Source: a virus. From it: 41,332 bases of DNA. The position numbers were made by a program, and so were the translations under genes. Under the pieces are notes generated by a model, which saw nothing but the letters and a program-made list of their open reading frames with translations, searched no databases and had not been told where the DNA came from. This document shows, in pieces, positions 1 through 41,332 of the stretch. Numbering within the stretch: the first letter of the stretch is position 1; each line of letters opens with the position of its first letter. The stretch covers positions 1-41,332 of the IMG/VR virus record IMGVR_UViG_3300005293_000042; one strand, given 5' to 3'.

Positions 1-3
1 ATG

Positions 4-35
4 AAAAAGGGGGGTGTCTTTTTGCGACACCCCCC
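4..35 (-). terminator. Rho-independent terminator at the end of the gene string
   Basis: A perfect 10-bp GC-rich stem (9-18 paired with 26-35, 7-nt loop) is followed, reading the minus strand, by five T residues (bases 8-4). It starts a few bases after the stop codon of the last gene, so it ends the leftward transcript. On the plus strand there is no T run after the stem, so it works in one direction. Confidence 0.85.
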
Positions 36-42
36 TCCCCCA

Positions 43-285
43 TCAAGAACTCCCCGAGACCACCATTTTGTAGAGGCCGAGGACATTCTCGCGACAGATT
101 TCCTGAACAGCATCCCGAATTGCAACCGACTGGTCAAGTTCGGAGAGGTCGTCAGACGTACGAACAATCCTTCCGAGAAAGGACAGCGTGTGGTAGCCGG
201 CACTGGTGTCGAACTGATACCACTGTTCGAACTGAGTGAACGGATCGTATGGATTGTCCGTTGTAGTAACCATGTACTGTTCCAT
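43..285 (-). CDS. Small conserved phage protein of unknown function (80 aa)
   Basis: This is the last gene of the leftward string. The ATG at 285 follows a strong AGGAGG about 8 bases upstream. The acidic, soluble 80-residue protein starts MEQYMVTTTDNPYDPFTQF and has no signal peptide, membrane segment or cysteine pair. The DNPYDPFTQF-like opening with a following WYxFD reminds me of small proteins in other Gram-positive phages, but no function is known to me. It lies 18 bases after the RNA polymerase-like gene and directly before the terminator, so it is probably co-transcribed with that gene. Confidence 0.75.
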   Translation of the reverse strand: MEQYMVTTTDNPYDPFTQFEQWYQFDTSAGYHTLSFLGRIVRTSDDLSELDQSVAIRDAVQEICRENVLGLYKMVVSGSS

Positions 286-302
286 CCTTCGATCCTCCTT
301 TC

Positions 303-2996
303 TCAGATGTACTTCTTGAGTGTGGATAGTGAGACACCAAGAGCATCTGCTACATCAGACTGTGTGTACCCTGATGCCAGCATGGCTTCTGCTCTGCGCT
401 GCTTGATCGACGTCATAGCTTGGTTGGTCTTAGGTGTAGCCAACTGCTTGACGACTGTGAGATCAGCGTTCTCCAGGATCTGTGTGAGCTTGTAGTTACT
501 GATCGCTCCTGCCTGGATGGCTGCCCACTGTGACTCTGTGATCTCGATGAGTGTCTTGCCTGCGCCTGTTCTTGCACGTGCCTCAGCTAGAGCTTGACCC
601 TTGACCTTCTTGAGTTCAGCCTTCTCCATGTTTGGATTCTGAGCACGCTTGGCTGCGACCCAGGTGTTTGCTAGAACCTGGGCCTGCCTTTCAAGGGGCT
701 TCTTGCTAATCGCTATACTAAGCGCAGCATCCAGCTCCTTGACTTCCTTGTCATACGCCTTCTTTGCAGAGGCGTTGTATGCAACAGGCTTAGTTGCAAC
801 CATCTCACGACGGGCCTCATTAGCAAGGTCCTTCAAGCGATTGGAGTGCTCTGCATAGAGTCGCTCCATGACAGTGCCACCATCCTTAGACAACAAGGAG
901 TAGGCATCCTCAGTTTCAGCAAGACGCTTAGACTTCTGCGTCTTAGGTACTACAGCACCAGATGCATCAGTGTATGACTCACCCGTTTCCTTGTACACCT
1001 TCTTACCGGTGACAGGGTCAATCGGGCCGCCTTCTCTAGCAGGGCGCAGCTCACGCTTGTTAACGCGAACTGTTGCACCTGCCTTAGAGATCAGCGTTTC
1101 AGCACCACCTCGTGCGCTACCCTGGTACTTCTCCTTCAACTGAGAGATGTTGTTGTCGATGGCAGACTGCTTGTAGTTCAGCTTGTGCTTCTCTGCATCG
1201 ATGACAACCATGGAGTGCTTGACAGCACGAGCAAGCTCAGATGCGTTGGCTCCCTGAATGGTCATGTCTGTGATGAGGTTAGACACAACACCCATCTGTG
1301 TGGCCTTCTCGCTGGCCGACATCACCTTCATGCCTTCGTACTGCGGATATTGCGACTTAGGATCGAAGTTCTTCAGATCCTCAAGAGCAGGCGTAGACTT
1401 CACCTTACCCAGGTTATTTGGAATCACCAGAACGGTGTCACCATCAAAGTCGGCGCCAGAAAGACGCTCCGCAACCTTGGGGCTGATGCCAACAGCATCT
1501 CGTGCACCAGCAAGAAGCTTCGAAGCTTCTGGGTGGTTGTTGTTCACGGTGAGTTCAGGAATCTCGAACGTTCCACCATGGGGGTAGCGAATCAGCGCAA
1601 CCTGCTCGCCATTCCTGAAGTTAGGCGCATAGATCTGGGTTTCGCCCAAGGATTCGATCGGGAGAATCACCTGCGTTCGCTGACGAGGCAAGGCAGCCGC
1701 CTTCAGATGCACTGCAGCAGCATCCGTAGAATCGGCATACGCTTCCAACAGCTTCTTCTTGACAGCCGGGTTCTGCAGCGAGTTGATCTCGTCCAGGTCC
1801 TTCAAGCGCTGCTCATACGTCATAGCAAGCTGCGACTTAGCAAGCGAAGGCTTCTGCTTCGACAGCATCTGGGACGACAGGTTCTTAGACCACTTGTCCC
1901 AATCGCCTTCCTCATTCACGATGTTCATCGCAGAGGTGGCTTCGGTAATCTTTCCGGTTCGCGGATCGATCTTACCGATCTGTCGAGAAATGGCGGACCC
2001 GAATGGGTTGTCCAGATCCACCTCTCCATCTTCCTTCTTCTGCATCGGCTTGAGCGCATCGAGCTTGTTACCTGTGTCCGACTTGTTGGTGTTGAACATG
2101 AGGTCCACACCAGCAGGAAGATCATCCTTGTACATCGCCATACCCTTGAGGTAGTGCGTGCCATTAACAGCAACACGCACCTGAGCGTAGTTCGAACCGC
2201 CCAGCTCAACATCCTTCACTCCGGGACGAACGTAGATAACCCCATCTGCAGCAGCGCCACCATCCTCAGCATAGCGAATGCCAACACGACGCGGGTCGAT
2301 CGACAGAGGCTTGGCGAGCCCGAGAAACGAGCGACCACCATCATCTGAGTAGTCCTGGATTTGCTTGATCTTGTCGCGGTTCATCCAGACATCACGCTGC
2401 GTGACACCAGGAGGACACAGGACCTTGTACTCGGTCTTGTTGCCATCCACACCAACCTGGTCGAGCTTAAGGCGGTGCAGCTCGTATCCCTGCTCACGCA
2501 GAATAGCAACAGCAGCGGCGAGCTTCTCCTTCGTGACTCCGACGTAGTTCTCAACACCGAGGCCTACATCCACGAAGTTCTTGTTGTCGACCTGGTCCTT
2601 GAGCATGTTAGCAACAGACAAGAGGTTGTCGTTGCGGTCCTTAGTTCCAGGAGCGAGCAGAGCACGAACCGAAGACTCAGGGACGCCCATACGCTGACCA
2701 ATGGCAACGTTTGAGTAACCCTTGTCCTTGAGTCGCTGTGCCATAGCGATCTGAGCGGCCTTCTGCTCATTGCGCGCGATGGTCTTCTGAGCACGAAGCT
2801 GGGTTGTCGTCATCCCGAGACCCTTAGCAATATCAGTCTCGGACATCCCCTGCTTACGCATGGTAGCGACGTAGTCCAGCAGGCTCTTGTTGTGGTCCGC
2901 GATGTTGTCTCCACCAGAACCCCAAGGGTAGCGACCAGAGTGGCGTGGCGTTCCGTAGTGCGCGAAAGCTTCATCCGACTCAATAACGAACGTCAT
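303..2996 (-). CDS. Single-chain RNA polymerase-like protein (YonO/QDE-1-type double-psi beta-barrel)
   Basis: The 897-residue protein carries SGADFDGDTVLVIP at about 513-526. DFDGD is the metal-binding signature of the beta'-type double-psi barrel of RNA polymerases. Upstream, YLKGMAMY (Lys 284) and FNTNK (Lys 305) sit where the beta-type barrel of QDE-1/YonO-like enzymes has its catalytic lysines. Downstream, MVVIDAEKHK (about 596-605) resembles the conserved D..K segment of that family. The size is close to SPbeta YonO (about 900 aa). Likely helix-turn-helix segments lie at about 44-65, 87-112 and 864-897. Residues 13-27 (HYGTPRHSGRYPWGSG) resemble the peptide tag of the head-region proteins. 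The ATG at 2996 has a GGAGGG site and overlaps the previous stop (ATGA). It probably makes phage RNA. The family assignment rests on motifs read by eye. Confidence 0.75.
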   Translation of the reverse strand: MTFVIESDEAFAHYGTPRHSGRYPWGSGGDNIADHNKSLLDYVATMRKQGMSETDIAKGLGMTTTQLRAQKTIARNEQKAAQIAMAQRLKDKGYSNVAIGQRMGVPESSVRALLAPGTKDRNDNLLSVANMLKDQVDNKNFVDVGLGVENYVGVTKEKLAAAVAILREQGYELHRLKLDQVGVDGNKTEYKVLCPPGVTQRDVWMNRDKIKQIQDYSDDGGRSFLGLAKPLSIDPRRVGIRYAEDGGAAADGVIYVRPGVKDVELGGSNYAQVRVAVNGTHYLKGMAMYKDDLPAGVDLMFNTNKSDTGNKLDALKPMQKKEDGEVDLDNPFGSAISRQIGKIDPRTGKITEATSAMNIVNEEGDWDKWSKNLSSQMLSKQKPSLAKSQLAMTYEQRLKDLDEINSLQNPAVKKKLLEAYADSTDAAAVHLKAAALPRQRTQVILPIESLGETQIYAPNFRNGEQVALIRYPHGGTFEIPELTVNNNHPEASKLLAGARDAVGISPKVAERLSGADFDGDTVLVIPNNLGKVKSTPALEDLKNFDPKSQYPQYEGMKVMSASEKATQMGVVSNLITDMTIQGANASELARAVKHSMVVIDAEKHKLNYKQSAIDNNISQLKEKYQGSARGGAETLISKAGATVRVNKRELRPAREGGPIDPVTGKKVYKETGESYTDASGAVVPKTQKSKRLAETEDAYSLLSKDGGTVMERLYAEHSNRLKDLANEARREMVATKPVAYNASAKKAYDKEVKELDAALSIAISKKPLERQAQVLANTWVAAKRAQNPNMEKAELKKVKGQALAEARARTGAGKTLIEITESQWAAIQAGAISNYKLTQILENADLTVVKQLATPKTNQAMTSIKQRRAEAMLASGYTQSDVADALGVSLSTLKKYI

Positions 2997-3553
2997 ACCA
3001 GTCCCTCCAATCGAATCTGCTTGATCCTGCGATCGAACATGATGATCGTGTCCATGATGTGCATCATCTCGTCCGGGTCAGCGTCGTACAACCGGACTTC
3101 ATCGTTCTGGTAGATCCTGAGCTCAGTCACGATGTCGAACGGATTGACCTTGTACTCGAGACAGAACATAGCCCCATACACGAGCAGCTGCTTCTCAGAC
3201 GTAGGCGTGACACCAGTCTTGAGGTCTGAGATCCTGAGCTTGAGCTTGTTGAACGAAATGGCATCCGCAGTGCCAAAGCAGTTCTCAGAAACATAGAGGA
3301 CCTGCTCGGGGATCATGCGGAAACCGATGGCGTCGTTGACATACATGTTCAACGTCGACGTTGTGCGAGGAAGTTTGATACCGAGACGGATTGCCTCAGC
3401 GGCGAACTCATGGAGCTCTGTACCTCTCTGCGCAGCCATAGCGGTGATATAAGCCTGGTCCAGCTTCTCGGGCGAGTACCCAATCCAGTGGTACTTACTC
3501 GCGCTAAGAAATGCGTGCTGTCCGGCCAGGGCCGAATGTGCGTTGAAGCGCAT
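2993..3553 (-). CDS. PD-(D/E)XK nuclease, Cas4/RecB-like exonuclease
   Basis: The ATG at 3553 follows GAGGAGG and gives 186 residues. It opens with MRFNAHSALAGQHAFLSASK, typical of phage RecB/Cas4-like nucleases. The catalytic core is GTADAISF, then LRISDLKTG (the D-x-K of PD-(D/E)XK) and QLLVYGAMFC (QxxxY motif). GTELHEFA in the first half is also typical. The enzyme should cut or resect DNA, in recombination, repair or host DNA breakdown. I see no four-cysteine iron-sulfur cluster, so it is a compact form. Its start lies 50 bases inside the preceding nuclease gene and its stop overlaps the start of the RNA polymerase-like gene, so the three are probably translationally coupled. Confidence 0.8.
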   Translation of the reverse strand: MRFNAHSALAGQHAFLSASKYHWIGYSPEKLDQAYITAMAAQRGTELHEFAAEAIRLGIKLPRTTSTLNMYVNDAIGFRMIPEQVLYVSENCFGTADAISFNKLKLRISDLKTGVTPTSEKQLLVYGAMFCLEYKVNPFDIVTELRIYQNDEVRLYDADPDEMMHIMDTIIMFDRRIKQIRLEGLV

Positions 3554-3815
3554 TGAGGACATCCTCCTCATTCTCGGGATAGATGAAAGCCGCGAAAGAC
3601 ATGTCGTCCAACTTCTCGACGTAGTATTCCTGATTCGGCTGGTGCTTCGAGTCTTCAGACGCCTTGACCTCAAGAGCAGCCCACGCATCCTCAAACAAAA
3701 TGAGGAGATCGAGCATGCCTTGACGGTATCCCGAATCGTTCTTGATGATCACGCATCCGGGGAAGAGGCGGTTGAGCCTCTTGATCAGCTTTGCTTGGTA
3801 CGCTGACTCGAGCAT
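3504..3815 (-). CDS. VRR-NUC-like/resolvase-like PD-(D/E)XK endonuclease
   Basis: A 103-residue protein with ATG at 3815 after AAAGGAGG. IIKNDSGYRQGMLDLLILF followed by WAALEVKAS gives the D...E-x-K catalytic pattern, and QPNQEYYVEKL follows as the usual Q/Y helix. This is the layout of small VRR-NUC and Holliday-junction-resolvase-like phage nucleases, which cut branched DNA during replication or before packaging. The gene overlaps the start of the second PD-(D/E)XK gene by 50 bases. The 90-base leader upstream carries a TATAAT-like box and a small hairpin. The fold is well supported; the exact substrate is not. Confidence 0.7.
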   Translation of the reverse strand: MLESAYQAKLIKRLNRLFPGCVIIKNDSGYRQGMLDLLILFEDAWAALEVKASEDSKHQPNQEYYVEKLDDMSFAAFIYPENEEDVLNALQRTFGPGRTARIS

Positions 3816-3838
3816 CGATCCTCCTTTGCAAAGTTGAA

Positions 3839-3880
3839 AACCAACGTTTGAGGTTGGTTATTTCTACTTCTTCTATTATA
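3839..3880 (-). promoter_or_regulatory. Candidate promoter with leader hairpin before the nuclease-RNA polymerase operon
   Basis: On the minus strand a perfect TATAAT (3880-3875) is followed about 16 bases later by a 7-bp hairpin (3839-3845 with 3853-3859) and TTTTC, then the AAAGGAGG of the resolvase-like gene. No good -35 box sits 16-18 bases upstream. The hairpin could be a weak terminator for the HNH gene or an attenuator for the downstream genes. Confidence 0.35.
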
Positions 3881-3907
3881 TGCTGCGTTTGCGATGCGCG
3901 GTGGTAT

Positions 3908-4396
3908 CTAATCCACAAACGCGAACCGGTAGTAGTCAGGCCACACTGGAACCTGATTGATGAGCGACTTGTACACGGAATGCGGGAGCACGCCGAGAGT
4001 GGAAGCCGCTTCGTATGGGTTGTTGAAGACTTCGCCAGTCTGCTCGACGTAGAACGGTGCGGTCCACTGATGGAAGTCCGGACTGCGCAACTCATCGTGA
4101 AACGCAATCCTGAACCATCGGGGCCTCCACATCAGATTGTCTTCGGCCACGTTACCCTGATCTCCGTCAAGGTGAATAAGCGAAGTGAAGTTCTCGTTCT
4201 CGTGAGGTGCAAGGAACGTACGAGCCACGAGGAGATCCAACTGACGCTTGTACTGCACACCACCTCGCATGAGACCCACCATGAGCAAGCCCTTCTGGTT
4301 ATAGGTGGGGGTCAATCGCCTTCCGGTGTCGATGTTCGCAACCACACCCTCGTTGCTGATCTCGTAAATGGGGAAGTCTTGAATGGGCAACCACAT
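3908..4396 (-). CDS. Homing-type HNH endonuclease (NUMOD4/NUMOD1)
   Basis: The ATG at 4396 follows AGAGGAG and gives 162 residues. The N-terminus (MWLPIQDFPIYEISNEG, then DTGRRLTP and KGLLMVGL) is a NUMOD4 DNA-binding module. LIHLDGDQGNVAEDNLMWRPR (about 86-106) is the HNH-type nuclease part with the conserved H, N and N. YEAASTLGVLPHSVYKSL near the C-terminus is a NUMOD1-like helix-turn-helix. Such enzymes are usually selfish, free-standing homing nucleases. The gene sits between the SF2 helicase and the nuclease operon and is flanked upstream by AT-rich DNA with a palindrome, which suggests a later insertion. Confidence 0.8.
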   Translation of the reverse strand: MWLPIQDFPIYEISNEGVVANIDTGRRLTPTYNQKGLLMVGLMRGGVQYKRQLDLLVARTFLAPHENENFTSLIHLDGDQGNVAEDNLMWRPRWFRIAFHDELRSPDFHQWTAPFYVEQTGEVFNNPYEAASTLGVLPHSVYKSLINQVPVWPDYYRFAFVD

Positions 4397-4415
4397 AGCT
4401 CCTCTTTCGGTAGAT

Positions 4416-4540
4416 GTCAAAAATTTAGTCAAAAGCACTTGTAGAAACTTCTTAGTAATCCCTCTACATGGTATCTATAGATACCTTTGCGGGTATATAG
4501 AGAGTAGTTTTACAAGGAATTTTTGACTAATTTGACTAGA
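4416..4540 (-). promoter_or_regulatory. AT-rich control region with 16-bp palindrome and repeated TAGTCAAA words
   Basis: The gap between the SF2 helicase and the HNH gene is far richer in A+T than its surroundings. It holds a perfect 16-bp palindrome, GGTATCTATAGATACC, at 4470-4485. TAGTCAAA-type words occur near both ends (4416-4435 and 4517-4540). This looks like operator sites or the scar of a mobile-gene insertion. I could not place a clear -35/-10 pair. Confidence 0.4.
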
Positions 4541-4558
4541 GCCCCAAAACGAGGCCGA

Positions 4559-5734
4559 TCACGCAATCTTAGCAGCGTACTCGGCCTCGTTGAAGGTCTT
4601 CTTGCTGGTCAGAGCCTTTTTGACAGCTCTATCGATTGCCGAGTCGGACACCAAGACGTAGTAATGGAGGTCGGTGTAGGGCGTATTCAATCTGTCAATT
4701 CTGCCGTGGGCCTGTTCGAAGCTCTTGTACGAGTACGTAAGCGAGTAGAATACCGTCGTGTCCGTAGTCGTACAATTCCATGCTTCTTTGCCCGCGTCGT
4801 ACTGAACAAGGTACACCCAACGGTCCGATGTAGGCACTGGTTGATGCTTGTGCCCGTTCCATTCTGCCACCTCAACGTCCGTAGCCAGCCTTCGCAGTAC
4901 CTCCAATTCCGGGTCATGGTTGTAGAATACGATCAGACGTGGGTGCTTCTCCAGCAGTGTACGGACGGCGTCGAGCCTACTCTCGTCCGTGTTAACCAGC
5001 TTGCGCATGACCAGGAATAGCTCGCCCACATCCCTGATCGGCCGATCCTCGAACACATGCCAGCGCTTCTTTACGACGACTTCCATTCTAGATATGTCGT
5101 GTGCCACGGGCAGGTAGTGCGTGTGTCGCACGGTATGTCTTTCAAAAGGCATGTGAACTGTGATGGCGTTTCGGTGCCGGACGAGCTTGCCAACGCCAGT
5201 GTATCGCTCGACCTTCGGGAACTTGGTGTAAGCACTGTAGACGACGTGCTCGCGCTTGAACTCGGTTCTGTTGGTGTAGAACCCGTTCGCGATGAAGACG
5301 GGGATGTAGTCGAGCCAAGTGTCGCCTGGTGTAGCTGAGAGGAGTATCCAGTGGTTCTTTCGGGCGAGCTCAAGAAACGCCTTAGTCCAAGCACCACTCC
5401 CGACAAGACGCTGCTCATCAAAGATGAAGAATGCCCCGACGACGTTCTTGTACTTCTTGATGTTATTCCACGAGTCAACTTTGATTGTGCCATGACGCGT
5501 CTCCTCCGGTACCTGTCCGATAGATATGGATGCGGCTTCCTTGATCCAGTCCAGCTCATCGCGCTTGCGAGCCGTCGTGATGACGTAAATGTCCCTGGGC
5601 GACTCGTTCTGGATGTAGTAGTAGAGCGACGTGATAGTCTTACCAGTACCAACTCCACCCCATAGAATACAGCCGTTCTTCATCTTGGCTACCGCTTCTT
5701 CCTGGTGCGGTTTCAATTCCACGGGCTGCTCCAA
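4559..5734 (-). CDS. SF2 DNA helicase (SNF2/SSL2-like)
   Basis: The protein has [14 protein letters not shown] (Walker A), AFFIFDEQR (motif II), [11 protein letters not shown] (motif III) and [10 protein letters not shown] (motif VI), the full set for a superfamily 2 helicase. It likely unwinds or remodels DNA during replication or recombination. I start it at the TTG at 5734 (391 aa), which has GGAG nine bases upstream and lies just after the previous stop. GTG codons at 5782 and 5776 would extend it by up to 16 residues, but they overlap the upstream gene and lack a ribosome site. It is next to replication and nuclease genes, consistent with a role in DNA metabolism. Confidence 0.85.
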
Positions 5735-5738
5735 TCCA

Positions 5739-5942
5739 TTATTCTCCGCTTGGCGTTCTAATACACGTTCGACCACTACCACGAAAGGTAAGCTTAGTTT
5801 TTCCAGTGACTAGCCCCGTGTAAAGAGAGCGTTCTACCCACCAAGCCGTCCTACACACTTGGCATGCGAACCAGAGATGAGTTGTGGTGCACTTGCTAGG
5901 AAACACCTTGAGATCGTGCGTCTTGTGCTCGAAAACCTTCAT
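5739..5942 (-). CDS. Small cysteine-containing protein of unknown function (67 aa)
   Basis: The ATG at 5942 has a strong GGGAGGGG just upstream and overlaps the preceding stop (ATGA), so translation is real by context. The basic protein includes [20 protein letters not shown], a C-x8-C-x2-C cluster that could bind one zinc ion with a nearby His. I do not recognise the family. It ends four bases before the helicase start. Confidence 0.65.
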
Positions 5943-6151
5943 CGCCCCTCCCTAATCCAACGCATGTGATCGAAGTAGGACTTGTTGCTCCACACAATGA
6001 GCTCTCGACCCTGTCGGTAATGAAACCACCACGTGTTCAACAGATCTTGTTCGGTCCAACGTCCACTAGCAGCGAGCTCTACGATGTTGTCGGGGTGCAC
6101 CTTAACGGGCACGATCTCGTCGATGTGTGCGTCAGTTTCGTACTTGTTCAT
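5939..6151 (-). CDS. Small protein of unknown function (70 aa)
   Basis: The ATG at 6151 follows AGAAAGGA. The protein starts MNKYETDAHIDEIVPVKVHP and is rich in Trp, Tyr and His (WWFHYRQGREL). The segment ELAASGRWTEQDLLNTWW looks helical. No motif is recognised. It is the first gene after the structured non-coding region and hairpin at 6171-6308, and it is translationally coupled (ATGA) to the next small gene and through it to the helicase. Confidence 0.65.
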   Translation of the reverse strand: MNKYETDAHIDEIVPVKVHPDNIVELAASGRWTEQDLLNTWWFHYRQGRELIVWSNKSYFDHMRWIREGR

Positions 6152-6170
6152 GATGTGTCCTTTCTCTAAC

Positions 6171-6228
6171 AAAAATATATGGCATGTAGCGCGGCCACCC
6201 CCGTTCTCAGGAGTGGCCGCGCTACATG
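6171..6228 (-). terminator. Strong hairpin terminator
   Basis: A perfect 16-bp stem (6183-6198 with 6213-6228, 14-nt loop) is followed on the minus strand by CCATATATTTTTG. It separates the 9.9-6.4 kb accessory genes from the helicase/nuclease genes. The T run begins about six bases after the stem, a little far for a textbook terminator, so some read-through is possible. Confidence 0.65.
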
Positions 6229-6308
6229 ATGGGCGCCCCTGTGTGAGCAAGGGTGAAGCGGTAGTATCAATGGTGTAAGGTAAGTCTCATAAGGGCTTGC
6301 TCACACAG
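6171..6308 (-). ncRNA. Candidate structured non-coding RNA or long structured leader
   Basis: Bases 6229-6459 hold no convincing gene in either strand. Reading leftward, a perfect 13-bp inverted repeat (6296-6308 with 6239-6251, 44-nt loop) is followed 10 bases later by the 16-bp hairpin and T run at 6171-6228. Two strong helices in a row ending in a terminator are what a small phage RNA or a leader/attenuator would show. Within the loop, CTTATGAGAC resembles the conserved promoter core of the 17-20 kb cassettes. No promoter is certain. Confidence 0.3.
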
Positions 6309-6424
6309 AGGCTACGATAATCGGGTAAAGCGCCACATGAGTTACTCCGTTCCCCGAACGATATGCCGGTGGTGTATGGACTATTCTAAGGGACGCTACC
6401 TACAACGATCGAGTGCGGTCATAG

Positions 6425-6452
6425 GCAGGGTAGTTTAACGTCTTGCCCAGGA
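6425..6452 (-). repeat. Intergenic repeat, diverged copy 3
   Basis: On the minus strand GTCCTGGGCAAGACGTTAAA, starting eight bases after a stop codon, matches the copies at 7241-7276 and 7659-7695 (GTCCTGGGTATGAC..TAAACT.CCC). The repeat follows the stop of three consecutive small genes. Its role is unknown; promoter, processing or transcript-end signals are all possible. Confidence 0.5.
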
Positions 6453-6459
6453 CGGAGCC

Positions 6460-6837
6460 TCAGTTAGTCGCTCGAGGCTGGTACTCGATCAGCACGATCT
6501 TGGACGGAGTCCAGGTGACGTACTTGATGACGTGCTTCGGGAGCGGGTAGACCCAGAAGCCGTCCTCGTTCTGGAACGGGTCCTGGTCGACGTTCCAACC
6601 CAGGCGAACCTTGTGGGTCTCAGGGTTGGAAATGGCCTCGACGACCGCGACACGCTGCGTGGGAAGACCGTTGATCTCCACAGCGAGCGAGACCGTCGAA
6701 CCGACGCGAACCTGCGCGCCAGTCACGTCGACGAGCCAGGACGGAGCCACGTTGGTGGCCGCGTTGGCGTTGGATGCGAACAGGACGCCAAGGACGCCCA
6801 GGCCGATAACGGCCAGGATTGCGATGAGCTTCTTCAC
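6460..6837 (-). CDS. Secreted small protein with signal peptide (125 aa)
   Basis: The GTG start at 6837 follows GAAAGG. The N-terminus has KK, a hydrophobic run (LIAILAVIGLGVLGVLFA) and an ANA-A cleavage site at about residue 26-27, a clear Sec signal peptide. The roughly 100-residue mature part is rich in beta-forming residues (VGSTVSLAVEING, KIVLIEYQP) and has no cysteine. Phage-secreted proteins sometimes block superinfection or alter the cell surface, but no family is recognised here. It is the last gene before the non-coding region, which fits an early accessory role. Confidence 0.7.
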   Translation of the reverse strand: MKKLIAILAVIGLGVLGVLFASNANAATNVAPSWLVDVTGAQVRVGSTVSLAVEINGLPTQRVAVVEAISNPETHKVRLGWNVDQDPFQNEDGFWVYPLPKHVIKYVTWTPSKIVLIEYQPRATN

Positions 6838-6875
6838 AGTAGTGCCTTTCGTTTGTGGGGTGGTGGGTGGGACGA

Positions 6876-7217
6876 TCAGAACTCCAGACGGTTGTCTGCG
6901 TCCTTCACAATTGCGTTCAACACCTCGATGACCGAGGTGGCGTGGAGGATGCGCTGGGAGGCGTTGCTCATGTGAGACGCCTCAAGCTCGAGGAAGGGCT
7001 CCGCCTGCTGGTGCTCCTTGGGCTCGGCCAAGACGTAGTCGAGCTTCGCCACGAGCTGCAGGATCGAGAGCTCAAGAAGCTGAAGGCTGCCGTTGAAGGC
7101 GTCCAGCAAAACCGGGATCGTGCCCAGCTTCGGGTTTGCGATGAATGCCTCGGTCTGCGCCGAAAGCGCTGTCTGAGGCAGGGACGGCTTGGTGCTGTAG
7201 TTCGTGGGCTCGTACAT
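6876..7217 (-). CDS. Helical accessory protein of unknown function (113 aa)
   Basis: The ATG at 7217 follows AAGGAAGGCACGACC, the same leader as the next gene upstream. The protein is almost wholly alpha-helical in appearance, with leucine-rich stretches (SLQLLELSILQLVAKLDYVLAE and ATSVIEVLNAIVKDADNRL), and could form a small helical bundle or dimer. It has no cysteine and no membrane segment. The shared leader and the repeat between the genes suggest that this gene and the 117-residue gene upstream are expressed alike. Confidence 0.65.
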   Translation of the reverse strand: MYEPTNYSTKPSLPQTALSAQTEAFIANPKLGTIPVLLDAFNGSLQLLELSILQLVAKLDYVLAEPKEHQQAEPFLELEASHMSNASQRILHATSVIEVLNAIVKDADNRLEF

Positions 7218-7240
7218 GGTCGTGCCTTCCTTTTTGTTTC

Positions 7241-7276
7241 GGATATGGGTGGGCAGTTTAAAGTCATACCCAGGAC
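7241..7276 (-). repeat. Intergenic repeat, copy 1
   Basis: The minus strand carries AGTCCTGGGTATGAC followed by TTTAAACTGCCCACCCATATCC. It matches the copy at 7659-7695 with about two or three changes over 36 bases. It sits between a stop codon and the next ribosome site. Confidence 0.65.
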
Positions 7277-7282
7277 TGTGGA

Positions 7283-7636
7283 TCAGAGGTCGATCTGTCC
7301 GAGCACGTCGATCATGACGTCCTTCAGCTCCTTGACGCGGAGCTCGAGGGTCACGGCGAAGCGGTAGACGTCGCTGCCCTTAGCTTCTACCTTGTAGGTC
7401 GGCAGCTCCTCGGCGAGGCTCTTGTCCAGGATCGGGCTGATCTTGGCGATGAGCTGTGCGAACGCGTCGTCGAACAAGTCAAGCTCGTCACCGATGCGGT
7501 TCAGCTGCTGCTCGATACCGACACGCTGGAGGAACTCTACGTTGCTCGCGAAGGCCTCCTCCTCATCGGGGTTCGGCTGCGACTCGATGAAGTTCTGGAT
7601 TGCCTTCTGCGTCGTGTTGAAGATGGGCTCAGACAT
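7283..7636 (-). CDS. Helical accessory protein of unknown function (117 aa)
   Basis: The ATG at 7636 is preceded by AAGGAAGGCACGACC. The acidic, helical protein contains FLQRVGIEQQLNRIGDEL and FDDAFAQLIAKISPILDKSL, then a short beta-like part (KGSDVYRFAVTLELRVKEL). No domain is recognised. In size, acidity and expression leader it resembles the following 113-residue gene, but I see no convincing sequence match between them. Confidence 0.65.
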   Translation of the reverse strand: MSEPIFNTTQKAIQNFIESQPNPDEEEAFASNVEFLQRVGIEQQLNRIGDELDLFDDAFAQLIAKISPILDKSLAEELPTYKVEAKGSDVYRFAVTLELRVKELKDVMIDVLGQIDL

Positions 7637-7658
7637 GGTCGTGCCTTCCTTTTGATGC

Positions 7659-7695
7659 GGATATGGGTGGGCAGTTTAGGGTCATACCCAGGACT
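7659..7695 (-). repeat. Intergenic repeat, copy 2
   Basis: Near-identical to the copy at 7241-7276: AGTCCTGGGTATGAC, then CCTAAACTGCCCACCCATATCC on the minus strand. It fills the gap between the genes ending at 7702 and starting at 7636. Confidence 0.65.
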
Positions 7696-7701
7696 TAGAA
7701 C

Positions 7702-8022
7702 TCAGATGTCGGAGACATCCACGACAGGCTCGACCTCGAACGACTTGTCGAGAGCCTTCTGCGTGTAGACCTTGTAGCCCTTGCCAGCGAACAGAACCCA
7801 GTCGCCGATGAAGGCCTTGGTCTGACGCTCGTTCATGGGGCGGAAGACCTCGACCTTGATGTAGGGGTTGTAGACGTCGTCGACGTGCGAGATCTCGGGA
7901 GCCTCAACGAGCGTTCCGCCGCACCACTCAGCGACAGCCTCGATGTTGGTGGCCGTGACCTGCACGCCCTCGACCTGGAACTTCTTGCGGGACAGCTGGA
8001 CCAGGGTCAGGTTGTTAGGCAT
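7702..8022 (-). CDS. Small protein of unknown function (106 aa)
   Basis: The ATG at 8022 has only a weak purine-rich site (AGAAAGCAG). The protein starts MPNNLTLVQLSRKKFQVEG and includes VTATNIEAVAEWCGGTLVE and FIGDWVLFAGKGYKVYTQKAL. The pattern of a short beta start, a helix ending in W-C-G-G, then a GDWVL..G segment is familiar from small phage proteins of unknown function. It is in the run of early accessory genes next to the Acb2-like gene. Confidence 0.65.
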   Translation of the reverse strand: MPNNLTLVQLSRKKFQVEGVQVTATNIEAVAEWCGGTLVEAPEISHVDDVYNPYIKVEVFRPMNERQTKAFIGDWVLFAGKGYKVYTQKALDKSFEVEPVVDVSDI

Positions 8023-8057
8023 TGTTCTGCTTTCTGTTTGGGTTTGTACAGATATGG

Positions 8058-8438
8058 TCAGACCTTCGGAAGGGCAGCACGCACGGCGGCGTCCTTAGCC
8101 TCCAGAAGCTTTCGAAGGGTAACGCTCTTCTCCGGACCGTCCGGGAGGACGAAGTCCATGTTCTTCGCGATCTCCGCGAACATCTTCGACACCTGCTGCA
8201 GTCCGTCGTCAGGGAGGTGCTCCCACTCGAAGAACCGCAGGATCGCGGATGGCTTGTAGACCGGCTCTCTGTTAACCTTCGGCTTGTACGAAGCCTTCCC
8301 GTTAGCGTTCGAGCAGACCTTTGCGTGCTCCCGAAACAACGTGTGGTGGTACACATCCCCACAGAACCCACAAATGGTGTCTGCGAGCATCTCGAGGTCG
8401 TTCGTGAACAACACGCCATCGATGTGGACTTTAGCCAT
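8058..8438 (-). CDS. Zinc finger fused to an Acb2/Tad1-type hairpin domain, putative anti-CBASS protein
   Basis: The ATG at 8438 follows CGAAAGG. Residues 23-42 hold a C2HC zinc-finger pattern (C23-x2-C26-x11-H38-x3-C42). The C-terminal half (about 68-124) has two predicted helices with FVLPDGPEKSVTLRKLLEAK and AAVRAAL. This matches the LPDxxEKSxxLxKLxEAxxxA signature I associate with Acb2-type helical-hairpin proteins, which sequester cyclic nucleotides and so block CBASS (and some Thoeris) immunity. The function is inferred from this pattern. The zinc finger at the front is an addition to the small stand-alone form. Confidence 0.55.
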   Translation of the reverse strand: MAKVHIDGVLFTNDLEMLADTICGFCGDVYHHTLFREHAKVCSNANGKASYKPKVNREPVYKPSAILRFFEWEHLPDDGLQQVSKMFAEIAKNMDFVLPDGPEKSVTLRKLLEAKDAAVRAALPKV

Positions 8439-8453
8439 GATATACCTTTCGGG

Positions 8454-8639
8454 TCAGAGATACTTCTTGTTGTTGCACTTCCAGCAGACCTCATCCGAAT
8501 CCCGAAGAGCCCAGATGCCCTCCTCCGTGATGAAAGAGGTGCATCCGGGCTCAGGGCAGGAATAAGCGGAGAGAGTCGCGTTCCACACGAGAGTCTTCTT
8601 GTGGATCTCGCAGGTGACGAATACCCCCGCGTCGCTCAC
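8454..8639 (-). CDS. Zinc-ribbon protein (61 aa)
   Basis: I place the start at the GTG at 8639, which overlaps the previous stop by four bases (GTGA). An ATG at 8648 is the alternative. The protein has cysteines in VTCEIHKK, YSCPEPGC and VCWKCNNKKYL, enough for one or two zinc sites of the ribbon type. It may bind nucleic acid. The next gene also starts with a zinc finger. No family name is certain. Confidence 0.6.
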   Translation of the reverse strand: MSDAGVFVTCEIHKKTLVWNATLSAYSCPEPGCTSFITEEGIWALRDSDEVCWKCNNKKYL

Positions 8640-9148
8640 TCGTCCCATGGAGGGCTCTGAAGCGAGGCCGAGGCAGAGAGCTCGTCCGCGTCGAGGTTCG
8701 CGTACTTGAGCTCGAGGACGTCCTCGACGATCGTGACGTAGATAGCCGCGAGATATGCCTTGATACCCGTGTTGCCGTTCACGTCCCACTCGTAGGGGTG
8801 GACCTTGAGGTCGACATTCGCGAACTCCACGAAGTCGAGCAGCCCCACCGTCTCCTCGTCCAGCTCCGTCCGTCGGCGGCTCTTGTCACCGATCATGACG
8901 ATCAGCGGAGGCTTGCGGCTACCGAAGTTGACCTTGACCTCCATCGAAGGAAGCAGAACCTCTCCGTCCTCGCGCGGCTTAGGCCACCGGATCTTCCACC
9001 CGTCGGCCTCCATCGTCCTCGCCAGGTCCTCGTCAATGATGACGTGGAAGTTGCGGTTGCCCGCAGCGTTGTACATCCCCTCCTTACCGGAGAAGTTTCG
9101 GAAGATGAGTCGAACGCCTTCCATCGTGATGTCTTCAGGCTTTGCCAT
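8636..9148 (-). CDS. Putative single-stranded DNA-binding-like protein
   Basis: The ATG at 9148 follows AAAGGAGCACGACA. The 170-residue protein contains GVRLIFRNFSGKEGMYNAAG, then VKVNFGSRKPPLIVMIG and NTGIKAYLAAIYVTIVED, a beta-rich pattern seen in phage proteins near replication genes. The disordered C-terminus ends SPPWDE, an acidic, aromatic tip like that of SSB proteins. I infer single-stranded DNA binding from the tip, the predicted fold and the position close to the replicase; direct family recognition is weak. Confidence 0.4.
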   Translation of the reverse strand: MAKPEDITMEGVRLIFRNFSGKEGMYNAAGNRNFHVIIDEDLARTMEADGWKIRWPKPREDGEVLLPSMEVKVNFGSRKPPLIVMIGDKSRRRTELDEETVGLLDFVEFANVDLKVHPYEWDVNGNTGIKAYLAAIYVTIVEDVLELKYANLDADELSASASLQSPPWDE

Positions 9149-9170
9149 TGTCGTGCTCCTTTGGGGTTGG

Positions 9171-9410
9171 TTAGAACAGTCGGTGAGGCATGTAGATGCC
9201 GGTCATGTTCGAGTCCTTGTCGAACTCGACTTCAGCGTCGTAAGCATTCAAGCGGTCTTCGCGAACGGTCAGCTGCACGACATAGCGCTCGTTACGCTCG
9301 ATAACGTCCTCGAGAAGCACCGTTACGTCACTGGCAGTGTCGAGGACATGCGTCACGGCATCGAGTGCAGAATCGACTAGAGCGTTCTTCAGCTCCTTTT
9401 CGATCGCCAT
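9171..9410 (-). CDS. Small soluble protein of unknown function (79 aa)
   Basis: The ATG at 9410 is one base after the stop of the membrane protein gene, with GAGGAA upstream. The protein begins MAIEKELKNALVDSALDAV and continues with helices and a beta hairpin (RYVVQLTVREDRL). No motif is recognised. Tight spacing says it is made together with the membrane protein before it. Confidence 0.6.
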   Translation of the reverse strand: MAIEKELKNALVDSALDAVTHVLDTASDVTVLLEDVIERNERYVVQLTVREDRLNAYDAEVEFDKDSNMTGIYMPHRLF

Positions 9411-9411
9411 G

Positions 9412-9936
9412 TCAGTACCGTTCCTCATACGTCTCAGTGTGGATAACGCGAAGAGACTTGTTGTCGATCTCGACGTTGCACCGCCAGAGTCGCTCTGTGC
9501 CCGTGTCGATAGACACCGCAACCTCAACGTGTGTGGGGGTCTCTAGGTACGAAACCACGTTGGTTGCGGTGACATATAGGATCTGGCCCTCCTCAGCAAG
9601 GATCGATCGGACGTGAGCCAGAGCGATCTTCTTGACTGTGCTCGCGAACCCGCTTTCATCGACCTTTGGATTGACGACGATCTTATCGATCTCGAAGTGC
9701 TCGTCGAGGCCGGCCTCATGGAACTTCTCCATGAAATCCTTCTTGATTCGGCGGTTGTCCCAGAGCTCTGCGATAGCGAAGCCCGCCCAGAAGTAGACGA
9801 AGACCGCGATCGGCCCCCAGATGGGGAGAAGGATGATGTACCACGGCCACTCGATGGCGTCGTATACCTTCCCGATGATGAGCAGGGTCTGGCAGAGGAA
9901 ATAGATGAACGGACCGGCGAAGCTTTCGATGCGCAT
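9412..9936 (-). CDS. Membrane protein with two N-terminal transmembrane segments
   Basis: The ATG at 9936 follows AAGGAGTGATAT and lies four bases after the replicase stop. Residues about 8-25 (GPFIYFLCQTLLIIGKV) and 33-57 (YIILLPIWGPIAVFVYFWAGFA) are hydrophobic and should cross the membrane as a hairpin. A 115-residue soluble domain follows, with helices and a beta sheet near the end (THVEVAVSIDTGTERLWRCNVEI). The role is unknown. Coupling to the replicase gene could mean anchoring of replication, but nothing in the protein proves it. Confidence 0.7.
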   Translation of the reverse strand: MRIESFAGPFIYFLCQTLLIIGKVYDAIEWPWYIILLPIWGPIAVFVYFWAGFAIAELWDNRRIKKDFMEKFHEAGLDEHFEIDKIVVNPKVDESGFASTVKKIALAHVRSILAEEGQILYVTATNVVSYLETPTHVEVAVSIDTGTERLWRCNVEIDNKSLRVIHTETYEERY

Positions 9937-9939
9937 ATA

Positions 9940-12900
9940 TCACTCCTTGTTGAGGTCCATGAGCTCGTCAAAGCTCACGTACTTTTCGATGGTCTTGATT
10001 GCGTTGTCAGCCAAGCTGTCGAAGTAGTCCATGTCCACGTCGAGCTTGTCGCCCAGCGTCGCGGCGTTCTCCGCCTCGATCCACAGATAACCCTTGGTGC
10101 CTGTGACTGCGTAGTGCTTGTTGTCCTTGACGCGGTACAGCACGCCACCGCCCTCGTTCACCGGAACGAACCTGCCAGTGCGACCCACGAAGTGAGCCTC
10201 CCCAGCAAGGAACATTGGCTTGTCGACGGCGTCGAAGTCCAGGTACATGTGACCTTGGGTGACCTGCTTCGTCTCGCACAGGTCATCGAACTCGATCTCC
10301 TCGTTGGAGAACAGGCTCTTGTACACGAACGGGTGCTGGAACTGCGCACCAGTAGCGGACCACTTGCCGTCCTTACGAGCAATATAGACGGCGTCATTGA
10401 CCAGCACGAGCTTGTCGTACGTAGCCTCGTGCTCGAAGTCGTACCCGTAGTTCTTACCGAACTGGGTGACGAACTCGATGATCTCAGGCGTGGCGTTAGG
10501 GATCTTGATGGAGTCGGTCTTAATATGAGCGACCACGAATCCCTGCTCTTGGACAGCGTGCTTGAGCTCGATCATGAACAGGGCTCCGCGCTTCGCCACG
10601 ATGTTGTCGCGGTTCCGCTTGTCCCTGAACAGGTTGTCGAACTTGGCGCTCGTCAGACCGTAGACGATGTTGATCACGATCTTCAGAGCGTACGAGAGAG
10701 CCTCAGCCTCGTCTGGGTTGTCCAGATATGGCGCGAGCTTTCCGCCCAGCATGCTCTTTGCACGAGTCAGATCCTTGTGCTTGATAGCCATACGTGCAGC
10801 CTTCAGCGCAGAGAAGTTCTTCGTGTACTCGCCGAACAGGTTGAGCTGCTCGATCGAGGTCGGGTGCATGGAGGCGACGTCCAGCAGTGCGACGTTCTCG
10901 TAATAACCGGGCTCAGCGTAGACGTACCCGCCCTCACCAGGGTCCTCGTCACGATATGAGCTCTTACCCAGCTCGAACGAGTAGCCCGGGAACTCCTTGC
11001 TCAGGTCCGTGTACTTGAACTTCGCCTGAGGGTTGCGGTCGTCTCCGAAGAGAATCTTCGCAGTGTGGTTCTGAGTCGTGTGATTCACGCTCAGCCCACT
11101 CAGGTCGGCGAGAATCTGCCTCGCCACGAAGTCCTGCTTACGAGACTCGAAGGTCACCTCGGTGGCCTCGACGTCGTTGCAGCAATATTCCACCACACGA
11201 GGCCACAGGTCCTCCGGAACCGGCTGGTCCCAAGGAAGGTCAAGCTCCATGTGGTGAATCCCGAGCTCGATCTCGAACTTCTTCAGCGACTGCTTCTTCG
11301 AACTGAAGTCGTAAATATCCGTGTAGGACAGATCGTAGGCGGCGCCGAACAGAGACTGCCCGTTGCCGTTGATGATCTTCTGACTCAGCTCATACAGCTG
11401 CTGGTTGTTGTAGCCCATGAATGCGGCGTACATGATGTGGTTGTCGTACCGTCGGTTGTTGAACCCAACGAGCCTGAGCGCGAAGAGAGCCTCGACCTCC
11501 TGAGGAGACGGGTTGATCATCCTCACGATCTGGTCAGAACCCTGGAACTTCCAGCAGATCACGAACAGGTTCGGGTAGACCTCGACGTCGAAGAACACCA
11601 GACGATCGTCAGCGTTCTTCTCAACCTTGATCACACCCTTGCAGGACATGCAGACGCAGTTCTCCTCGTGAAAGGAGGTCTCAGGCTCGCTCTTGAACTT
11701 CATCGTCTGCACGATCTTGAGAGCGGTGAGTGCCTGGTTGCTGCTGCCGTTGGCGAAAGCGATGATCCGCGGCTGCAGATCGCTGACGTCATAGACCATC
11801 CCAGACGAATATGCCTCGTCCAGGATCTTGTAGATGAAGTCGATCGAGGGCTTGGTCCCCGGGTGGATCTCCTTCTTCAGGTTCCGTCCGATGAGTTCCC
11901 GAAGGCCTCTCTCGGACTGGACTGTACTTGCAGGGAGCATCTTCTTCTCCTTTACTGGCAGCCCAGAACTGATGGTTGCCACGGGGACGTTGTTGCATCG
12001 CGATAGCGCTCTACGAAGCGAAGCGTTGTCGCGGTACACCTTGATCTCGATCCCCTCTGCGTAGATGTTACGCAGCAGGGTTGGGTCGCCCTCGTAGATA
12101 TAGTGAAGGTGGACCCCAGCGCCACTCTTGCTGAGCTCGGCGTACGTAGCCGGCCAGTCGCTTGCCGCTTCCAGGTTCTTCTCGAGGCTCTTCTCGCCGT
12201 CGTCTCCACGAATATCGAAGTCGATGACGATGTGGTTCTCAGGAACCTTGACGAAGTGGAGCGTGGTTGTGTCAATATCGGCGAGGGTGGTCGTAACATT
12301 CTCCCATCGCCGCTTAGGCGTCTCCGCCTTACTCGCCCCCTGGGCTGGCTGCCCAGCAAGAAGCGTATCGAGCAGTGACTCTGTCTCCTCCAGAACCAGC
12401 GAGAAGCTATCGTCACTCTTAGGAGCCTTGAACTTCTGAGCGTTGAACCCAGAATACCAGCTCCTTACCTGCTCTCCACCCACAGTAGCTCGCTCGTGGA
12501 ACTCGTCGAAGTAGTTCTTGAGCTCCTCTCGCATCTTGTACTGTGGCATTACGTACTCGATACCGGTGTCAGAACAGAACTCCGTGTACAGGGAATATGC
12601 CTGCTTAAGAGTAACGCCGCCCTGTGCCTTGAAGATGTCGAAGTGCGCCTCGATGTAGTTGAAGAACACGTCGGTCTGCAGCATCATCTCGAGCGGACGA
12701 TATGCGTTGTAGTGGTTCTTCCCCAAGGTCTGGTAGACCTGGAGGCAGTGATGCGCAATCGCCCCGACCTCGAACTCGATCCTGCTCATCAGGGTGGTGT
12801 AGTGCCTTGCGGGAATGATGTGCCCCGTAGGGTGAACGTCGATGAGCCTACGAATAAGACCCGACTTGGCGTCCGTGATCTTGACCGGCTTGTTGGTGCC

Positions 12901-13725
12901 CATGAAGAGGAACGCATTCACCCGAGATGTGTAGCTCGGCTTGTACTTCTCGTTCATCGTCATCTCCTCGTGAGAGACGATCGAGTTCAGAGTCGTGTTG
13001 TCCTCAATCTTGGACAAGTCCCCATCGTGCTGGATAGCCACCAGCGGGTTTGCCTTGAACACCTCCATAGCGAAGGCGTGCCCGCTGGACGTAAGAGCCT
13101 TGGCCTCGAAGGTCGTGGTGTACCCCACGAAGAGCTCCTGAATGATGTTCAGGATCGTGGACTTACCAGTACCTGCAGGGCCGTAGAATACGAGGAACTT
13201 CTGGATCTTCTTCGAGTCACCAGACACAACGGCGCCGATAGCCCACATGATCTTCTGTGCTTCCTCCGGCGAGTACAGAACCGAGAGGAGTTCGTCGAAG
13301 GCACTGTGGTCACCCTCCTGCAGAGGATATGGGAGACGCTTGCTTACGTAGTCGCCCTTCTTTACCTCCGTGTTAGAGAACGTCAGCTTCTCATCCAACT
13401 GGTGGCTGTTGTCGCTGATGTTGTTGAGGAACTTCCTGAACTGGTTCCAACCATTGGTGCTGTAGGAGCGAAGATGCTTCACGTTGTGCGGGCGTCCTGT
13501 CCGGGCCTCGTACTCGATCTTGGCCTCGTCCAGTTCCTCATCTACCAGACGCTGAACGTCATACTCGTCGGTAGACCACAAGCCCGCCTTTTCGTCCCAG
13601 ATCGCGTAGAACGAGCGACCACGAACCATGAGGTCCTTAGAACGACCGACTTTGAAGTCGGGGTACAACTCCGGCGGGTCGTCCTTCTTAACCGCGTCGC
13701 GCGCACTGATCTGAAAGAAATCCAT
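9940..13725 (-). CDS. Multidomain replicase: SF3-type helicase, AEP-type primase and family-B DNA polymerase
   Basis: The ATG at 13725 follows AAGGGAGGG and gives 1261 residues. Residues about 180-290 are a D5-like SF3 helicase: FYGPAGTGKST (Walker A), VAIQHDGDLS (Walker B) and NAFLFMGTNKP (sensor). Residues about 490-580 look like an archaeo-eukaryotic primase: VIDFDIRG, SGAGVHLHYIY and GIEIKVYRD. CVCMSC at about 691 may bind zinc. The rest is a family-B polymerase with exonuclease motifs FFDVEVYP, FNNRRYDN and YCCNDVEATE, then LLDVASMHPTS (motif A, about 949), KIVINIVYG (motif B, about 1016) and HIKTDS (motif C, about 1068). Motif C has Lys where DTDS is usual. It is the central replication enzyme, combining jobs usually split among proteins. 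Confidence 0.85.
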   Translation of the reverse strand: MDFFQISARDAVKKDDPPELYPDFKVGRSKDLMVRGRSFYAIWDEKAGLWSTDEYDVQRLVDEELDEAKIEYEARTGRPHNVKHLRSYSTNGWNQFRKFLNNISDNSHQLDEKLTFSNTEVKKGDYVSKRLPYPLQEGDHSAFDELLSVLYSPEEAQKIMWAIGAVVSGDSKKIQKFLVFYGPAGTGKSTILNIIQELFVGYTTTFEAKALTSSGHAFAMEVFKANPLVAIQHDGDLSKIEDNTTLNSIVSHEEMTMNEKYKPSYTSRVNAFLFMGTNKPVKITDAKSGLIRRLIDVHPTGHIIPARHYTTLMSRIEFEVGAIAHHCLQVYQTLGKNHYNAYRPLEMMLQTDVFFNYIEAHFDIFKAQGGVTLKQAYSLYTEFCSDTGIEYVMPQYKMREELKNYFDEFHERATVGGEQVRSWYSGFNAQKFKAPKSDDSFSLVLEETESLLDTLLAGQPAQGASKAETPKRRWENVTTTLADIDTTTLHFVKVPENHIVIDFDIRGDDGEKSLEKNLEAASDWPATYAELSKSGAGVHLHYIYEGDPTLLRNIYAEGIEIKVYRDNASLRRALSRCNNVPVATISSGLPVKEKKMLPASTVQSERGLRELIGRNLKKEIHPGTKPSIDFIYKILDEAYSSGMVYDVSDLQPRIIAFANGSSNQALTALKIVQTMKFKSEPETSFHEENCVCMSCKGVIKVEKNADDRLVFFDVEVYPNLFVICWKFQGSDQIVRMINPSPQEVEALFALRLVGFNNRRYDNHIMYAAFMGYNNQQLYELSQKIINGNGQSLFGAAYDLSYTDIYDFSSKKQSLKKFEIELGIHHMELDLPWDQPVPEDLWPRVVEYCCNDVEATEVTFESRKQDFVARQILADLSGLSVNHTTQNHTAKILFGDDRNPQAKFKYTDLSKEFPGYSFELGKSSYRDEDPGEGGYVYAEPGYYENVALLDVASMHPTSIEQLNLFGEYTKNFSALKAARMAIKHKDLTRAKSMLGGKLAPYLDNPDEAEALSYALKIVINIVYGLTSAKFDNLFRDKRNRDNIVAKRGALFMIELKHAVQEQGFVVAHIKTDSIKIPNATPEIIEFVTQFGKNYGYDFEHEATYDKLVLVNDAVYIARKDGKWSATGAQFQHPFVYKSLFSNEEIEFDDLCETKQVTQGHMYLDFDAVDKPMFLAGEAHFVGRTGRFVPVNEGGGVLYRVKDNKHYAVTGTKGYLWIEAENAATLGDKLDVDMDYFDSLADNAIKTIEKYVSFDELMDLNKE

Positions 13726-13737
13726 CAACCCTCCCTT

Positions 13738-14265
13738 CTAAGCTAAGTCAAGCAAATATGCATTGAGCTGGTACCAGATCTCAGTTTCCCGTTGGTCAGT
13801 TTCCGCCCTTTCCAAGGGGAAGAGGCCTCCACGCCCGTCGTACGAGTACGTACGCCAAATAAGCGTGTCTAGCACTTCCTCCACATCTTCGGGGTCTCCT
13901 GGTGTTGCGTCGTTATAGTCGCTCAATCCGAGGTTCCGCAGCAGATGCCAGAACCAAATATGCGCTTCCCCTTCGGCTTCGAAAGCCAAACGCCTTGATA
14001 GGGCGATCAGCATCTCGAGGAGAGAACAGCCGAGACCTTGCCAGTTCACGTCTAGATCAGGAAGATTGCATTCCTGAGCGAACTCAAAGCGTAGGTCTCG
14101 ACCGTCCTCTACTCGATTGTCGTCGTTGGGGATAAACCAGACGAACTCCTTCATGTAGAGCTGTCTGAGTAGAGACCAATAAGTCCGTCGAGGACTCCTG
14201 GCTCTTGGAGAGGCGACCTTACCGTAGAGCCATTGGAGATATAGCTCGTCCAGCGGCGCATCCAT
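13738..14265 (-). CDS. Conserved phage protein of unknown function (175 aa)
   Basis: The ATG at 14265 has GGATGA nearby. A GTG one codon earlier (14268) would give a four-base overlap with the preceding stop. The protein has many Trp and acidic residues: TYWSLLRQLYMKEFVWFIPN, DDNRVEDGRDLRFEF, then a long helix around SLLEMLIALSRRLAFEAE. The motif of PNDDNR.EDGR.LR.EF is familiar from other phages, without a known role. It is directly upstream of the replicase and probably co-expressed with it. Confidence 0.7.
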   Translation of the reverse strand: MDAPLDELYLQWLYGKVASPRARSPRRTYWSLLRQLYMKEFVWFIPNDDNRVEDGRDLRFEFAQECNLPDLDVNWQGLGCSLLEMLIALSRRLAFEAEGEAHIWFWHLLRNLGLSDYNDATPGDPEDVEEVLDTLIWRTYSYDGRGGLFPLERAETDQRETEIWYQLNAYLLDLA

Positions 14266-14996
14266 CACTCATCCGAAGGACGGAACTTCCGGATCTTGGG
14301 CCGGTAGGAGTGCTGCAGCTCGTCGTCGATCCCCAGGACCTCACGGGAATATGACCCGTCAGTCTTGACGATCTCGAAGTCGGTTGCGATGGCTTCGTTG
14401 CGGACGTAGACGACGCTCTCGTCATTGGAGCCGTGACCGAACCGTTCAAGGTTCGCCCGCCCAACTGCCTGTTCGACAGCATCGATCGGCACATCCTGCG
14501 AGTCAGCCAGGGTGTCGTCCTCGTCGTAGTACGTGAGCTGAACCTGCTCGTAGCCAGGGATCGTCTCAGTCCACTCGTCGAAGTGGATCACGTACGGCTT
14601 GTCGTCCGAGCGCTTCTCCATCTCGTCCTGATATGACCAGACGACGTTGTCGCTGTCCGTGAAGACGTTGTTGACGACCTCCACGAAGTCCTCTCGAACA
14701 GTGACCGAGACCTGGTCGTACTCCTCGATCTTGTCGGCAACGGTCTCGAACACCTGCCTGTGGTTATCCACGACCTCTTCGAAGAAGGCCTTCTTGTTCT
14801 TCTCAAGAATGACCTCCTCGAGCGAAGGCTTCTCCACGTTGGTGGTGAAATACTGCCGAGCCTCTGCGATCTCCTCGGTAGCGATCTTCGCGTACTTCGT
14901 CTCCAGCGTCTTCTTGGCGAAGAAATAACCCGCGCCACCGCCAAGGACGAACGTACCTGCGAGAACGGCAGGAGTCTTAATACGGGTGATGTCCAT
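14265..14996 (-). CDS. Single-span membrane protein (243 aa)
   Basis: The ATG at 14996 follows GGGAGTACC. Residues about 9-27 (AVLAGTFVLGGGAGYFFA) form one transmembrane segment rich in Gly and Ala, then a basic stretch (KK) and a long acidic, helical part (FFEEVVDNHRQVFETVADKI) with a beta-rich C-terminal domain. This is an anchored protein with the bulk in the cytoplasm, if the positive-inside rule holds. It sits in a run of membrane proteins from 20 to 14 kb. No function is known. Confidence 0.7.
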   Translation of the reverse strand: MDITRIKTPAVLAGTFVLGGGAGYFFAKKTLETKYAKIATEEIAEARQYFTTNVEKPSLEEVILEKNKKAFFEEVVDNHRQVFETVADKIEEYDQVSVTVREDFVEVVNNVFTDSDNVVWSYQDEMEKRSDDKPYVIHFDEWTETIPGYEQVQLTYYDEDDTLADSQDVPIDAVEQAVGRANLERFGHGSNDESVVYVRNEAIATDFEIVKTDGSYSREVLGIDDELQHSYRPKIRKFRPSDE

Positions 14997-15004
14997 GGTA
15001 CTCC

Positions 15005-15199
15005 CTACCTCTTCCTGATCTTGTAGTTGCCCTGGGTCTTGCGGGAGAGAGCCGACTGAAGGTCCCGGAGAGCGGGGTTGTCCTGCAGCGGCTTCTGCGT
15101 GAGGTGCGGGGGACGAATATACGGCTTCTTGACCGTCTTCGGCTCCTCCACCTCGTCGTTAGCCTTCTTGATCGGCTTGATGTCGCTCGGCTTGGTCAT
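15005..15199 (-). CDS. Short basic Pro/Lys-rich protein (64 aa)
   Basis: The ATG at 15199 overlaps the previous stop by one base (TGATG) and has AAGGAG five bases before it. The sequence (MTKPSDIKPIKKANDEVEEP, then KPYIRPPHLTQKPLQDNPAL and a basic end KIRKR) looks largely unstructured. It probably binds nucleic acid or a partner protein, but this is a guess from composition. The tight spacing supports real translation. Confidence 0.55.
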   Translation of the reverse strand: MTKPSDIKPIKKANDEVEEPKTVKKPYIRPPHLTQKPLQDNPALRDLQSALSRKTQGNYKIRKR

Positions 15200-16098
15200 C
15201 ACGACTCCTTGAGGAGGTCGTAAATAACCCCGTCGACGTTGAAGTCCAGCAGGATCGAGCCCTCACGGCCATTGACGAAGTCCCGAGCACGCTCGTTCGT
15301 TCCGTCGAAGAGTCCGAAGTCGATGAAGTCGTCTCCATGACCCTTCACCCATCCGACGACAGCGCCGGCTGCGGTGTGCTCGAGTCCGAGAGACTCGTAC
15401 ACCTCGTTGAGGAACACGTGCCCACGGTGCTGGAGCAGGTCGTTTGCGTAGCGCTGCTGCCCGCGCAGGAAGATGAAGTTGTAGTCCGCGTGCCGCGACC
15501 AGTTCTTGGAATACTCGTCGAAGAACTTGGAGTACATCGAGGGAACGTGACGAGAGACCCGGTGCTCGGTCGTAACCTTCGGGCCCTTCTTCGTCTCCTC
15601 GACGAACTCGCGCTCCTCCCACTCGTAGCGGAACTCGCGGTCCTTGTCCTCGCCAAGCTCAGCGATGACCCGGGAACGGTACTGCTTGAAGCCCTTGTCG
15701 ACGGCAGCATATGCCGCGGCAAGGCCAGCGTTGCGCTTGTTGAGCACGTTGTGTGCACCAGTCAGGCAGGTGATCGAGGCGACACCAACCAGAAGCGGAA
15801 GCGTGTAGAGCTTCGCCAGGTTGCCGACGCCACGGACATAGATGATCGTCCGGTCCTGGTCGTAGTCCTGCTTGCTGTAGTTCATGTGGTTGGACTCGAA
15901 GAGCTCCTTGGCCGTAGCGAGGTCCGACTGCGTGTTCTCGAGCACCGACTCGACCTTGAGCGTGGAACGAGCCACGAGAACCGTGGTCGCAACGAACCCG
16001 GTAACACCGGCGACGAAGAGGACCTGCGGGGAGGCCTTCTGGAGGAGCAGTGCCTTACGAGACACCACGGAGCTGACTGCGTTTGGAACGAACTTCAT
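15199..16098 (-). CDS. DUF6353-like membrane protein, paralogue A (299 aa)
   Basis: The ATG at 16098 has AAGGAGA about seven bases upstream. Two transmembrane segments lie at about 22-42 (VLFVAGVTGFVATTVLVA) and 97-117 (LYTLPLLVGVASITCLTG). They are followed by HNVLNKRNAGLAAAYAAVDK, GFKQYRSRVIAELGEDKDR and a soluble C-terminal domain. The AAAYAAVDKGFKQYR segment matches AAAYGTLDKTFKEYK in the protein at 18146-18907, so the two are paralogues of the DUF6353-like phage membrane family. Function is unknown; an early inner-membrane role is a guess. Confidence 0.7.
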   Translation of the reverse strand: MKFVPNAVSSVVSRKALLLQKASPQVLFVAGVTGFVATTVLVARSTLKVESVLENTQSDLATAKELFESNHMNYSKQDYDQDRTIIYVRGVGNLAKLYTLPLLVGVASITCLTGAHNVLNKRNAGLAAAYAAVDKGFKQYRSRVIAELGEDKDREFRYEWEEREFVEETKKGPKVTTEHRVSRHVPSMYSKFFDEYSKNWSRHADYNFIFLRGQQRYANDLLQHRGHVFLNEVYESLGLEHTAAGAVVGWVKGHGDDFIDFGLFDGTNERARDFVNGREGSILLDFNVDGVIYDLLKES

Positions 16099-16109
16099 GA
16101 TCATTCTCC

Positions 16110-16247
16110 TTACTTGATCTTGCCCTGCTGCTGGAGCCGTCGAATAACGGCAATGACTTGAGCGTCCGACATCTCGTCGACGCGTGCGGCCCACTTCTTG
16201 CCGCCGTAGGCTGCCTTGAGTAGCGCCCTTTCAGTTTTGGTGCTCAA
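16110..16247 (-). CDS. Small conserved phage protein (45 aa), TTG start
   Basis: A short frame starts at TTG 16247 with GAGGAT seven bases upstream and ends at TAA 16110. The product opens MSTKTERALLKAAYGGKKWA and ends VIRRLQQQGKIK. The pattern Y-G/P-x-K-W-A..V-D-x-M-S-D-A-Q-V-I-A is one I recognise from many phages, always as a tiny protein of unknown role. It fills the gap between two genes with tight spacing (9 bases before, 5 bases before the next ribosome site). Confidence 0.7.
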   Translation of the reverse strand: MSTKTERALLKAAYGGKKWAARVDEMSDAQVIAVIRRLQQQGKIK

Positions 16248-16256
16248 CCTAGATCC

Positions 16257-16898
16257 TCAGTTCTTGAGAACGACGGGCTTTGGAAGGTCGATCAAATATC
16301 CCTGTCGGACGCGAACGACGCTGGACCCACGAAGGTCTGTCCAACCCCACTTCTCGTCGGTGAAGTCGCTGGACTCTCCCACCATCTGGTAGAGGTCCCC
16401 GACAGTAACCTGGTCGTAGTCCTGCAGGCGTTCGAACATGGCCTCGAGCGTGCTCTGGGCCTCCACCCGCGTCTCCAGGATGATCTCGTCGAAGTTGTGG
16501 TTCTGACGAGCCTCACGGGACATGGTCGGGCGGGGGTCATCACGGCGAACCGTTCCCGTAGAAACGCCTCGGTAGTCCACTCGGCCAGGCGCACGAGACA
16601 TGTTGGGACGCCGTCCTCCACCGGATCGGACCTCTCCGAAGAGCAGGTGCTCGATCCCCTGGCTGACCATGTCTGAGATCATGTCCTTCGCAGCAGGCAC
16701 AAACACCTGCATGACAACGAACGTCCAGACGCCATGGGCGTCCTCTCCGATGAAGGTCTCGGAGATGCGCTTTCCCAGAGGCTTCTTGCGCCTGATGATC
16801 TCGCTCGTTGTGACCTGGACGACCTTGGGGGCCTTCGGGGTCTCTTCCTTCGGCTTGGCCGGCTCAGACGCTCGACTGTTGCTGGGGTAAGTCTCCAT
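16257..16898 (-). CDS. Conserved phage protein with disordered N-terminus (213 aa)
   Basis: The ATG at 16898 follows GAGGAAAT. The N-terminus is rich in Lys, Pro and Ser. EIIRRKKPLGKRISETFIG and VVMQVFVPAAKDMISDMVSQ then form a conserved helical core, the latter amphipathic or membrane-touching. A basic linker follows, and a C-terminal domain with FDEIILETRVEAQSTLEAMF and KWGWTDLRG. I recognise this arrangement from several phages, where it has no assigned function. It is upstream of the 45-residue gene and the DUF6353-like protein. Confidence 0.7.
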   Translation of the reverse strand: METYPSNSRASEPAKPKEETPKAPKVVQVTTSEIIRRKKPLGKRISETFIGEDAHGVWTFVVMQVFVPAAKDMISDMVSQGIEHLLFGEVRSGGGRRPNMSRAPGRVDYRGVSTGTVRRDDPRPTMSREARQNHNFDEIILETRVEAQSTLEAMFERLQDYDQVTVGDLYQMVGESSDFTDEKWGWTDLRGSSVVRVRQGYLIDLPKPVVLKN

Positions 16899-16913
16899 AT
16901 TTCCTCATTCCAG

Positions 16914-16947
16914 AGAGAAATTGAAACCCCGTGTAAGGGGGTTTCAA
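16914..16947 (-). terminator. Terminator, CTTACAC-loop type
   Basis: A 10-bp stem (16921-16930 with 16938-16947) with loop CTTACAC on the minus strand is followed by TTTCTCTC. It ends the cassette that holds the 80-residue gene at 16960-17202. The loop is identical to those at 18926-18958 and 19144-19181. Confidence 0.75.
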
Positions 16948-16959
16948 CTTGAGGGTGGG

Positions 16960-17202
16960 TCACTTGTCGATGGGCTTCTTGCTGTCGTTCCACGTGTTGC
17001 GGATCTGCTCGAAGGTGTCATCGATGTACTTGTCACTCGCGTGTGCAACGAGCGCACCGATCATCACGCTTCCGACTGCCAGCTGGATAAGGTTCCACTT
17101 GCTGGTAGCAGGAGACGTGTTGTTTCGGAGCACGTTGGCAACAACGGCGGTAACAGACATACCAATGACGGCCTTCGTGATCTGCTTCGTGAGCTCGAAC
17201 AT
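16960..17202 (-). CDS. Small membrane protein (80 aa)
   Basis: The ATG at 17202 has GAAAGG upstream and sits about 30 bases after the promoter box. Segments at about 10-25 (AVIGMSVTAVVANVL) and 38-55 (LIQLAVGSVMIGALVAHA) could be two membrane spans, with a polar C-terminal tail (DKYIDDTFEQIRNTW). The gene is alone between a promoter and a terminator. Its function is unknown. Similar size and position to the other cassette genes suggest a shared early role at the membrane. Confidence 0.7.
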   Translation of the reverse strand: MFELTKQITKAVIGMSVTAVVANVLRNNTSPATSKWNLIQLAVGSVMIGALVAHASDKYIDDTFEQIRNTWNDSKKPIDK

Positions 17203-17224
17203 GATGGGTCCTTTCGTAGGTGAG

Positions 17225-17258
17225 GGGTCTCATAATACCCCATGTTTTTCCTGCGACA
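17225..17258 (-). promoter_or_regulatory. Conserved cassette promoter P1
   Basis: The minus strand reads TCGCAG, 13 bases, TATTAT, then GAGACCCC. The same TCGCAG-N13-TATWAT-GAGACCC layout is found before four other small genes. The leader to the ATG at 17202 is about 25 bases. Confidence 0.7.
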
Positions 17259-17367
17259 GCGGGCGCCTTTTGCTTGGGGGCAACGGCGGTCGTTTAAAGG
17301 CAGCGTCCGGAATAAGGGGAGACCCTTTCAAAAGGCCCTTCGCTGACTCCCGTGTCACAAGATATGA

Positions 17368-17793
17368 TCACTCGACAGCAGCCTCCGCGTTAGCGATCAG
17401 CTCTGGGAGCTTGCCGTCGAGCTTGCCACCCAACGACTTGGGGACCACGCCGGAGATGAAGTCGATTCCGGCCTGCGCGTTCGTAGCGAGCTCGAGGAAG
17501 AGCTCGGAATATGCCTCCGACTGCTCGAAGGCGTCGCGGATCTCCTGCGTCTTGATGAAGCGTCGACCGTCCTCGGAACGCTCGCCGACGGACATGAGGA
17601 TGATCTTCTTGAAGGTGTCGATGATGCCTCGGCCGTCGTTCGCCTTGGCGATGCGCTGAACCATGAGCTCCATGCTGTTACCGTCGGCGGTAACCTCGAG
17701 CTCCACAAGGTCAGCCTTGGAGAGGTGGAAGTAGAAGTCCTCGGTAACGGTGTTGCCGTCAAGGTCCTCGAACGTGATGGTCTTCTTGAGCAT
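17368..17793 (-). CDS. Conserved phage protein, tail-chaperone-like size, role unknown (141 aa)
   Basis: The ATG at 17793 follows GAAAGG. MLKKTITFEDLDGNTVTEDF and the following FHLSKADLVELEV resemble the start of many phage proteins of unknown role, with a beta hairpin then helices. The middle has IIDTFKKIILMSVGERSEDG and RFIKTQEIRDAFEQSEAYSEL, and the end is FISGVVPKSLGG. It is not next to the tail genes, so I do not call it a tail chaperone. The hairpin at 17808-17857 lies directly upstream of its ribosome site, so its expression may depend on read-through. Confidence 0.65.
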   Translation of the reverse strand: MLKKTITFEDLDGNTVTEDFYFHLSKADLVELEVTADGNSMELMVQRIAKANDGRGIIDTFKKIILMSVGERSEDGRRFIKTQEIRDAFEQSEAYSELFLELATNAQAGIDFISGVVPKSLGGKLDGKLPELIANAEAAVE

Positions 17794-17807
17794 GACTTTC
17801 CTTTCAG

Positions 17808-17857
17808 AAAAAGAGAAAACAAGAGGCCATGTAGGGGTAAGCTACATGGCCTCTTGT
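17808..17857 (-). terminator. Strong terminator or attenuator, CTTACCC loop
   Basis: A perfect 16-bp stem (17819-17834 with 17842-17857, loop CTTACCC) is followed by TTTCTCTTTTTC on the minus strand. It ends the cassette of the 67-residue gene. Because no promoter is seen between it and the next gene (start 17793), it may act as an attenuator for that gene. Confidence 0.8.
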
Positions 17858-17888
17858 CAGGAGGTCTAGTATGGGGATCAGACGGGGT

Positions 17889-18092
17889 TCAGTCCTCGAT
17901 CTCGTCGTACTCGGCGTCGTCCTCGTCGGAGGAGCTTCCGTTCACCAGCGCGTAGACGACGGCGAGAGCGGCAATTGCAGCGGCTGCAATGGCGACTCGC
18001 GTCACGGTCTTCTTGTTGATGAAGGAGAACTTCTCGTTGGGGGTAGACGTCAGGGTGCTAACGGTCTCGGGGGTCTTGAACTGGGCGTTCAT
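17889..18092 (-). CDS. Small single-span membrane protein with acidic tail (67 aa)
   Basis: The ATG at 18092 has AAAGGACCCATC before it, the same leader as the gene at 16960-17202. Residues about 31-51 (VTRVAIAAAAIAALAVVYALV) form one transmembrane helix, followed by GSSSDEDDAEYDEIED, a strongly acidic tail. The soluble N-terminus is Thr/Ser/Lys rich. It has its own promoter and terminator. Function is unknown. Confidence 0.7.
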   Translation of the reverse strand: MNAQFKTPETVSTLTSTPNEKFSFINKKTVTRVAIAAAAIAALAVVYALVNGSSSDEDDAEYDEIED

Positions 18093-18111
18093 GATGGGTC
18101 CTTTCGTAGAG

Positions 18112-18146
18112 GGGGTCTCATAATACACCGTGTTTTTTCTGCGAGT
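18112..18146 (-). promoter_or_regulatory. Conserved cassette promoter P2
   Basis: The minus strand has TCGCAG, 13 bases, TATTAT and GAGACCCC. It starts at the stop codon of the DUF6353-like gene and drives the 67-residue membrane protein. Confidence 0.7.
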
Positions 18147-18907
18147 TAGCCGATCTTATGGTAGTTCCTGACCGGCGAAACGCTGTACTGGATGTCGATG
18201 CAGGGCTCTCCGGTCTCAGGAGTGATCGCACCCACGAAATACAGCTCGCAAGGCTTGTCCGTGTTCCACCCGAGCTCGTCCGAAAGCGATGTTGGGGGCA
18301 GTCCGATGCCAATATAGAAGTCGCTGAGGCTTGCGTACATGTTGTTGTACACCTCAGCGTTGACGTCGTTCTGAGCCTTCCGGATGCGCTCCAGGCTGCT
18401 CCTGAAATATCGATCCGTCAGGCTGTCCCTGCAGAGAACGTTCCCCGTCTCGGTGACGATGATCTGAGCGGTCTGGGGCGGGTTCTCGTTGATCCGATCC
18501 TGAGCGACAGCGGCACGTACGTCGTGCTCCTTCTGGTCGCCTATCTTCTCGATCACCTTCTCCTTGTATTCCTTGAAGGTCTTGTCGAGGGTGCCGTACG
18601 CAGCCGCCAGTGCCGCAGCACGACGCGTTCCGATGCGGTTCGCGCAGATGATGCTTGCGCCCGTGATGACAAGCGTGCCCGCTGCTGGAATATAGAGCCT
18701 CCAGACGAGCTTGGCCTTCTGCTTGTTCGTCATGTCGTACTCGAGGAAGGACTGCTCTTCGGCGATGATCTGAGCAGCCTTGAACGAGGCTGTGCCCGCG
18801 AAATATGCGGACGTGATCGAACCCACAACACCGATGCCTGTCAGGATGGCAGGTGAGTTGTCCGAGAGAACGCGCTCGATGTGCTTGGCGTGCGTACTGA
18901 TTTGCAT
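18146..18907 (-). CDS. DUF6353-like membrane protein, paralogue B (253 aa)
   Basis: The ATG at 18907 follows GAAAGGATCGAC. Transmembrane segments lie at about 18-40 (PAILTGIGVVGSITSAYFAG) and 71-92 (YIPAAGTLVITGASIICANR). RRAAALAAAYGTLDKTFKEY then continues into a soluble domain with a Cys-containing beta region (GNVLCRDSLTDRYFRS). It is the paralogue of the protein at 15199-16098. The upstream hairpin at 18926-18958 lies between it and the 40-residue gene, and I see no separate promoter for it, so it may be reached by read-through. Confidence 0.7.
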   Translation of the reverse strand: MQISTHAKHIERVLSDNSPAILTGIGVVGSITSAYFAGTASFKAAQIIAEEQSFLEYDMTNKQKAKLVWRLYIPAAGTLVITGASIICANRIGTRRAAALAAAYGTLDKTFKEYKEKVIEKIGDQKEHDVRAAVAQDRINENPPQTAQIIVTETGNVLCRDSLTDRYFRSSLERIRKAQNDVNAEVYNNMYASLSDFYIGIGLPPTSLSDELGWNTDKPCELYFVGAITPETGEPCIDIQYSVSPVRNYHKIG

Positions 18908-18925
18908 GTCGATCCTTTCATCTAG

Positions 18926-18958
18926 GGAAAAACCTAAGACCCGTGTAAGGGGTCTTGG
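18926..18958 (-). terminator. Terminator, CTTACAC-loop type
   Basis: A 7-bp stem (18936-18942 with 18950-18956, loop CTTACAC) followed by AGGTTTTT on the minus strand. It follows the stop of the 40-residue gene. The stem is shorter than its relatives, so it may be leaky. Confidence 0.6.
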
Positions 18959-18965
18959 TCTTGAG

Positions 18966-19088
18966 TCACCAGCAATCGCTGCAAATGACAGGGTTGTCGT
19001 AAGTGATGATGTCGCCCATCCAGTCCTCGGTGATACGTTGAACGTAGCAGCCGCAGGGCTCGATGTCGACCTTCACGATCTTACGCAT
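18966..19088 (-). CDS. Tiny zinc-binding-type protein (40 aa)
   Basis: The frame from ATG 19088 to TGA 18966 has GAAAGG upstream and is placed exactly between a cassette promoter and a terminator, so I accept it despite its size. The product begins MRKIVKVDIEPCGCYVQRI and ends VICSDCW, giving a C-G-C plus C-x2-C set that can hold one zinc ion. No family is recognised. Confidence 0.65.
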   Translation of the reverse strand: MRKIVKVDIEPCGCYVQRITEDWMGDIITYDNPVICSDCW

Positions 19089-19114
19089 GGCGGTGCCTTT
19101 CGTTAGGGGAAGTG

Positions 19115-19147
19115 GGTCTCATTATACACCGTGTTTTCCCTGCGAAA
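19115..19147 (-). promoter_or_regulatory. Conserved cassette promoter P3
   Basis: TCGCAG, 13 bases, a perfect TATAAT (19126-19121) and GAGACCC on the minus strand. It is placed directly after the terminator at 19144-19181 and before the 40-residue gene. Confidence 0.75.
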
Positions 19148-19181
19148 GAAAACCAAAGATCCGTGTAAGGGATCTTTGGTT
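19144..19181 (-). terminator. Terminator, CTTACAC-loop type
   Basis: A perfect 12-bp stem (19151-19162 with 19170-19181, loop CTTACAC) followed by TTTCTTTC on the minus strand. Its tail merges into the upstream part of promoter P3, so one transcript ends where the next begins. Confidence 0.8.
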
Positions 19182-19188
19182 TGAGGGT

Positions 19189-19443
19189 CTAGATGTCTCG
19201 AGTGATGTCTTCGAACAGCTGGTCCTGGTAAGAGTTCTTGAGCAGCTCCACCAGGTCGTCCAAGCTCAGCATCTCCGTCATCCGCTGAAACGTGCGATGA
19301 CGAACCTTCATCTGCATTTCCATGGTGGAAATGCGAGAGTTCAGTTCGTTGATCTTGCGCTTCTGCTTGATGACAACAGATGAGAGGCTGACGACGGCGG
19401 TGCCTGCAACAAAAACAATCACGGACGTGTTGTTGATGGGCAT
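19189..19443 (-). CDS. Small membrane protein with coiled coil (84 aa)
   Basis: The ATG at 19443 has GAAAGGACAAGTC upstream. Residues about 7-24 (VIVFVAGTAVVSLSSVVI) form one transmembrane helix. The next part, KQKRKINELNSRISTMEMQM, looks like a short coiled coil, followed by an acidic end. It has its own promoter and terminator, like its neighbours. A dimer at the membrane is plausible. No function is known. Confidence 0.7.
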   Translation of the reverse strand: MPINNTSVIVFVAGTAVVSLSSVVIKQKRKINELNSRISTMEMQMKVRHRTFQRMTEMLSLDDLVELLKNSYQDQLFEDITRDI

Positions 19444-19460
19444 GACTTGTCCTTTCGTAG

Positions 19461-19491
19461 GGGTCTCATAATACGCAGTGTTTCTTTCGCG
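19461..19491 (-). promoter_or_regulatory. Conserved cassette promoter P4
   Basis: The minus strand has TCGCGA (one diverged copy of TCGCAG), 13 bases, TATTAT and GAGACCCC before the 84-residue gene. Confidence 0.65.
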
Positions 19492-19513
19492 AGGCAAAAA
19501 AGACAACCCCTTG

Positions 19514-19563
19514 CAAAACACTGAAGGCGTGTATAAGAGGGTTAGTCTCATACACGCCTTCAG
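19514..19563 (-). terminator. Terminator after the 94-residue gene
   Basis: A perfect 14-bp stem (19521-19534 with 19550-19563) followed by TGTTTTG on the minus strand. The 15-nt loop differs from the CTTACAC type. One arm contains GTGTATGAGAC, close to the promoter core, so the hairpin may have grown from a promoter copy. Confidence 0.65.
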
Positions 19564-19596
19564 CGTTTCGATGTCCTGTTAGTCAGAACAGCATGG

Positions 19597-19881
19597 TCAC
19601 TTGAGCTTCATGACGAAGCCGAGGGCCTTGCTCGCCACCACGTTGACCTTCTCGAAGTGGAGGATCAATACGATGCCAGCGAGGTTTCCGGCGATGCTCG
19701 CGACTACGTCCGGGCTTACGCGCTTCTGACCATCAATGGTCTTCAGCTTGTAAACGCGTTCGAGGCGCTTAAGCATCACCTTAAACTCGTCGGAATCGGC
19801 ATTGCATGCCTTCATTTCGGTGAGGATTTCAGAGGTGAGGAGGTCCAGGTCCGACGGCGTTCGCTTAAGCTTGTGGAGCAT
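19597..19881 (-). CDS. Small protein with weak C-terminal hydrophobic segment (94 aa)
   Basis: The ATG at 19881 follows GAAAGGAAACGCC. The first two thirds are polar and helical (LDLLTSEILTEMKACNADSD, then FKVMLKRLERVYKLKTIDG). The last third (VVASIAGNLAGIVLILHFEK and VVASKALGFVMKL) is hydrophobic and could insert in the membrane. It is the first gene of the cassette series and has its own promoter and terminator. Function is unknown. Confidence 0.65.
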   Translation of the reverse strand: MLHKLKRTPSDLDLLTSEILTEMKACNADSDEFKVMLKRLERVYKLKTIDGQKRVSPDVVASIAGNLAGIVLILHFEKVNVVASKALGFVMKLK

Positions 19882-19900
19882 GGCGTTTCCTTTCGTAGGG

Positions 19901-19934
19901 GGTCTCATTATACCCAGTGTATCCCCTGCGAAAT
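19901..19934 (-). promoter_or_regulatory. Conserved cassette promoter P5
   Basis: TCGCAG, 13 bases, a perfect TATAAT (19912-19907) and GAGACCCC on the minus strand. It begins just after the holin stop codon and opens the series of cassettes. Confidence 0.75.
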
Positions 19935-19935
19935 A

Positions 19936-20313
19936 TCAGATGTTCTGACCGAGACCCTCGCCGTTGACCTTGAAGACGACTTCCTTCTTCTTGTCAATCT
20001 CGTAGGGGTCCTCGTTGACGGAGAGCGTGACGGTCTTGAACCCGTCGTCGTCCGTAGCCACCTCCAAGGAGCCGTCGTACTTCTCCTCGCTGTTATTCCA
20101 CGAGCCATCGCTGAGCTTCAGCAGGGCACCCAGGAACGTGTCGATGACCGTGATAGTACCGACCACCTCGACTCCATACGGGAGCCCCCAGATCTGCGAG
20201 AGCGCGAAATACAGCGCCCCCAGCGCGGGAAGAACTACCAGCGCAAGCTGCTTGAGCTTGTCGTATGTCTTGTTGGAGAACAGCGGTGTAGTAACCGTCT
20301 GGTTGTCAGTCAC
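19936..20313 (-). CDS. Phage holin, Dp-1 family
   Basis: The GTG at 20313 has GAGGA eight bases upstream and overlaps the previous gene by eight bases. KTYDKLKQLALVVLPALGAL and YFALSQIWGLPYGVEVVGTI, then VIDTFLGALL, are the two-span hallmark of the Dp-1 holin family. The C-terminal 60 residues are acidic and beta-rich (LEVATDDDGFKTVTLSVNED), longer than in the plain family. Holins make the membrane hole that lets endolysin out at lysis. The endolysin is far away at 39.9-40.5 kb. Confidence 0.8.
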   Translation of the reverse strand: MTDNQTVTTPLFSNKTYDKLKQLALVVLPALGALYFALSQIWGLPYGVEVVGTITVIDTFLGALLKLSDGSWNNSEEKYDGSLEVATDDDGFKTVTLSVNEDPYEIDKKKEVVFKVNGEGLGQNI

Positions 20314-20671
20314 GATGCTCTTCCTCTCGTCCAGCCTTTGCGGCGTTGATAACGTCGGTGATCTTGCTGTGCTGCTTGATCGGAAGCCTGGAAATTTCAT
20401 CCATGATGCGTTCCGCAGTACCGTTTCCCCCGAGGTCCTTGTACGGCTCGAAGAAATACTTCCTGTAGTCTTCGTACTCGTCCTTAGTGATCCATCCCCG
20501 CTCGAGATAGCGAAGGCCAAGGAACATGAGCTTGTCGTAGACGAGCCCCATAAGCGCCCTATTAGTGGCGCTTCTTGACTTATCCTTATGCTGGATATAG
20601 GACCAAAAGCCGGCAGAGCCAAGGACCCCGATGAGAAGTGCAACGACCAGCTTTGCGAGTTCCACGTCCAT
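20306..20671 (-). CDS. Membrane-anchored phage protein, possible second lysis protein (121 aa)
   Basis: The ATG at 20671 follows AGAGG with seven bases spacing. One transmembrane helix lies at the N-terminus (LVVALLIGVLGSAGFWSYI). The soluble part has LGLRYLERGWITKDEYEDYR and YFFEPYKDLGGNGTAERIMD, a pattern common in Gram-positive phages just before the holin. It may be an antiholin or helper of lysis, which I infer from the position and the single span. Confidence 0.65.
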   Translation of the reverse strand: MDVELAKLVVALLIGVLGSAGFWSYIQHKDKSRSATNRALMGLVYDKLMFLGLRYLERGWITKDEYEDYRKYFFEPYKDLGGNGTAERIMDEISRLPIKQHSKITDVINAAKAGREEEHRD

Positions 20672-20682
20672 AAATATGCCTC

Positions 20683-21936
20683 TCAAGTAGCGTCGACGTA
20701 TGTAAGGGTTGGGTATCCCTTTTCGCCGGACTCGTCTTGGGTTCGAATGTACTCGCTAACGATCATCTTGATCTCTACATCCGGCCCTGCGAACACCGTT
20801 ACGGTGTCGCCTAGGTAGTAGTTCTTACTTTCGCCGTACTTGTACTGGGAGTTGTTCGAGATGGCGCCCTCGTAGAATATAGTCCGCCAGTGCTCAGCTA
20901 GGGCGTTTCGCCCGATCCTAGTGACGTCAGATGCAGTCACGTTGGTCTTATCGCCCAGGCCTGCGTCCACAAACAGAATTCTGCGGTCAAGACCCGCGAG
21001 CGAGGTGCTAGCGCCGTTGCGATATACGTACTGCGGGGTAACCGTGCTCATGTTCCCAGCATTATCAACCAGAGCAACGTTCTTGTAGTTCTCGAAGCTC
21101 TGAAGGATCTTCGGCTGCTCGAGATCGCCAGTAGCGTAGTGGAATATGACCTGATTCGCCGGTGTGGCTACAGTCCTAGACCTATCAACGCCACTGTACA
21201 CGTCGAATCGAAGACCAGGGGCATTAAGCGTGGTCGTCTTCGTGTAGGCAGGCACGACCCCGTCCGGGAAGGCGTAAGAAAATGCGCCACCCAGAGACGG
21301 ACGAACAGTCCGCAAGCCTAGGTCGTACTGCGGCAGGAACTTGAGTAGGTTCTCGAGCAGACTCCCGCGATCCGGTCGCGCTTGCATGGTCGGTTGATTT
21401 GCACGCCAAACCGATGCCAGTGTGTTGGGGATCACGTCGTTTGCGGAACGATCGTAGAATGGGACCGGAATATAAGTGACTTCACCACCGGGGCCGACCG
21501 CCCTAGAGTACCCGTAAGAAACCTTACGGACCACCTGGTCATGAATCCAGAGCGCCGCATGCTCGGCCGGCATGCGATTGTACCCCCAGAAACGGTAACC
21601 AGGTGTATGATCGTCGTCGATGTTCTCGTCGATCGGTCGAAACTGCCTCTGGTCCAGAATAACCTCGAAGCCCCGACCCTTTACGGTCAGTTCTCGAGCC
21701 CCATTCTCGTCTGCCGTGATCTCGTGGCTCTCCACCAACATAACAGCGTTGGTGTCTCTTAGCGTCACCAGAGTCTTCCCAGGAATAAGCGCGGCTCTCG
21801 TGGCTTCCACGTTGTGAGTTTTAAGTTCAAACTCACTCGGGTCCAAGAACCTCTCGTTCCAGATCAGAGAATTAAAGCCCTCGATCGGATTGTAGCTGGG
21901 AATATAGGTGGTCGGATGAAGCTTAAGCAGTTCCAC
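20683..21936 (-). CDS. Minor tail protein, ReqiPepy6 Gp37-like
   Basis: The GTG at 21936 follows GGGGGTGTA, just after the previous stop. The 417-residue protein opens MELLKLHPTTYIPSYNPIEG, then SLIWNERFLDPSEFEL, and ends with GDTVTVFAGPDVEIKMIVSE, the features of Gp37-like proteins of actinophage tail tips. It likely forms part of the baseplate hub. It follows the distal tail protein, the expected order. Confidence 0.8.
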   Translation of the reverse strand: MELLKLHPTTYIPSYNPIEGFNSLIWNERFLDPSEFELKTHNVEATRAALIPGKTLVTLRDTNAVMLVESHEITADENGARELTVKGRGFEVILDQRQFRPIDENIDDDHTPGYRFWGYNRMPAEHAALWIHDQVVRKVSYGYSRAVGPGGEVTYIPVPFYDRSANDVIPNTLASVWRANQPTMQARPDRGSLLENLLKFLPQYDLGLRTVRPSLGGAFSYAFPDGVVPAYTKTTTLNAPGLRFDVYSGVDRSRTVATPANQVIFHYATGDLEQPKILQSFENYKNVALVDNAGNMSTVTPQYVYRNGASTSLAGLDRRILFVDAGLGDKTNVTASDVTRIGRNALAEHWRTIFYEGAISNNSQYKYGESKNYYLGDTVTVFAGPDVEIKMIVSEYIRTQDESGEKGYPTLTYVDAT

Positions 21937-21937
21937 A

Positions 21938-22774
21938 CTACACCCCCAAGAATTGTGGCCGATAGGTAACGCTCAGCCACTGATAGCTGGACGTGTTAGC
22001 TGTGAAGTTGTTGGTCGAGGGGTACAGAAGCCGCCATACCGAATCCGCCGACAGGGCGAATATGATGTTGGTCTCCACCCCACCTCGGGTAACTGTGATC
22101 TTTCTGGCTCCTGGTGTGGAGTCGAACGTCAAGATGTCATTCGCCACGAAGGCGTAGTCGATCTGCAGCTTCTCTCCAGGTCGATTGACGTCCGTAAGCT
22201 TCCAGGAAGAGACGGTGCTCAAAAACTTGACCTGGAAAAGCCACCCCGTAGCTGCCGTACCTTGGATCGTGAATGACGGCGAGGGGATGCTAATAGTGCC
22301 GCCAGAAATAACAACCAGGGCCGGCGCCTCGAACGTAGACGACTTAGTAGCCATCGTCAGGATCACTTCCGGGTCCTTGCTAAACAGAGCCGGATCAAGA
22401 CGCTTCAAATATACCGGCGTCCTCGCGATCTCGTACGCGCCGTTTCGAATCTGCAGAACGACCTTTTCGGTGTCGCTCATGTCCGAACTGCCGGCGAAGA
22501 TCCGGTATATAGCCTCACGAAGAGACTCCACCGTCACTCCGCCGGCATAGTCCGGGTTAAGACCGATCCGGATGCCTACCTCGCGGAGCTGAGGTCGACG
22601 TCCCTGGAAGATTCCGCCCTGGTAGAGCGTGTTCGTCACAGAGACGTCGACCTCAGTCGGCCCAAGTCCGTCGATTCCCAGCAGAATATAAGGATCGCTA
22701 GGTAGCGCCCCTACAATGGGCAGATCTACGTATCCGTTACCTAGACCGTCGATACGAACCTTGGTGAAGATCAC
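21938..22774 (-). CDS. Distal tail protein-like minor tail protein (278 aa)
   Basis: The GTG at 22774 overlaps the tape measure stop by four bases (GTGA). The protein is beta-rich throughout, with LREVGIRIGLNPDYAGGVTV and EVILTMATKSSTFEAPALVV, like SPP1 Dit-type proteins that link tail tube and tip. The position right after the tape measure supports this. The C-terminal half (SFTIQGTAATGWLFQVKF) resembles a carbohydrate-binding-like sandwich. Confidence 0.7.
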   Translation of the reverse strand: MIFTKVRIDGLGNGYVDLPIVGALPSDPYILLGIDGLGPTEVDVSVTNTLYQGGIFQGRRPQLREVGIRIGLNPDYAGGVTVESLREAIYRIFAGSSDMSDTEKVVLQIRNGAYEIARTPVYLKRLDPALFSKDPEVILTMATKSSTFEAPALVVISGGTISIPSPSFTIQGTAATGWLFQVKFLSTVSSWKLTDVNRPGEKLQIDYAFVANDILTFDSTPGARKITVTRGGVETNIIFALSADSVWRLLYPSTNNFTANTSSYQWLSVTYRPQFLGV

Positions 22775-25700
22775 TTAACGCTCACCACCCTTCTCTGCTG
22801 GGACAGGAGGCTACGGGTATCCCGATAAACCTCGACGTGATTGACTGGCTTCGGCGAATATATGTTCTGTTCGAAGTTGATGTTGGTCTCCTGAACAGGT
22901 GTTGACGCAGACGGCTCGTTCTGAGACGTCCATCGGTCGTGCGAGATAGCTGCAGCCTGACTGTAGGAAGCGGCGCCCATAGAAGCACCGCCGGCGTGCT
23001 GGAAGTCCTCCTGCATGTCGGGAGCCGTGATGTTGAACCATGAAGAAGTCCTAGTTCCCGCACTATCTAGTGCTTGCACGCCCTGGTAGACCTCGCTTAG
23101 CCCGGCGAACGCACGTGCCGCGTCGCTGACCATCTGGTCTGTCGCGCTGGTGACTGCTCCCGCGGCGGAAGACAGTCCCTTCGCGAAGGCCGTACCGGCA
23201 TTTTCTCCAGCAGTTGCAGCGCCAGCGCTTGAGCCGCCAAACGGGTTGAGGTTGTCGAGAAGATTTCCAACAGTGTCCTTTGCCTGCTCGACTGCGTCCC
23301 TGAACATGTCAGTGATCGTGCTGGCTACGTTAGACACAGCCGCCCAGATCCCATCCTTAACACCCTCGATGAGCGAACTAGCTAGTCGTCCGCCAGCCTC
23401 ACCGATCTCAGTTGCCTTGTCGTCGATCGCATCGGAAAGCCCGTTCAAGAGCTTGATGATCATGTCGGCGCCAGACTCGGCCAGCTCAGGAATTTCCTCA
23501 GCAAGGGTGTCCATAAGAGTCTGGACAATATCGACGGCAGCCTCGGCCACCTTCGGGATGTTCTCATCAATCTTCTTCAAGATACCCAGGAGCAGATCGA
23601 GACCTGCCTGAGCGATCTTCGGGATGTTCTCGGTGAGAATATCGAGCAGCGTATCGATGAGGGTGTTGAAGACCTCTCCGGCCTTCGGAATAAGACGAAT
23701 GATCGCATCCAACAGTGCTGTCAGAAGCTTCTCGATGGCCCCAATAATCCTAGGCGCGCCCTCCCCGATCTTCTCGACGAAGGTAATAAGGCCCTCTGCG
23801 AGAGCTGTTGCCGCCTCGGGGATGAGCCCGACAAGCATGAGAATGGCTTCCTTGAGTACCGCGATACCCGACGAGCCCATGCTCACCAATATGGCAAACG
23901 CCTTAGCGAACATCAGCGCACCAACCCCAGCGAGGAGCATGGCCGCTCCCATAGCAAGCAGAGCAAGGCCGAGAAGCACGATCATGGGGATTACGGGCGT
24001 GAGAATAAGACCCGCGAGCCCCAGAACGAGGAACACGCCGGCGATGCCGACAAGGCCCTTGATCAGGGTGCCCCAGTCCAGCTGCCCGATGACAGCAAGT
24101 GCGCCTGCCAGAATATAGAGCGCTGCGGAAGCAATGCCGAGGGCGATAGCCCCCATGACGGTGCCAGACATGAGCTTCAGCGCGATAGCCAAGATCCCGA
24201 GGGAAATAGCCAGCGTCTTAAGCGCCTGTCCGACCTCATCCATGGTCATACCAGCGAACTTTGCGAGTACATCCGCGATGATCTCGAGTGCACCAGCCAC
24301 GACAATCAGGCCTAGGGCCGTCTTGAGCATGCCCTTGGGCATGAGGCGCATACCGATAGCGATGATGCCGAGAGAGGCACCAATCCCGAGCAAGCCGGTC
24401 TTCATGGTGTCGAAGTCGATGCCTGCAAATACGACGATCGCGTCAGCAATGAGCTTAAGCGCGAACGCAACCGCGATCATACCGATCGAGGCCGAGAACA
24501 TCGACTTGGCGGGGAGGATACGCATAGCCCCACCGATCGCAATAAGGGCTGCTGTAGCCCCCGCGAGACCCTTACCTAGGTCCTTCCACTCAAGGAGTGC
24601 GAAGGCCGCTACAGCGCCCGCTATGGACTTCAAACCGAAGCCCAGAATAAGCATGGCTGCGCCAGTCTTGAGCATGCTGCCGGTAGAGTTACTGATCGGC
24701 TTTAGAGCGAGCATCAGAGCCAGAAGTGCGCCCGAAATACCCGCCAGGCCCTTCCCGATCTCCTCCCACTCCATACCGGACATCTTCTTGGCCGCGAGAG
24801 CGAGAATATAAATCGCACCCGCCAGAAGACCAAGCGAGAACGCCATCACAGGGATCTTAGCGAAGCCCTTGGACTGCGCGACCTTCTCGAGGCTGCCCAT
24901 CGCCTTCATCAGAATAAGCATGGCAGCACCGATAGCACCCGTAGCCGCCATCAGACGCTCCGGCTCAATAAGAGCCAGAAGAGCAATCGATCCGGCGAGG
25001 ATGGCAATGGCCGCGGCGATCTTAATAAGCGCGTTAGCCTTCACCTCAAGGGTCATGGTCTTGAGTGCGCCCGTAAGCTCACCGAAAGTGCCCTTGATGG
25101 ACTCGAGCAATCCGCCACCGAAGTCGAAGTTGAAGTTAAACCCCTTCTTCAGGAAGGCTGCGATAGCAACACCGATACCACCAAGAAGGCCGGTGTTGAT
25201 CAGCTTGATGACGTTGTCGAAGTTCCCCGACCCCATGGCGTCCGTGATGGCTGCGCCAAGGTTGCCAAGCTTCTCAGAAATGAACTTTGCGATAGGAGCT
25301 AGGGCATCCTTGATCCGGTTGAAAGTATCCGAAACCTTCTGCCCAAAGGCGGAGAGCTTGTCACCTACGGAGAAGAAATCCTTGATCTTGTCTCCGATAG
25401 CCTTAAGGTTGTCGACAAACCCTTGACCCGCCTTAGATGGATCACCTCCTTCACCACCAAACAGGTTCTTGATCCAGCCCGCCAGTGCCTTGACTGCCGA
25501 GACCGGGACGAGAATTGCCTTCGCGAGGACATCGAAGAACTTCTGGATCTTGTCGCCGTCCTTGAGGGACTCGGCGAAGTTGGTCACCATGTTCCCGAGC
25601 TTCCCCAGGAAGTTCAAAGTTCCGCCGGAGCCCTTTGTCATCGCCCCAAACAGAGTTTGGAAGACCGACGCCACGCCCTTGATGACTTGCCAGCCGATCG

Positions 25701-27075
25701 AGAACAGGGAGAACAGACCCCTGAAGATCCGCTTGATATTGTTGGAGGTTTCGCCTCCGATTTTGAGGTTCTCTGTGAACTCTCTGAAACCCTTGGTCAT
25801 GCGGGCGAGCTGAGATGCCGTAGTTGGCGGGAAGACCTCATCCAGAGCCTGCTTAACAGGCTTGATCACTGCAAGCAGCGCATCCCAGATGTTCTTGAAG
25901 CCTTCCAGCAGGTTGGTTCGACCGCCCCACTTCTTCCAGTCCTTAAGAAGACTGTTGCGGGCCTTGGAGGACGACTCGATGATGCCACCGAGGGCGTCGC
26001 TCACCGAGCTGAACATGGTCTTGGCTTCGCCGAAGTCACCGAAGATAATGGCCCATGTCTGCGACCATCCGGAGCCGACGCCCTCCTTGAGGGTGCCAAT
26101 AAGCTGAGTCATGGTCTTGACCTTGGTGGCCGCGTCCTGACCCATCTGACCCATCTTACGAATCTGCTTGATCTGCTCCGCGTTGTAGCCCTTAGACTTC
26201 AGCTGGGCATCAGTAAGGTCCCCCGTGAACCCCTCAAGGGTCGTGGTGAGGACCTCGCCGGTGATCCAGCCGTCCTGGAGCGAGTTACGGAAGGAGTTGC
26301 CGGCCTTCGTCCACTCGTCGAACGACATGTCGTCGCCAGCGGTCTTGATGGTGCCCATGGCCTTAGCCGTCTCATAGAGAGCCGACTGGAAGACCTCACC
26401 ACCCATACCCGCGTTGACCACCGAGTTCCAGTCCTGCAGTCCGACCTTGCCGTTGGCAATGGCCTGAGAGAGCTGGTACATAGCAGTCGATGCCTGCTGA
26501 GAGTTCGAGCCCGAAATGGCCGCGACGTTGGCGATACCCTTGATCGCGTTGACCGAGGTGTCCAGATCAACGCCAGCCGCCGTGAAGGTACCAATATTCC
26601 TAGCCATCTCACTGAAGTTGTAGATGGTGTCGTCGGAATACTTGTTGAGCTTGGCGAGGGCACCGTTGACGTCCTCAAGCGTGGTGCCCGCAGACGCCGT
26701 GTTGGCAAGGACAGTCTGGATCGAGCCCATCTGGGTCTCGTACTCCTCGAAGCCCTGCTTAATCGGGTCGATCGTGAGCGACTTACCGAGCTGGACGCCG
26801 GCGTCGATGGCCTTGGTCGTGATGCCCGCGAGGGCGGTGATCGCAACCGTAGACAGCGTCAGGAACTTCGCGGACATACCCTCGATCGAGGTGCCGAGAG
26901 GACCGAGGTTGATCTTGCTAGCAGCCGAGCTAACCTGAGAAAGCCCCTTAGAAGCTCCATCGAAGTTCAGCTTCTGCTTGAGCTTGTCCATGGTCGACAT
27001 CGTCTGCGCGACGCCGGTCTCGAACTGCTTGTTGTCGAACTTCATCGCAACAATGCGATCATCAACACTACTCAT
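22771..27075 (-). CDS. Tail tape measure protein (1434 aa)
   Basis: The ATG at 27075 follows GGAGGGAGGTGC with about ten bases spacing and overlaps the previous stop (ATGA). The very long protein has a helical N-terminus (FETGVAQTMSTMDKLKQKLN), a central set of hydrophobic helices rich in Ala, Gly, Ile and Met (AIAILAGSIALLALIEPERL), and amphipathic repeats such as IPKIAQAGLDLLLGILKKI and IPKVAEAAVDIVQTLMDTL. At about 0.15 nm per residue the tail would be close to 215 nm. It sets tail length and takes part in DNA entry. Confidence 0.9.
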   Translation of the reverse strand: MSSVDDRIVAMKFDNKQFETGVAQTMSTMDKLKQKLNFDGASKGLSQVSSAASKINLGPLGTSIEGMSAKFLTLSTVAITALAGITTKAIDAGVQLGKSLTIDPIKQGFEEYETQMGSIQTVLANTASAGTTLEDVNGALAKLNKYSDDTIYNFSEMARNIGTFTAAGVDLDTSVNAIKGIANVAAISGSNSQQASTAMYQLSQAIANGKVGLQDWNSVVNAGMGGEVFQSALYETAKAMGTIKTAGDDMSFDEWTKAGNSFRNSLQDGWITGEVLTTTLEGFTGDLTDAQLKSKGYNAEQIKQIRKMGQMGQDAATKVKTMTQLIGTLKEGVGSGWSQTWAIIFGDFGEAKTMFSSVSDALGGIIESSSKARNSLLKDWKKWGGRTNLLEGFKNIWDALLAVIKPVKQALDEVFPPTTASQLARMTKGFREFTENLKIGGETSNNIKRIFRGLFSLFSIGWQVIKGVASVFQTLFGAMTKGSGGTLNFLGKLGNMVTNFAESLKDGDKIQKFFDVLAKAILVPVSAVKALAGWIKNLFGGEGGDPSKAGQGFVDNLKAIGDKIKDFFSVGDKLSAFGQKVSDTFNRIKDALAPIAKFISEKLGNLGAAITDAMGSGNFDNVIKLINTGLLGGIGVAIAAFLKKGFNFNFDFGGGLLESIKGTFGELTGALKTMTLEVKANALIKIAAAIAILAGSIALLALIEPERLMAATGAIGAAMLILMKAMGSLEKVAQSKGFAKIPVMAFSLGLLAGAIYILALAAKKMSGMEWEEIGKGLAGISGALLALMLALKPISNSTGSMLKTGAAMLILGFGLKSIAGAVAAFALLEWKDLGKGLAGATAALIAIGGAMRILPAKSMFSASIGMIAVAFALKLIADAIVVFAGIDFDTMKTGLLGIGASLGIIAIGMRLMPKGMLKTALGLIVVAGALEIIADVLAKFAGMTMDEVGQALKTLAISLGILAIALKLMSGTVMGAIALGIASAALYILAGALAVIGQLDWGTLIKGLVGIAGVFLVLGLAGLILTPVIPMIVLLGLALLAMGAAMLLAGVGALMFAKAFAILVSMGSSGIAVLKEAILMLVGLIPEAATALAEGLITFVEKIGEGAPRIIGAIEKLLTALLDAIIRLIPKAGEVFNTLIDTLLDILTENIPKIAQAGLDLLLGILKKIDENIPKVAEAAVDIVQTLMDTLAEEIPELAESGADMIIKLLNGLSDAIDDKATEIGEAGGRLASSLIEGVKDGIWAAVSNVASTITDMFRDAVEQAKDTVGNLLDNLNPFGGSSAGAATAGENAGTAFAKGLSSAAGAVTSATDQMVSDAARAFAGLSEVYQGVQALDSAGTRTSSWFNITAPDMQEDFQHAGGASMGAASYSQAAAISHDRWTSQNEPSASTPVQETNINFEQNIYSPKPVNHVEVYRDTRSLLSQQRRVVSVK

Positions 27076-27455
27076 GCTGACTGCACCTCCCTCCACACCT
27101 CATCGGCTAGACGATCGAACAAAGGTTTTAGGGCGGGGTTGATGAAGTCCCGGCCCTGAATGAAGCCACCGTTTCGAGTACCGTGGCCGTACTGGAGCAA
27201 AATAACAACGGGGATGCCATCAACCACGTTCCCGTTGCGCCACACGATGGAGTACGTGCCCTTGGACTCGACCACTTCGTGATACCACGAGGCAGCCGAC
27301 TCAGAAGAGTCGATTGGGGTAGCGCTAGCGAGCGCGTCCGTCCCAGTGCGACCATAGCTGTCGAGGACTCTAAATATGGCCGAGCCCTTGGACATCTTCT
27401 TGAGAAAGTCGTCCGTCTTCTTGAAGGACCCTCTAGTGTCGAAGCTGATCTTCAC
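27072..27455 (-). CDS. HK97 gp10-like protein (tail/neck component, 127 aa)
   Basis: The GTG at 27455 follows AGGAGGACCT. The protein has DSYGRTGTDALASATPIDSS and SWYHEVVESKGTYSIVWRNG, then YGHGTRNGGFIQGRDFINPA, the pattern of the HK97 gp10 family. That protein is usually found between head completion and tail genes. Here it is just before the tape measure, after the fibre gene, an unusual place. The function may be a tail completion factor. Confidence 0.7.
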   Translation of the reverse strand: MKISFDTRGSFKKTDDFLKKMSKGSAIFRVLDSYGRTGTDALASATPIDSSESAASWYHEVVESKGTYSIVWRNGNVVDGIPVVILLQYGHGTRNGGFIQGRDFINPALKPLFDRLADEVWREVQSA

Positions 27456-27468
27456 AGGTCCTCCTAAA

Positions 27469-27660
27469 TCAGTTGACGGGACGAATATCCGTGATGTCGA
27501 CCCCGCAAGGCCCACACGTCATTCGCGTAGGACCATCTGGGATGTACATCCTTGGCTGGGGGATCTTGAGTTCGTCAAGGGTGCGCCAGAAATTAAGACA
27601 ACTTTCAGTATTACACCGAAGCTCGACATAGACCATTGGAATATCGTCGGGAATAGTCAT
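27469..27660 (-). CDS. Small cysteine-rich protein in the tail module (63 aa)
   Basis: The ATG at 27660 overlaps the fibre stop (TAATG). Cysteines in VELRCNTESCLNFW and MTCGPCGVDI give a C-x4-C plus C-x2-C set that could bind one zinc ion. It has no signal peptide. I do not recognise the family. Translational coupling puts its synthesis with the fibre and gp10-like proteins. Confidence 0.6.
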   Translation of the reverse strand: MTIPDDIPMVYVELRCNTESCLNFWRTLDELKIPQPRMYIPDGPTRMTCGPCGVDITDIRPVN

Positions 27661-28349
27661 TAGACCTGCACCGCCATCCATTGAATGGGTAGATTACCCG
27701 TACTCACAGTTCGCATTGCGTAGAGAGTGAACCCTGTGGCCGAAATACCAGCCACAGAAACAATGCCGTTGTTGGGATTGGTGAGCATGATACATGCCAC
27801 CACGTTTGGTTCAGTAGTAAAGCGTCCAGCAACGAAAGTTACTCCCTGAAACACGACAGTACCAGTCGGGTTTGTGACGGCGCTGATAGCACCAGCGTCC
27901 ATAGCGATAGGCGCGCCAGACCACCTTCTAGCAACGTTGATGGTGCCCGTCAAGTCGGCGGCGCCAAGTGAAGCAGCAACCCAAGACGTTCCATTAGAAC
28001 GAATATAAGTCGCGGACGCGCCCACGGCCGGTGTTCCAGCGCCAGTTGCGCCCGTATCACCCTTTACGCCCTGTGCGCCTTGTGGCCCACGAACGTTCCC
28101 GGCGTTTACTGTCGTGCTGTTCGACAACGTGAGCACAAGCTCGTACGCCCCATTTACTGCGGCGCTAACGACACTTACGCCTTGTGCTCCGGTAGCTCCA
28201 GTTGCGCCACGGACATACCCTGCGTTGATAGTGTTGCCGTTGAACTTGGTCAGGATGAGGTTGTATGACGCGTTCACAACGCCAGAGACGACGCTGTTAC
28301 CTTCGATTGCTTCCATTCGTTCCTTGCTAAGGCTCGACACCGTAGCCAT
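27660..28349 (-). CDS. Tail fibre with collagen-like repeats and lectin-like C-terminus
   Basis: The ATG at 28349 follows AGAGGAGGATTGT. Two copies of a ~30-residue unit (VVSGVVNASYNLILTKFNGN and VVSAAVNGAYELVLTLSNST) each end in a collagen-like G-x-x run: GATGATGAQG, then GPQGAQGVKGDTGATGAG. The C-terminal ~80 residues (VTFVAGRFTTEPNVVACIML through FTLYAMRTV to IQWMAVQV) resemble an H-type lectin domain. A trimeric fibre that binds host sugars is likely. It sits between tail-tube-like genes and the tape measure. Confidence 0.7.
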   Translation of the reverse strand: MATVSSLSKERMEAIEGNSVVSGVVNASYNLILTKFNGNTINAGYVRGATGATGAQGVSVVSAAVNGAYELVLTLSNSTTVNAGNVRGPQGAQGVKGDTGATGAGTPAVGASATYIRSNGTSWVAASLGAADLTGTINVARRWSGAPIAMDAGAISAVTNPTGTVVFQGVTFVAGRFTTEPNVVACIMLTNPNNGIVSVAGISATGFTLYAMRTVSTGNLPIQWMAVQV

Positions 28350-28361
28350 ACAATCCTCCTC

Positions 28362-29111
28362 TCACCAATTGCTGATTGTGTAGGTGTCCCCATCGATCCA
28401 GACAGCAGACGGAGACGTAATTTCGAAAGAAGTAGGTGACGTCATGGTGATCCATTCGTCTGGACCAATCGCAGTCCAGCTCCCGTCGCCGTGATCTATG
28501 ATCCGGAGCCTTGGGTTGGATTCAAATATACCTAGGACGTCGGTAGGGCTAGGAAAGCGAGGATCGGTTGTCGCAGTGCCATAGAGGATGTCGCTCAGAG
28601 CGGCGATAGCCTCCGGGGAAGCATCTGCTGCACGAATATAGAGATGTGAAGCCTGCCTAGCTCCTGGGATCGTCTTTGGCTTGGTCACTAGCCCCCAACC
28701 GAACACGGCAGGGGCCAGTTCTTGCGCCATGGTTGCCATAGAGAGCGAGTTCGGTACCAACGTCGCGTTGTAGACCAAATGGATGCGGTATGAGTCGCCA
28801 TCCTCGGTTCGGTACGTGAGATTGAAGGGGGGCTTACGCTGAAGATCGAGTGTATAGCCCAGTGAGTCCACGTAGTCAGACAGATTTTCAGGATATGTGT
28901 ACGCGGCGATCGTGGCAGAGAACTCGGACCTAGGTTGAGGCGTCACGTAGACGTCGCCATCGAAGTACATGGTCTCGAAAGCCGCCGGAGCGTCCTCTTC
29001 TACCGAAACCAAGCCGTTCCATGCGACGGGCGGAGCGTCGGGCAAATATACAACAGCTCGACTCACGCCGTGCTCGTATCTGCGGTCTAGATCCCACTCA
29101 ATCGCAGTCAT
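28362..29111 (-). CDS. Tail tube-like protein, paralogue 3 (249 aa)
   Basis: MTAIEWDLDRRYEHGVSRAV begins like the two other tube-like proteins, and VAWNGLVSVEEDAPAAFETM, FDGDVYVTPQP, LTYRTEDGDSYRIHLVYNAT and ILYGTATTDPRFPSP match them in order. A C-terminal extension (about residues 205-249) with SPTSFEITSPSAVWIDGDTY and an ending in TISNW is new. It starts two bases after the previous stop. It may be a minor tube ring or tip adapter. The family is clear; which copy builds the main tube is not. Confidence 0.75.
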   Translation of the reverse strand: MTAIEWDLDRRYEHGVSRAVVYLPDAPPVAWNGLVSVEEDAPAAFETMYFDGDVYVTPQPRSEFSATIAAYTYPENLSDYVDSLGYTLDLQRKPPFNLTYRTEDGDSYRIHLVYNATLVPNSLSMATMAQELAPAVFGWGLVTKPKTIPGARQASHLYIRAADASPEAIAALSDILYGTATTDPRFPSPTDVLGIFESNPRLRIIDHGDGSWTAIGPDEWITMTSPTSFEITSPSAVWIDGDTYTISNW

Positions 29112-29113
29112 GA

Positions 29114-29785
29114 TCAGTCCTGCAGCCAGTCGATGACCAGTTTTTGTGTAGGCATACGCGGGGGGTTTGAAGCATCCCCGCGAAGGACCTGCTCAATGGT
29201 CTGAAGACCATCAGGCCATGCGTACCGAGAGTCGATCTCGATGTGCGCCGTTCGCTTGTACTTCTTAATGGTAGATGTAACCGGAGGCGGAGTGCTCACC
29301 ACGGACCAAGACTTCAGCATCGGCTGAGGGGAGTCGCTGATGGTTGTGTAAGACCGCGCACTTGGGGTGACCATGGCGTTGTAGACCAGGTGCAGCTTGT
29401 ACGCATGCCTAACGCCCTCTGTGTCGTTACCAATGAGCGTGCGGTAGCTAAACCCAAAAGGGATACGACGCTGGTTACCCACGTTCAGACCAGAATATAG
29501 AGCCTGGACGCCCTCGCAGGCGTCAAACTCAAGAGGAGCTCCATAGGCAGAGATGTTGGCCGCGTAGTCCTCGTTCTGGATGTAATCGAGGTACTTGTCT
29601 CCATCAAAGTAGAGAGCCTCGGCCTCACCGCCGGAGACAGCTTGCTCGACACTGAGAAGACCGTTCCAGGCATAACCCTGGGTGTACGAATAGTCAGCGT
29701 TAGCGGGTCCCAGGAAGAGGATGCCATGATCGATGCCTGTTTCGAACAGTCGTTCGCCCGCTCGGTCCCATTCAATTGCTGTCAC
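29114..29785 (-). CDS. Tail tube-like protein, paralogue 2 (223 aa)
   Basis: MTAIEWDRAGERLFETGIDH, GYAWNGLLSVEQAVSGGEAE, YFDGDKYLDYIQ and FGFSYRTLIGNDTEGVRHAY align well with the major tube-like protein at 30366-31250, including the IGNDTEG stretch. It lacks the C-terminal extra domain. A GGAAGGAG site precedes the ATG at 29785. It lies after the chaperone gene. It may form the tube with or below the major protein. Confidence 0.75.
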   Translation of the reverse strand: MTAIEWDRAGERLFETGIDHGILFLGPANADYSYTQGYAWNGLLSVEQAVSGGEAEALYFDGDKYLDYIQNEDYAANISAYGAPLEFDACEGVQALYSGLNVGNQRRIPFGFSYRTLIGNDTEGVRHAYKLHLVYNAMVTPSARSYTTISDSPQPMLKSWSVVSTPPPVTSTIKKYKRTAHIEIDSRYAWPDGLQTIEQVLRGDASNPPRMPTQKLVIDWLQD

Positions 29786-29797
29786 GATGACTCCTTC

Positions 29798-30340
29798 CTA
29801 GCCGCTAGTTCCGTACTGCTTCTTGCGCTGCTCGTTGAGTGCTCGACGCTGCGCAGCCAGCTCGGATGCGCCCATCTTCTTGGGCTGCTCCTGCTTCACA
29901 GAGAATACTCGGATGAGGGTAAACAAACGGTTGAGATGCCACTCTGCGCACTCGAAGGGGATGTTGGCGGTAACCATCCAGTAGTAGATCAACTCGGAAG
30001 TGATTACTTCCTTCGATGGGGCGGCATGCTTGCCTTCAGCAAACCAGGTTGCGGTCTGCTTGCTCTCGATGTAGGCGTTGATGCTGTCGAGAGTCTTTTG
30101 ATCGAGTCTCTGGAAAACCTCCGGAGCAATATTGGGGGTCCTGTTCATCGCTGCAATGTAGGCAAGCGTCTCTTCCTCTGTCTTTGCAACTTCAGAGAGG
30201 AACGGCTTTTCGAACTTTGACTCCCATTTTGACAAGGAGATCAGAGAATGCTCCAGCTCCACCGTGACTTCCTCGACTCGGACGAATTCTGACTTGTCCT
30301 CGTCGAAGTATTCAGCGCTGGGAATAGTGATAGTGAGCAT
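29798..30340 (-). CDS. Tail assembly chaperone-like protein (180 aa)
   Basis: The ATG at 30340 has AAGGAGG upstream. LEHSLISLSKWESKFEKPFL, EVITSELIYYWMVTANIPFE and WHLNRLFTLIRVF are typical of phage tail chaperones that bind the tape measure before tube assembly. The position after a tube gene supports this. Many phages make a second, frameshifted chaperone; here I see no slippery site and no overlapping partner frame. Confidence 0.7.
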   Translation of the reverse strand: MLTITIPSAEYFDEDKSEFVRVEEVTVELEHSLISLSKWESKFEKPFLSEVAKTEEETLAYIAAMNRTPNIAPEVFQRLDQKTLDSINAYIESKQTATWFAEGKHAAPSKEVITSELIYYWMVTANIPFECAEWHLNRLFTLIRVFSVKQEQPKKMGASELAAQRRALNEQRKKQYGTSG

Positions 30341-30365
30341 TCTCTGACCTCCTTGTTAGCGTCGA

Positions 30366-31250
30366 CTAGAAGTCGAACAGCCAGTCGTCGTCCGTGACGT
30401 CGGGGAACGTGTAGCCGTTGTTCGGGCGAGCCGAAACGACGGTGTCCTCCGTGATCGCAGGCTGAACGCCGGAAGCAACCGGCTCGCCGTCGATGTAGTA
30501 CGTCACGCCGGCCACCGCGGGGATGGTGATGACCTTGGTGGTGCTGTTGTAGGTAGGCGGCGTCGGGTTGACGACGGTCACGGTGCCCGAGAAGAGCGCG
30601 ATGACCTCAGCCGGGAGCGGCAGTCGGGGGTCAGTCCCGGCGGTACCGTAGAGGATGTCCTCGAGCTCCTGCAGCGCGGCTGCATTCACCTTGGTCGAGT
30701 CGATCGTAAGGGTAGCGGTCGGGTCGTACTCGGTCCCGCCCACGTTACCCACGGTGACCGGAGTCGTGGTGAGCTCCCAGCTGAACGTGATCGCCTCAGG
30801 CGAGTCGTTGATGGTCGCGTGCGCCTTCTCGGACGGAGCAGCGAGAGCGTTGTAGATGAGGTGCAGCTTGTAGCCGTACTTCAGGCCCTCGGTGTCGTTA
30901 CCGATCTTGGTGCGGTAGCTGAACCCGAACTGCTTGCGCGTCTGCTGACCGATCGTGATCCCAGGCTGCGGCTCAGCAGAGCCATCGCACTGAGCGAAGG
31001 AGTCAGGGTACGTGAAAGCCTCGATCGTGGCTGCGAACTCCTCAGCCGAGATCAGGTTCAGGTACTTGATGTTGTCCGCGTACTGCGGCGAAGCCTCAGC
31101 ACCGGTAGGCGACTCGGTGACGGTCGTCAGACCATTCCACGCCTCGCCCGTGTCGTAGTTACCGGCGTTGTCCGGGATGTAGAGAACACCGTGGTCGACA
31201 CCGGTCTCGTAGAGCCGCTCACCGACCTGATCCCACTGAATAACACTCAT
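30366..31250 (-). CDS. Major tail tube protein with extra C-terminal beta domain (294 aa)
   Basis: The ATG at 31250 has GAGGAGGAAT upstream. The N-terminal ~220 residues (MSVIQWDQVGERLYETGVDH, FGFSYRTKIGNDTEGLKYGY, ILYGTAGTDPRLPLP) form the tube fold shared with two downstream paralogues. The last ~70 residues (VITIPAVAGVTYYIDGEPV through NGYTFPDVTDDDWLFDF) form a beta domain that recurs at the end of the capsid protein (VVTIPTKAGVVYKNADTGT, GYYFPSNTDADWEF). Its first position in the tail genes and GC-rich codons suggest high expression. It polymerises into the tail tube; the extra domain should sit outside. Confidence 0.85.
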   Translation of the reverse strand: MSVIQWDQVGERLYETGVDHGVLYIPDNAGNYDTGEAWNGLTTVTESPTGAEASPQYADNIKYLNLISAEEFAATIEAFTYPDSFAQCDGSAEPQPGITIGQQTRKQFGFSYRTKIGNDTEGLKYGYKLHLIYNALAAPSEKAHATINDSPEAITFSWELTTTPVTVGNVGGTEYDPTATLTIDSTKVNAAALQELEDILYGTAGTDPRLPLPAEVIALFSGTVTVVNPTPPTYNSTTKVITIPAVAGVTYYIDGEPVASGVQPAITEDTVVSARPNNGYTFPDVTDDDWLFDF

Positions 31251-31264
31251 GTTTCTATTCCTCC

Positions 31265-31570
31265 TCAGAAATAGAGATTGAAGACGTCGTGGTTGAGCCC
31301 CTCGACGGCGTAAAATCGGCTATAAACGCACAACGGAAGGGCAGCGACCTTGTTAGGGATCGCACTCTCCGGATCACGATCGATGACCGTCACCTGGTAT
31401 CGCTGAGTAAAGCGATATGGATTGTTACTGGCGAATTTGCTATCGGCAGTGTCTCGCTTGTAGACAATGCACGGGTACTTCATTAGCACACTCGGCGGAG
31501 GCTGGAAATATACGTTGGTGCTCCCCAGCAGATCCACCAAAAGTGCTTGGAGTTCAAGCCGTGGGGCCAT
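31265..31570 (-). CDS. Tail terminator-like protein (101 aa)
   Basis: The ATG at 31570 lies inside the end of the head-closure gene. The 101 residues (MAPRLELQALLVDLLGSTNV, then YFQPPPSVLMKYPCIVYKR and RYQVTVIDRDPESAIPNKV) follow the pattern of small tail-completion proteins that cap the tube. It comes just before the major tube gene, the usual place. Confidence is moderate for the exact role. Confidence 0.7.
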   Translation of the reverse strand: MAPRLELQALLVDLLGSTNVYFQPPPSVLMKYPCIVYKRDTADSKFASNNPYRFTQRYQVTVIDRDPESAIPNKVAALPLCVYSRFYAVEGLNHDVFNLYF

Positions 31571-31877
31571 TGTAGGGTCCTCCCAGCCTAAGAAGCAGAC
31601 GGGGGTGCTGCACTTCGACCTCTGAAACGGTCCACAGCACCCCCATCCACCTCAAATAACGAATGGCAAAGAAGTGTTCGTTGGCATACGCATCAGCAAC
31701 AATACTGATAGAATTGCTAACGGCCAGATTCGGGAGAAGGTTCTCGCCCTCCTTTAGTTGGCGCGTGTTACGAATGACATCCCCGAAATATACCTTCTCG
31801 AGGATGACGTCTTCGAAAACGCCAGGGGCTTTCTCCGTAGGCCAGCCGAAACCAACTTCACCGGCGAACTTTGCCAT
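31554..31877 (-). CDS. Head closure protein (107 aa)
   Basis: The ATG at 31877 follows the capsid stop. FAGEVGFGWPTEKAPGVFED, DVIRNTRQLKEG, ANEHFFAIRYLRWMG and RLLLRLGGPYNGP are hallmarks of phage head-closure (stopper) proteins of this length. It overlaps the tail terminator start by 17 bases. Within the gene a perfect 10-bp inverted repeat (31601-31610 with 31635-31644) is present but is probably coding chance. Confidence 0.75.
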   Translation of the reverse strand: MAKFAGEVGFGWPTEKAPGVFEDVILEKVYFGDVIRNTRQLKEGENLLPNLAVSNSISIVADAYANEHFFAIRYLRWMGVLWTVSEVEVQHPRLLLRLGGPYNGPTA

Positions 31878-31888
31878 GGCTAGTTAGC

Positions 31889-33829
31889 TCACGCGGAGGG
31901 GCGCGTGAACTCCCAGTCCGCGTCGGTGTTGCTCGGGAAGTAGTAACCCGTGGCCGGAACAGCCTCGACCTCGAGCGTGGCGCCAGCCGCAAGAGCGGTC
32001 TGCGGGCCAGCCGTCAGGGTGGTGCCCGTGTCAGCGTTCTTGTAGACGACGCCAGCCTTGGTCGGGATCGTCACCACGCCAGTGGCCGGAACGAAGGTCG
32101 GAACCGTCGGGTCAACCTGCGTACCAGTACCACGCTGGAAGACCAGCGCCGACTTGAACTTCGTGAGCGAGCCCGAGATCCGGGTCTCGTACAGGTACTT
32201 GTACTGGTTGTAGTCGATGTCGAAGTCGTCGAAGAACGTCGTCTCGCCGCCCTTGTCTGCACCGATGGTGTAGTCGGACATGTTCACGAGGATGGCGAGC
32301 AGCTCGCCACCGTTGACGCTCTCGTCGTTCATAACGTCGACCGTGACGATGTTCGACACACGAAGCTCGGACGCCAGCTCAGAGACACCGCTGTAGAGAC
32401 GGCGACCCATCTTGTCCTTGAGGAGGAGCAGGTCGGTCAGGAGGTCCTCGGTGCAGTACATGGTCGGGTTGCCCGAGCCACGGTACGTCGGACGCGCCCG
32501 GAGAATGGCCTCGATGAGGGCATCGCCGGAGACGTTCGCGGGGATCTCGACGTGGTGCGCGTAGAAGTCGTCGTCGTGCGCGATAGAGCGGATGCCGGCA
32601 CCGTCGGACAGGGCCGCAGGGTCGCGGATCTTGTCCTCGTCGTCGACCTCACGACCGTCACTGATGAGGATCGCGCGGGCGATCTCCTCCTCGAGCATGA
32701 GACGCATCTCCGCCTTGAGCCAGGCGACGACGTCCAGGTCCGTGATGTCGATGATGTCGTCACGGTCCAGCTTCTGCTTCTTGTAGACAGTGGTCGGCGT
32801 GGTGACTCGCTTGGAGAGCCCGAAGAACTCCTCCTTCTTCAGGTTACCCTTGATGTAACCCTTGGCGCGAGCCTCCTCGTGCGTGATGTCCGCCGAGAGG
32901 GACTTGATCCGCGAGAACGGCGACTTGCGGGCACCGGAAATAACTCCGTTGACCCACTCCTGCCGGCGCGAGATGAGCTCGGGGGTGTTCTGGATCGCCT
33001 TGGCGTCCGGGAACAGAAGCTCGATGTCGGTGATGCCGTACTCGCCGGCGTGCGCGATGAAGGACTCCTTGAAGGAGCCCATCTTCTGTGCGTCCTCGAC
33101 GATGGTCTTGAGCTGGTCGTGGGTCAGCTTCGGCCGCGCCTGCGTGGTCACGGCCTGGCTCTCGAACACGTTGTGCGTGATGGGCATGGCGGAGTCGCCT
33201 TCCTGGTGAGTAAGGTTGTTGTCGTCGGTGTCGCTGTGCTGAGCCGAAGCGCCCTCGAGCGCCTCGCCAATCATGTAGTGCACGACAGTCTTCTGCTTGT
33301 CGCTGAGAGTGTCGTACACATCCTTCAGGGTCTCGCCGCTCTCGGCCTCCGAAGAGTCCTCCGAGTCAGCGTGCTCGAGGCTGATTCCAGTAGTGATGAT
33401 GACCTCATCCTCCAGCTCGATCTGGTCGCCGTCCGAGTGCCGAATGGTGACGTTCTCGATCTTTGCGCCGGGGTTGGCGCCGGACAGAACCAGGCTGACC
33501 TCACGGATGGCGCCGTGGAAGACCTGCTTGGCGCGCTCGACCAGCTGGTTGGCCCAGATGGACAGCGAGTCGACGTCCCCGTGCTCGACAAGAGCCTGCG
33601 CGTTCTTGCCCTGCGGGGTGTCGTTGAAGAATCCATGAGCGTAGACGCCGTCGGCGCGGTGCTCAAGGATGGCGTAACCGAGAACGTTCTCGGGGTTCTG
33701 GTGGCCGTGCTGCCAGACCAGAGGAACACGGATCTTGTCCTGGTGCGCGAAGGCTTCGGGCATGATGGTGCGGCCGTCGGTGCACTTGAGACCTGCCTTA
33801 GTGGCCCAGCCACTAAAATTGGGTTCCAT
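31889..33829 (-). CDS. Fusion of head-maturation protease and HK97-type major capsid protein (646 aa)
   Basis: The ATG at 33829 has AAGGGAGA upstream. Residues about 1-130 are an S78-like protease: VPLVWQHGHQNP (His 41/43) and DVDSLSIWANQ (Ser 88 or 90). An acidic linker (about 145-214) precedes a capsid part with FESQAVTTQARPKLTHDQLK, a long central region and ISGSLTKFKSALVF near the end. The last ~70 residues (VVTIPTKAGVVYK, GYYFPSNTDADWEF) repeat the domain at the end of the major tail protein. An internal ATG at 33187 has AGGAAGG before it and could start a separate 432-residue capsid protein. Confidence 0.85.
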   Translation of the reverse strand: MEPNFSGWATKAGLKCTDGRTIMPEAFAHQDKIRVPLVWQHGHQNPENVLGYAILEHRADGVYAHGFFNDTPQGKNAQALVEHGDVDSLSIWANQLVERAKQVFHGAIREVSLVLSGANPGAKIENVTIRHSDGDQIELEDEVIITTGISLEHADSEDSSEAESGETLKDVYDTLSDKQKTVVHYMIGEALEGASAQHSDTDDNNLTHQEGDSAMPITHNVFESQAVTTQARPKLTHDQLKTIVEDAQKMGSFKESFIAHAGEYGITDIELLFPDAKAIQNTPELISRRQEWVNGVISGARKSPFSRIKSLSADITHEEARAKGYIKGNLKKEEFFGLSKRVTTPTTVYKKQKLDRDDIIDITDLDVVAWLKAEMRLMLEEEIARAILISDGREVDDEDKIRDPAALSDGAGIRSIAHDDDFYAHHVEIPANVSGDALIEAILRARPTYRGSGNPTMYCTEDLLTDLLLLKDKMGRRLYSGVSELASELRVSNIVTVDVMNDESVNGGELLAILVNMSDYTIGADKGGETTFFDDFDIDYNQYKYLYETRISGSLTKFKSALVFQRGTGTQVDPTVPTFVPATGVVTIPTKAGVVYKNADTGTTLTAGPQTALAAGATLEVEAVPATGYYFPSNTDADWEFTRPSA

Positions 33830-33855
33830 TTTGACTGTCTCCCTTCAATTGTGTG

Positions 33856-34455
33856 TCAACGGCTTTCATTGCCGTCTGCGGAGTTGGGCGAAACGTTGAA
33901 GCGAGGCTTAGACGAAGCGTGCTTAGCAAGCGCTGCCTTCAGAGCTTCACGAGCTTTCTCGATCTTCTCTGTAACCTCTTCGATCTGCTTCTGAAGCTGC
34001 TCGACTTCTTCCGAGGGCTTCTGGTTCTTCTCTCGGTACTCCTTAGCTCGCTCAGCATCCTTCTTCTTGTCAGCCGAGGACTTCTTCTCGGGCTCCTTGG
34101 AGTCGTCTTTCTTCTTTGTCTCCTTGGGGTCTACCCCAGAACGAACCTTCGCTGCCGCGACAAGGATAGCGAGCTCGGACTTGAGTCGATCGAGCCGACC
34201 CTTTAGTTGTGCGACTCGAGCTTCCATGGTTTGGGAAGCAGGTTTCTTCGGCGCGGCCTTAAGGACCGCTGTACGATTCACCCTAGAGGGCGACGAGGCC
34301 GTTGTTGCACGACCTTTGGGGTCTACGCTGCCGCCGGCTCGCCCCTTCAGCTTTCGCGTCCTAAGGTAATACTCTCTTCGGGCTTGAGCGTCGTAGCCAG
34401 CATGGGAAAGCGGAGTGTCTGCGTGCATTGCCAGAAACTCATCCACGTTTGACAT
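33856..34455 (-). CDS. Scaffold-like coiled-coil protein (199 aa)
   Basis: The ATG at 34455 overlaps the portal stop (TAATG) and has GGAGGAG before it. The N-terminus has REYYLRTRKLKGRAGG (about 27-42), a motif I associate with phage head-maturation proteins. The middle is Lys/Glu rich and the end (PSEEVEQLQKQIEEVTEKIE, KAREALKAALAKH) is a long coiled coil. This composition and the place between portal and capsid fit a scaffolding protein. The protease is encoded in the next gene and would digest it. Confidence 0.65.
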   Translation of the reverse strand: MSNVDEFLAMHADTPLSHAGYDAQARREYYLRTRKLKGRAGGSVDPKGRATTASSPSRVNRTAVLKAAPKKPASQTMEARVAQLKGRLDRLKSELAILVAAAKVRSGVDPKETKKKDDSKEPEKKSSADKKKDAERAKEYREKNQKPSEEVEQLQKQIEEVTEKIEKAREALKAALAKHASSKPRFNVSPNSADGNESR

Positions 34456-35753
34456 TACTCCTCCACTCCAAGAGTCTGGAAGACGTCGTCGAGCATCTTA
34501 TCGACCTCGTCGAGCGCCGCAGTTGCATCGTCTGAGCCAGGCTCAGCCTCAACAGCCGCTTCTGGAGCTGGCATGTTCGCGTTTCGAAGCTCATCCGCCT
34601 TAGGATCAGTCGAAGGCTTCATCTTAACGATGGAGCGAACCTCGTTAGCTGTCAGAATCTCGTTACGGGTGAACTTGTCTGCAATATCGGCAAGTTCGCT
34701 GACCGGAACAAGCTTGAAGGGGTCCGAGTAGTATTCGACGGACTGCTTTTGGGTGCGAGCAGTCTTAGTCAGGAAGGTGCGCTTCATAGCGTCCACGATC
34801 GAGTCCGAAATCGGCTCGAGCGTCCTGGAACGGTAGTTGAGCATCGCTGCTTCGTCTGCCGATCCTTCCATAACCGCCTTGTTGATGCCGAGCTCAGAAT
34901 ATAGCTGGGTCTTGAGCTCGACGATCTCCGCCATAAGCTGGTTCTCAGCAGGACGATTGAGCTGTGTGATCTTCTCGGTACCATCTGTATAGGCAATACC
35001 GTACTGGCTGCCCTTCAGCTGGAACTCTAGATCAGACCTACGCTGCTCGGCCTGCTGTCGTCTAGCCTCTGACTTAACCACATACGGCAGCTGAATAATG
35101 AGGTCGAGCTTGCCGGAACTAGTCCGCTCGTCCAGTGTATCCAGCATGTTAAGCTTACGAATAAGCCTCTGAAGGGTCGAGTTCGGCTCGTTCATGACGT
35201 AATACAACGGATTATCCGCCAACGCCACGTTACGCTTAGAAAGCGTGACTTCCTGCCGTTCTCCACGATCCTCGTTGTAAAGATTCACCGTCAGGTGCCT
35301 AGGGCGGAACTGAGTGACCGTTCCAACCCTCAGAGTACGAATATCGTAGTCCCCAGACAGCTCCGGGTTTCCGACGGTCGTTACTGGGACGATTGCTGCG
35401 GCACCGTCGTTAAGCATAGTGATGACGGCGTCTCGAAGAAGCGACTTGGCCGACTGATCGATATTGGCTTCGATCTTGAGACACTCATTCAGCCCGCTGT
35501 CGATCTCCTCGATGTAGTTTCCGTTGTCGTCGACGCGAACGTGACGAAAATCGGCTTGTGCTACGTCAATCGCAATGCGAGTGTAGATCGAGGCGATGAT
35601 CGTTCGCTCATTCGAGATGAAGAGGCGGGTTCGATCCGGTCGGGAGGCCCCGTAACTGGCCGGGCCAAGAAACGGCGTCTGTCCAGTAAATCGATCCTCT
35701 TCGTTTCGAAATACGTTCCAGGCCTGCTTCAAGCGTTCCCGTACGCTAACCAT
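34455..35753 (-). CDS. Portal protein (432 aa)
   Basis: The ATG at 35753 follows GAGGTGAGTT. The protein has SNERTIIASIYTRIAIDVAQ, SLLRDAVITMLNDGAAAIVP, VELKTQLYSELGINKAVMEG and SADEAAMLNYRSRTLEPISD, then FTRNEILTANEVRSIV, the typical run of HK97-like portals. An acidic tail follows. It forms the ring through which DNA enters and leaves the head. The GNAT gene ends three bases upstream. Confidence 0.85.
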   Translation of the reverse strand: MVSVRERLKQAWNVFRNEEDRFTGQTPFLGPASYGASRPDRTRLFISNERTIIASIYTRIAIDVAQADFRHVRVDDNGNYIEEIDSGLNECLKIEANIDQSAKSLLRDAVITMLNDGAAAIVPVTTVGNPELSGDYDIRTLRVGTVTQFRPRHLTVNLYNEDRGERQEVTLSKRNVALADNPLYYVMNEPNSTLQRLIRKLNMLDTLDERTSSGKLDLIIQLPYVVKSEARRQQAEQRRSDLEFQLKGSQYGIAYTDGTEKITQLNRPAENQLMAEIVELKTQLYSELGINKAVMEGSADEAAMLNYRSRTLEPISDSIVDAMKRTFLTKTARTQKQSVEYYSDPFKLVPVSELADIADKFTRNEILTANEVRSIVKMKPSTDPKADELRNANMPAPEAAVEAEPGSDDATAALDEVDKMLDDVFQTLGVEE

Positions 35754-35756
35754 AAC

Positions 35757-36302
35757 TCACCTCCCGTCCTTAGTTAGTTCGTAAACCCAGTCTTCTAGGT
35801 TTCCGTAACCTGGGGCAAACCCGAGGTCCTTGTCCTTTTTGAAGCCGATCTTTGAGTAAATATGCTTGGCTGGAGCCGCGTTAGAAGGAACCTGAAGTCG
35901 GACCTCGGTTATGTCAGTCTTCTTCTTAGAGGCCTCGATCAGTCCTCGAATGGCGGTCTCGCTATAGGCCTTACCTTGATGACTTGGAGCGATCTCTAAC
36001 CACTCGCCACGAACAGCATGCGGTCCGTCGTGCCACACTTGGAACGCGCCGACTTGTTCGCCTGCCGTGTTATGGATTCGCATCTCATAGGCGTAACCCT
36101 CAGGTTTGCGGCCCACTAACCTACCCGCAGCTATCGCAAGAGGTCCTGGGTCAGCTCTGTGAATTGTTAGGACGTCCCCATTTGGAGCTACAACGCGCGT
36201 CTTAGAACCCACCGGAGCTGCGTTAGCCACGCTTTCTCGGTACTCGGCTTTTCGAACGCCCCACTTCATGCCCTTGACACCAAAGTGTTCGAGCTCCGTC
36301 AT
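35757..36302 (-). CDS. GNAT acetyltransferase with N-terminal HxGVKGMKWGVRK tag
   Basis: The ATG at 36302 follows GAGGAGGTACTC and overlaps the previous stop (ATGA). Residues 6-18 (HFGVKGMKWGVRK) are the tag shared by four proteins here. WLEIAPSHQGKAYSETAIRG (acetyl-CoA-binding motif A) and NAAPAKHIYSKIGFKKDK (motif B) give a GNAT fold in the C-terminal half. It should acetylate a small molecule or protein. The substrate is unknown. Its place next to the portal and the tag suggest it may be packed into the head, which is inference. Confidence 0.75.
   Translation of the reverse strand: MTELEHFGVKGMKWGVRKAEYRESVANAAPVGSKTRVVAPNGDVLTIHRADPGPLAIAAGRLVGRKPEGYAYEMRIHNTAGEQVGAFQVWHDGPHAVRGEWLEIAPSHQGKAYSETAIRGLIEASKKKTDITEVRLQVPSNAAPAKHIYSKIGFKKDKDLGFAPGYGNLEDWVYELTKDGR
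36249..36287 (-). repeat. Tag repeat copy 4 (HFGVKGMKWGVRK)
   Basis: A 39-base coding repeat, nearly identical at DNA level to the copy at 37272-37310, encodes the tag of the GNAT protein. Confidence 0.85.
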
Positions 36303-36928
36303 GAGTACCTCCTCTCTAGCGAGGATTGATAGAATTCATCGTATTGTTCCTTGACCAGCGGCCAAATAACCTTCCGAATGTCGTCAAGATTCTTGACGCT
36401 GTCCGACATGCTCTTCGGAACGATGACCTCGTGCGAGATAGGCCGGCTAGAATGGTCAGTTCTTCCTTCAGGATCTACAAAGCGTGCTGCAACTTTACCA
36501 TCGCCGAAACGCTCGAAGAGTTCCTTAGACTGAATATCACTTGAGAGTGGAGAACGCTCGTACTCCGGAAGCGCGTCCGGAAGTCCGCCCTTTTCCAAGA
36601 ATCGAACCCCAAGATTCTTCCCACGAGAGGCATGCACCACTGCAGTTGGCTCTTGGAGGGCGATCTTCTCGGCCACCTTCTTTCCTGCGGAAACCTTGGG
36701 GGAATCATAGGTTAGCGGGCCTTCTTGCTGCATCTTGTACGCAACAAATGCAGCACCAGCTGCAGCAGTAATCGCAGCCGTCCCGATCAGAACCTTCTTG
36801 GCGTTCTCCTTGCGCTTGGTAATCTGTTCGGGCGTGCGAGGCGTCTTTGACGAGCCCTCGGGACCGTCCTTTCGAACACCCCATCGCATACCCTTAACAC
36901 CGAAGTGAATAAGATCCGACTCGTCCAT
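36299..36928 (-). CDS. Tagged membrane-associated protein of unknown function (209 aa)
   Basis: The ATG at 36928 has AGGAGGTGAAAC upstream. MDESDLIHFGVKGMRWGVRK is the tag region (8-20). After a polar linker, KVLIGTAAITAAAGAAFVAY (about 45-64) is a transmembrane segment. The rest is a soluble domain with PTAVVHASRGKNLGVRFLEK and SHEVIVPKSMSDSVKNLDDI. The soluble part does not match any family I know. It lies between another tagged gene and the tagged GNAT gene, in the cargo-like cluster near the portal. Confidence 0.7.
   Translation of the reverse strand: MDESDLIHFGVKGMRWGVRKDGPEGSSKTPRTPEQITKRKENAKKVLIGTAAITAAAGAAFVAYKMQQEGPLTYDSPKVSAGKKVAEKIALQEPTAVVHASRGKNLGVRFLEKGGLPDALPEYERSPLSSDIQSKELFERFGDGKVAARFVDPEGRTDHSSRPISHEVIVPKSMSDSVKNLDDIRKVIWPLVKEQYDEFYQSSLERRYS
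36869..36907 (-). repeat. Tag repeat copy 3 (HFGVKGMRWGVRK)
   Basis: A 39-base repeat encoding the tag; it carries Arg for Lys at position 9 of the tag and is the most diverged of the four at DNA level. Confidence 0.8.
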
Positions 36929-36944
36929 GTTTCACCTCCTGTCG

Positions 36945-37346
36945 TTACCCCTGAGCGGAGGCGTAGAGAAGCCCGACGGCAGCAGCACCAAGAGCGGCCC
37001 AAGAAACTCCGCCGACCCACTTCTCACCGGTGGTGTACTGCTTAGAGAGCTTGAAGTCTTCGCCCTCGTAGAACTCCTTCTCCAGCTTGCGCATGCTCTT
37101 CTCGGCCGCGTCCTGCCCCTTGGCAGTGCGAGCCACCATGAACTCCGCTGTGGCGTTCTGGTATGCGTACTTGCGGGCGCCCTGACGTACACGGGCGTTG
37201 AGGATGGCGTCCGTTCGTTCCTTACCCTTGAGTTTGGCCGGGCCACCACTTCCGCCACCGGAATCGTCCGGCTTACGAACGCCCCACTTCATGCCCTTGA
37301 CACCGAAGTGCGCAAGAGCCTCTTCGCTTGTAATATCGGTTGTCAT
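36945..37346 (-). CDS. Tagged small protein with C-terminal hydrophobic segment (133 aa)
   Basis: The ATG at 37346 follows AAGGAGG and overlaps the TerL stop (ATGA). The tag is at 13-25 (HFGVKGMKWGVRK), followed by a Gly/Ser/Pro linker. The body is basic and helical (RTDAILNARVRQGARKYAY, KSMRKLEKEFYEG), and the end (VSWAALGAAAVGLLYASA) could be a membrane segment. No family is recognised. It is translated together with TerL, so it is made during head assembly. Confidence 0.7.
   Translation of the reverse strand: MTTDITSEEALAHFGVKGMKWGVRKPDDSGGGSGGPAKLKGKERTDAILNARVRQGARKYAYQNATAEFMVARTAKGQDAAEKSMRKLEKEFYEGEDFKLSKQYTTGEKWVGGVSWAALGAAAVGLLYASAQG
37272..37310 (-). repeat. Tag repeat copy 2 (HFGVKGMKWGVRK)
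   Basis: A 39-base repeat with almost the same bases as the copy at 36249-36287, encoding the tag of the protein that follows TerL. Confidence 0.85.
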
Positions 37347-39088
37347 TCGAAAGCCTCCTTGTTGGCTTTGAAGGCTACGTATGCGTCCATAAGAGCGGAG
37401 ACGTTGTCAATCTTCTCGTCCATCCGCTTCTTCAGAAGCTTTCGGTTGCCATTGGTGTCCTCTTGCGTGATTGCGTTGCCCATGGTGAAAGACATGAGCT
37501 TCTCATCAAATATGAGCGCCCTCTGCTCAGCCAGCTTCTTAAGCTCACCAAGCGGGACGGACTCAGTCTTCGCACCCTGGATCACCTTGTCGACCCCGAA
37601 GGGTCCGTTCTCGGCGATGTAACGCTCGACGAATTCCTTAGCGTTGTAAGGGTCGTAACCGAGAGCTCGGATGTCATAACCCTTTTCATTAATATGCGCT
37701 TCGAGGTCGTCATAGACTTGCATCATGTCTAGGACGGTGCCGGGGAACACATGAAGTGTGCCCTCGGACAGGAACTCGTCATACTTCGCGCGCAAGGCGC
37801 CCGGGAGCTTCATAAGCGTGTACTCGGTGATGTAGCTTCGAGTCTTTACGCCGAACTGTTCCCTTGGAAGAGGGAACAGGAACGTGAACGCACAGAAGTC
37901 ATCACCCTGCGACAGGTCCGCGCCAATCGCGCAAGGGAGCTGCCAGAAGAGACGATGACGGTGGGGTTTGGTCTCCTCGTACGTGAAGAAGTACGTAAAG
38001 CCTTCCATTGGGATGCCGAACCTCTTTGCGAGGATGTCGTTGCGTGTTGCTGGAGCAGCTTCCGCACGCTCGACGTCCTGTTGGTACACCTCGTACGAAA
38101 CCGTGATGCCAATGTTCGGGTTAGCCTTGATCCACATCTCTGGTTGGTTGACTTCCTCTACCTTGTCGAGACGGTAGTAAAAGATCGAGATGTGTGGCGC
38201 AACGAAGTCGCCCTTAAGGATGGAAAGTAGTTCCATTTTGATAGTGTCACCAGCACCGTTTCGAACGGTGCCTTCAGAGCTGATGGCAACGATGAGATAC
38301 TCTTCGTGCTTCGAAGCGCCCTGCTCAATTGCTCCGATGACGTCCTCTCTGATGTCGCCAGACAGCCACTCATCAACCGTGCTGTACTTGGGTCGGAGAC
38401 CCTGAAGCTTGTTGATGGTCATTGGACGAATCTCGAGCAGCGATCCGGTCAGGAAGTTCTCTACGCCACGCTTGGTGGAGGTGAGCTTAACTCGAGTTGC
38501 CCTAGACCCGGTGGTGTTCTGAAGCGAGCCCTCTGTCAGGAACTTAAACAGAGGGCCCTTGGCCCTAGTGATGGACGTCCTAATGGGCGACATCACTTCT
38601 TCGGCCTGCTTCATAGTAGGTGCCGTTGTGATCTGGTGCGTCGTGGAGGTGTCGACGTTGAGGAAGTAGTTCTGAAGGAAGCTTGCGTACATCGACTTAG
38701 CCGACCCACGCGCGACGATCAGGTACTGCTTCTTAGTCAACCTAAGCTTCACTCGCTTGGTCACGTGGTGACCTGACTTACCATGCTCTCCGGGAACGTA
38801 AACGCTCCGGTCGACGAAGTAGAACCACGAGAGGAGTTGCTCCGCCCATAGCTTGAAGCTTTCGAGCAACCTAAGATCTCCGCCATCTGTTAGTGTTAGC
38901 TCGTTCTCGCAATAGAGAATGAAGCCGTCGATGGCTCGGTCGTCGTAGTAGATGTTTGGGTTTTCGATGAGTGCGTCGATGCGGTTCATCTCCAGTGAGA
39001 TGTTCTCATTGACAGGAATCTCGCCTCTGAGCACAGCATCTCTAAACAGCCCGTAATAAATAGGCGTCGCCGTATTGGACAACCCCAT
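37343..39088 (-). CDS. terL: Terminase large subunit (581 aa)
   Basis: The ATG at 39088 follows AAAGGGGG. The ATPase half has LIVARGSAKSMYASF (Walker A-like, about 123-137) and YSTVDEWLSGD (Walker B, about 235-245), with ISSEGT as the coupling motif. The nuclease half has IGADLSQGDDFCAF (Asp 391) and LGYDPYNAKEFV (Asp 479), the metal-binding acids of the RNase H-like fold. It packs DNA into the head and cuts it. Tagged genes flank it on both sides. Confidence 0.95.
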   Translation of the reverse strand: MGLSNTATPIYYGLFRDAVLRGEIPVNENISLEMNRIDALIENPNIYYDDRAIDGFILYCENELTLTDGGDLRLLESFKLWAEQLLSWFYFVDRSVYVPGEHGKSGHHVTKRVKLRLTKKQYLIVARGSAKSMYASFLQNYFLNVDTSTTHQITTAPTMKQAEEVMSPIRTSITRAKGPLFKFLTEGSLQNTTGSRATRVKLTSTKRGVENFLTGSLLEIRPMTINKLQGLRPKYSTVDEWLSGDIREDVIGAIEQGASKHEEYLIVAISSEGTVRNGAGDTIKMELLSILKGDFVAPHISIFYYRLDKVEEVNQPEMWIKANPNIGITVSYEVYQQDVERAEAAPATRNDILAKRFGIPMEGFTYFFTYEETKPHRHRLFWQLPCAIGADLSQGDDFCAFTFLFPLPREQFGVKTRSYITEYTLMKLPGALRAKYDEFLSEGTLHVFPGTVLDMMQVYDDLEAHINEKGYDIRALGYDPYNAKEFVERYIAENGPFGVDKVIQGAKTESVPLGELKKLAEQRALIFDEKLMSFTMGNAITQEDTNGNRKLLKKRMDEKIDNVSALMDAYVAFKANKEAFE

Positions 39089-39102
39089 CGCTAACCCCCT
39101 TT

Positions 39103-39513
39103 CTACTTCTTCTTCGGGTTCTTAAGACCCTTGCTCTCGAGTAGATCGCCTACTGCCTTGGAGATGACGTCGTTGATGGCCTTCTTGATCTGCGTCCGCA
39201 TGATGTCGCCAGCAAACTTCGCCGCACCATTACCAATCTTTGCGCCCGCAGACGGGCCCTGCAGTCTAGAATACTGCTGCTCGAGGTTGAGGCGAGTAAC
39301 GTACTCCTGAAGTTCCTGATTAGACAGCGCAGCGGTACCCTTGGCCTTGATGACCTTAGCGTGCGCGTCAGCCTTTCGAGCATCAGCAGATGCGCCCTCG
39401 GAGGATCGACTCAGCTTTCCGCCCGAGTCACCGCTCTTCTTGACGCCCCACTTCATACCCTTGACACCGTAGTGAATCAGGGCATCAGAGTCGGCTCCAC
39501 TGGCGGTTGCCAT
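39103..39513 (-). CDS. Tagged small helical protein (136 aa)
   Basis: The ATG at 39513 follows GGGAGGG and gives a tag at 14-26 (HYGVKGMKWGVKK). A linker of Ser, Gly and Ala follows, then an alpha-helical body (ALSNQELQEYVTRLNLEQQY, KIGNGAAKFAGDIMRTQIKK) with a basic end (GLKNPKKK). It overlaps the connector gene by 37 bases. The body has no known domain. Its place directly before TerL and the tag link it to head assembly. Confidence 0.75.
   Translation of the reverse strand: MATASGADSDALIHYGVKGMKWGVKKSGDSGGKLSRSSEGASADARKADAHAKVIKAKGTAALSNQELQEYVTRLNLEQQYSRLQGPSAGAKIGNGAAKFAGDIMRTQIKKAINDVISKAVGDLLESKGLKNPKKK
39436..39474 (-). repeat. Tag repeat copy 1 (HYGVKGMKWGVKK)
   Basis: A 39-base repeat encoding the tag; Tyr replaces Phe and Lys replaces Arg relative to copies 2 and 4. 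Confidence 0.8.
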
Positions 39514-39851
39514 GCGATTCCCTCCCTGTAGACGTTGATGCGCCACTCCAGCTCCTGGATCTGCTCCTTGACGGCTGTGATGGCGTATGAGGAAGTTGGA
39601 GGATCGAAGAGAAGGCGGACTCGGAGAAAGACATAGGTCTTTACCGAGTTAAGCCGAGGATCTCCTTCGAGGAACTGGGACCACAAGGCTGTGGCGTCCT
39701 CGATCATGAAGCCGTTAGGTGGCCCGACCCCAAGCTGATTCAGCGTGGAGAATACCGAGTTGATGTGAGTAATCACATCGAGATCGAAAGCCGGATCTTC
39801 AGGCGCAATGTTAAGAATCTTCTTGATGCTCTTGAGGATGCTATCTTCCAT
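39477..39851 (-). CDS. Head-tail connector-like protein (124 aa)
   Basis: The ATG at 39851 has AAGGAGG nine bases upstream; a GTG at 39860 is too close to it. The helical protein (MEDSILKSIKKILNIAPEDP, DVITHINSVFSTLNQLG, YVFLRVRLLFDPP) follows the pattern of phage gp6-like head-tail connector (adaptor) proteins. Its position before TerL, not after the capsid gene, is less common. The connector would bind the portal ring. Confidence 0.7.
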   Translation of the reverse strand: MEDSILKSIKKILNIAPEDPAFDLDVITHINSVFSTLNQLGVGPPNGFMIEDATALWSQFLEGDPRLNSVKTYVFLRVRLLFDPPTSSYAITAVKEQIQELEWRINVYREGIAWQPPVEPTLMP

Positions 39852-39899
39852 GGTGGTCACCTCCTTAAAACTGGTTCCATTTTGACAGTTGGTGAAGAA

Positions 39900-40505
39900 C
39901 TAGAGATGCGCCTCGCCCTGAACCCGACGAATGGCAGCAACGTTCTGCTCGAGACGATCGACATCTCGTCGCAGCTCCTTGACCTCAAGGGTCGAGAGGA
40001 GAAGCTTCTGGAGAAGACCGCCGACAGTGATGCCCTGCTTCTCGAAGTCCGGACCGAGCGCCTTGCCGACGCCAGTGCCCTTGAGCTCGATGACCTGATT
40101 CAGATCGAGTGCCACGTCATACTCCTTGTCGTTGAGGTGCTTGTCGTTGTTACGGTTGTAGACGAAGTGCCAAGGCTCGTTTGCAACGGTGTCCTTGACG
40201 AAGCCGTAGTCTTGGTGGGCACGAAGCCAGGTGCGAGCAGGTTCGGCGATGTCAACCGCATTGCCCTTCTCGTGATAGGAAGCATCGGAGCCGGGGTAAG
40301 CTGCGGTTGCCGCAAGCTCGCCGTTCTTGTACTTCCACCACAGCTCCCACTGCTCGGCGTTGGTGCGGCCGGCGTCGGAGAGACTCCCGCCGGGCATTCC
40401 CGCTGCCTTAGCTCGCTCGTATGCTGCGGCCGCCGCTGGGATGAGCCAGCCAGGCTTGTTGTTTCGACGATTGATGTCAGAGATCGTCTTCTTAGTCAGG
40501 GTCAC
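39900..40505 (-). CDS. Endolysin, M15 (VanY-type) peptidase (201 aa)
   Basis: I choose the GTG at 40505, which has AGAAGGGGG seven bases upstream; TTG 40532 and GTG 40529 are possible. GGSLSDAGRTNAEQWELWWK, SYHEKGNAVDIAEPARTWLR and ANEPWHFVYNR hold the zinc ligands (H-x6-D and H) of M15 D,D- or L,D-carboxypeptidases. The C-terminus (LQKLLLSTLEVKELRRDVDR) is a coiled coil and no wall-binding domain is seen. It cuts peptidoglycan at lysis. It lies in the packaging module, about 20 kb from the holin. Confidence 0.85.
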   Translation of the reverse strand: MTLTKKTISDINRRNNKPGWLIPAAAAAYERAKAAGMPGGSLSDAGRTNAEQWELWWKYKNGELAATAAYPGSDASYHEKGNAVDIAEPARTWLRAHQDYGFVKDTVANEPWHFVYNRNNDKHLNDKEYDVALDLNQVIELKGTGVGKALGPDFEKQGITVGGLLQKLLLSTLEVKELRRDVDRLEQNVAAIRRVQGEAHL

Positions 40506-40525
40506 GCTGCACCCCCTTCTGTTTG

Positions 40526-40942
40526 TCACCAAAGCTTCGTGTCGCCAGCCGTTCGCTCAGTAACTCCGCGGAAGAGCTGTGACTTATCGCCGTAGTGAAT
40601 GGCATTGTGCGTCTTGTGGCACGTTGTGATTAGGAATTCTGGCTCTAGAATAGCTTCGTTTCCATGCCTAATGTCGTCGACCGACATGGGGTTCATGTGG
40701 TGAATAACGAGCTTGGCGAAAACTTCGAAACCTTCTATGCCCAAATCACACCCGTTATCACGGGCAATAACATGCTGTCTAACCTGCTTCCACTCCCTTG
40801 AGGTGTAGAATTGCTGGTTCATATAGCGATCAAAACCGAAAGTAATGTCGCCGACCATTCCATTGAGACTCAAATAATCAAACCGCTCGTCGAAGGTCTC
40901 AAGGCGCCGAAGTTCCGAGTAAGTCCTAGTCGTCAAAGACAT
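40526..40942 (-). CDS. HNH endonuclease, terminase-associated (138 aa)
   Basis: The ATG at 40942 follows CAGGAGATTCTAG. The nuclease core is REWKQVRQHVIARDNGCDL, then LVIHHMNPM and CHKTHNAIHYG, giving the H-N-H set with an HH pair. HNH nucleases beside terminase genes stimulate the cutting of cos sites in other long-tailed phages. The gene overlaps the TerS-like gene by 17 bases. Confidence 0.8.
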   Translation of the reverse strand: MSLTTRTYSELRRLETFDERFDYLSLNGMVGDITFGFDRYMNQQFYTSREWKQVRQHVIARDNGCDLGIEGFEVFAKLVIHHMNPMSVDDIRHGNEAILEPEFLITTCHKTHNAIHYGDKSQLFRGVTERTAGDTKLW

Positions 40943-41267
40943 CTAGAATCTCCTGGCCCGAATACGCCTTCATCGCATTGAGTGCCTCGCCGTACATCTC
41001 CTCGACACGCTTCATAGAAGAGATGCTGTCAATCTTGGCGTCGAGTAGTGCAGTCTCGCGCGCAAGCTTAGCCTGCTCGAGTCGTTCTCGACTGGAAGCA
41101 AGCTTCAAATAATGAGAGACCACCTGAGCGGATGCTGTACCTTCGAGTAGCTGCTTCTCAGCCAAGTCGAAGGCCAAAGAAATGAGCTGGTTCTCTCTGG
41201 CGTCTGGAGTGGTGGCTGGTGGTCTCCGCTTTCGGGGTGGTTCGTCAGGCCTTTGGCGGGTTACCAT
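40926..41267 (-). CDS. Terminase small subunit-like protein (113 aa)
   Basis: The ATG at 41267 follows GGAGGAGG. The N-terminus is basic (TRQRPDEPPRKRRPP). ARENQLISLAFDLAEKQLLE, GTASAQVVSHYLKLASSRER and EEMYGEALNAMKAYSGQE then form long helices. This arrangement is widespread next to HNH and TerL genes and is often the DNA-recognition subunit of the terminase. It is the first gene of the leftward string, right at the window end where the packaging site would be expected. The assignment rests on position and helical composition. Confidence 0.6.
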   Translation of the reverse strand: MVTRQRPDEPPRKRRPPATTPDARENQLISLAFDLAEKQLLEGTASAQVVSHYLKLASSRERLEQAKLARETALLDAKIDSISSMKRVEEMYGEALNAMKAYSGQEILDVFDD

Positions 41268-41332
41268 GGCACCTCCTCCCGGTTGGACATGGGATTGCTT
41301 CCAGAAAATATCCCCCCGGAGCAATTTTTAGT

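Follow-up and report, generated by a model that had tools for sequence, protein, structure and literature searches.

Gene, catalytic residues and predicted fold

The window, as we call the whole stretch of soil-phage DNA analysed here (41,332 nucleotides; IMG/VR record IMGVR_UViG_3300005293_000042), carries close to one end a minus-strand gene, opening with ATG, for a protein of 897 residues; in a frame check, the plus strand across 303–2996 contained stops. A profile search matched residues 5–896 to phrog_4291 ('RNA-dependent RNA polymerase') with 1325 bits, which is a full-length match. The gene is the last of the replication block, where it adjoins an exonuclease, and it lies just before the packaging and late genes when the genome is circular or integrated. 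Near the end of the genome the polymerase operon terminates in a hairpin with a T-run (positions 1–50; GGGGGGTGTCGCAAAAAGACACCCCCCTTTTT on the minus strand), and phages 1706 and RosaAsantewaa have a similar GGGGGG-CGCAAAAA stretch at their genome ends. The gene and its catalytic landmarks are as follows:

303..2996, minus strand: predicted single-chain two-barrel RNA polymerase, 897 aa, ATG start (phrog_4291, alignment, fold)
2082..2147, minus strand: first-barrel lysines K284 (LKGMAMY) and K305 (FNTNK) (conservation in 88 sequences)
1437..1451, minus strand: DFDGD, residues 516–520, putative catalytic metal-binding loop of the second barrel (invariance in 88 sequences; QDE-1 fold match)

The initial annotation had read this protein as a single-chain RNA polymerase of the YonO/QDE-1 type from the landmarks LKGMAMY (K284), FNTNK (K305) and SGADFDGDTV (DFDGD at 516–520). 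All three were found at the positions quoted and were conserved in an alignment of 88 relatives with 44–66 % identity to the window protein, in which D516, F517, D518, G519, D520, K284 and G285 were invariant and K305 was conserved in at least 90 % of the sequences. Judged from this alignment, the landmarks are more than chance, and the window protein has both the DxDGD motif and the first-barrel lysines of QDE-1/YonO-like single-chain two-barrel polymerases.

A first AlphaFold2 run with 27 close relatives was weak (pLDDT 75.8, pTM 0.52) and was replaced by a run on the 88-sequence alignment (pLDDT 87.6, pTM 0.79). When the resulting model was compared with the PDB using Foldseek, the best matches were QDE-1 (E 1.4e-8), the Thermus-phage proteins P74 gp62 and P32 gp64, and plant RDR2, all with probability 1.00; the 17 best matches were single-chain two-barrel polymerases at this same probability, followed by weaker matches to beta-prime subunits and to a crAss-like virion polymerase (6vr4). 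A fold search of BFVD returned the P23-45 protein and other phage polymerases. Two double-psi beta-barrels are thus recognized through the model and its PDB fold matches, rather than by strand-by-strand tracing, and with whole-chain TM-scores of about 0.3 the match is one of a shared core. Sequence searches of the PDB, with the single protein and with profiles, gave no polymerase and mainly helix-turn-helix or designed helical chains, so that kinship to the solved polymerases shows by fold only. The structural comparison with QDE-1 proposed earlier therefore bore out the single-chain two-barrel class, and on the model we regard this fold as near certain. The protein would be expected to synthesize RNA on DNA.

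The designation 'YonO type' did not hold in the sense of sequence, since hhalign against YonO gave a probability of 0.9 % over 19 columns and YonO lacks the N-terminal tag described below. The window protein belongs to phrog_4291 and, more broadly, to the single-chain two-barrel group; its sequence does not place it in the YonO family. It differs in nothing essential from the other members of phrog_4291 (orf75 of Lactococcus phage 1706, gp106 of Rhodococcus phage ReqiPepy6 and the actinophage homologues labelled helix-turn-helix), which share its tag, helix-turn-helix units, catalytic residues and neighbours (exonuclease, helicase and DNA primase/polymerase). YonO of Bacillus phage SPbeta, a DNA-dependent single-chain RNA polymerase that transcribes the SPbeta late genes, is the closest tested functional analogue; it is not known as a packaged protein and its promoter was not defined in that work (PMC5467207). 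Both proteins are single chains of about 100 kDa with a DxDGD motif, but YonO has a C-terminal Cys cluster and no helix-turn-helix there, and shows no detectable profile similarity. QDE-1 and plant RDR2, the best PDB fold matches, have about 10 % identity over the alignment and differ in being eukaryotic RNA-silencing enzymes with neither tag nor phage promoter.

The database name raises the alternative of an RNA-templated polymerase, copying for instance phage or host RNA. QDE-1 and RDR2, among the closest solved folds, do use RNA templates, and there was a weak Pfam RdRP match. However, QDE-1 has also been solved on DNA templates, the DNA-dependent YonO falls within the same broad fold group, and the gene is carried by a tailed dsDNA phage in whose DNA a promoter-like element is repeated; the name probably reflects fold similarity only, and we consider this reading highly improbable.

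Distribution of the polymerase among phages

The gene was present in 250 of 50,697 phage records, the carriers including phages of Arthrobacter (95), Gordonia (55), Streptomyces (54), Lactococcus (13), Curtobacterium (7), Rhodococcus (4) and Microbacterium (4). About 219 of these deposited records are actinophages, and the earlier statement that such polymerases are rare in long-tailed phages of actinobacteria was therefore wrong. The homologues are usually labelled helix-turn-helix protein, hypothetical protein or RNA-dependent RNA polymerase. The closest one in a named phage has 59 % identity to the window protein, and genome assemblies of gut Firmicutes and others also encode the polymerase, mostly at 42–54 % identity. 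The word polymerase is absent from a survey of Arthrobacter phages, and a paper on Faecalibacterium prophages makes no mention of the polymerase.

Two further proteins of the window, its DNA primase/polymerase (253 records) and its capsid-protease fusion (244 records), occurred in the same phage groups, which makes the polymerase a core gene of one phage lineage. The fusion, at 31889–33829 on the minus strand, joins the major capsid protein to an HK97-type head protease (phrog_3270; weak TIGR01543), an arrangement noted for Arthrobacter phages of clusters AM/AU (PMC5513430).

Terminal regions of the polymerase and the DUF7211 proteins

Helix-turn-helix units were predicted on both sides of the polymerase core, and a short tag precedes them at the N terminus:

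2910..2966, minus strand: N-terminal tag FAHYGTPRHSGRYPWGSGG, residues 11–29, predicted disordered (alignment columns, model)
2655..2882, minus strand: two predicted helix-turn-helix units in the N-terminal region, at residues 39–59 and 96–114 approximately (HTH_38, Sigma70_r4; phrog_664 at 41–112; model helices)
309..410, minus strand: predicted C-terminal helix-turn-helix, residues 863–896 (Pfam HTH_23, E 6.7e-9; HTH_7, 3.2e-8; Sigma70_r4_2, 1.1e-5; model helices)

Together with the repeated element and the virion evidence presented below, the tag and the helix-turn-helix units go beyond what the initial annotation had described. The presence of such units at both ends would fit a degenerate polymerase fold acting only as a DNA-binding regulator, as the label 'helix-turn-helix DNA-binding protein' implies, but neither the catalytic triad nor the first-barrel lysine varies among the 88 sequences, the most distant of which has 44 % identity, and we give this explanation next to no weight.

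The tag follows the near-invariant pattern LxHYG..R.SGRYPWGSG and lies within a segment (residues 1–35) modelled as disordered, with pLDDT below 50. The string SGRYPxGSG was found in 160 of 167 full-length polymerases, most of the others differing slightly or having a doubtful start, and in 2.5 Mb of sequence no other protein carried it except in locus L146, where a stump of 42 aa stands at the polymerase start. Related tags were found on other proteins 145 times, always in the same orientation as the polymerase. These proteins of the same phages start with LxH[YFH]G[IV]xG[MQ][KR]WGVR, which corresponds to Pfam DUF7211 (PF23847), and four of them in the head module of the window flank the terminase and lie upstream of the portal:

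39103..39546, minus strand: DUF7211-type tagged protein adjoining the terminase (HYGVKGMKWGVKK)
36945..37346, minus strand: DUF7211-type tagged protein downstream of the terminase (HFGVKGMKWGVRK)
36299..36928, minus strand: DUF7211-tagged protein (HFGVKGMRWGVRK) (PF23847, E 9.5e-11)
35757..36302, minus strand: DUF7211-tagged GNAT-like acetyltransferase just upstream of the portal (PF23847, E 4.5e-12; phrog_1249 acetyltransferase)

The bodies behind the DUF7211 tags are largely unrelated (GNAT acetyltransferase, papain-fold glutamine amidase, endolysin-like, unknown), as expected of a delivery tag. Among 56 tagged proteins scanned, five matched the papain-fold glutamine amidase family (PF15644) and one an endolysin-type repeat; these six came from prophage loci among L092–L171, in the head-module region downstream of the polymerase, and may be cargo delivered into the bacterium. 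Tagged genes of other phages are labelled acetyltransferase, hydrolase, peptidase or RNA ligase. When two different DUF7211 tags were used in tblastn at permissive E-values, essentially the same phage groups were recovered as with the polymerase. When the N-termini of four polymerases were compared with the 25-residue DUF7211 model (PF23847), none matched even at a cut-off of E 10; the kinship that we infer between the two tags is one of pattern, from the shared LxH[YFH]G...G..WG. The literature searched, which covered few subscription journals, held no account of the role of the tag, for which we suggest packaging of the polymerase.

Evidence for a possible virion location

In EU081845, the GenBank entry under which Lactococcus phage 1706 was originally deposited, orf75, the polymerase homologue, is labelled 'structural protein', as is orf7, which encodes a protein with two DUF7211-type tags. 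The label of orf75 was later overwritten in RefSeq NC_010576. It persists indirectly in the note on ReqiPepy6 gp106, 'similar to Lactococcus phage 1706_gp75, structural protein'. We take these labels in the 1706 record to derive from mass spectrometry of virions; no paper on 1706 virion proteomics was found in the literature searched. Two small proteins of the 1706 replication region, orf62 (15052–15330) and orf71 (19658–20011), are also labelled structural and are either packaged or contaminants, so that the preparation may have been impure. The evidence for a virion location is this single annotation of phage 1706, and we judge packaging to have about an even chance, tilted slightly in its favour. 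Passage of a polymerase of about 98 kDa through a narrow siphovirus tail would require unfolding, which counts against delivery; entry of the enzyme into the cell is put forward as a suggestion.

Known systems offer two precedents. Thermus phages P23-45 and P74-26 encode single-chain two-barrel polymerases with phage-specific promoters, gp96 being a virion protein and gp64/gp62 non-virion enzymes (PMC10770324). The window protein matches the fold of gp62/gp64, and whereas the Thermus virion enzyme is fused to the tape measure, in the window the two are separate genes and the polymerase has a short tag and helix-turn-helix units. The crAss-like phage phi14:2 has in gp66 a two-barrel virion polymerase, like the enzyme proposed here and a weak fold match to it (6vr4), but gp66 has over twice the length (its structure comprises 2,166 residues) and belongs to a different phage group. 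We know of no tag in gp66 comparable to that of the window polymerase. In our best model the window enzyme would work most like the P23-45 and crAss-like virion polymerases, and it shares with YonO the single-chain form.

A repeated promoter-like element

Gaps between genes of the window and its relatives contain a repeated element unlike a sigma70 promoter, TCGC-N7-ACA-N5-TATAAT-GAGACCCC. The window has five copies, at the early genes where the non-structural half starts, as against none in 100 shuffles, and a weaker variant 903 bp upstream of the polymerase start:

19896..19931, minus strand: promoter-like element 1 (TCGCAGGGGATACACTGGGTATAATGAGACCCC)
19457..19492, minus strand: promoter-like element 2
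19110..19145, minus strand: promoter-like element 3
18109..18144, minus strand: promoter-like element 4
17221..17256, minus strand: promoter-like element 5
3864..3899, minus strand: weaker variant upstream of the polymerase (GCGCATCGCAAACGCAGCATATAATAGAAGAAGTAG), score 9.8

A weight matrix built from eight genomes found 5–16 strong copies per genome and none antisense. In three annotated genomes 33 of 36 copies were mostly intergenic, although only 6–8 % of the sequence is non-coding, and most copies lay about 30 bp before a start codon. Most copies are in the early region just after the structural genes; in the genomes scanned, none stood where the late genes begin. Of 152 polymerase loci, 101 had a variant of the element upstream of the gene, at a median distance of 919 bp, compared with two on the antisense strand and none in shuffled sequence. 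Three other explanations of the element were set aside: a chance repeat (no copies in shuffles), an operator that is antisense or symmetric (the antisense strand had no copies) and a feature common to all phages that have a single-chain polymerase (SPbeta, which has YonO, gave none above threshold over 40 kb). We found no description of the element in the literature searched, in which few subscription journals were covered.

Many elements follow a terminator-like hairpin with a T-run, as in the window at about 17.2–19.2 kb (minus strand) and in loci L083 and L172, which gives the early region the look of terminator-promoter-gene cassettes strung together. In ReqiPepy6 (L173, 14374–14479) an element stands directly before an annotated tRNA, and in Lactococcus phage 1706 (L089, about 1050–1180) one stands before a tRNA-like stretch. 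The early region of the window also encodes two members of phrog_2152, a family of unknown function, at 15199–16194 and 18146–18907 (minus strand), both apparently membrane proteins.

The association was also examined in reverse, by picking contigs from IMG/VR by the element alone. There were 37 such contigs with a length of at least about 35 kb, and 32 of them carry the polymerase gene. Four of the five without a full polymerase belong to the same lineage and are cut off ahead of the gene; G008 (35 kb), the fifth, gave a weak partial polymerase match. Because the tag, the element, the polymerase, the capsid-protease fusion and the DNA polymerase all mark one lineage, co-occurrence cannot identify the reader of the element, and another conserved phage factor could read it. 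We nevertheless consider it likely that the element is the cognate promoter of the polymerase, which would then recognize it.

The TATAAT part invites a different explanation, namely that the element is a host sigma-A promoter aided by another conserved phage DNA-binding protein, with the polymerase acting elsewhere. The -10 part of the actinophage elements is often exactly TATAAT and could be used by host sigma-A, and the lineage encodes other small helix-turn-helix proteins. Against this, a search of the 25 bases upstream of the element in three annotated genomes revealed no -35-like signal, and TCGC and ACA are among its most conserved positions yet are not sigma-A sites. The element also occurs in phages of gut bacteria, and in those of gut Firmicutes TATAAT drifts to TTTTAT while TCGC and ACA are kept; moreover, the spacing is identical in phages of Streptomyces, Arthrobacter, Gordonia, Rhodococcus and Lactococcus. 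We therefore regard a sigma-A promoter as decidedly unlikely.

Proposed infection cycle

Our best model, to which we assign an even chance, is that a virion-packaged DNA-dependent polymerase starts early transcription at the repeated elements. The polymerase would be produced together with the replication and late genes, and its N-terminal tag would take it into the new particle along with the DUF7211-tagged proteins encoded beside the terminase and portal. At infection it would enter the cell with the DNA, where its helix-turn-helix units would recognize the element, and it would need no host sigma factor to start early mRNAs, some 30 bp ahead of the early start codons. Through the element that lies about 0.9 kb upstream of its own gene, the polymerase would later be required for its own expression and perhaps for that of the genes that follow.

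An enzyme made after infection from the early/replication operon could instead remain outside the virion and transcribe later genes, as YonO does for the SPbeta late genes, the tag serving for instance in assembly or in targeting to the membrane or a replication complex. The place of the gene at the end of the replication block, between the exonuclease and the packaging and late genes, would suit such a role, as would the element upstream of it. The concentration of elements at the early region, with none where the late genes of the scanned genomes begin, speaks against it, as does the structural label of 1706 orf75, and we hold this alternative to be unlikely.

In its widest form, the virion-packaged model would apply to a widespread lineage of long-tailed phages of actinobacteria, lactococci and gut Firmicutes. 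The polymerase of this lineage would be packaged by a tag related to a general virion-cargo tag (DUF7211) and injected, and with its own helix-turn-helix units and a promoter of fixed architecture it would, without sigma, start the infection independently of host transcription. This full combination we propose tentatively, as somewhat short of an even chance.

If it is true, some 250 deposited phages, many of them isolated by students on Arthrobacter, Gordonia and Streptomyces, carry a self-contained system for starting transcription that their annotations have hidden, and phages of both GC-rich and GC-poor hosts would supply a small polymerase-promoter pair. Tagging would be a third route by which a two-barrel polymerase enters the virion, besides fusion to the tape measure and the giant protein of the crAss type, and the DUF7211-like tag would become a candidate signal for predicting phage proteins that are delivered into cells. 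Such a phage would begin to read its genes without the machinery of its host.

What the first reader, a model, noticed from the sequence alone, without database searches (positions are those of the whole stretch)
35757..39513. Four different proteins share one N-terminal peptide, HxGVKGMKWGVRK
The tag is at residues 6-26 in proteins at 39103-39513, 36945-37346, 36299-36928 and 35757-36302, while the bodies have nothing in common: one is a GNAT enzyme, one has a membrane segment. The tag is also nearly identical at the DNA level, so it has been copied or strongly selected. A short shared peptide on unrelated proteins between terminase and portal suggests a head-loading or scaffold-binding signal. 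Similar KWGV motifs are known in other phages, but the role is not settled.
Basis: partly seen in the sequence, partly recalled or inferred. Interest (0 to 1): 0.75.

Follow-up and report, generated by a model that had tools for sequence, protein, structure and literature searches.

The report
Shared address tag on phage head-gene cargo
Phages of one capsid lineage put the same short peptide on the front of hundreds of otherwise unrelated proteins encoded beside their DNA-packaging genes, most likely an address label that loads those proteins into the virus head so they are injected with the DNA.

Summary
Four ATG-started proteins with unrelated bodies share Lx-HxGVKGM[KR]WGV[RK]K near the N-terminus. 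Pfam already catalogues the peptide as DUF7211 (PF23847), function unknown, and I found no paper mentioning it. I surveyed 490 distinct tagged proteins. They fall into 254 body clusters, of which 201 are singletons. 479/479 tags lie on the TerL strand, and 475 lie within 5 kb of TerL. The TerL-portal gap (16 bp to 6.8 kb) tracks the number of tagged genes in it (r=0.87). In eight annotated phages 38 of 41 genes in that gap are tagged. In cultured phages the tag and the HK97-type protease-major-capsid fusion have nearly the same distribution (238 versus 244 records). Tags found 19-31 kb from TerL still sit in genomes with that capsid. Cargo includes GNATs, RNA ligase/2H phosphoesterases, toxin-type domains and a 46-member family with an ADP-ribosyltransferase/RES-like fold. 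Lactococcus phage 1706 gp07, annotated 'structural protein', carries two tags. Both AlphaFold models leave the tag disordered. Best explanation: a head-loading linear motif, functionally like T4's capsid targeting sequence, for effectors injected with the DNA. The receptor, virion location and injection are not shown. The 'copied at DNA level' reading is weak: synonymous codons have diverged.

The parts
39103..39513 (-). Tagged protein 1 (136 aa): N-terminal tag, linker, LSNQELQ...RLNLEQQY helical hairpin; the conserved 'core' tagged protein 5' of TerL
   Evidence: DUF7211 40.9 bits; family of 157 tagged proteins, 144 of them 5' of TerL; AlphaFold model with confident hairpin 43-84 and disordered tag
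39436..39474 (-). Tag 1 HYGVKGMKWGVKK
36945..37346 (-). Tagged protein 2 (133 aa), C-terminal hydrophobic segment; small family of 8
   Evidence: DUF7211 45.5 bits
37272..37310 (-). Tag 2 HFGVKGMKWGVRK
36299..36928 (-). Tagged protein 3 (209 aa), hydrophobic segment then unknown domain (phrog_38171)
   Evidence: DUF7211 38.2 bits; phrog_38171 E 2e-35
36869..36907 (-). Tag 3 HFGVKGMRWGVRK
35757..36302 (-). Tagged protein 4 (181 aa), GNAT acetyltransferase body
   Evidence: DUF7211 42.2 bits; Acetyltransf_1 23.3 bits against cut-off 20.7; full-length GNAT relatives with the tag in Streptomyces, Arthrobacter and Gordonia phages
36249..36287 (-). Tag 4 HFGVKGMKWGVRK
37343..39088 (-). Terminase large subunit (one border of the cargo site)
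   Evidence: PF20441 E 1e-34, phrog_9
34455..35753 (-). Portal protein (other border of the cargo site)
   Evidence: PF04860 E 4e-17
31889..33829 (-). Prohead protease-major capsid fusion, nearly co-extensive with the tag; candidate receptor (inference)
   Evidence: Peptidase_S78 and Phage_capsid, phrog_3270 E 1e-231
33856..34455 (-). Coiled-coil protein between portal and capsid (phrog_12541) with its own motif AREYYLRTRKLKGR; possible scaffold
   Evidence: found in only a subset of tagged genomes
39477..39860 (-). Head-tail connector (Phage_connect_2)
   Evidence: PF24829 E 5e-39

Best explanation
The 13-residue peptide (consensus Lx-H[YHF]G[VI][KL]GM[KR]WG[VI]R[RK]) is a flexible linear sorting motif that loads diverse proteins into the procapsid of phages with the protease-major-capsid fusion head, probably by binding a head component during assembly. 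The loaded proteins then leave the head with the DNA and act early in the new host. The TerL-portal gap is the main slot where tagged cargo genes are gained and lost. The tagged helical-hairpin protein 5' of TerL is the constant member. Shown by sequence: the tag, the body diversity, the head-module linkage, the cargo slot and the co-distribution with one capsid lineage. Predicted by model: tag disorder and the ADP-ribosyltransferase/RES-like fold of one cargo family. Inferred: binding, loading, ejection and the receptor.
For: Location: 479/479 tags on the TerL strand, 475 within 5 kb, 362/367 5' of portal. In 28 viral records of 42-77 kb, 88 of 93 tags lie within 5 kb of TerL where 18% is expected (binomial p 7e-59). 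TerL-portal gap versus tagged genes r=0.87, n=150; 38/41 annotated genes in the gap are tagged in eight phages. Capsid link: genus tallies nearly identical for tag (238 records) and protease-capsid fusion (244 records); 41/41 loci with enough flank have portal and fusion; 28/28 near-complete records have the fusion. Four loci that seemed exceptions have TerL and the fusion on the same contig, with some tags 19-31 kb away, so the tag goes with the head type, not with map position. Cargo: 254 body clusters; Pfam shows GNAT, Gln_amidase, Ntox50, DUF6883, Barstar and 2'-5' RNA ligase/LigT. The 46-member family matches RES/ADP-ribosyltransferase folds (MbcT Z 8.4, then diphtheria-toxin-type, NatT, Arr, Tpt1 and a cyanophage pre-ejectosome domain Z 6.5). 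Phage 1706 gp07, annotated 'structural protein', has two tags. One portal carries the tag near its C-terminus. The tag is disordered in both models.
Against: No virion proteomics for a tagged cargo was found in open literature. The 1706 'structural protein' label is an annotation whose source paper I could not read. TerL, portal and connector travel with the same lineage, so the partner is not identified. No cleavage site was tested. ART-fold Z-scores are middling and catalytic residues were not checked. Most cargo has no predicted function, so effector roles are extrapolated from a minority.
Confidence: 0.66

Rival explanations
1. The tag docks proteins on the outside of the packaging machine (terminase, portal or connector) or acts as an assembly chaperone signal; tagged proteins help build or fill the head but are not packaged.
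For: Tight linkage to TerL and portal; TerL and portal of this lineage co-occur with the tag just as the capsid does.
Against: Extreme body diversity and enzyme/toxin-type domains do not look like assembly factors; 1706 gp07 is annotated structural.
Confidence: 0.13
2. Tagged proteins are mainly minor structural or scaffold-like core proteins of the head; the tag binds the shell and the bodies are dispensable filler under relaxed selection.
For: The conserved helical core protein 5' of TerL is the commonest tagged protein; weak Phage_scaffold matches in two members; lysine-rich bodies.
Against: Folded enzyme families (GNAT, ART/RES-like, RNA ligase) recur as cargo with conserved positions.
Confidence: 0.12
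3. The tag works after entry, for example binding a host membrane or host protein, and the head-gene location only reflects expression timing.
For: Several cargo proteins have hydrophobic segments.
Against: Hosts range from Actinobacteria to Lactococcus and gut Firmicutes while the tag follows one capsid lineage, so a host target is less likely than a phage one.
Confidence: 0.05
4. The tag is only a recombination or duplication scar, or a DNA packaging element, repeated at the DNA level.
For: Tag DNA is 74-92% identical within the window; a modest excess of shared codons.
Against: Synonymous codons are largely diverged, 2% of pairs fully identical; the tag is always in frame, and tags 19-31 kb away still follow the capsid type.
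Confidence: 0.03

Closest known systems
Pfam PF23847 (DUF7211)
   Same: The tag is this family: all four window proteins and all 240 sampled tagged proteins match it.
   Different: Pfam gives no function, no partner and no genome context; the head-lineage link and cargo slot are from this work.
Phage T4 capsid targeting sequence (CTS) of internal proteins
   Same: A short conserved peptide is the only common part of a very diverse set of proteins encapsidated in the prohead; T4 internal protein I is injected and blocks a host restriction enzyme (PMC3012670). From general knowledge, T4 Alt, an ADP-ribosyltransferase, is loaded likewise.
   Different: Different phage lineage and different peptide; here the protease is fused to the capsid protein; tag cleavage and loading are untested.
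MuF polymorphic toxins of temperate phages
   Same: Head-module genes with variable toxin/effector domains, proposed to be loaded in the head and injected (PMC5576092); Ntox50 occurs in both.
   Different: MuF is a full domain; none in the window. Here a 13-residue peptide takes that place and occurs on many separate genes per genome.
Encapsulin cargo-loading/targeting peptides
   Same: A short terminal peptide sends unrelated enzymes into an HK97-fold shell (PMC8346489).
   Different: Encapsulins are cellular compartments with mostly C-terminal peptides; no homology was tested or claimed.

Membership tests
DUF7211 (PF23847) | Match above Pfam's curated cut-off of 27 bits | tested here: met
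   38.2-45.5 bits for the four proteins
T4-type capsid targeting sequence | Short shared peptide on otherwise unrelated proteins of the head gene region | tested here: met
   254 body clusters among 490 tagged proteins; 475/479 within 5 kb of TerL
T4-type capsid targeting sequence | Tagged proteins are inside the virion | tested here: inconclusive
   Only the annotation of phage 1706 gp07 as 'structural protein'; source paper not held
T4-type capsid targeting sequence | Peptide removed by the prohead protease | not testable with these tools
   A protease-capsid fusion is present but no cleavage data exist
T4-type capsid targeting sequence | Peptide sufficient to load a foreign protein | not testable with these tools
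   Needs an experiment
T4-type capsid targeting sequence | Sequence homology to the T4 CTS | not tested
   T4 CTS letters were not compared
MuF polymorphic toxins | MuF domain PF04233 | tested here: not met
   0 matches in the window record; control genomes ring
Encapsulin cargo systems | HK97-fold shell with short peptide on cargo | tested here: inconclusive
   Phage_capsid (HK97-fold) matched 25.4 bits against 24.2; peptide-shell binding untested
GNAT acetyltransferase (protein 35757-36302) | Acetyltransf_1 above cut-off | tested here: met
   23.3 bits against 20.7
ADP-ribosyltransferase/RES fold (commonest cargo family, not in the window) | Fold match to solved members | tested here: inconclusive
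   MbcT Z 8.4 over 144 residues, then many ART members at Z 4-7; catalytic residues not verified; no Pfam family match

The most novel reading that the evidence does not exclude
The peptide is a general cargo-loading code read directly by the protease-capsid fusion shell, an encapsulin-like system in a live phage lineage, giving these phages an open-ended injected effector set that is swapped gene by gene in the TerL-portal slot.
Probability: 0.3. Interest if true: 0.88.

Novelty: new variant of a known kind. Interest (0 to 1): 0.7.

Why it matters
If right, a 13-residue signature lists the injected cargo of an entire head lineage (about 240 cultured actinophages and Firmicutes phages and many uncultured ones). 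It would turn hundreds of 'hypothetical proteins' into candidate anti-defence or host-takeover proteins. It would also give a simple handle for loading proteins into these heads and a clear test of how tailed phages choose injected proteins outside T4.

Tried and rejected
Literature search for the peptide or DUF7211: nothing relevant. PDB search with the tag: no match. Virion mass-spectrometry papers: Thermobifida P318 and Arthrobacter ArV2 have separate capsid and scaffold or protease genes and are not this lineage; the Scarif paper has no proteomics; the 1706 and ReqiPepy6 source papers are not held. phrog_12541 as the tag receptor: rejected as the general receptor because it is present in only a subset. 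83 of 119 genome loci were chance DNA matches and were excluded by the strict motif; none of them has TerL, portal or capsid homologues. Four loci seemed to be exceptions without head genes; whole-genome searches put TerL and the fusion capsid on the same contig for all four. Profile comparison of window protein 3 with the ART-like family: only the tag aligns. Foldseek with the core model: matches only relatives and noise.

Full report
OBSERVATION. The four ORFs are real, start with ATG and carry the peptide at residues 14, 13, 8 and 6. Pfam recognises the peptide as DUF7211, a 25-residue family of unknown function, in all four. Outside the tag the proteins are unrelated: body-to-body blastp gives nothing better than E about 1, and a profile comparison of two tagged families aligns only the tag. 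Tag DNA is 74-92% identical and the similarity stops sharply after it. Across 591 tag pairs in the same locus, identical codons exceed the codon-usage expectation only modestly (0.52 against 0.43), and only 2% of pairs are fully identical. Selection on the peptide, not recent copying, is therefore the main cause.

SETTING. Gene order on the minus strand is: HNH (by position), VanY-like lysin, connector, tagged core protein, TerL, three tagged proteins, portal, coiled-coil protein, protease-major-capsid fusion. The same order recurs in Streptomyces, Gordonia, Arthrobacter, Rhodococcus and Microbacterium phages. Lactococcus and Faecalibacterium phages have a shorter version.

CENSUS. DNA-pattern scans of viral contigs and bacterial genomes gave 505 tagged ORFs, 490 of them distinct. 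They form 254 body clusters, 201 of them singletons. Every tag near a TerL is on its strand, and 475/479 are within 5 kb. In 28 viral records of 42-77 kb, 88/93 tags are within 5 kb of TerL against 18% expected. The gap between TerL and portal runs from 16 bp with no tagged gene to 6.8 kb with eight (r=0.87). In eight annotated phages 38 of 41 genes in the gap are tagged; the three exceptions are a secreted bacteriocin-like protein, a 46-residue ORF and a collagen-like protein.

CAPSID LINK. In 50,697 phage records the tag query hits 238 and the protease-capsid fusion 244, with almost identical genus counts. The main shortfall is Lactococcus (6 against 13), where at least P078 has degenerate tags. 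I compared genus counts, not record lists. TerL is found more widely but its close matches number the same (243 at 60-80% identity), and portal is co-extensive apart from weak Streptococcus hits, so the partner cannot be singled out. All 41 tagged loci with enough flank carry both portal and fusion. Four loci seemed to break the rule; genome-wide search showed TerL and the fusion on the same contig in each, with some tags 19-31 kb away. A fifth short contig (L182) could not be judged. The tag thus follows the head type even when it is far from the head genes, which argues for a trans-acting peptide.

CARGO. The constant tagged protein 5' of TerL (157 relatives, 144 of them 5' of TerL) is predicted as a helical hairpin with a disordered tag. 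In different phages it is fused to a GNAT, an RNA ligase or a phosphoesterase, sometimes as tag-domain-tag-core. Elsewhere the cargo includes GNAT, Gln_amidase, Ntox50, DUF6883, Barstar and 2'-5' RNA ligase/LigT domains. The commonest non-core family (46 members) was folded (mean pLDDT 81, tag again disordered). It matches RES and ADP-ribosyltransferase folds: MbcT at Z 8.4, then many ART members and a domain of a cyanophage pre-ejectosome at Z 6.5. Middling Z-scores and unverified catalytic residues keep this a fold-level lead.

VIRION EVIDENCE. Phage 1706 gp07 carries two tags and is annotated 'structural protein'; ReqiPoco6 gp020, tagged, is annotated as similar to it. The 1706 paper is not held, so the experimental basis is unverified. 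One portal has a tag near its C-terminus.

MECHANISM. A disordered, sharply bounded peptide on many unrelated proteins, encoded in the head module and nearly confined to one head lineage, is best explained as a head-loading signal, with injection of the cargo inferred from its effector-like domains. [quoted passage not shown] MuF toxins (PMC5576092) and encapsulin peptides (PMC8346489) are further parallels. It works like these; membership is not claimed. Confidence 0.66.

Noticed in passing
window 31889-33829 and 30366-31250: The capsid fusion and the tail-tube-like protein downstream share a C-terminal beta-type domain (44% identity over 75 residues, E 8e-12); related phages show the same pairing.
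   Followed up: partly
window 33856-34455: phrog_12541 coiled-coil protein has its own conserved N-terminal motif YDPVKAREYYLRTRxLKGR, and in some relatives begins FLAHY like the tag; possibly a second head-sorting motif.
   Followed up: partly
L126:9390-9662: Arthrobacter phage Qui has an untagged, signal-peptide-bearing small protein (bacteriocin-like by eye) inside the cargo slot.
   Followed up: no
L124:3196-3699; L127:3069-3548: Annotated starts of GirlPower gp6 and Nightmare gp6 fall inside the tag (MKWG...), so deposited proteins lack half of it.
   Followed up: yes
records of L015 and L033 (G003, G009): The capsid-fusion matches contain in-frame stops (TAG/TAA; TGA), possibly alternative genetic codes or sequence errors.
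   Followed up: no
L322:5181-6476: Lactococcus phage P078 portal homologue is annotated 'tail length tape-measure protein'.
   Followed up: no
L108 (ORF of about 1115 aa): One protein carries three tags, like a fusion of three cargo genes.
   Followed up: partly
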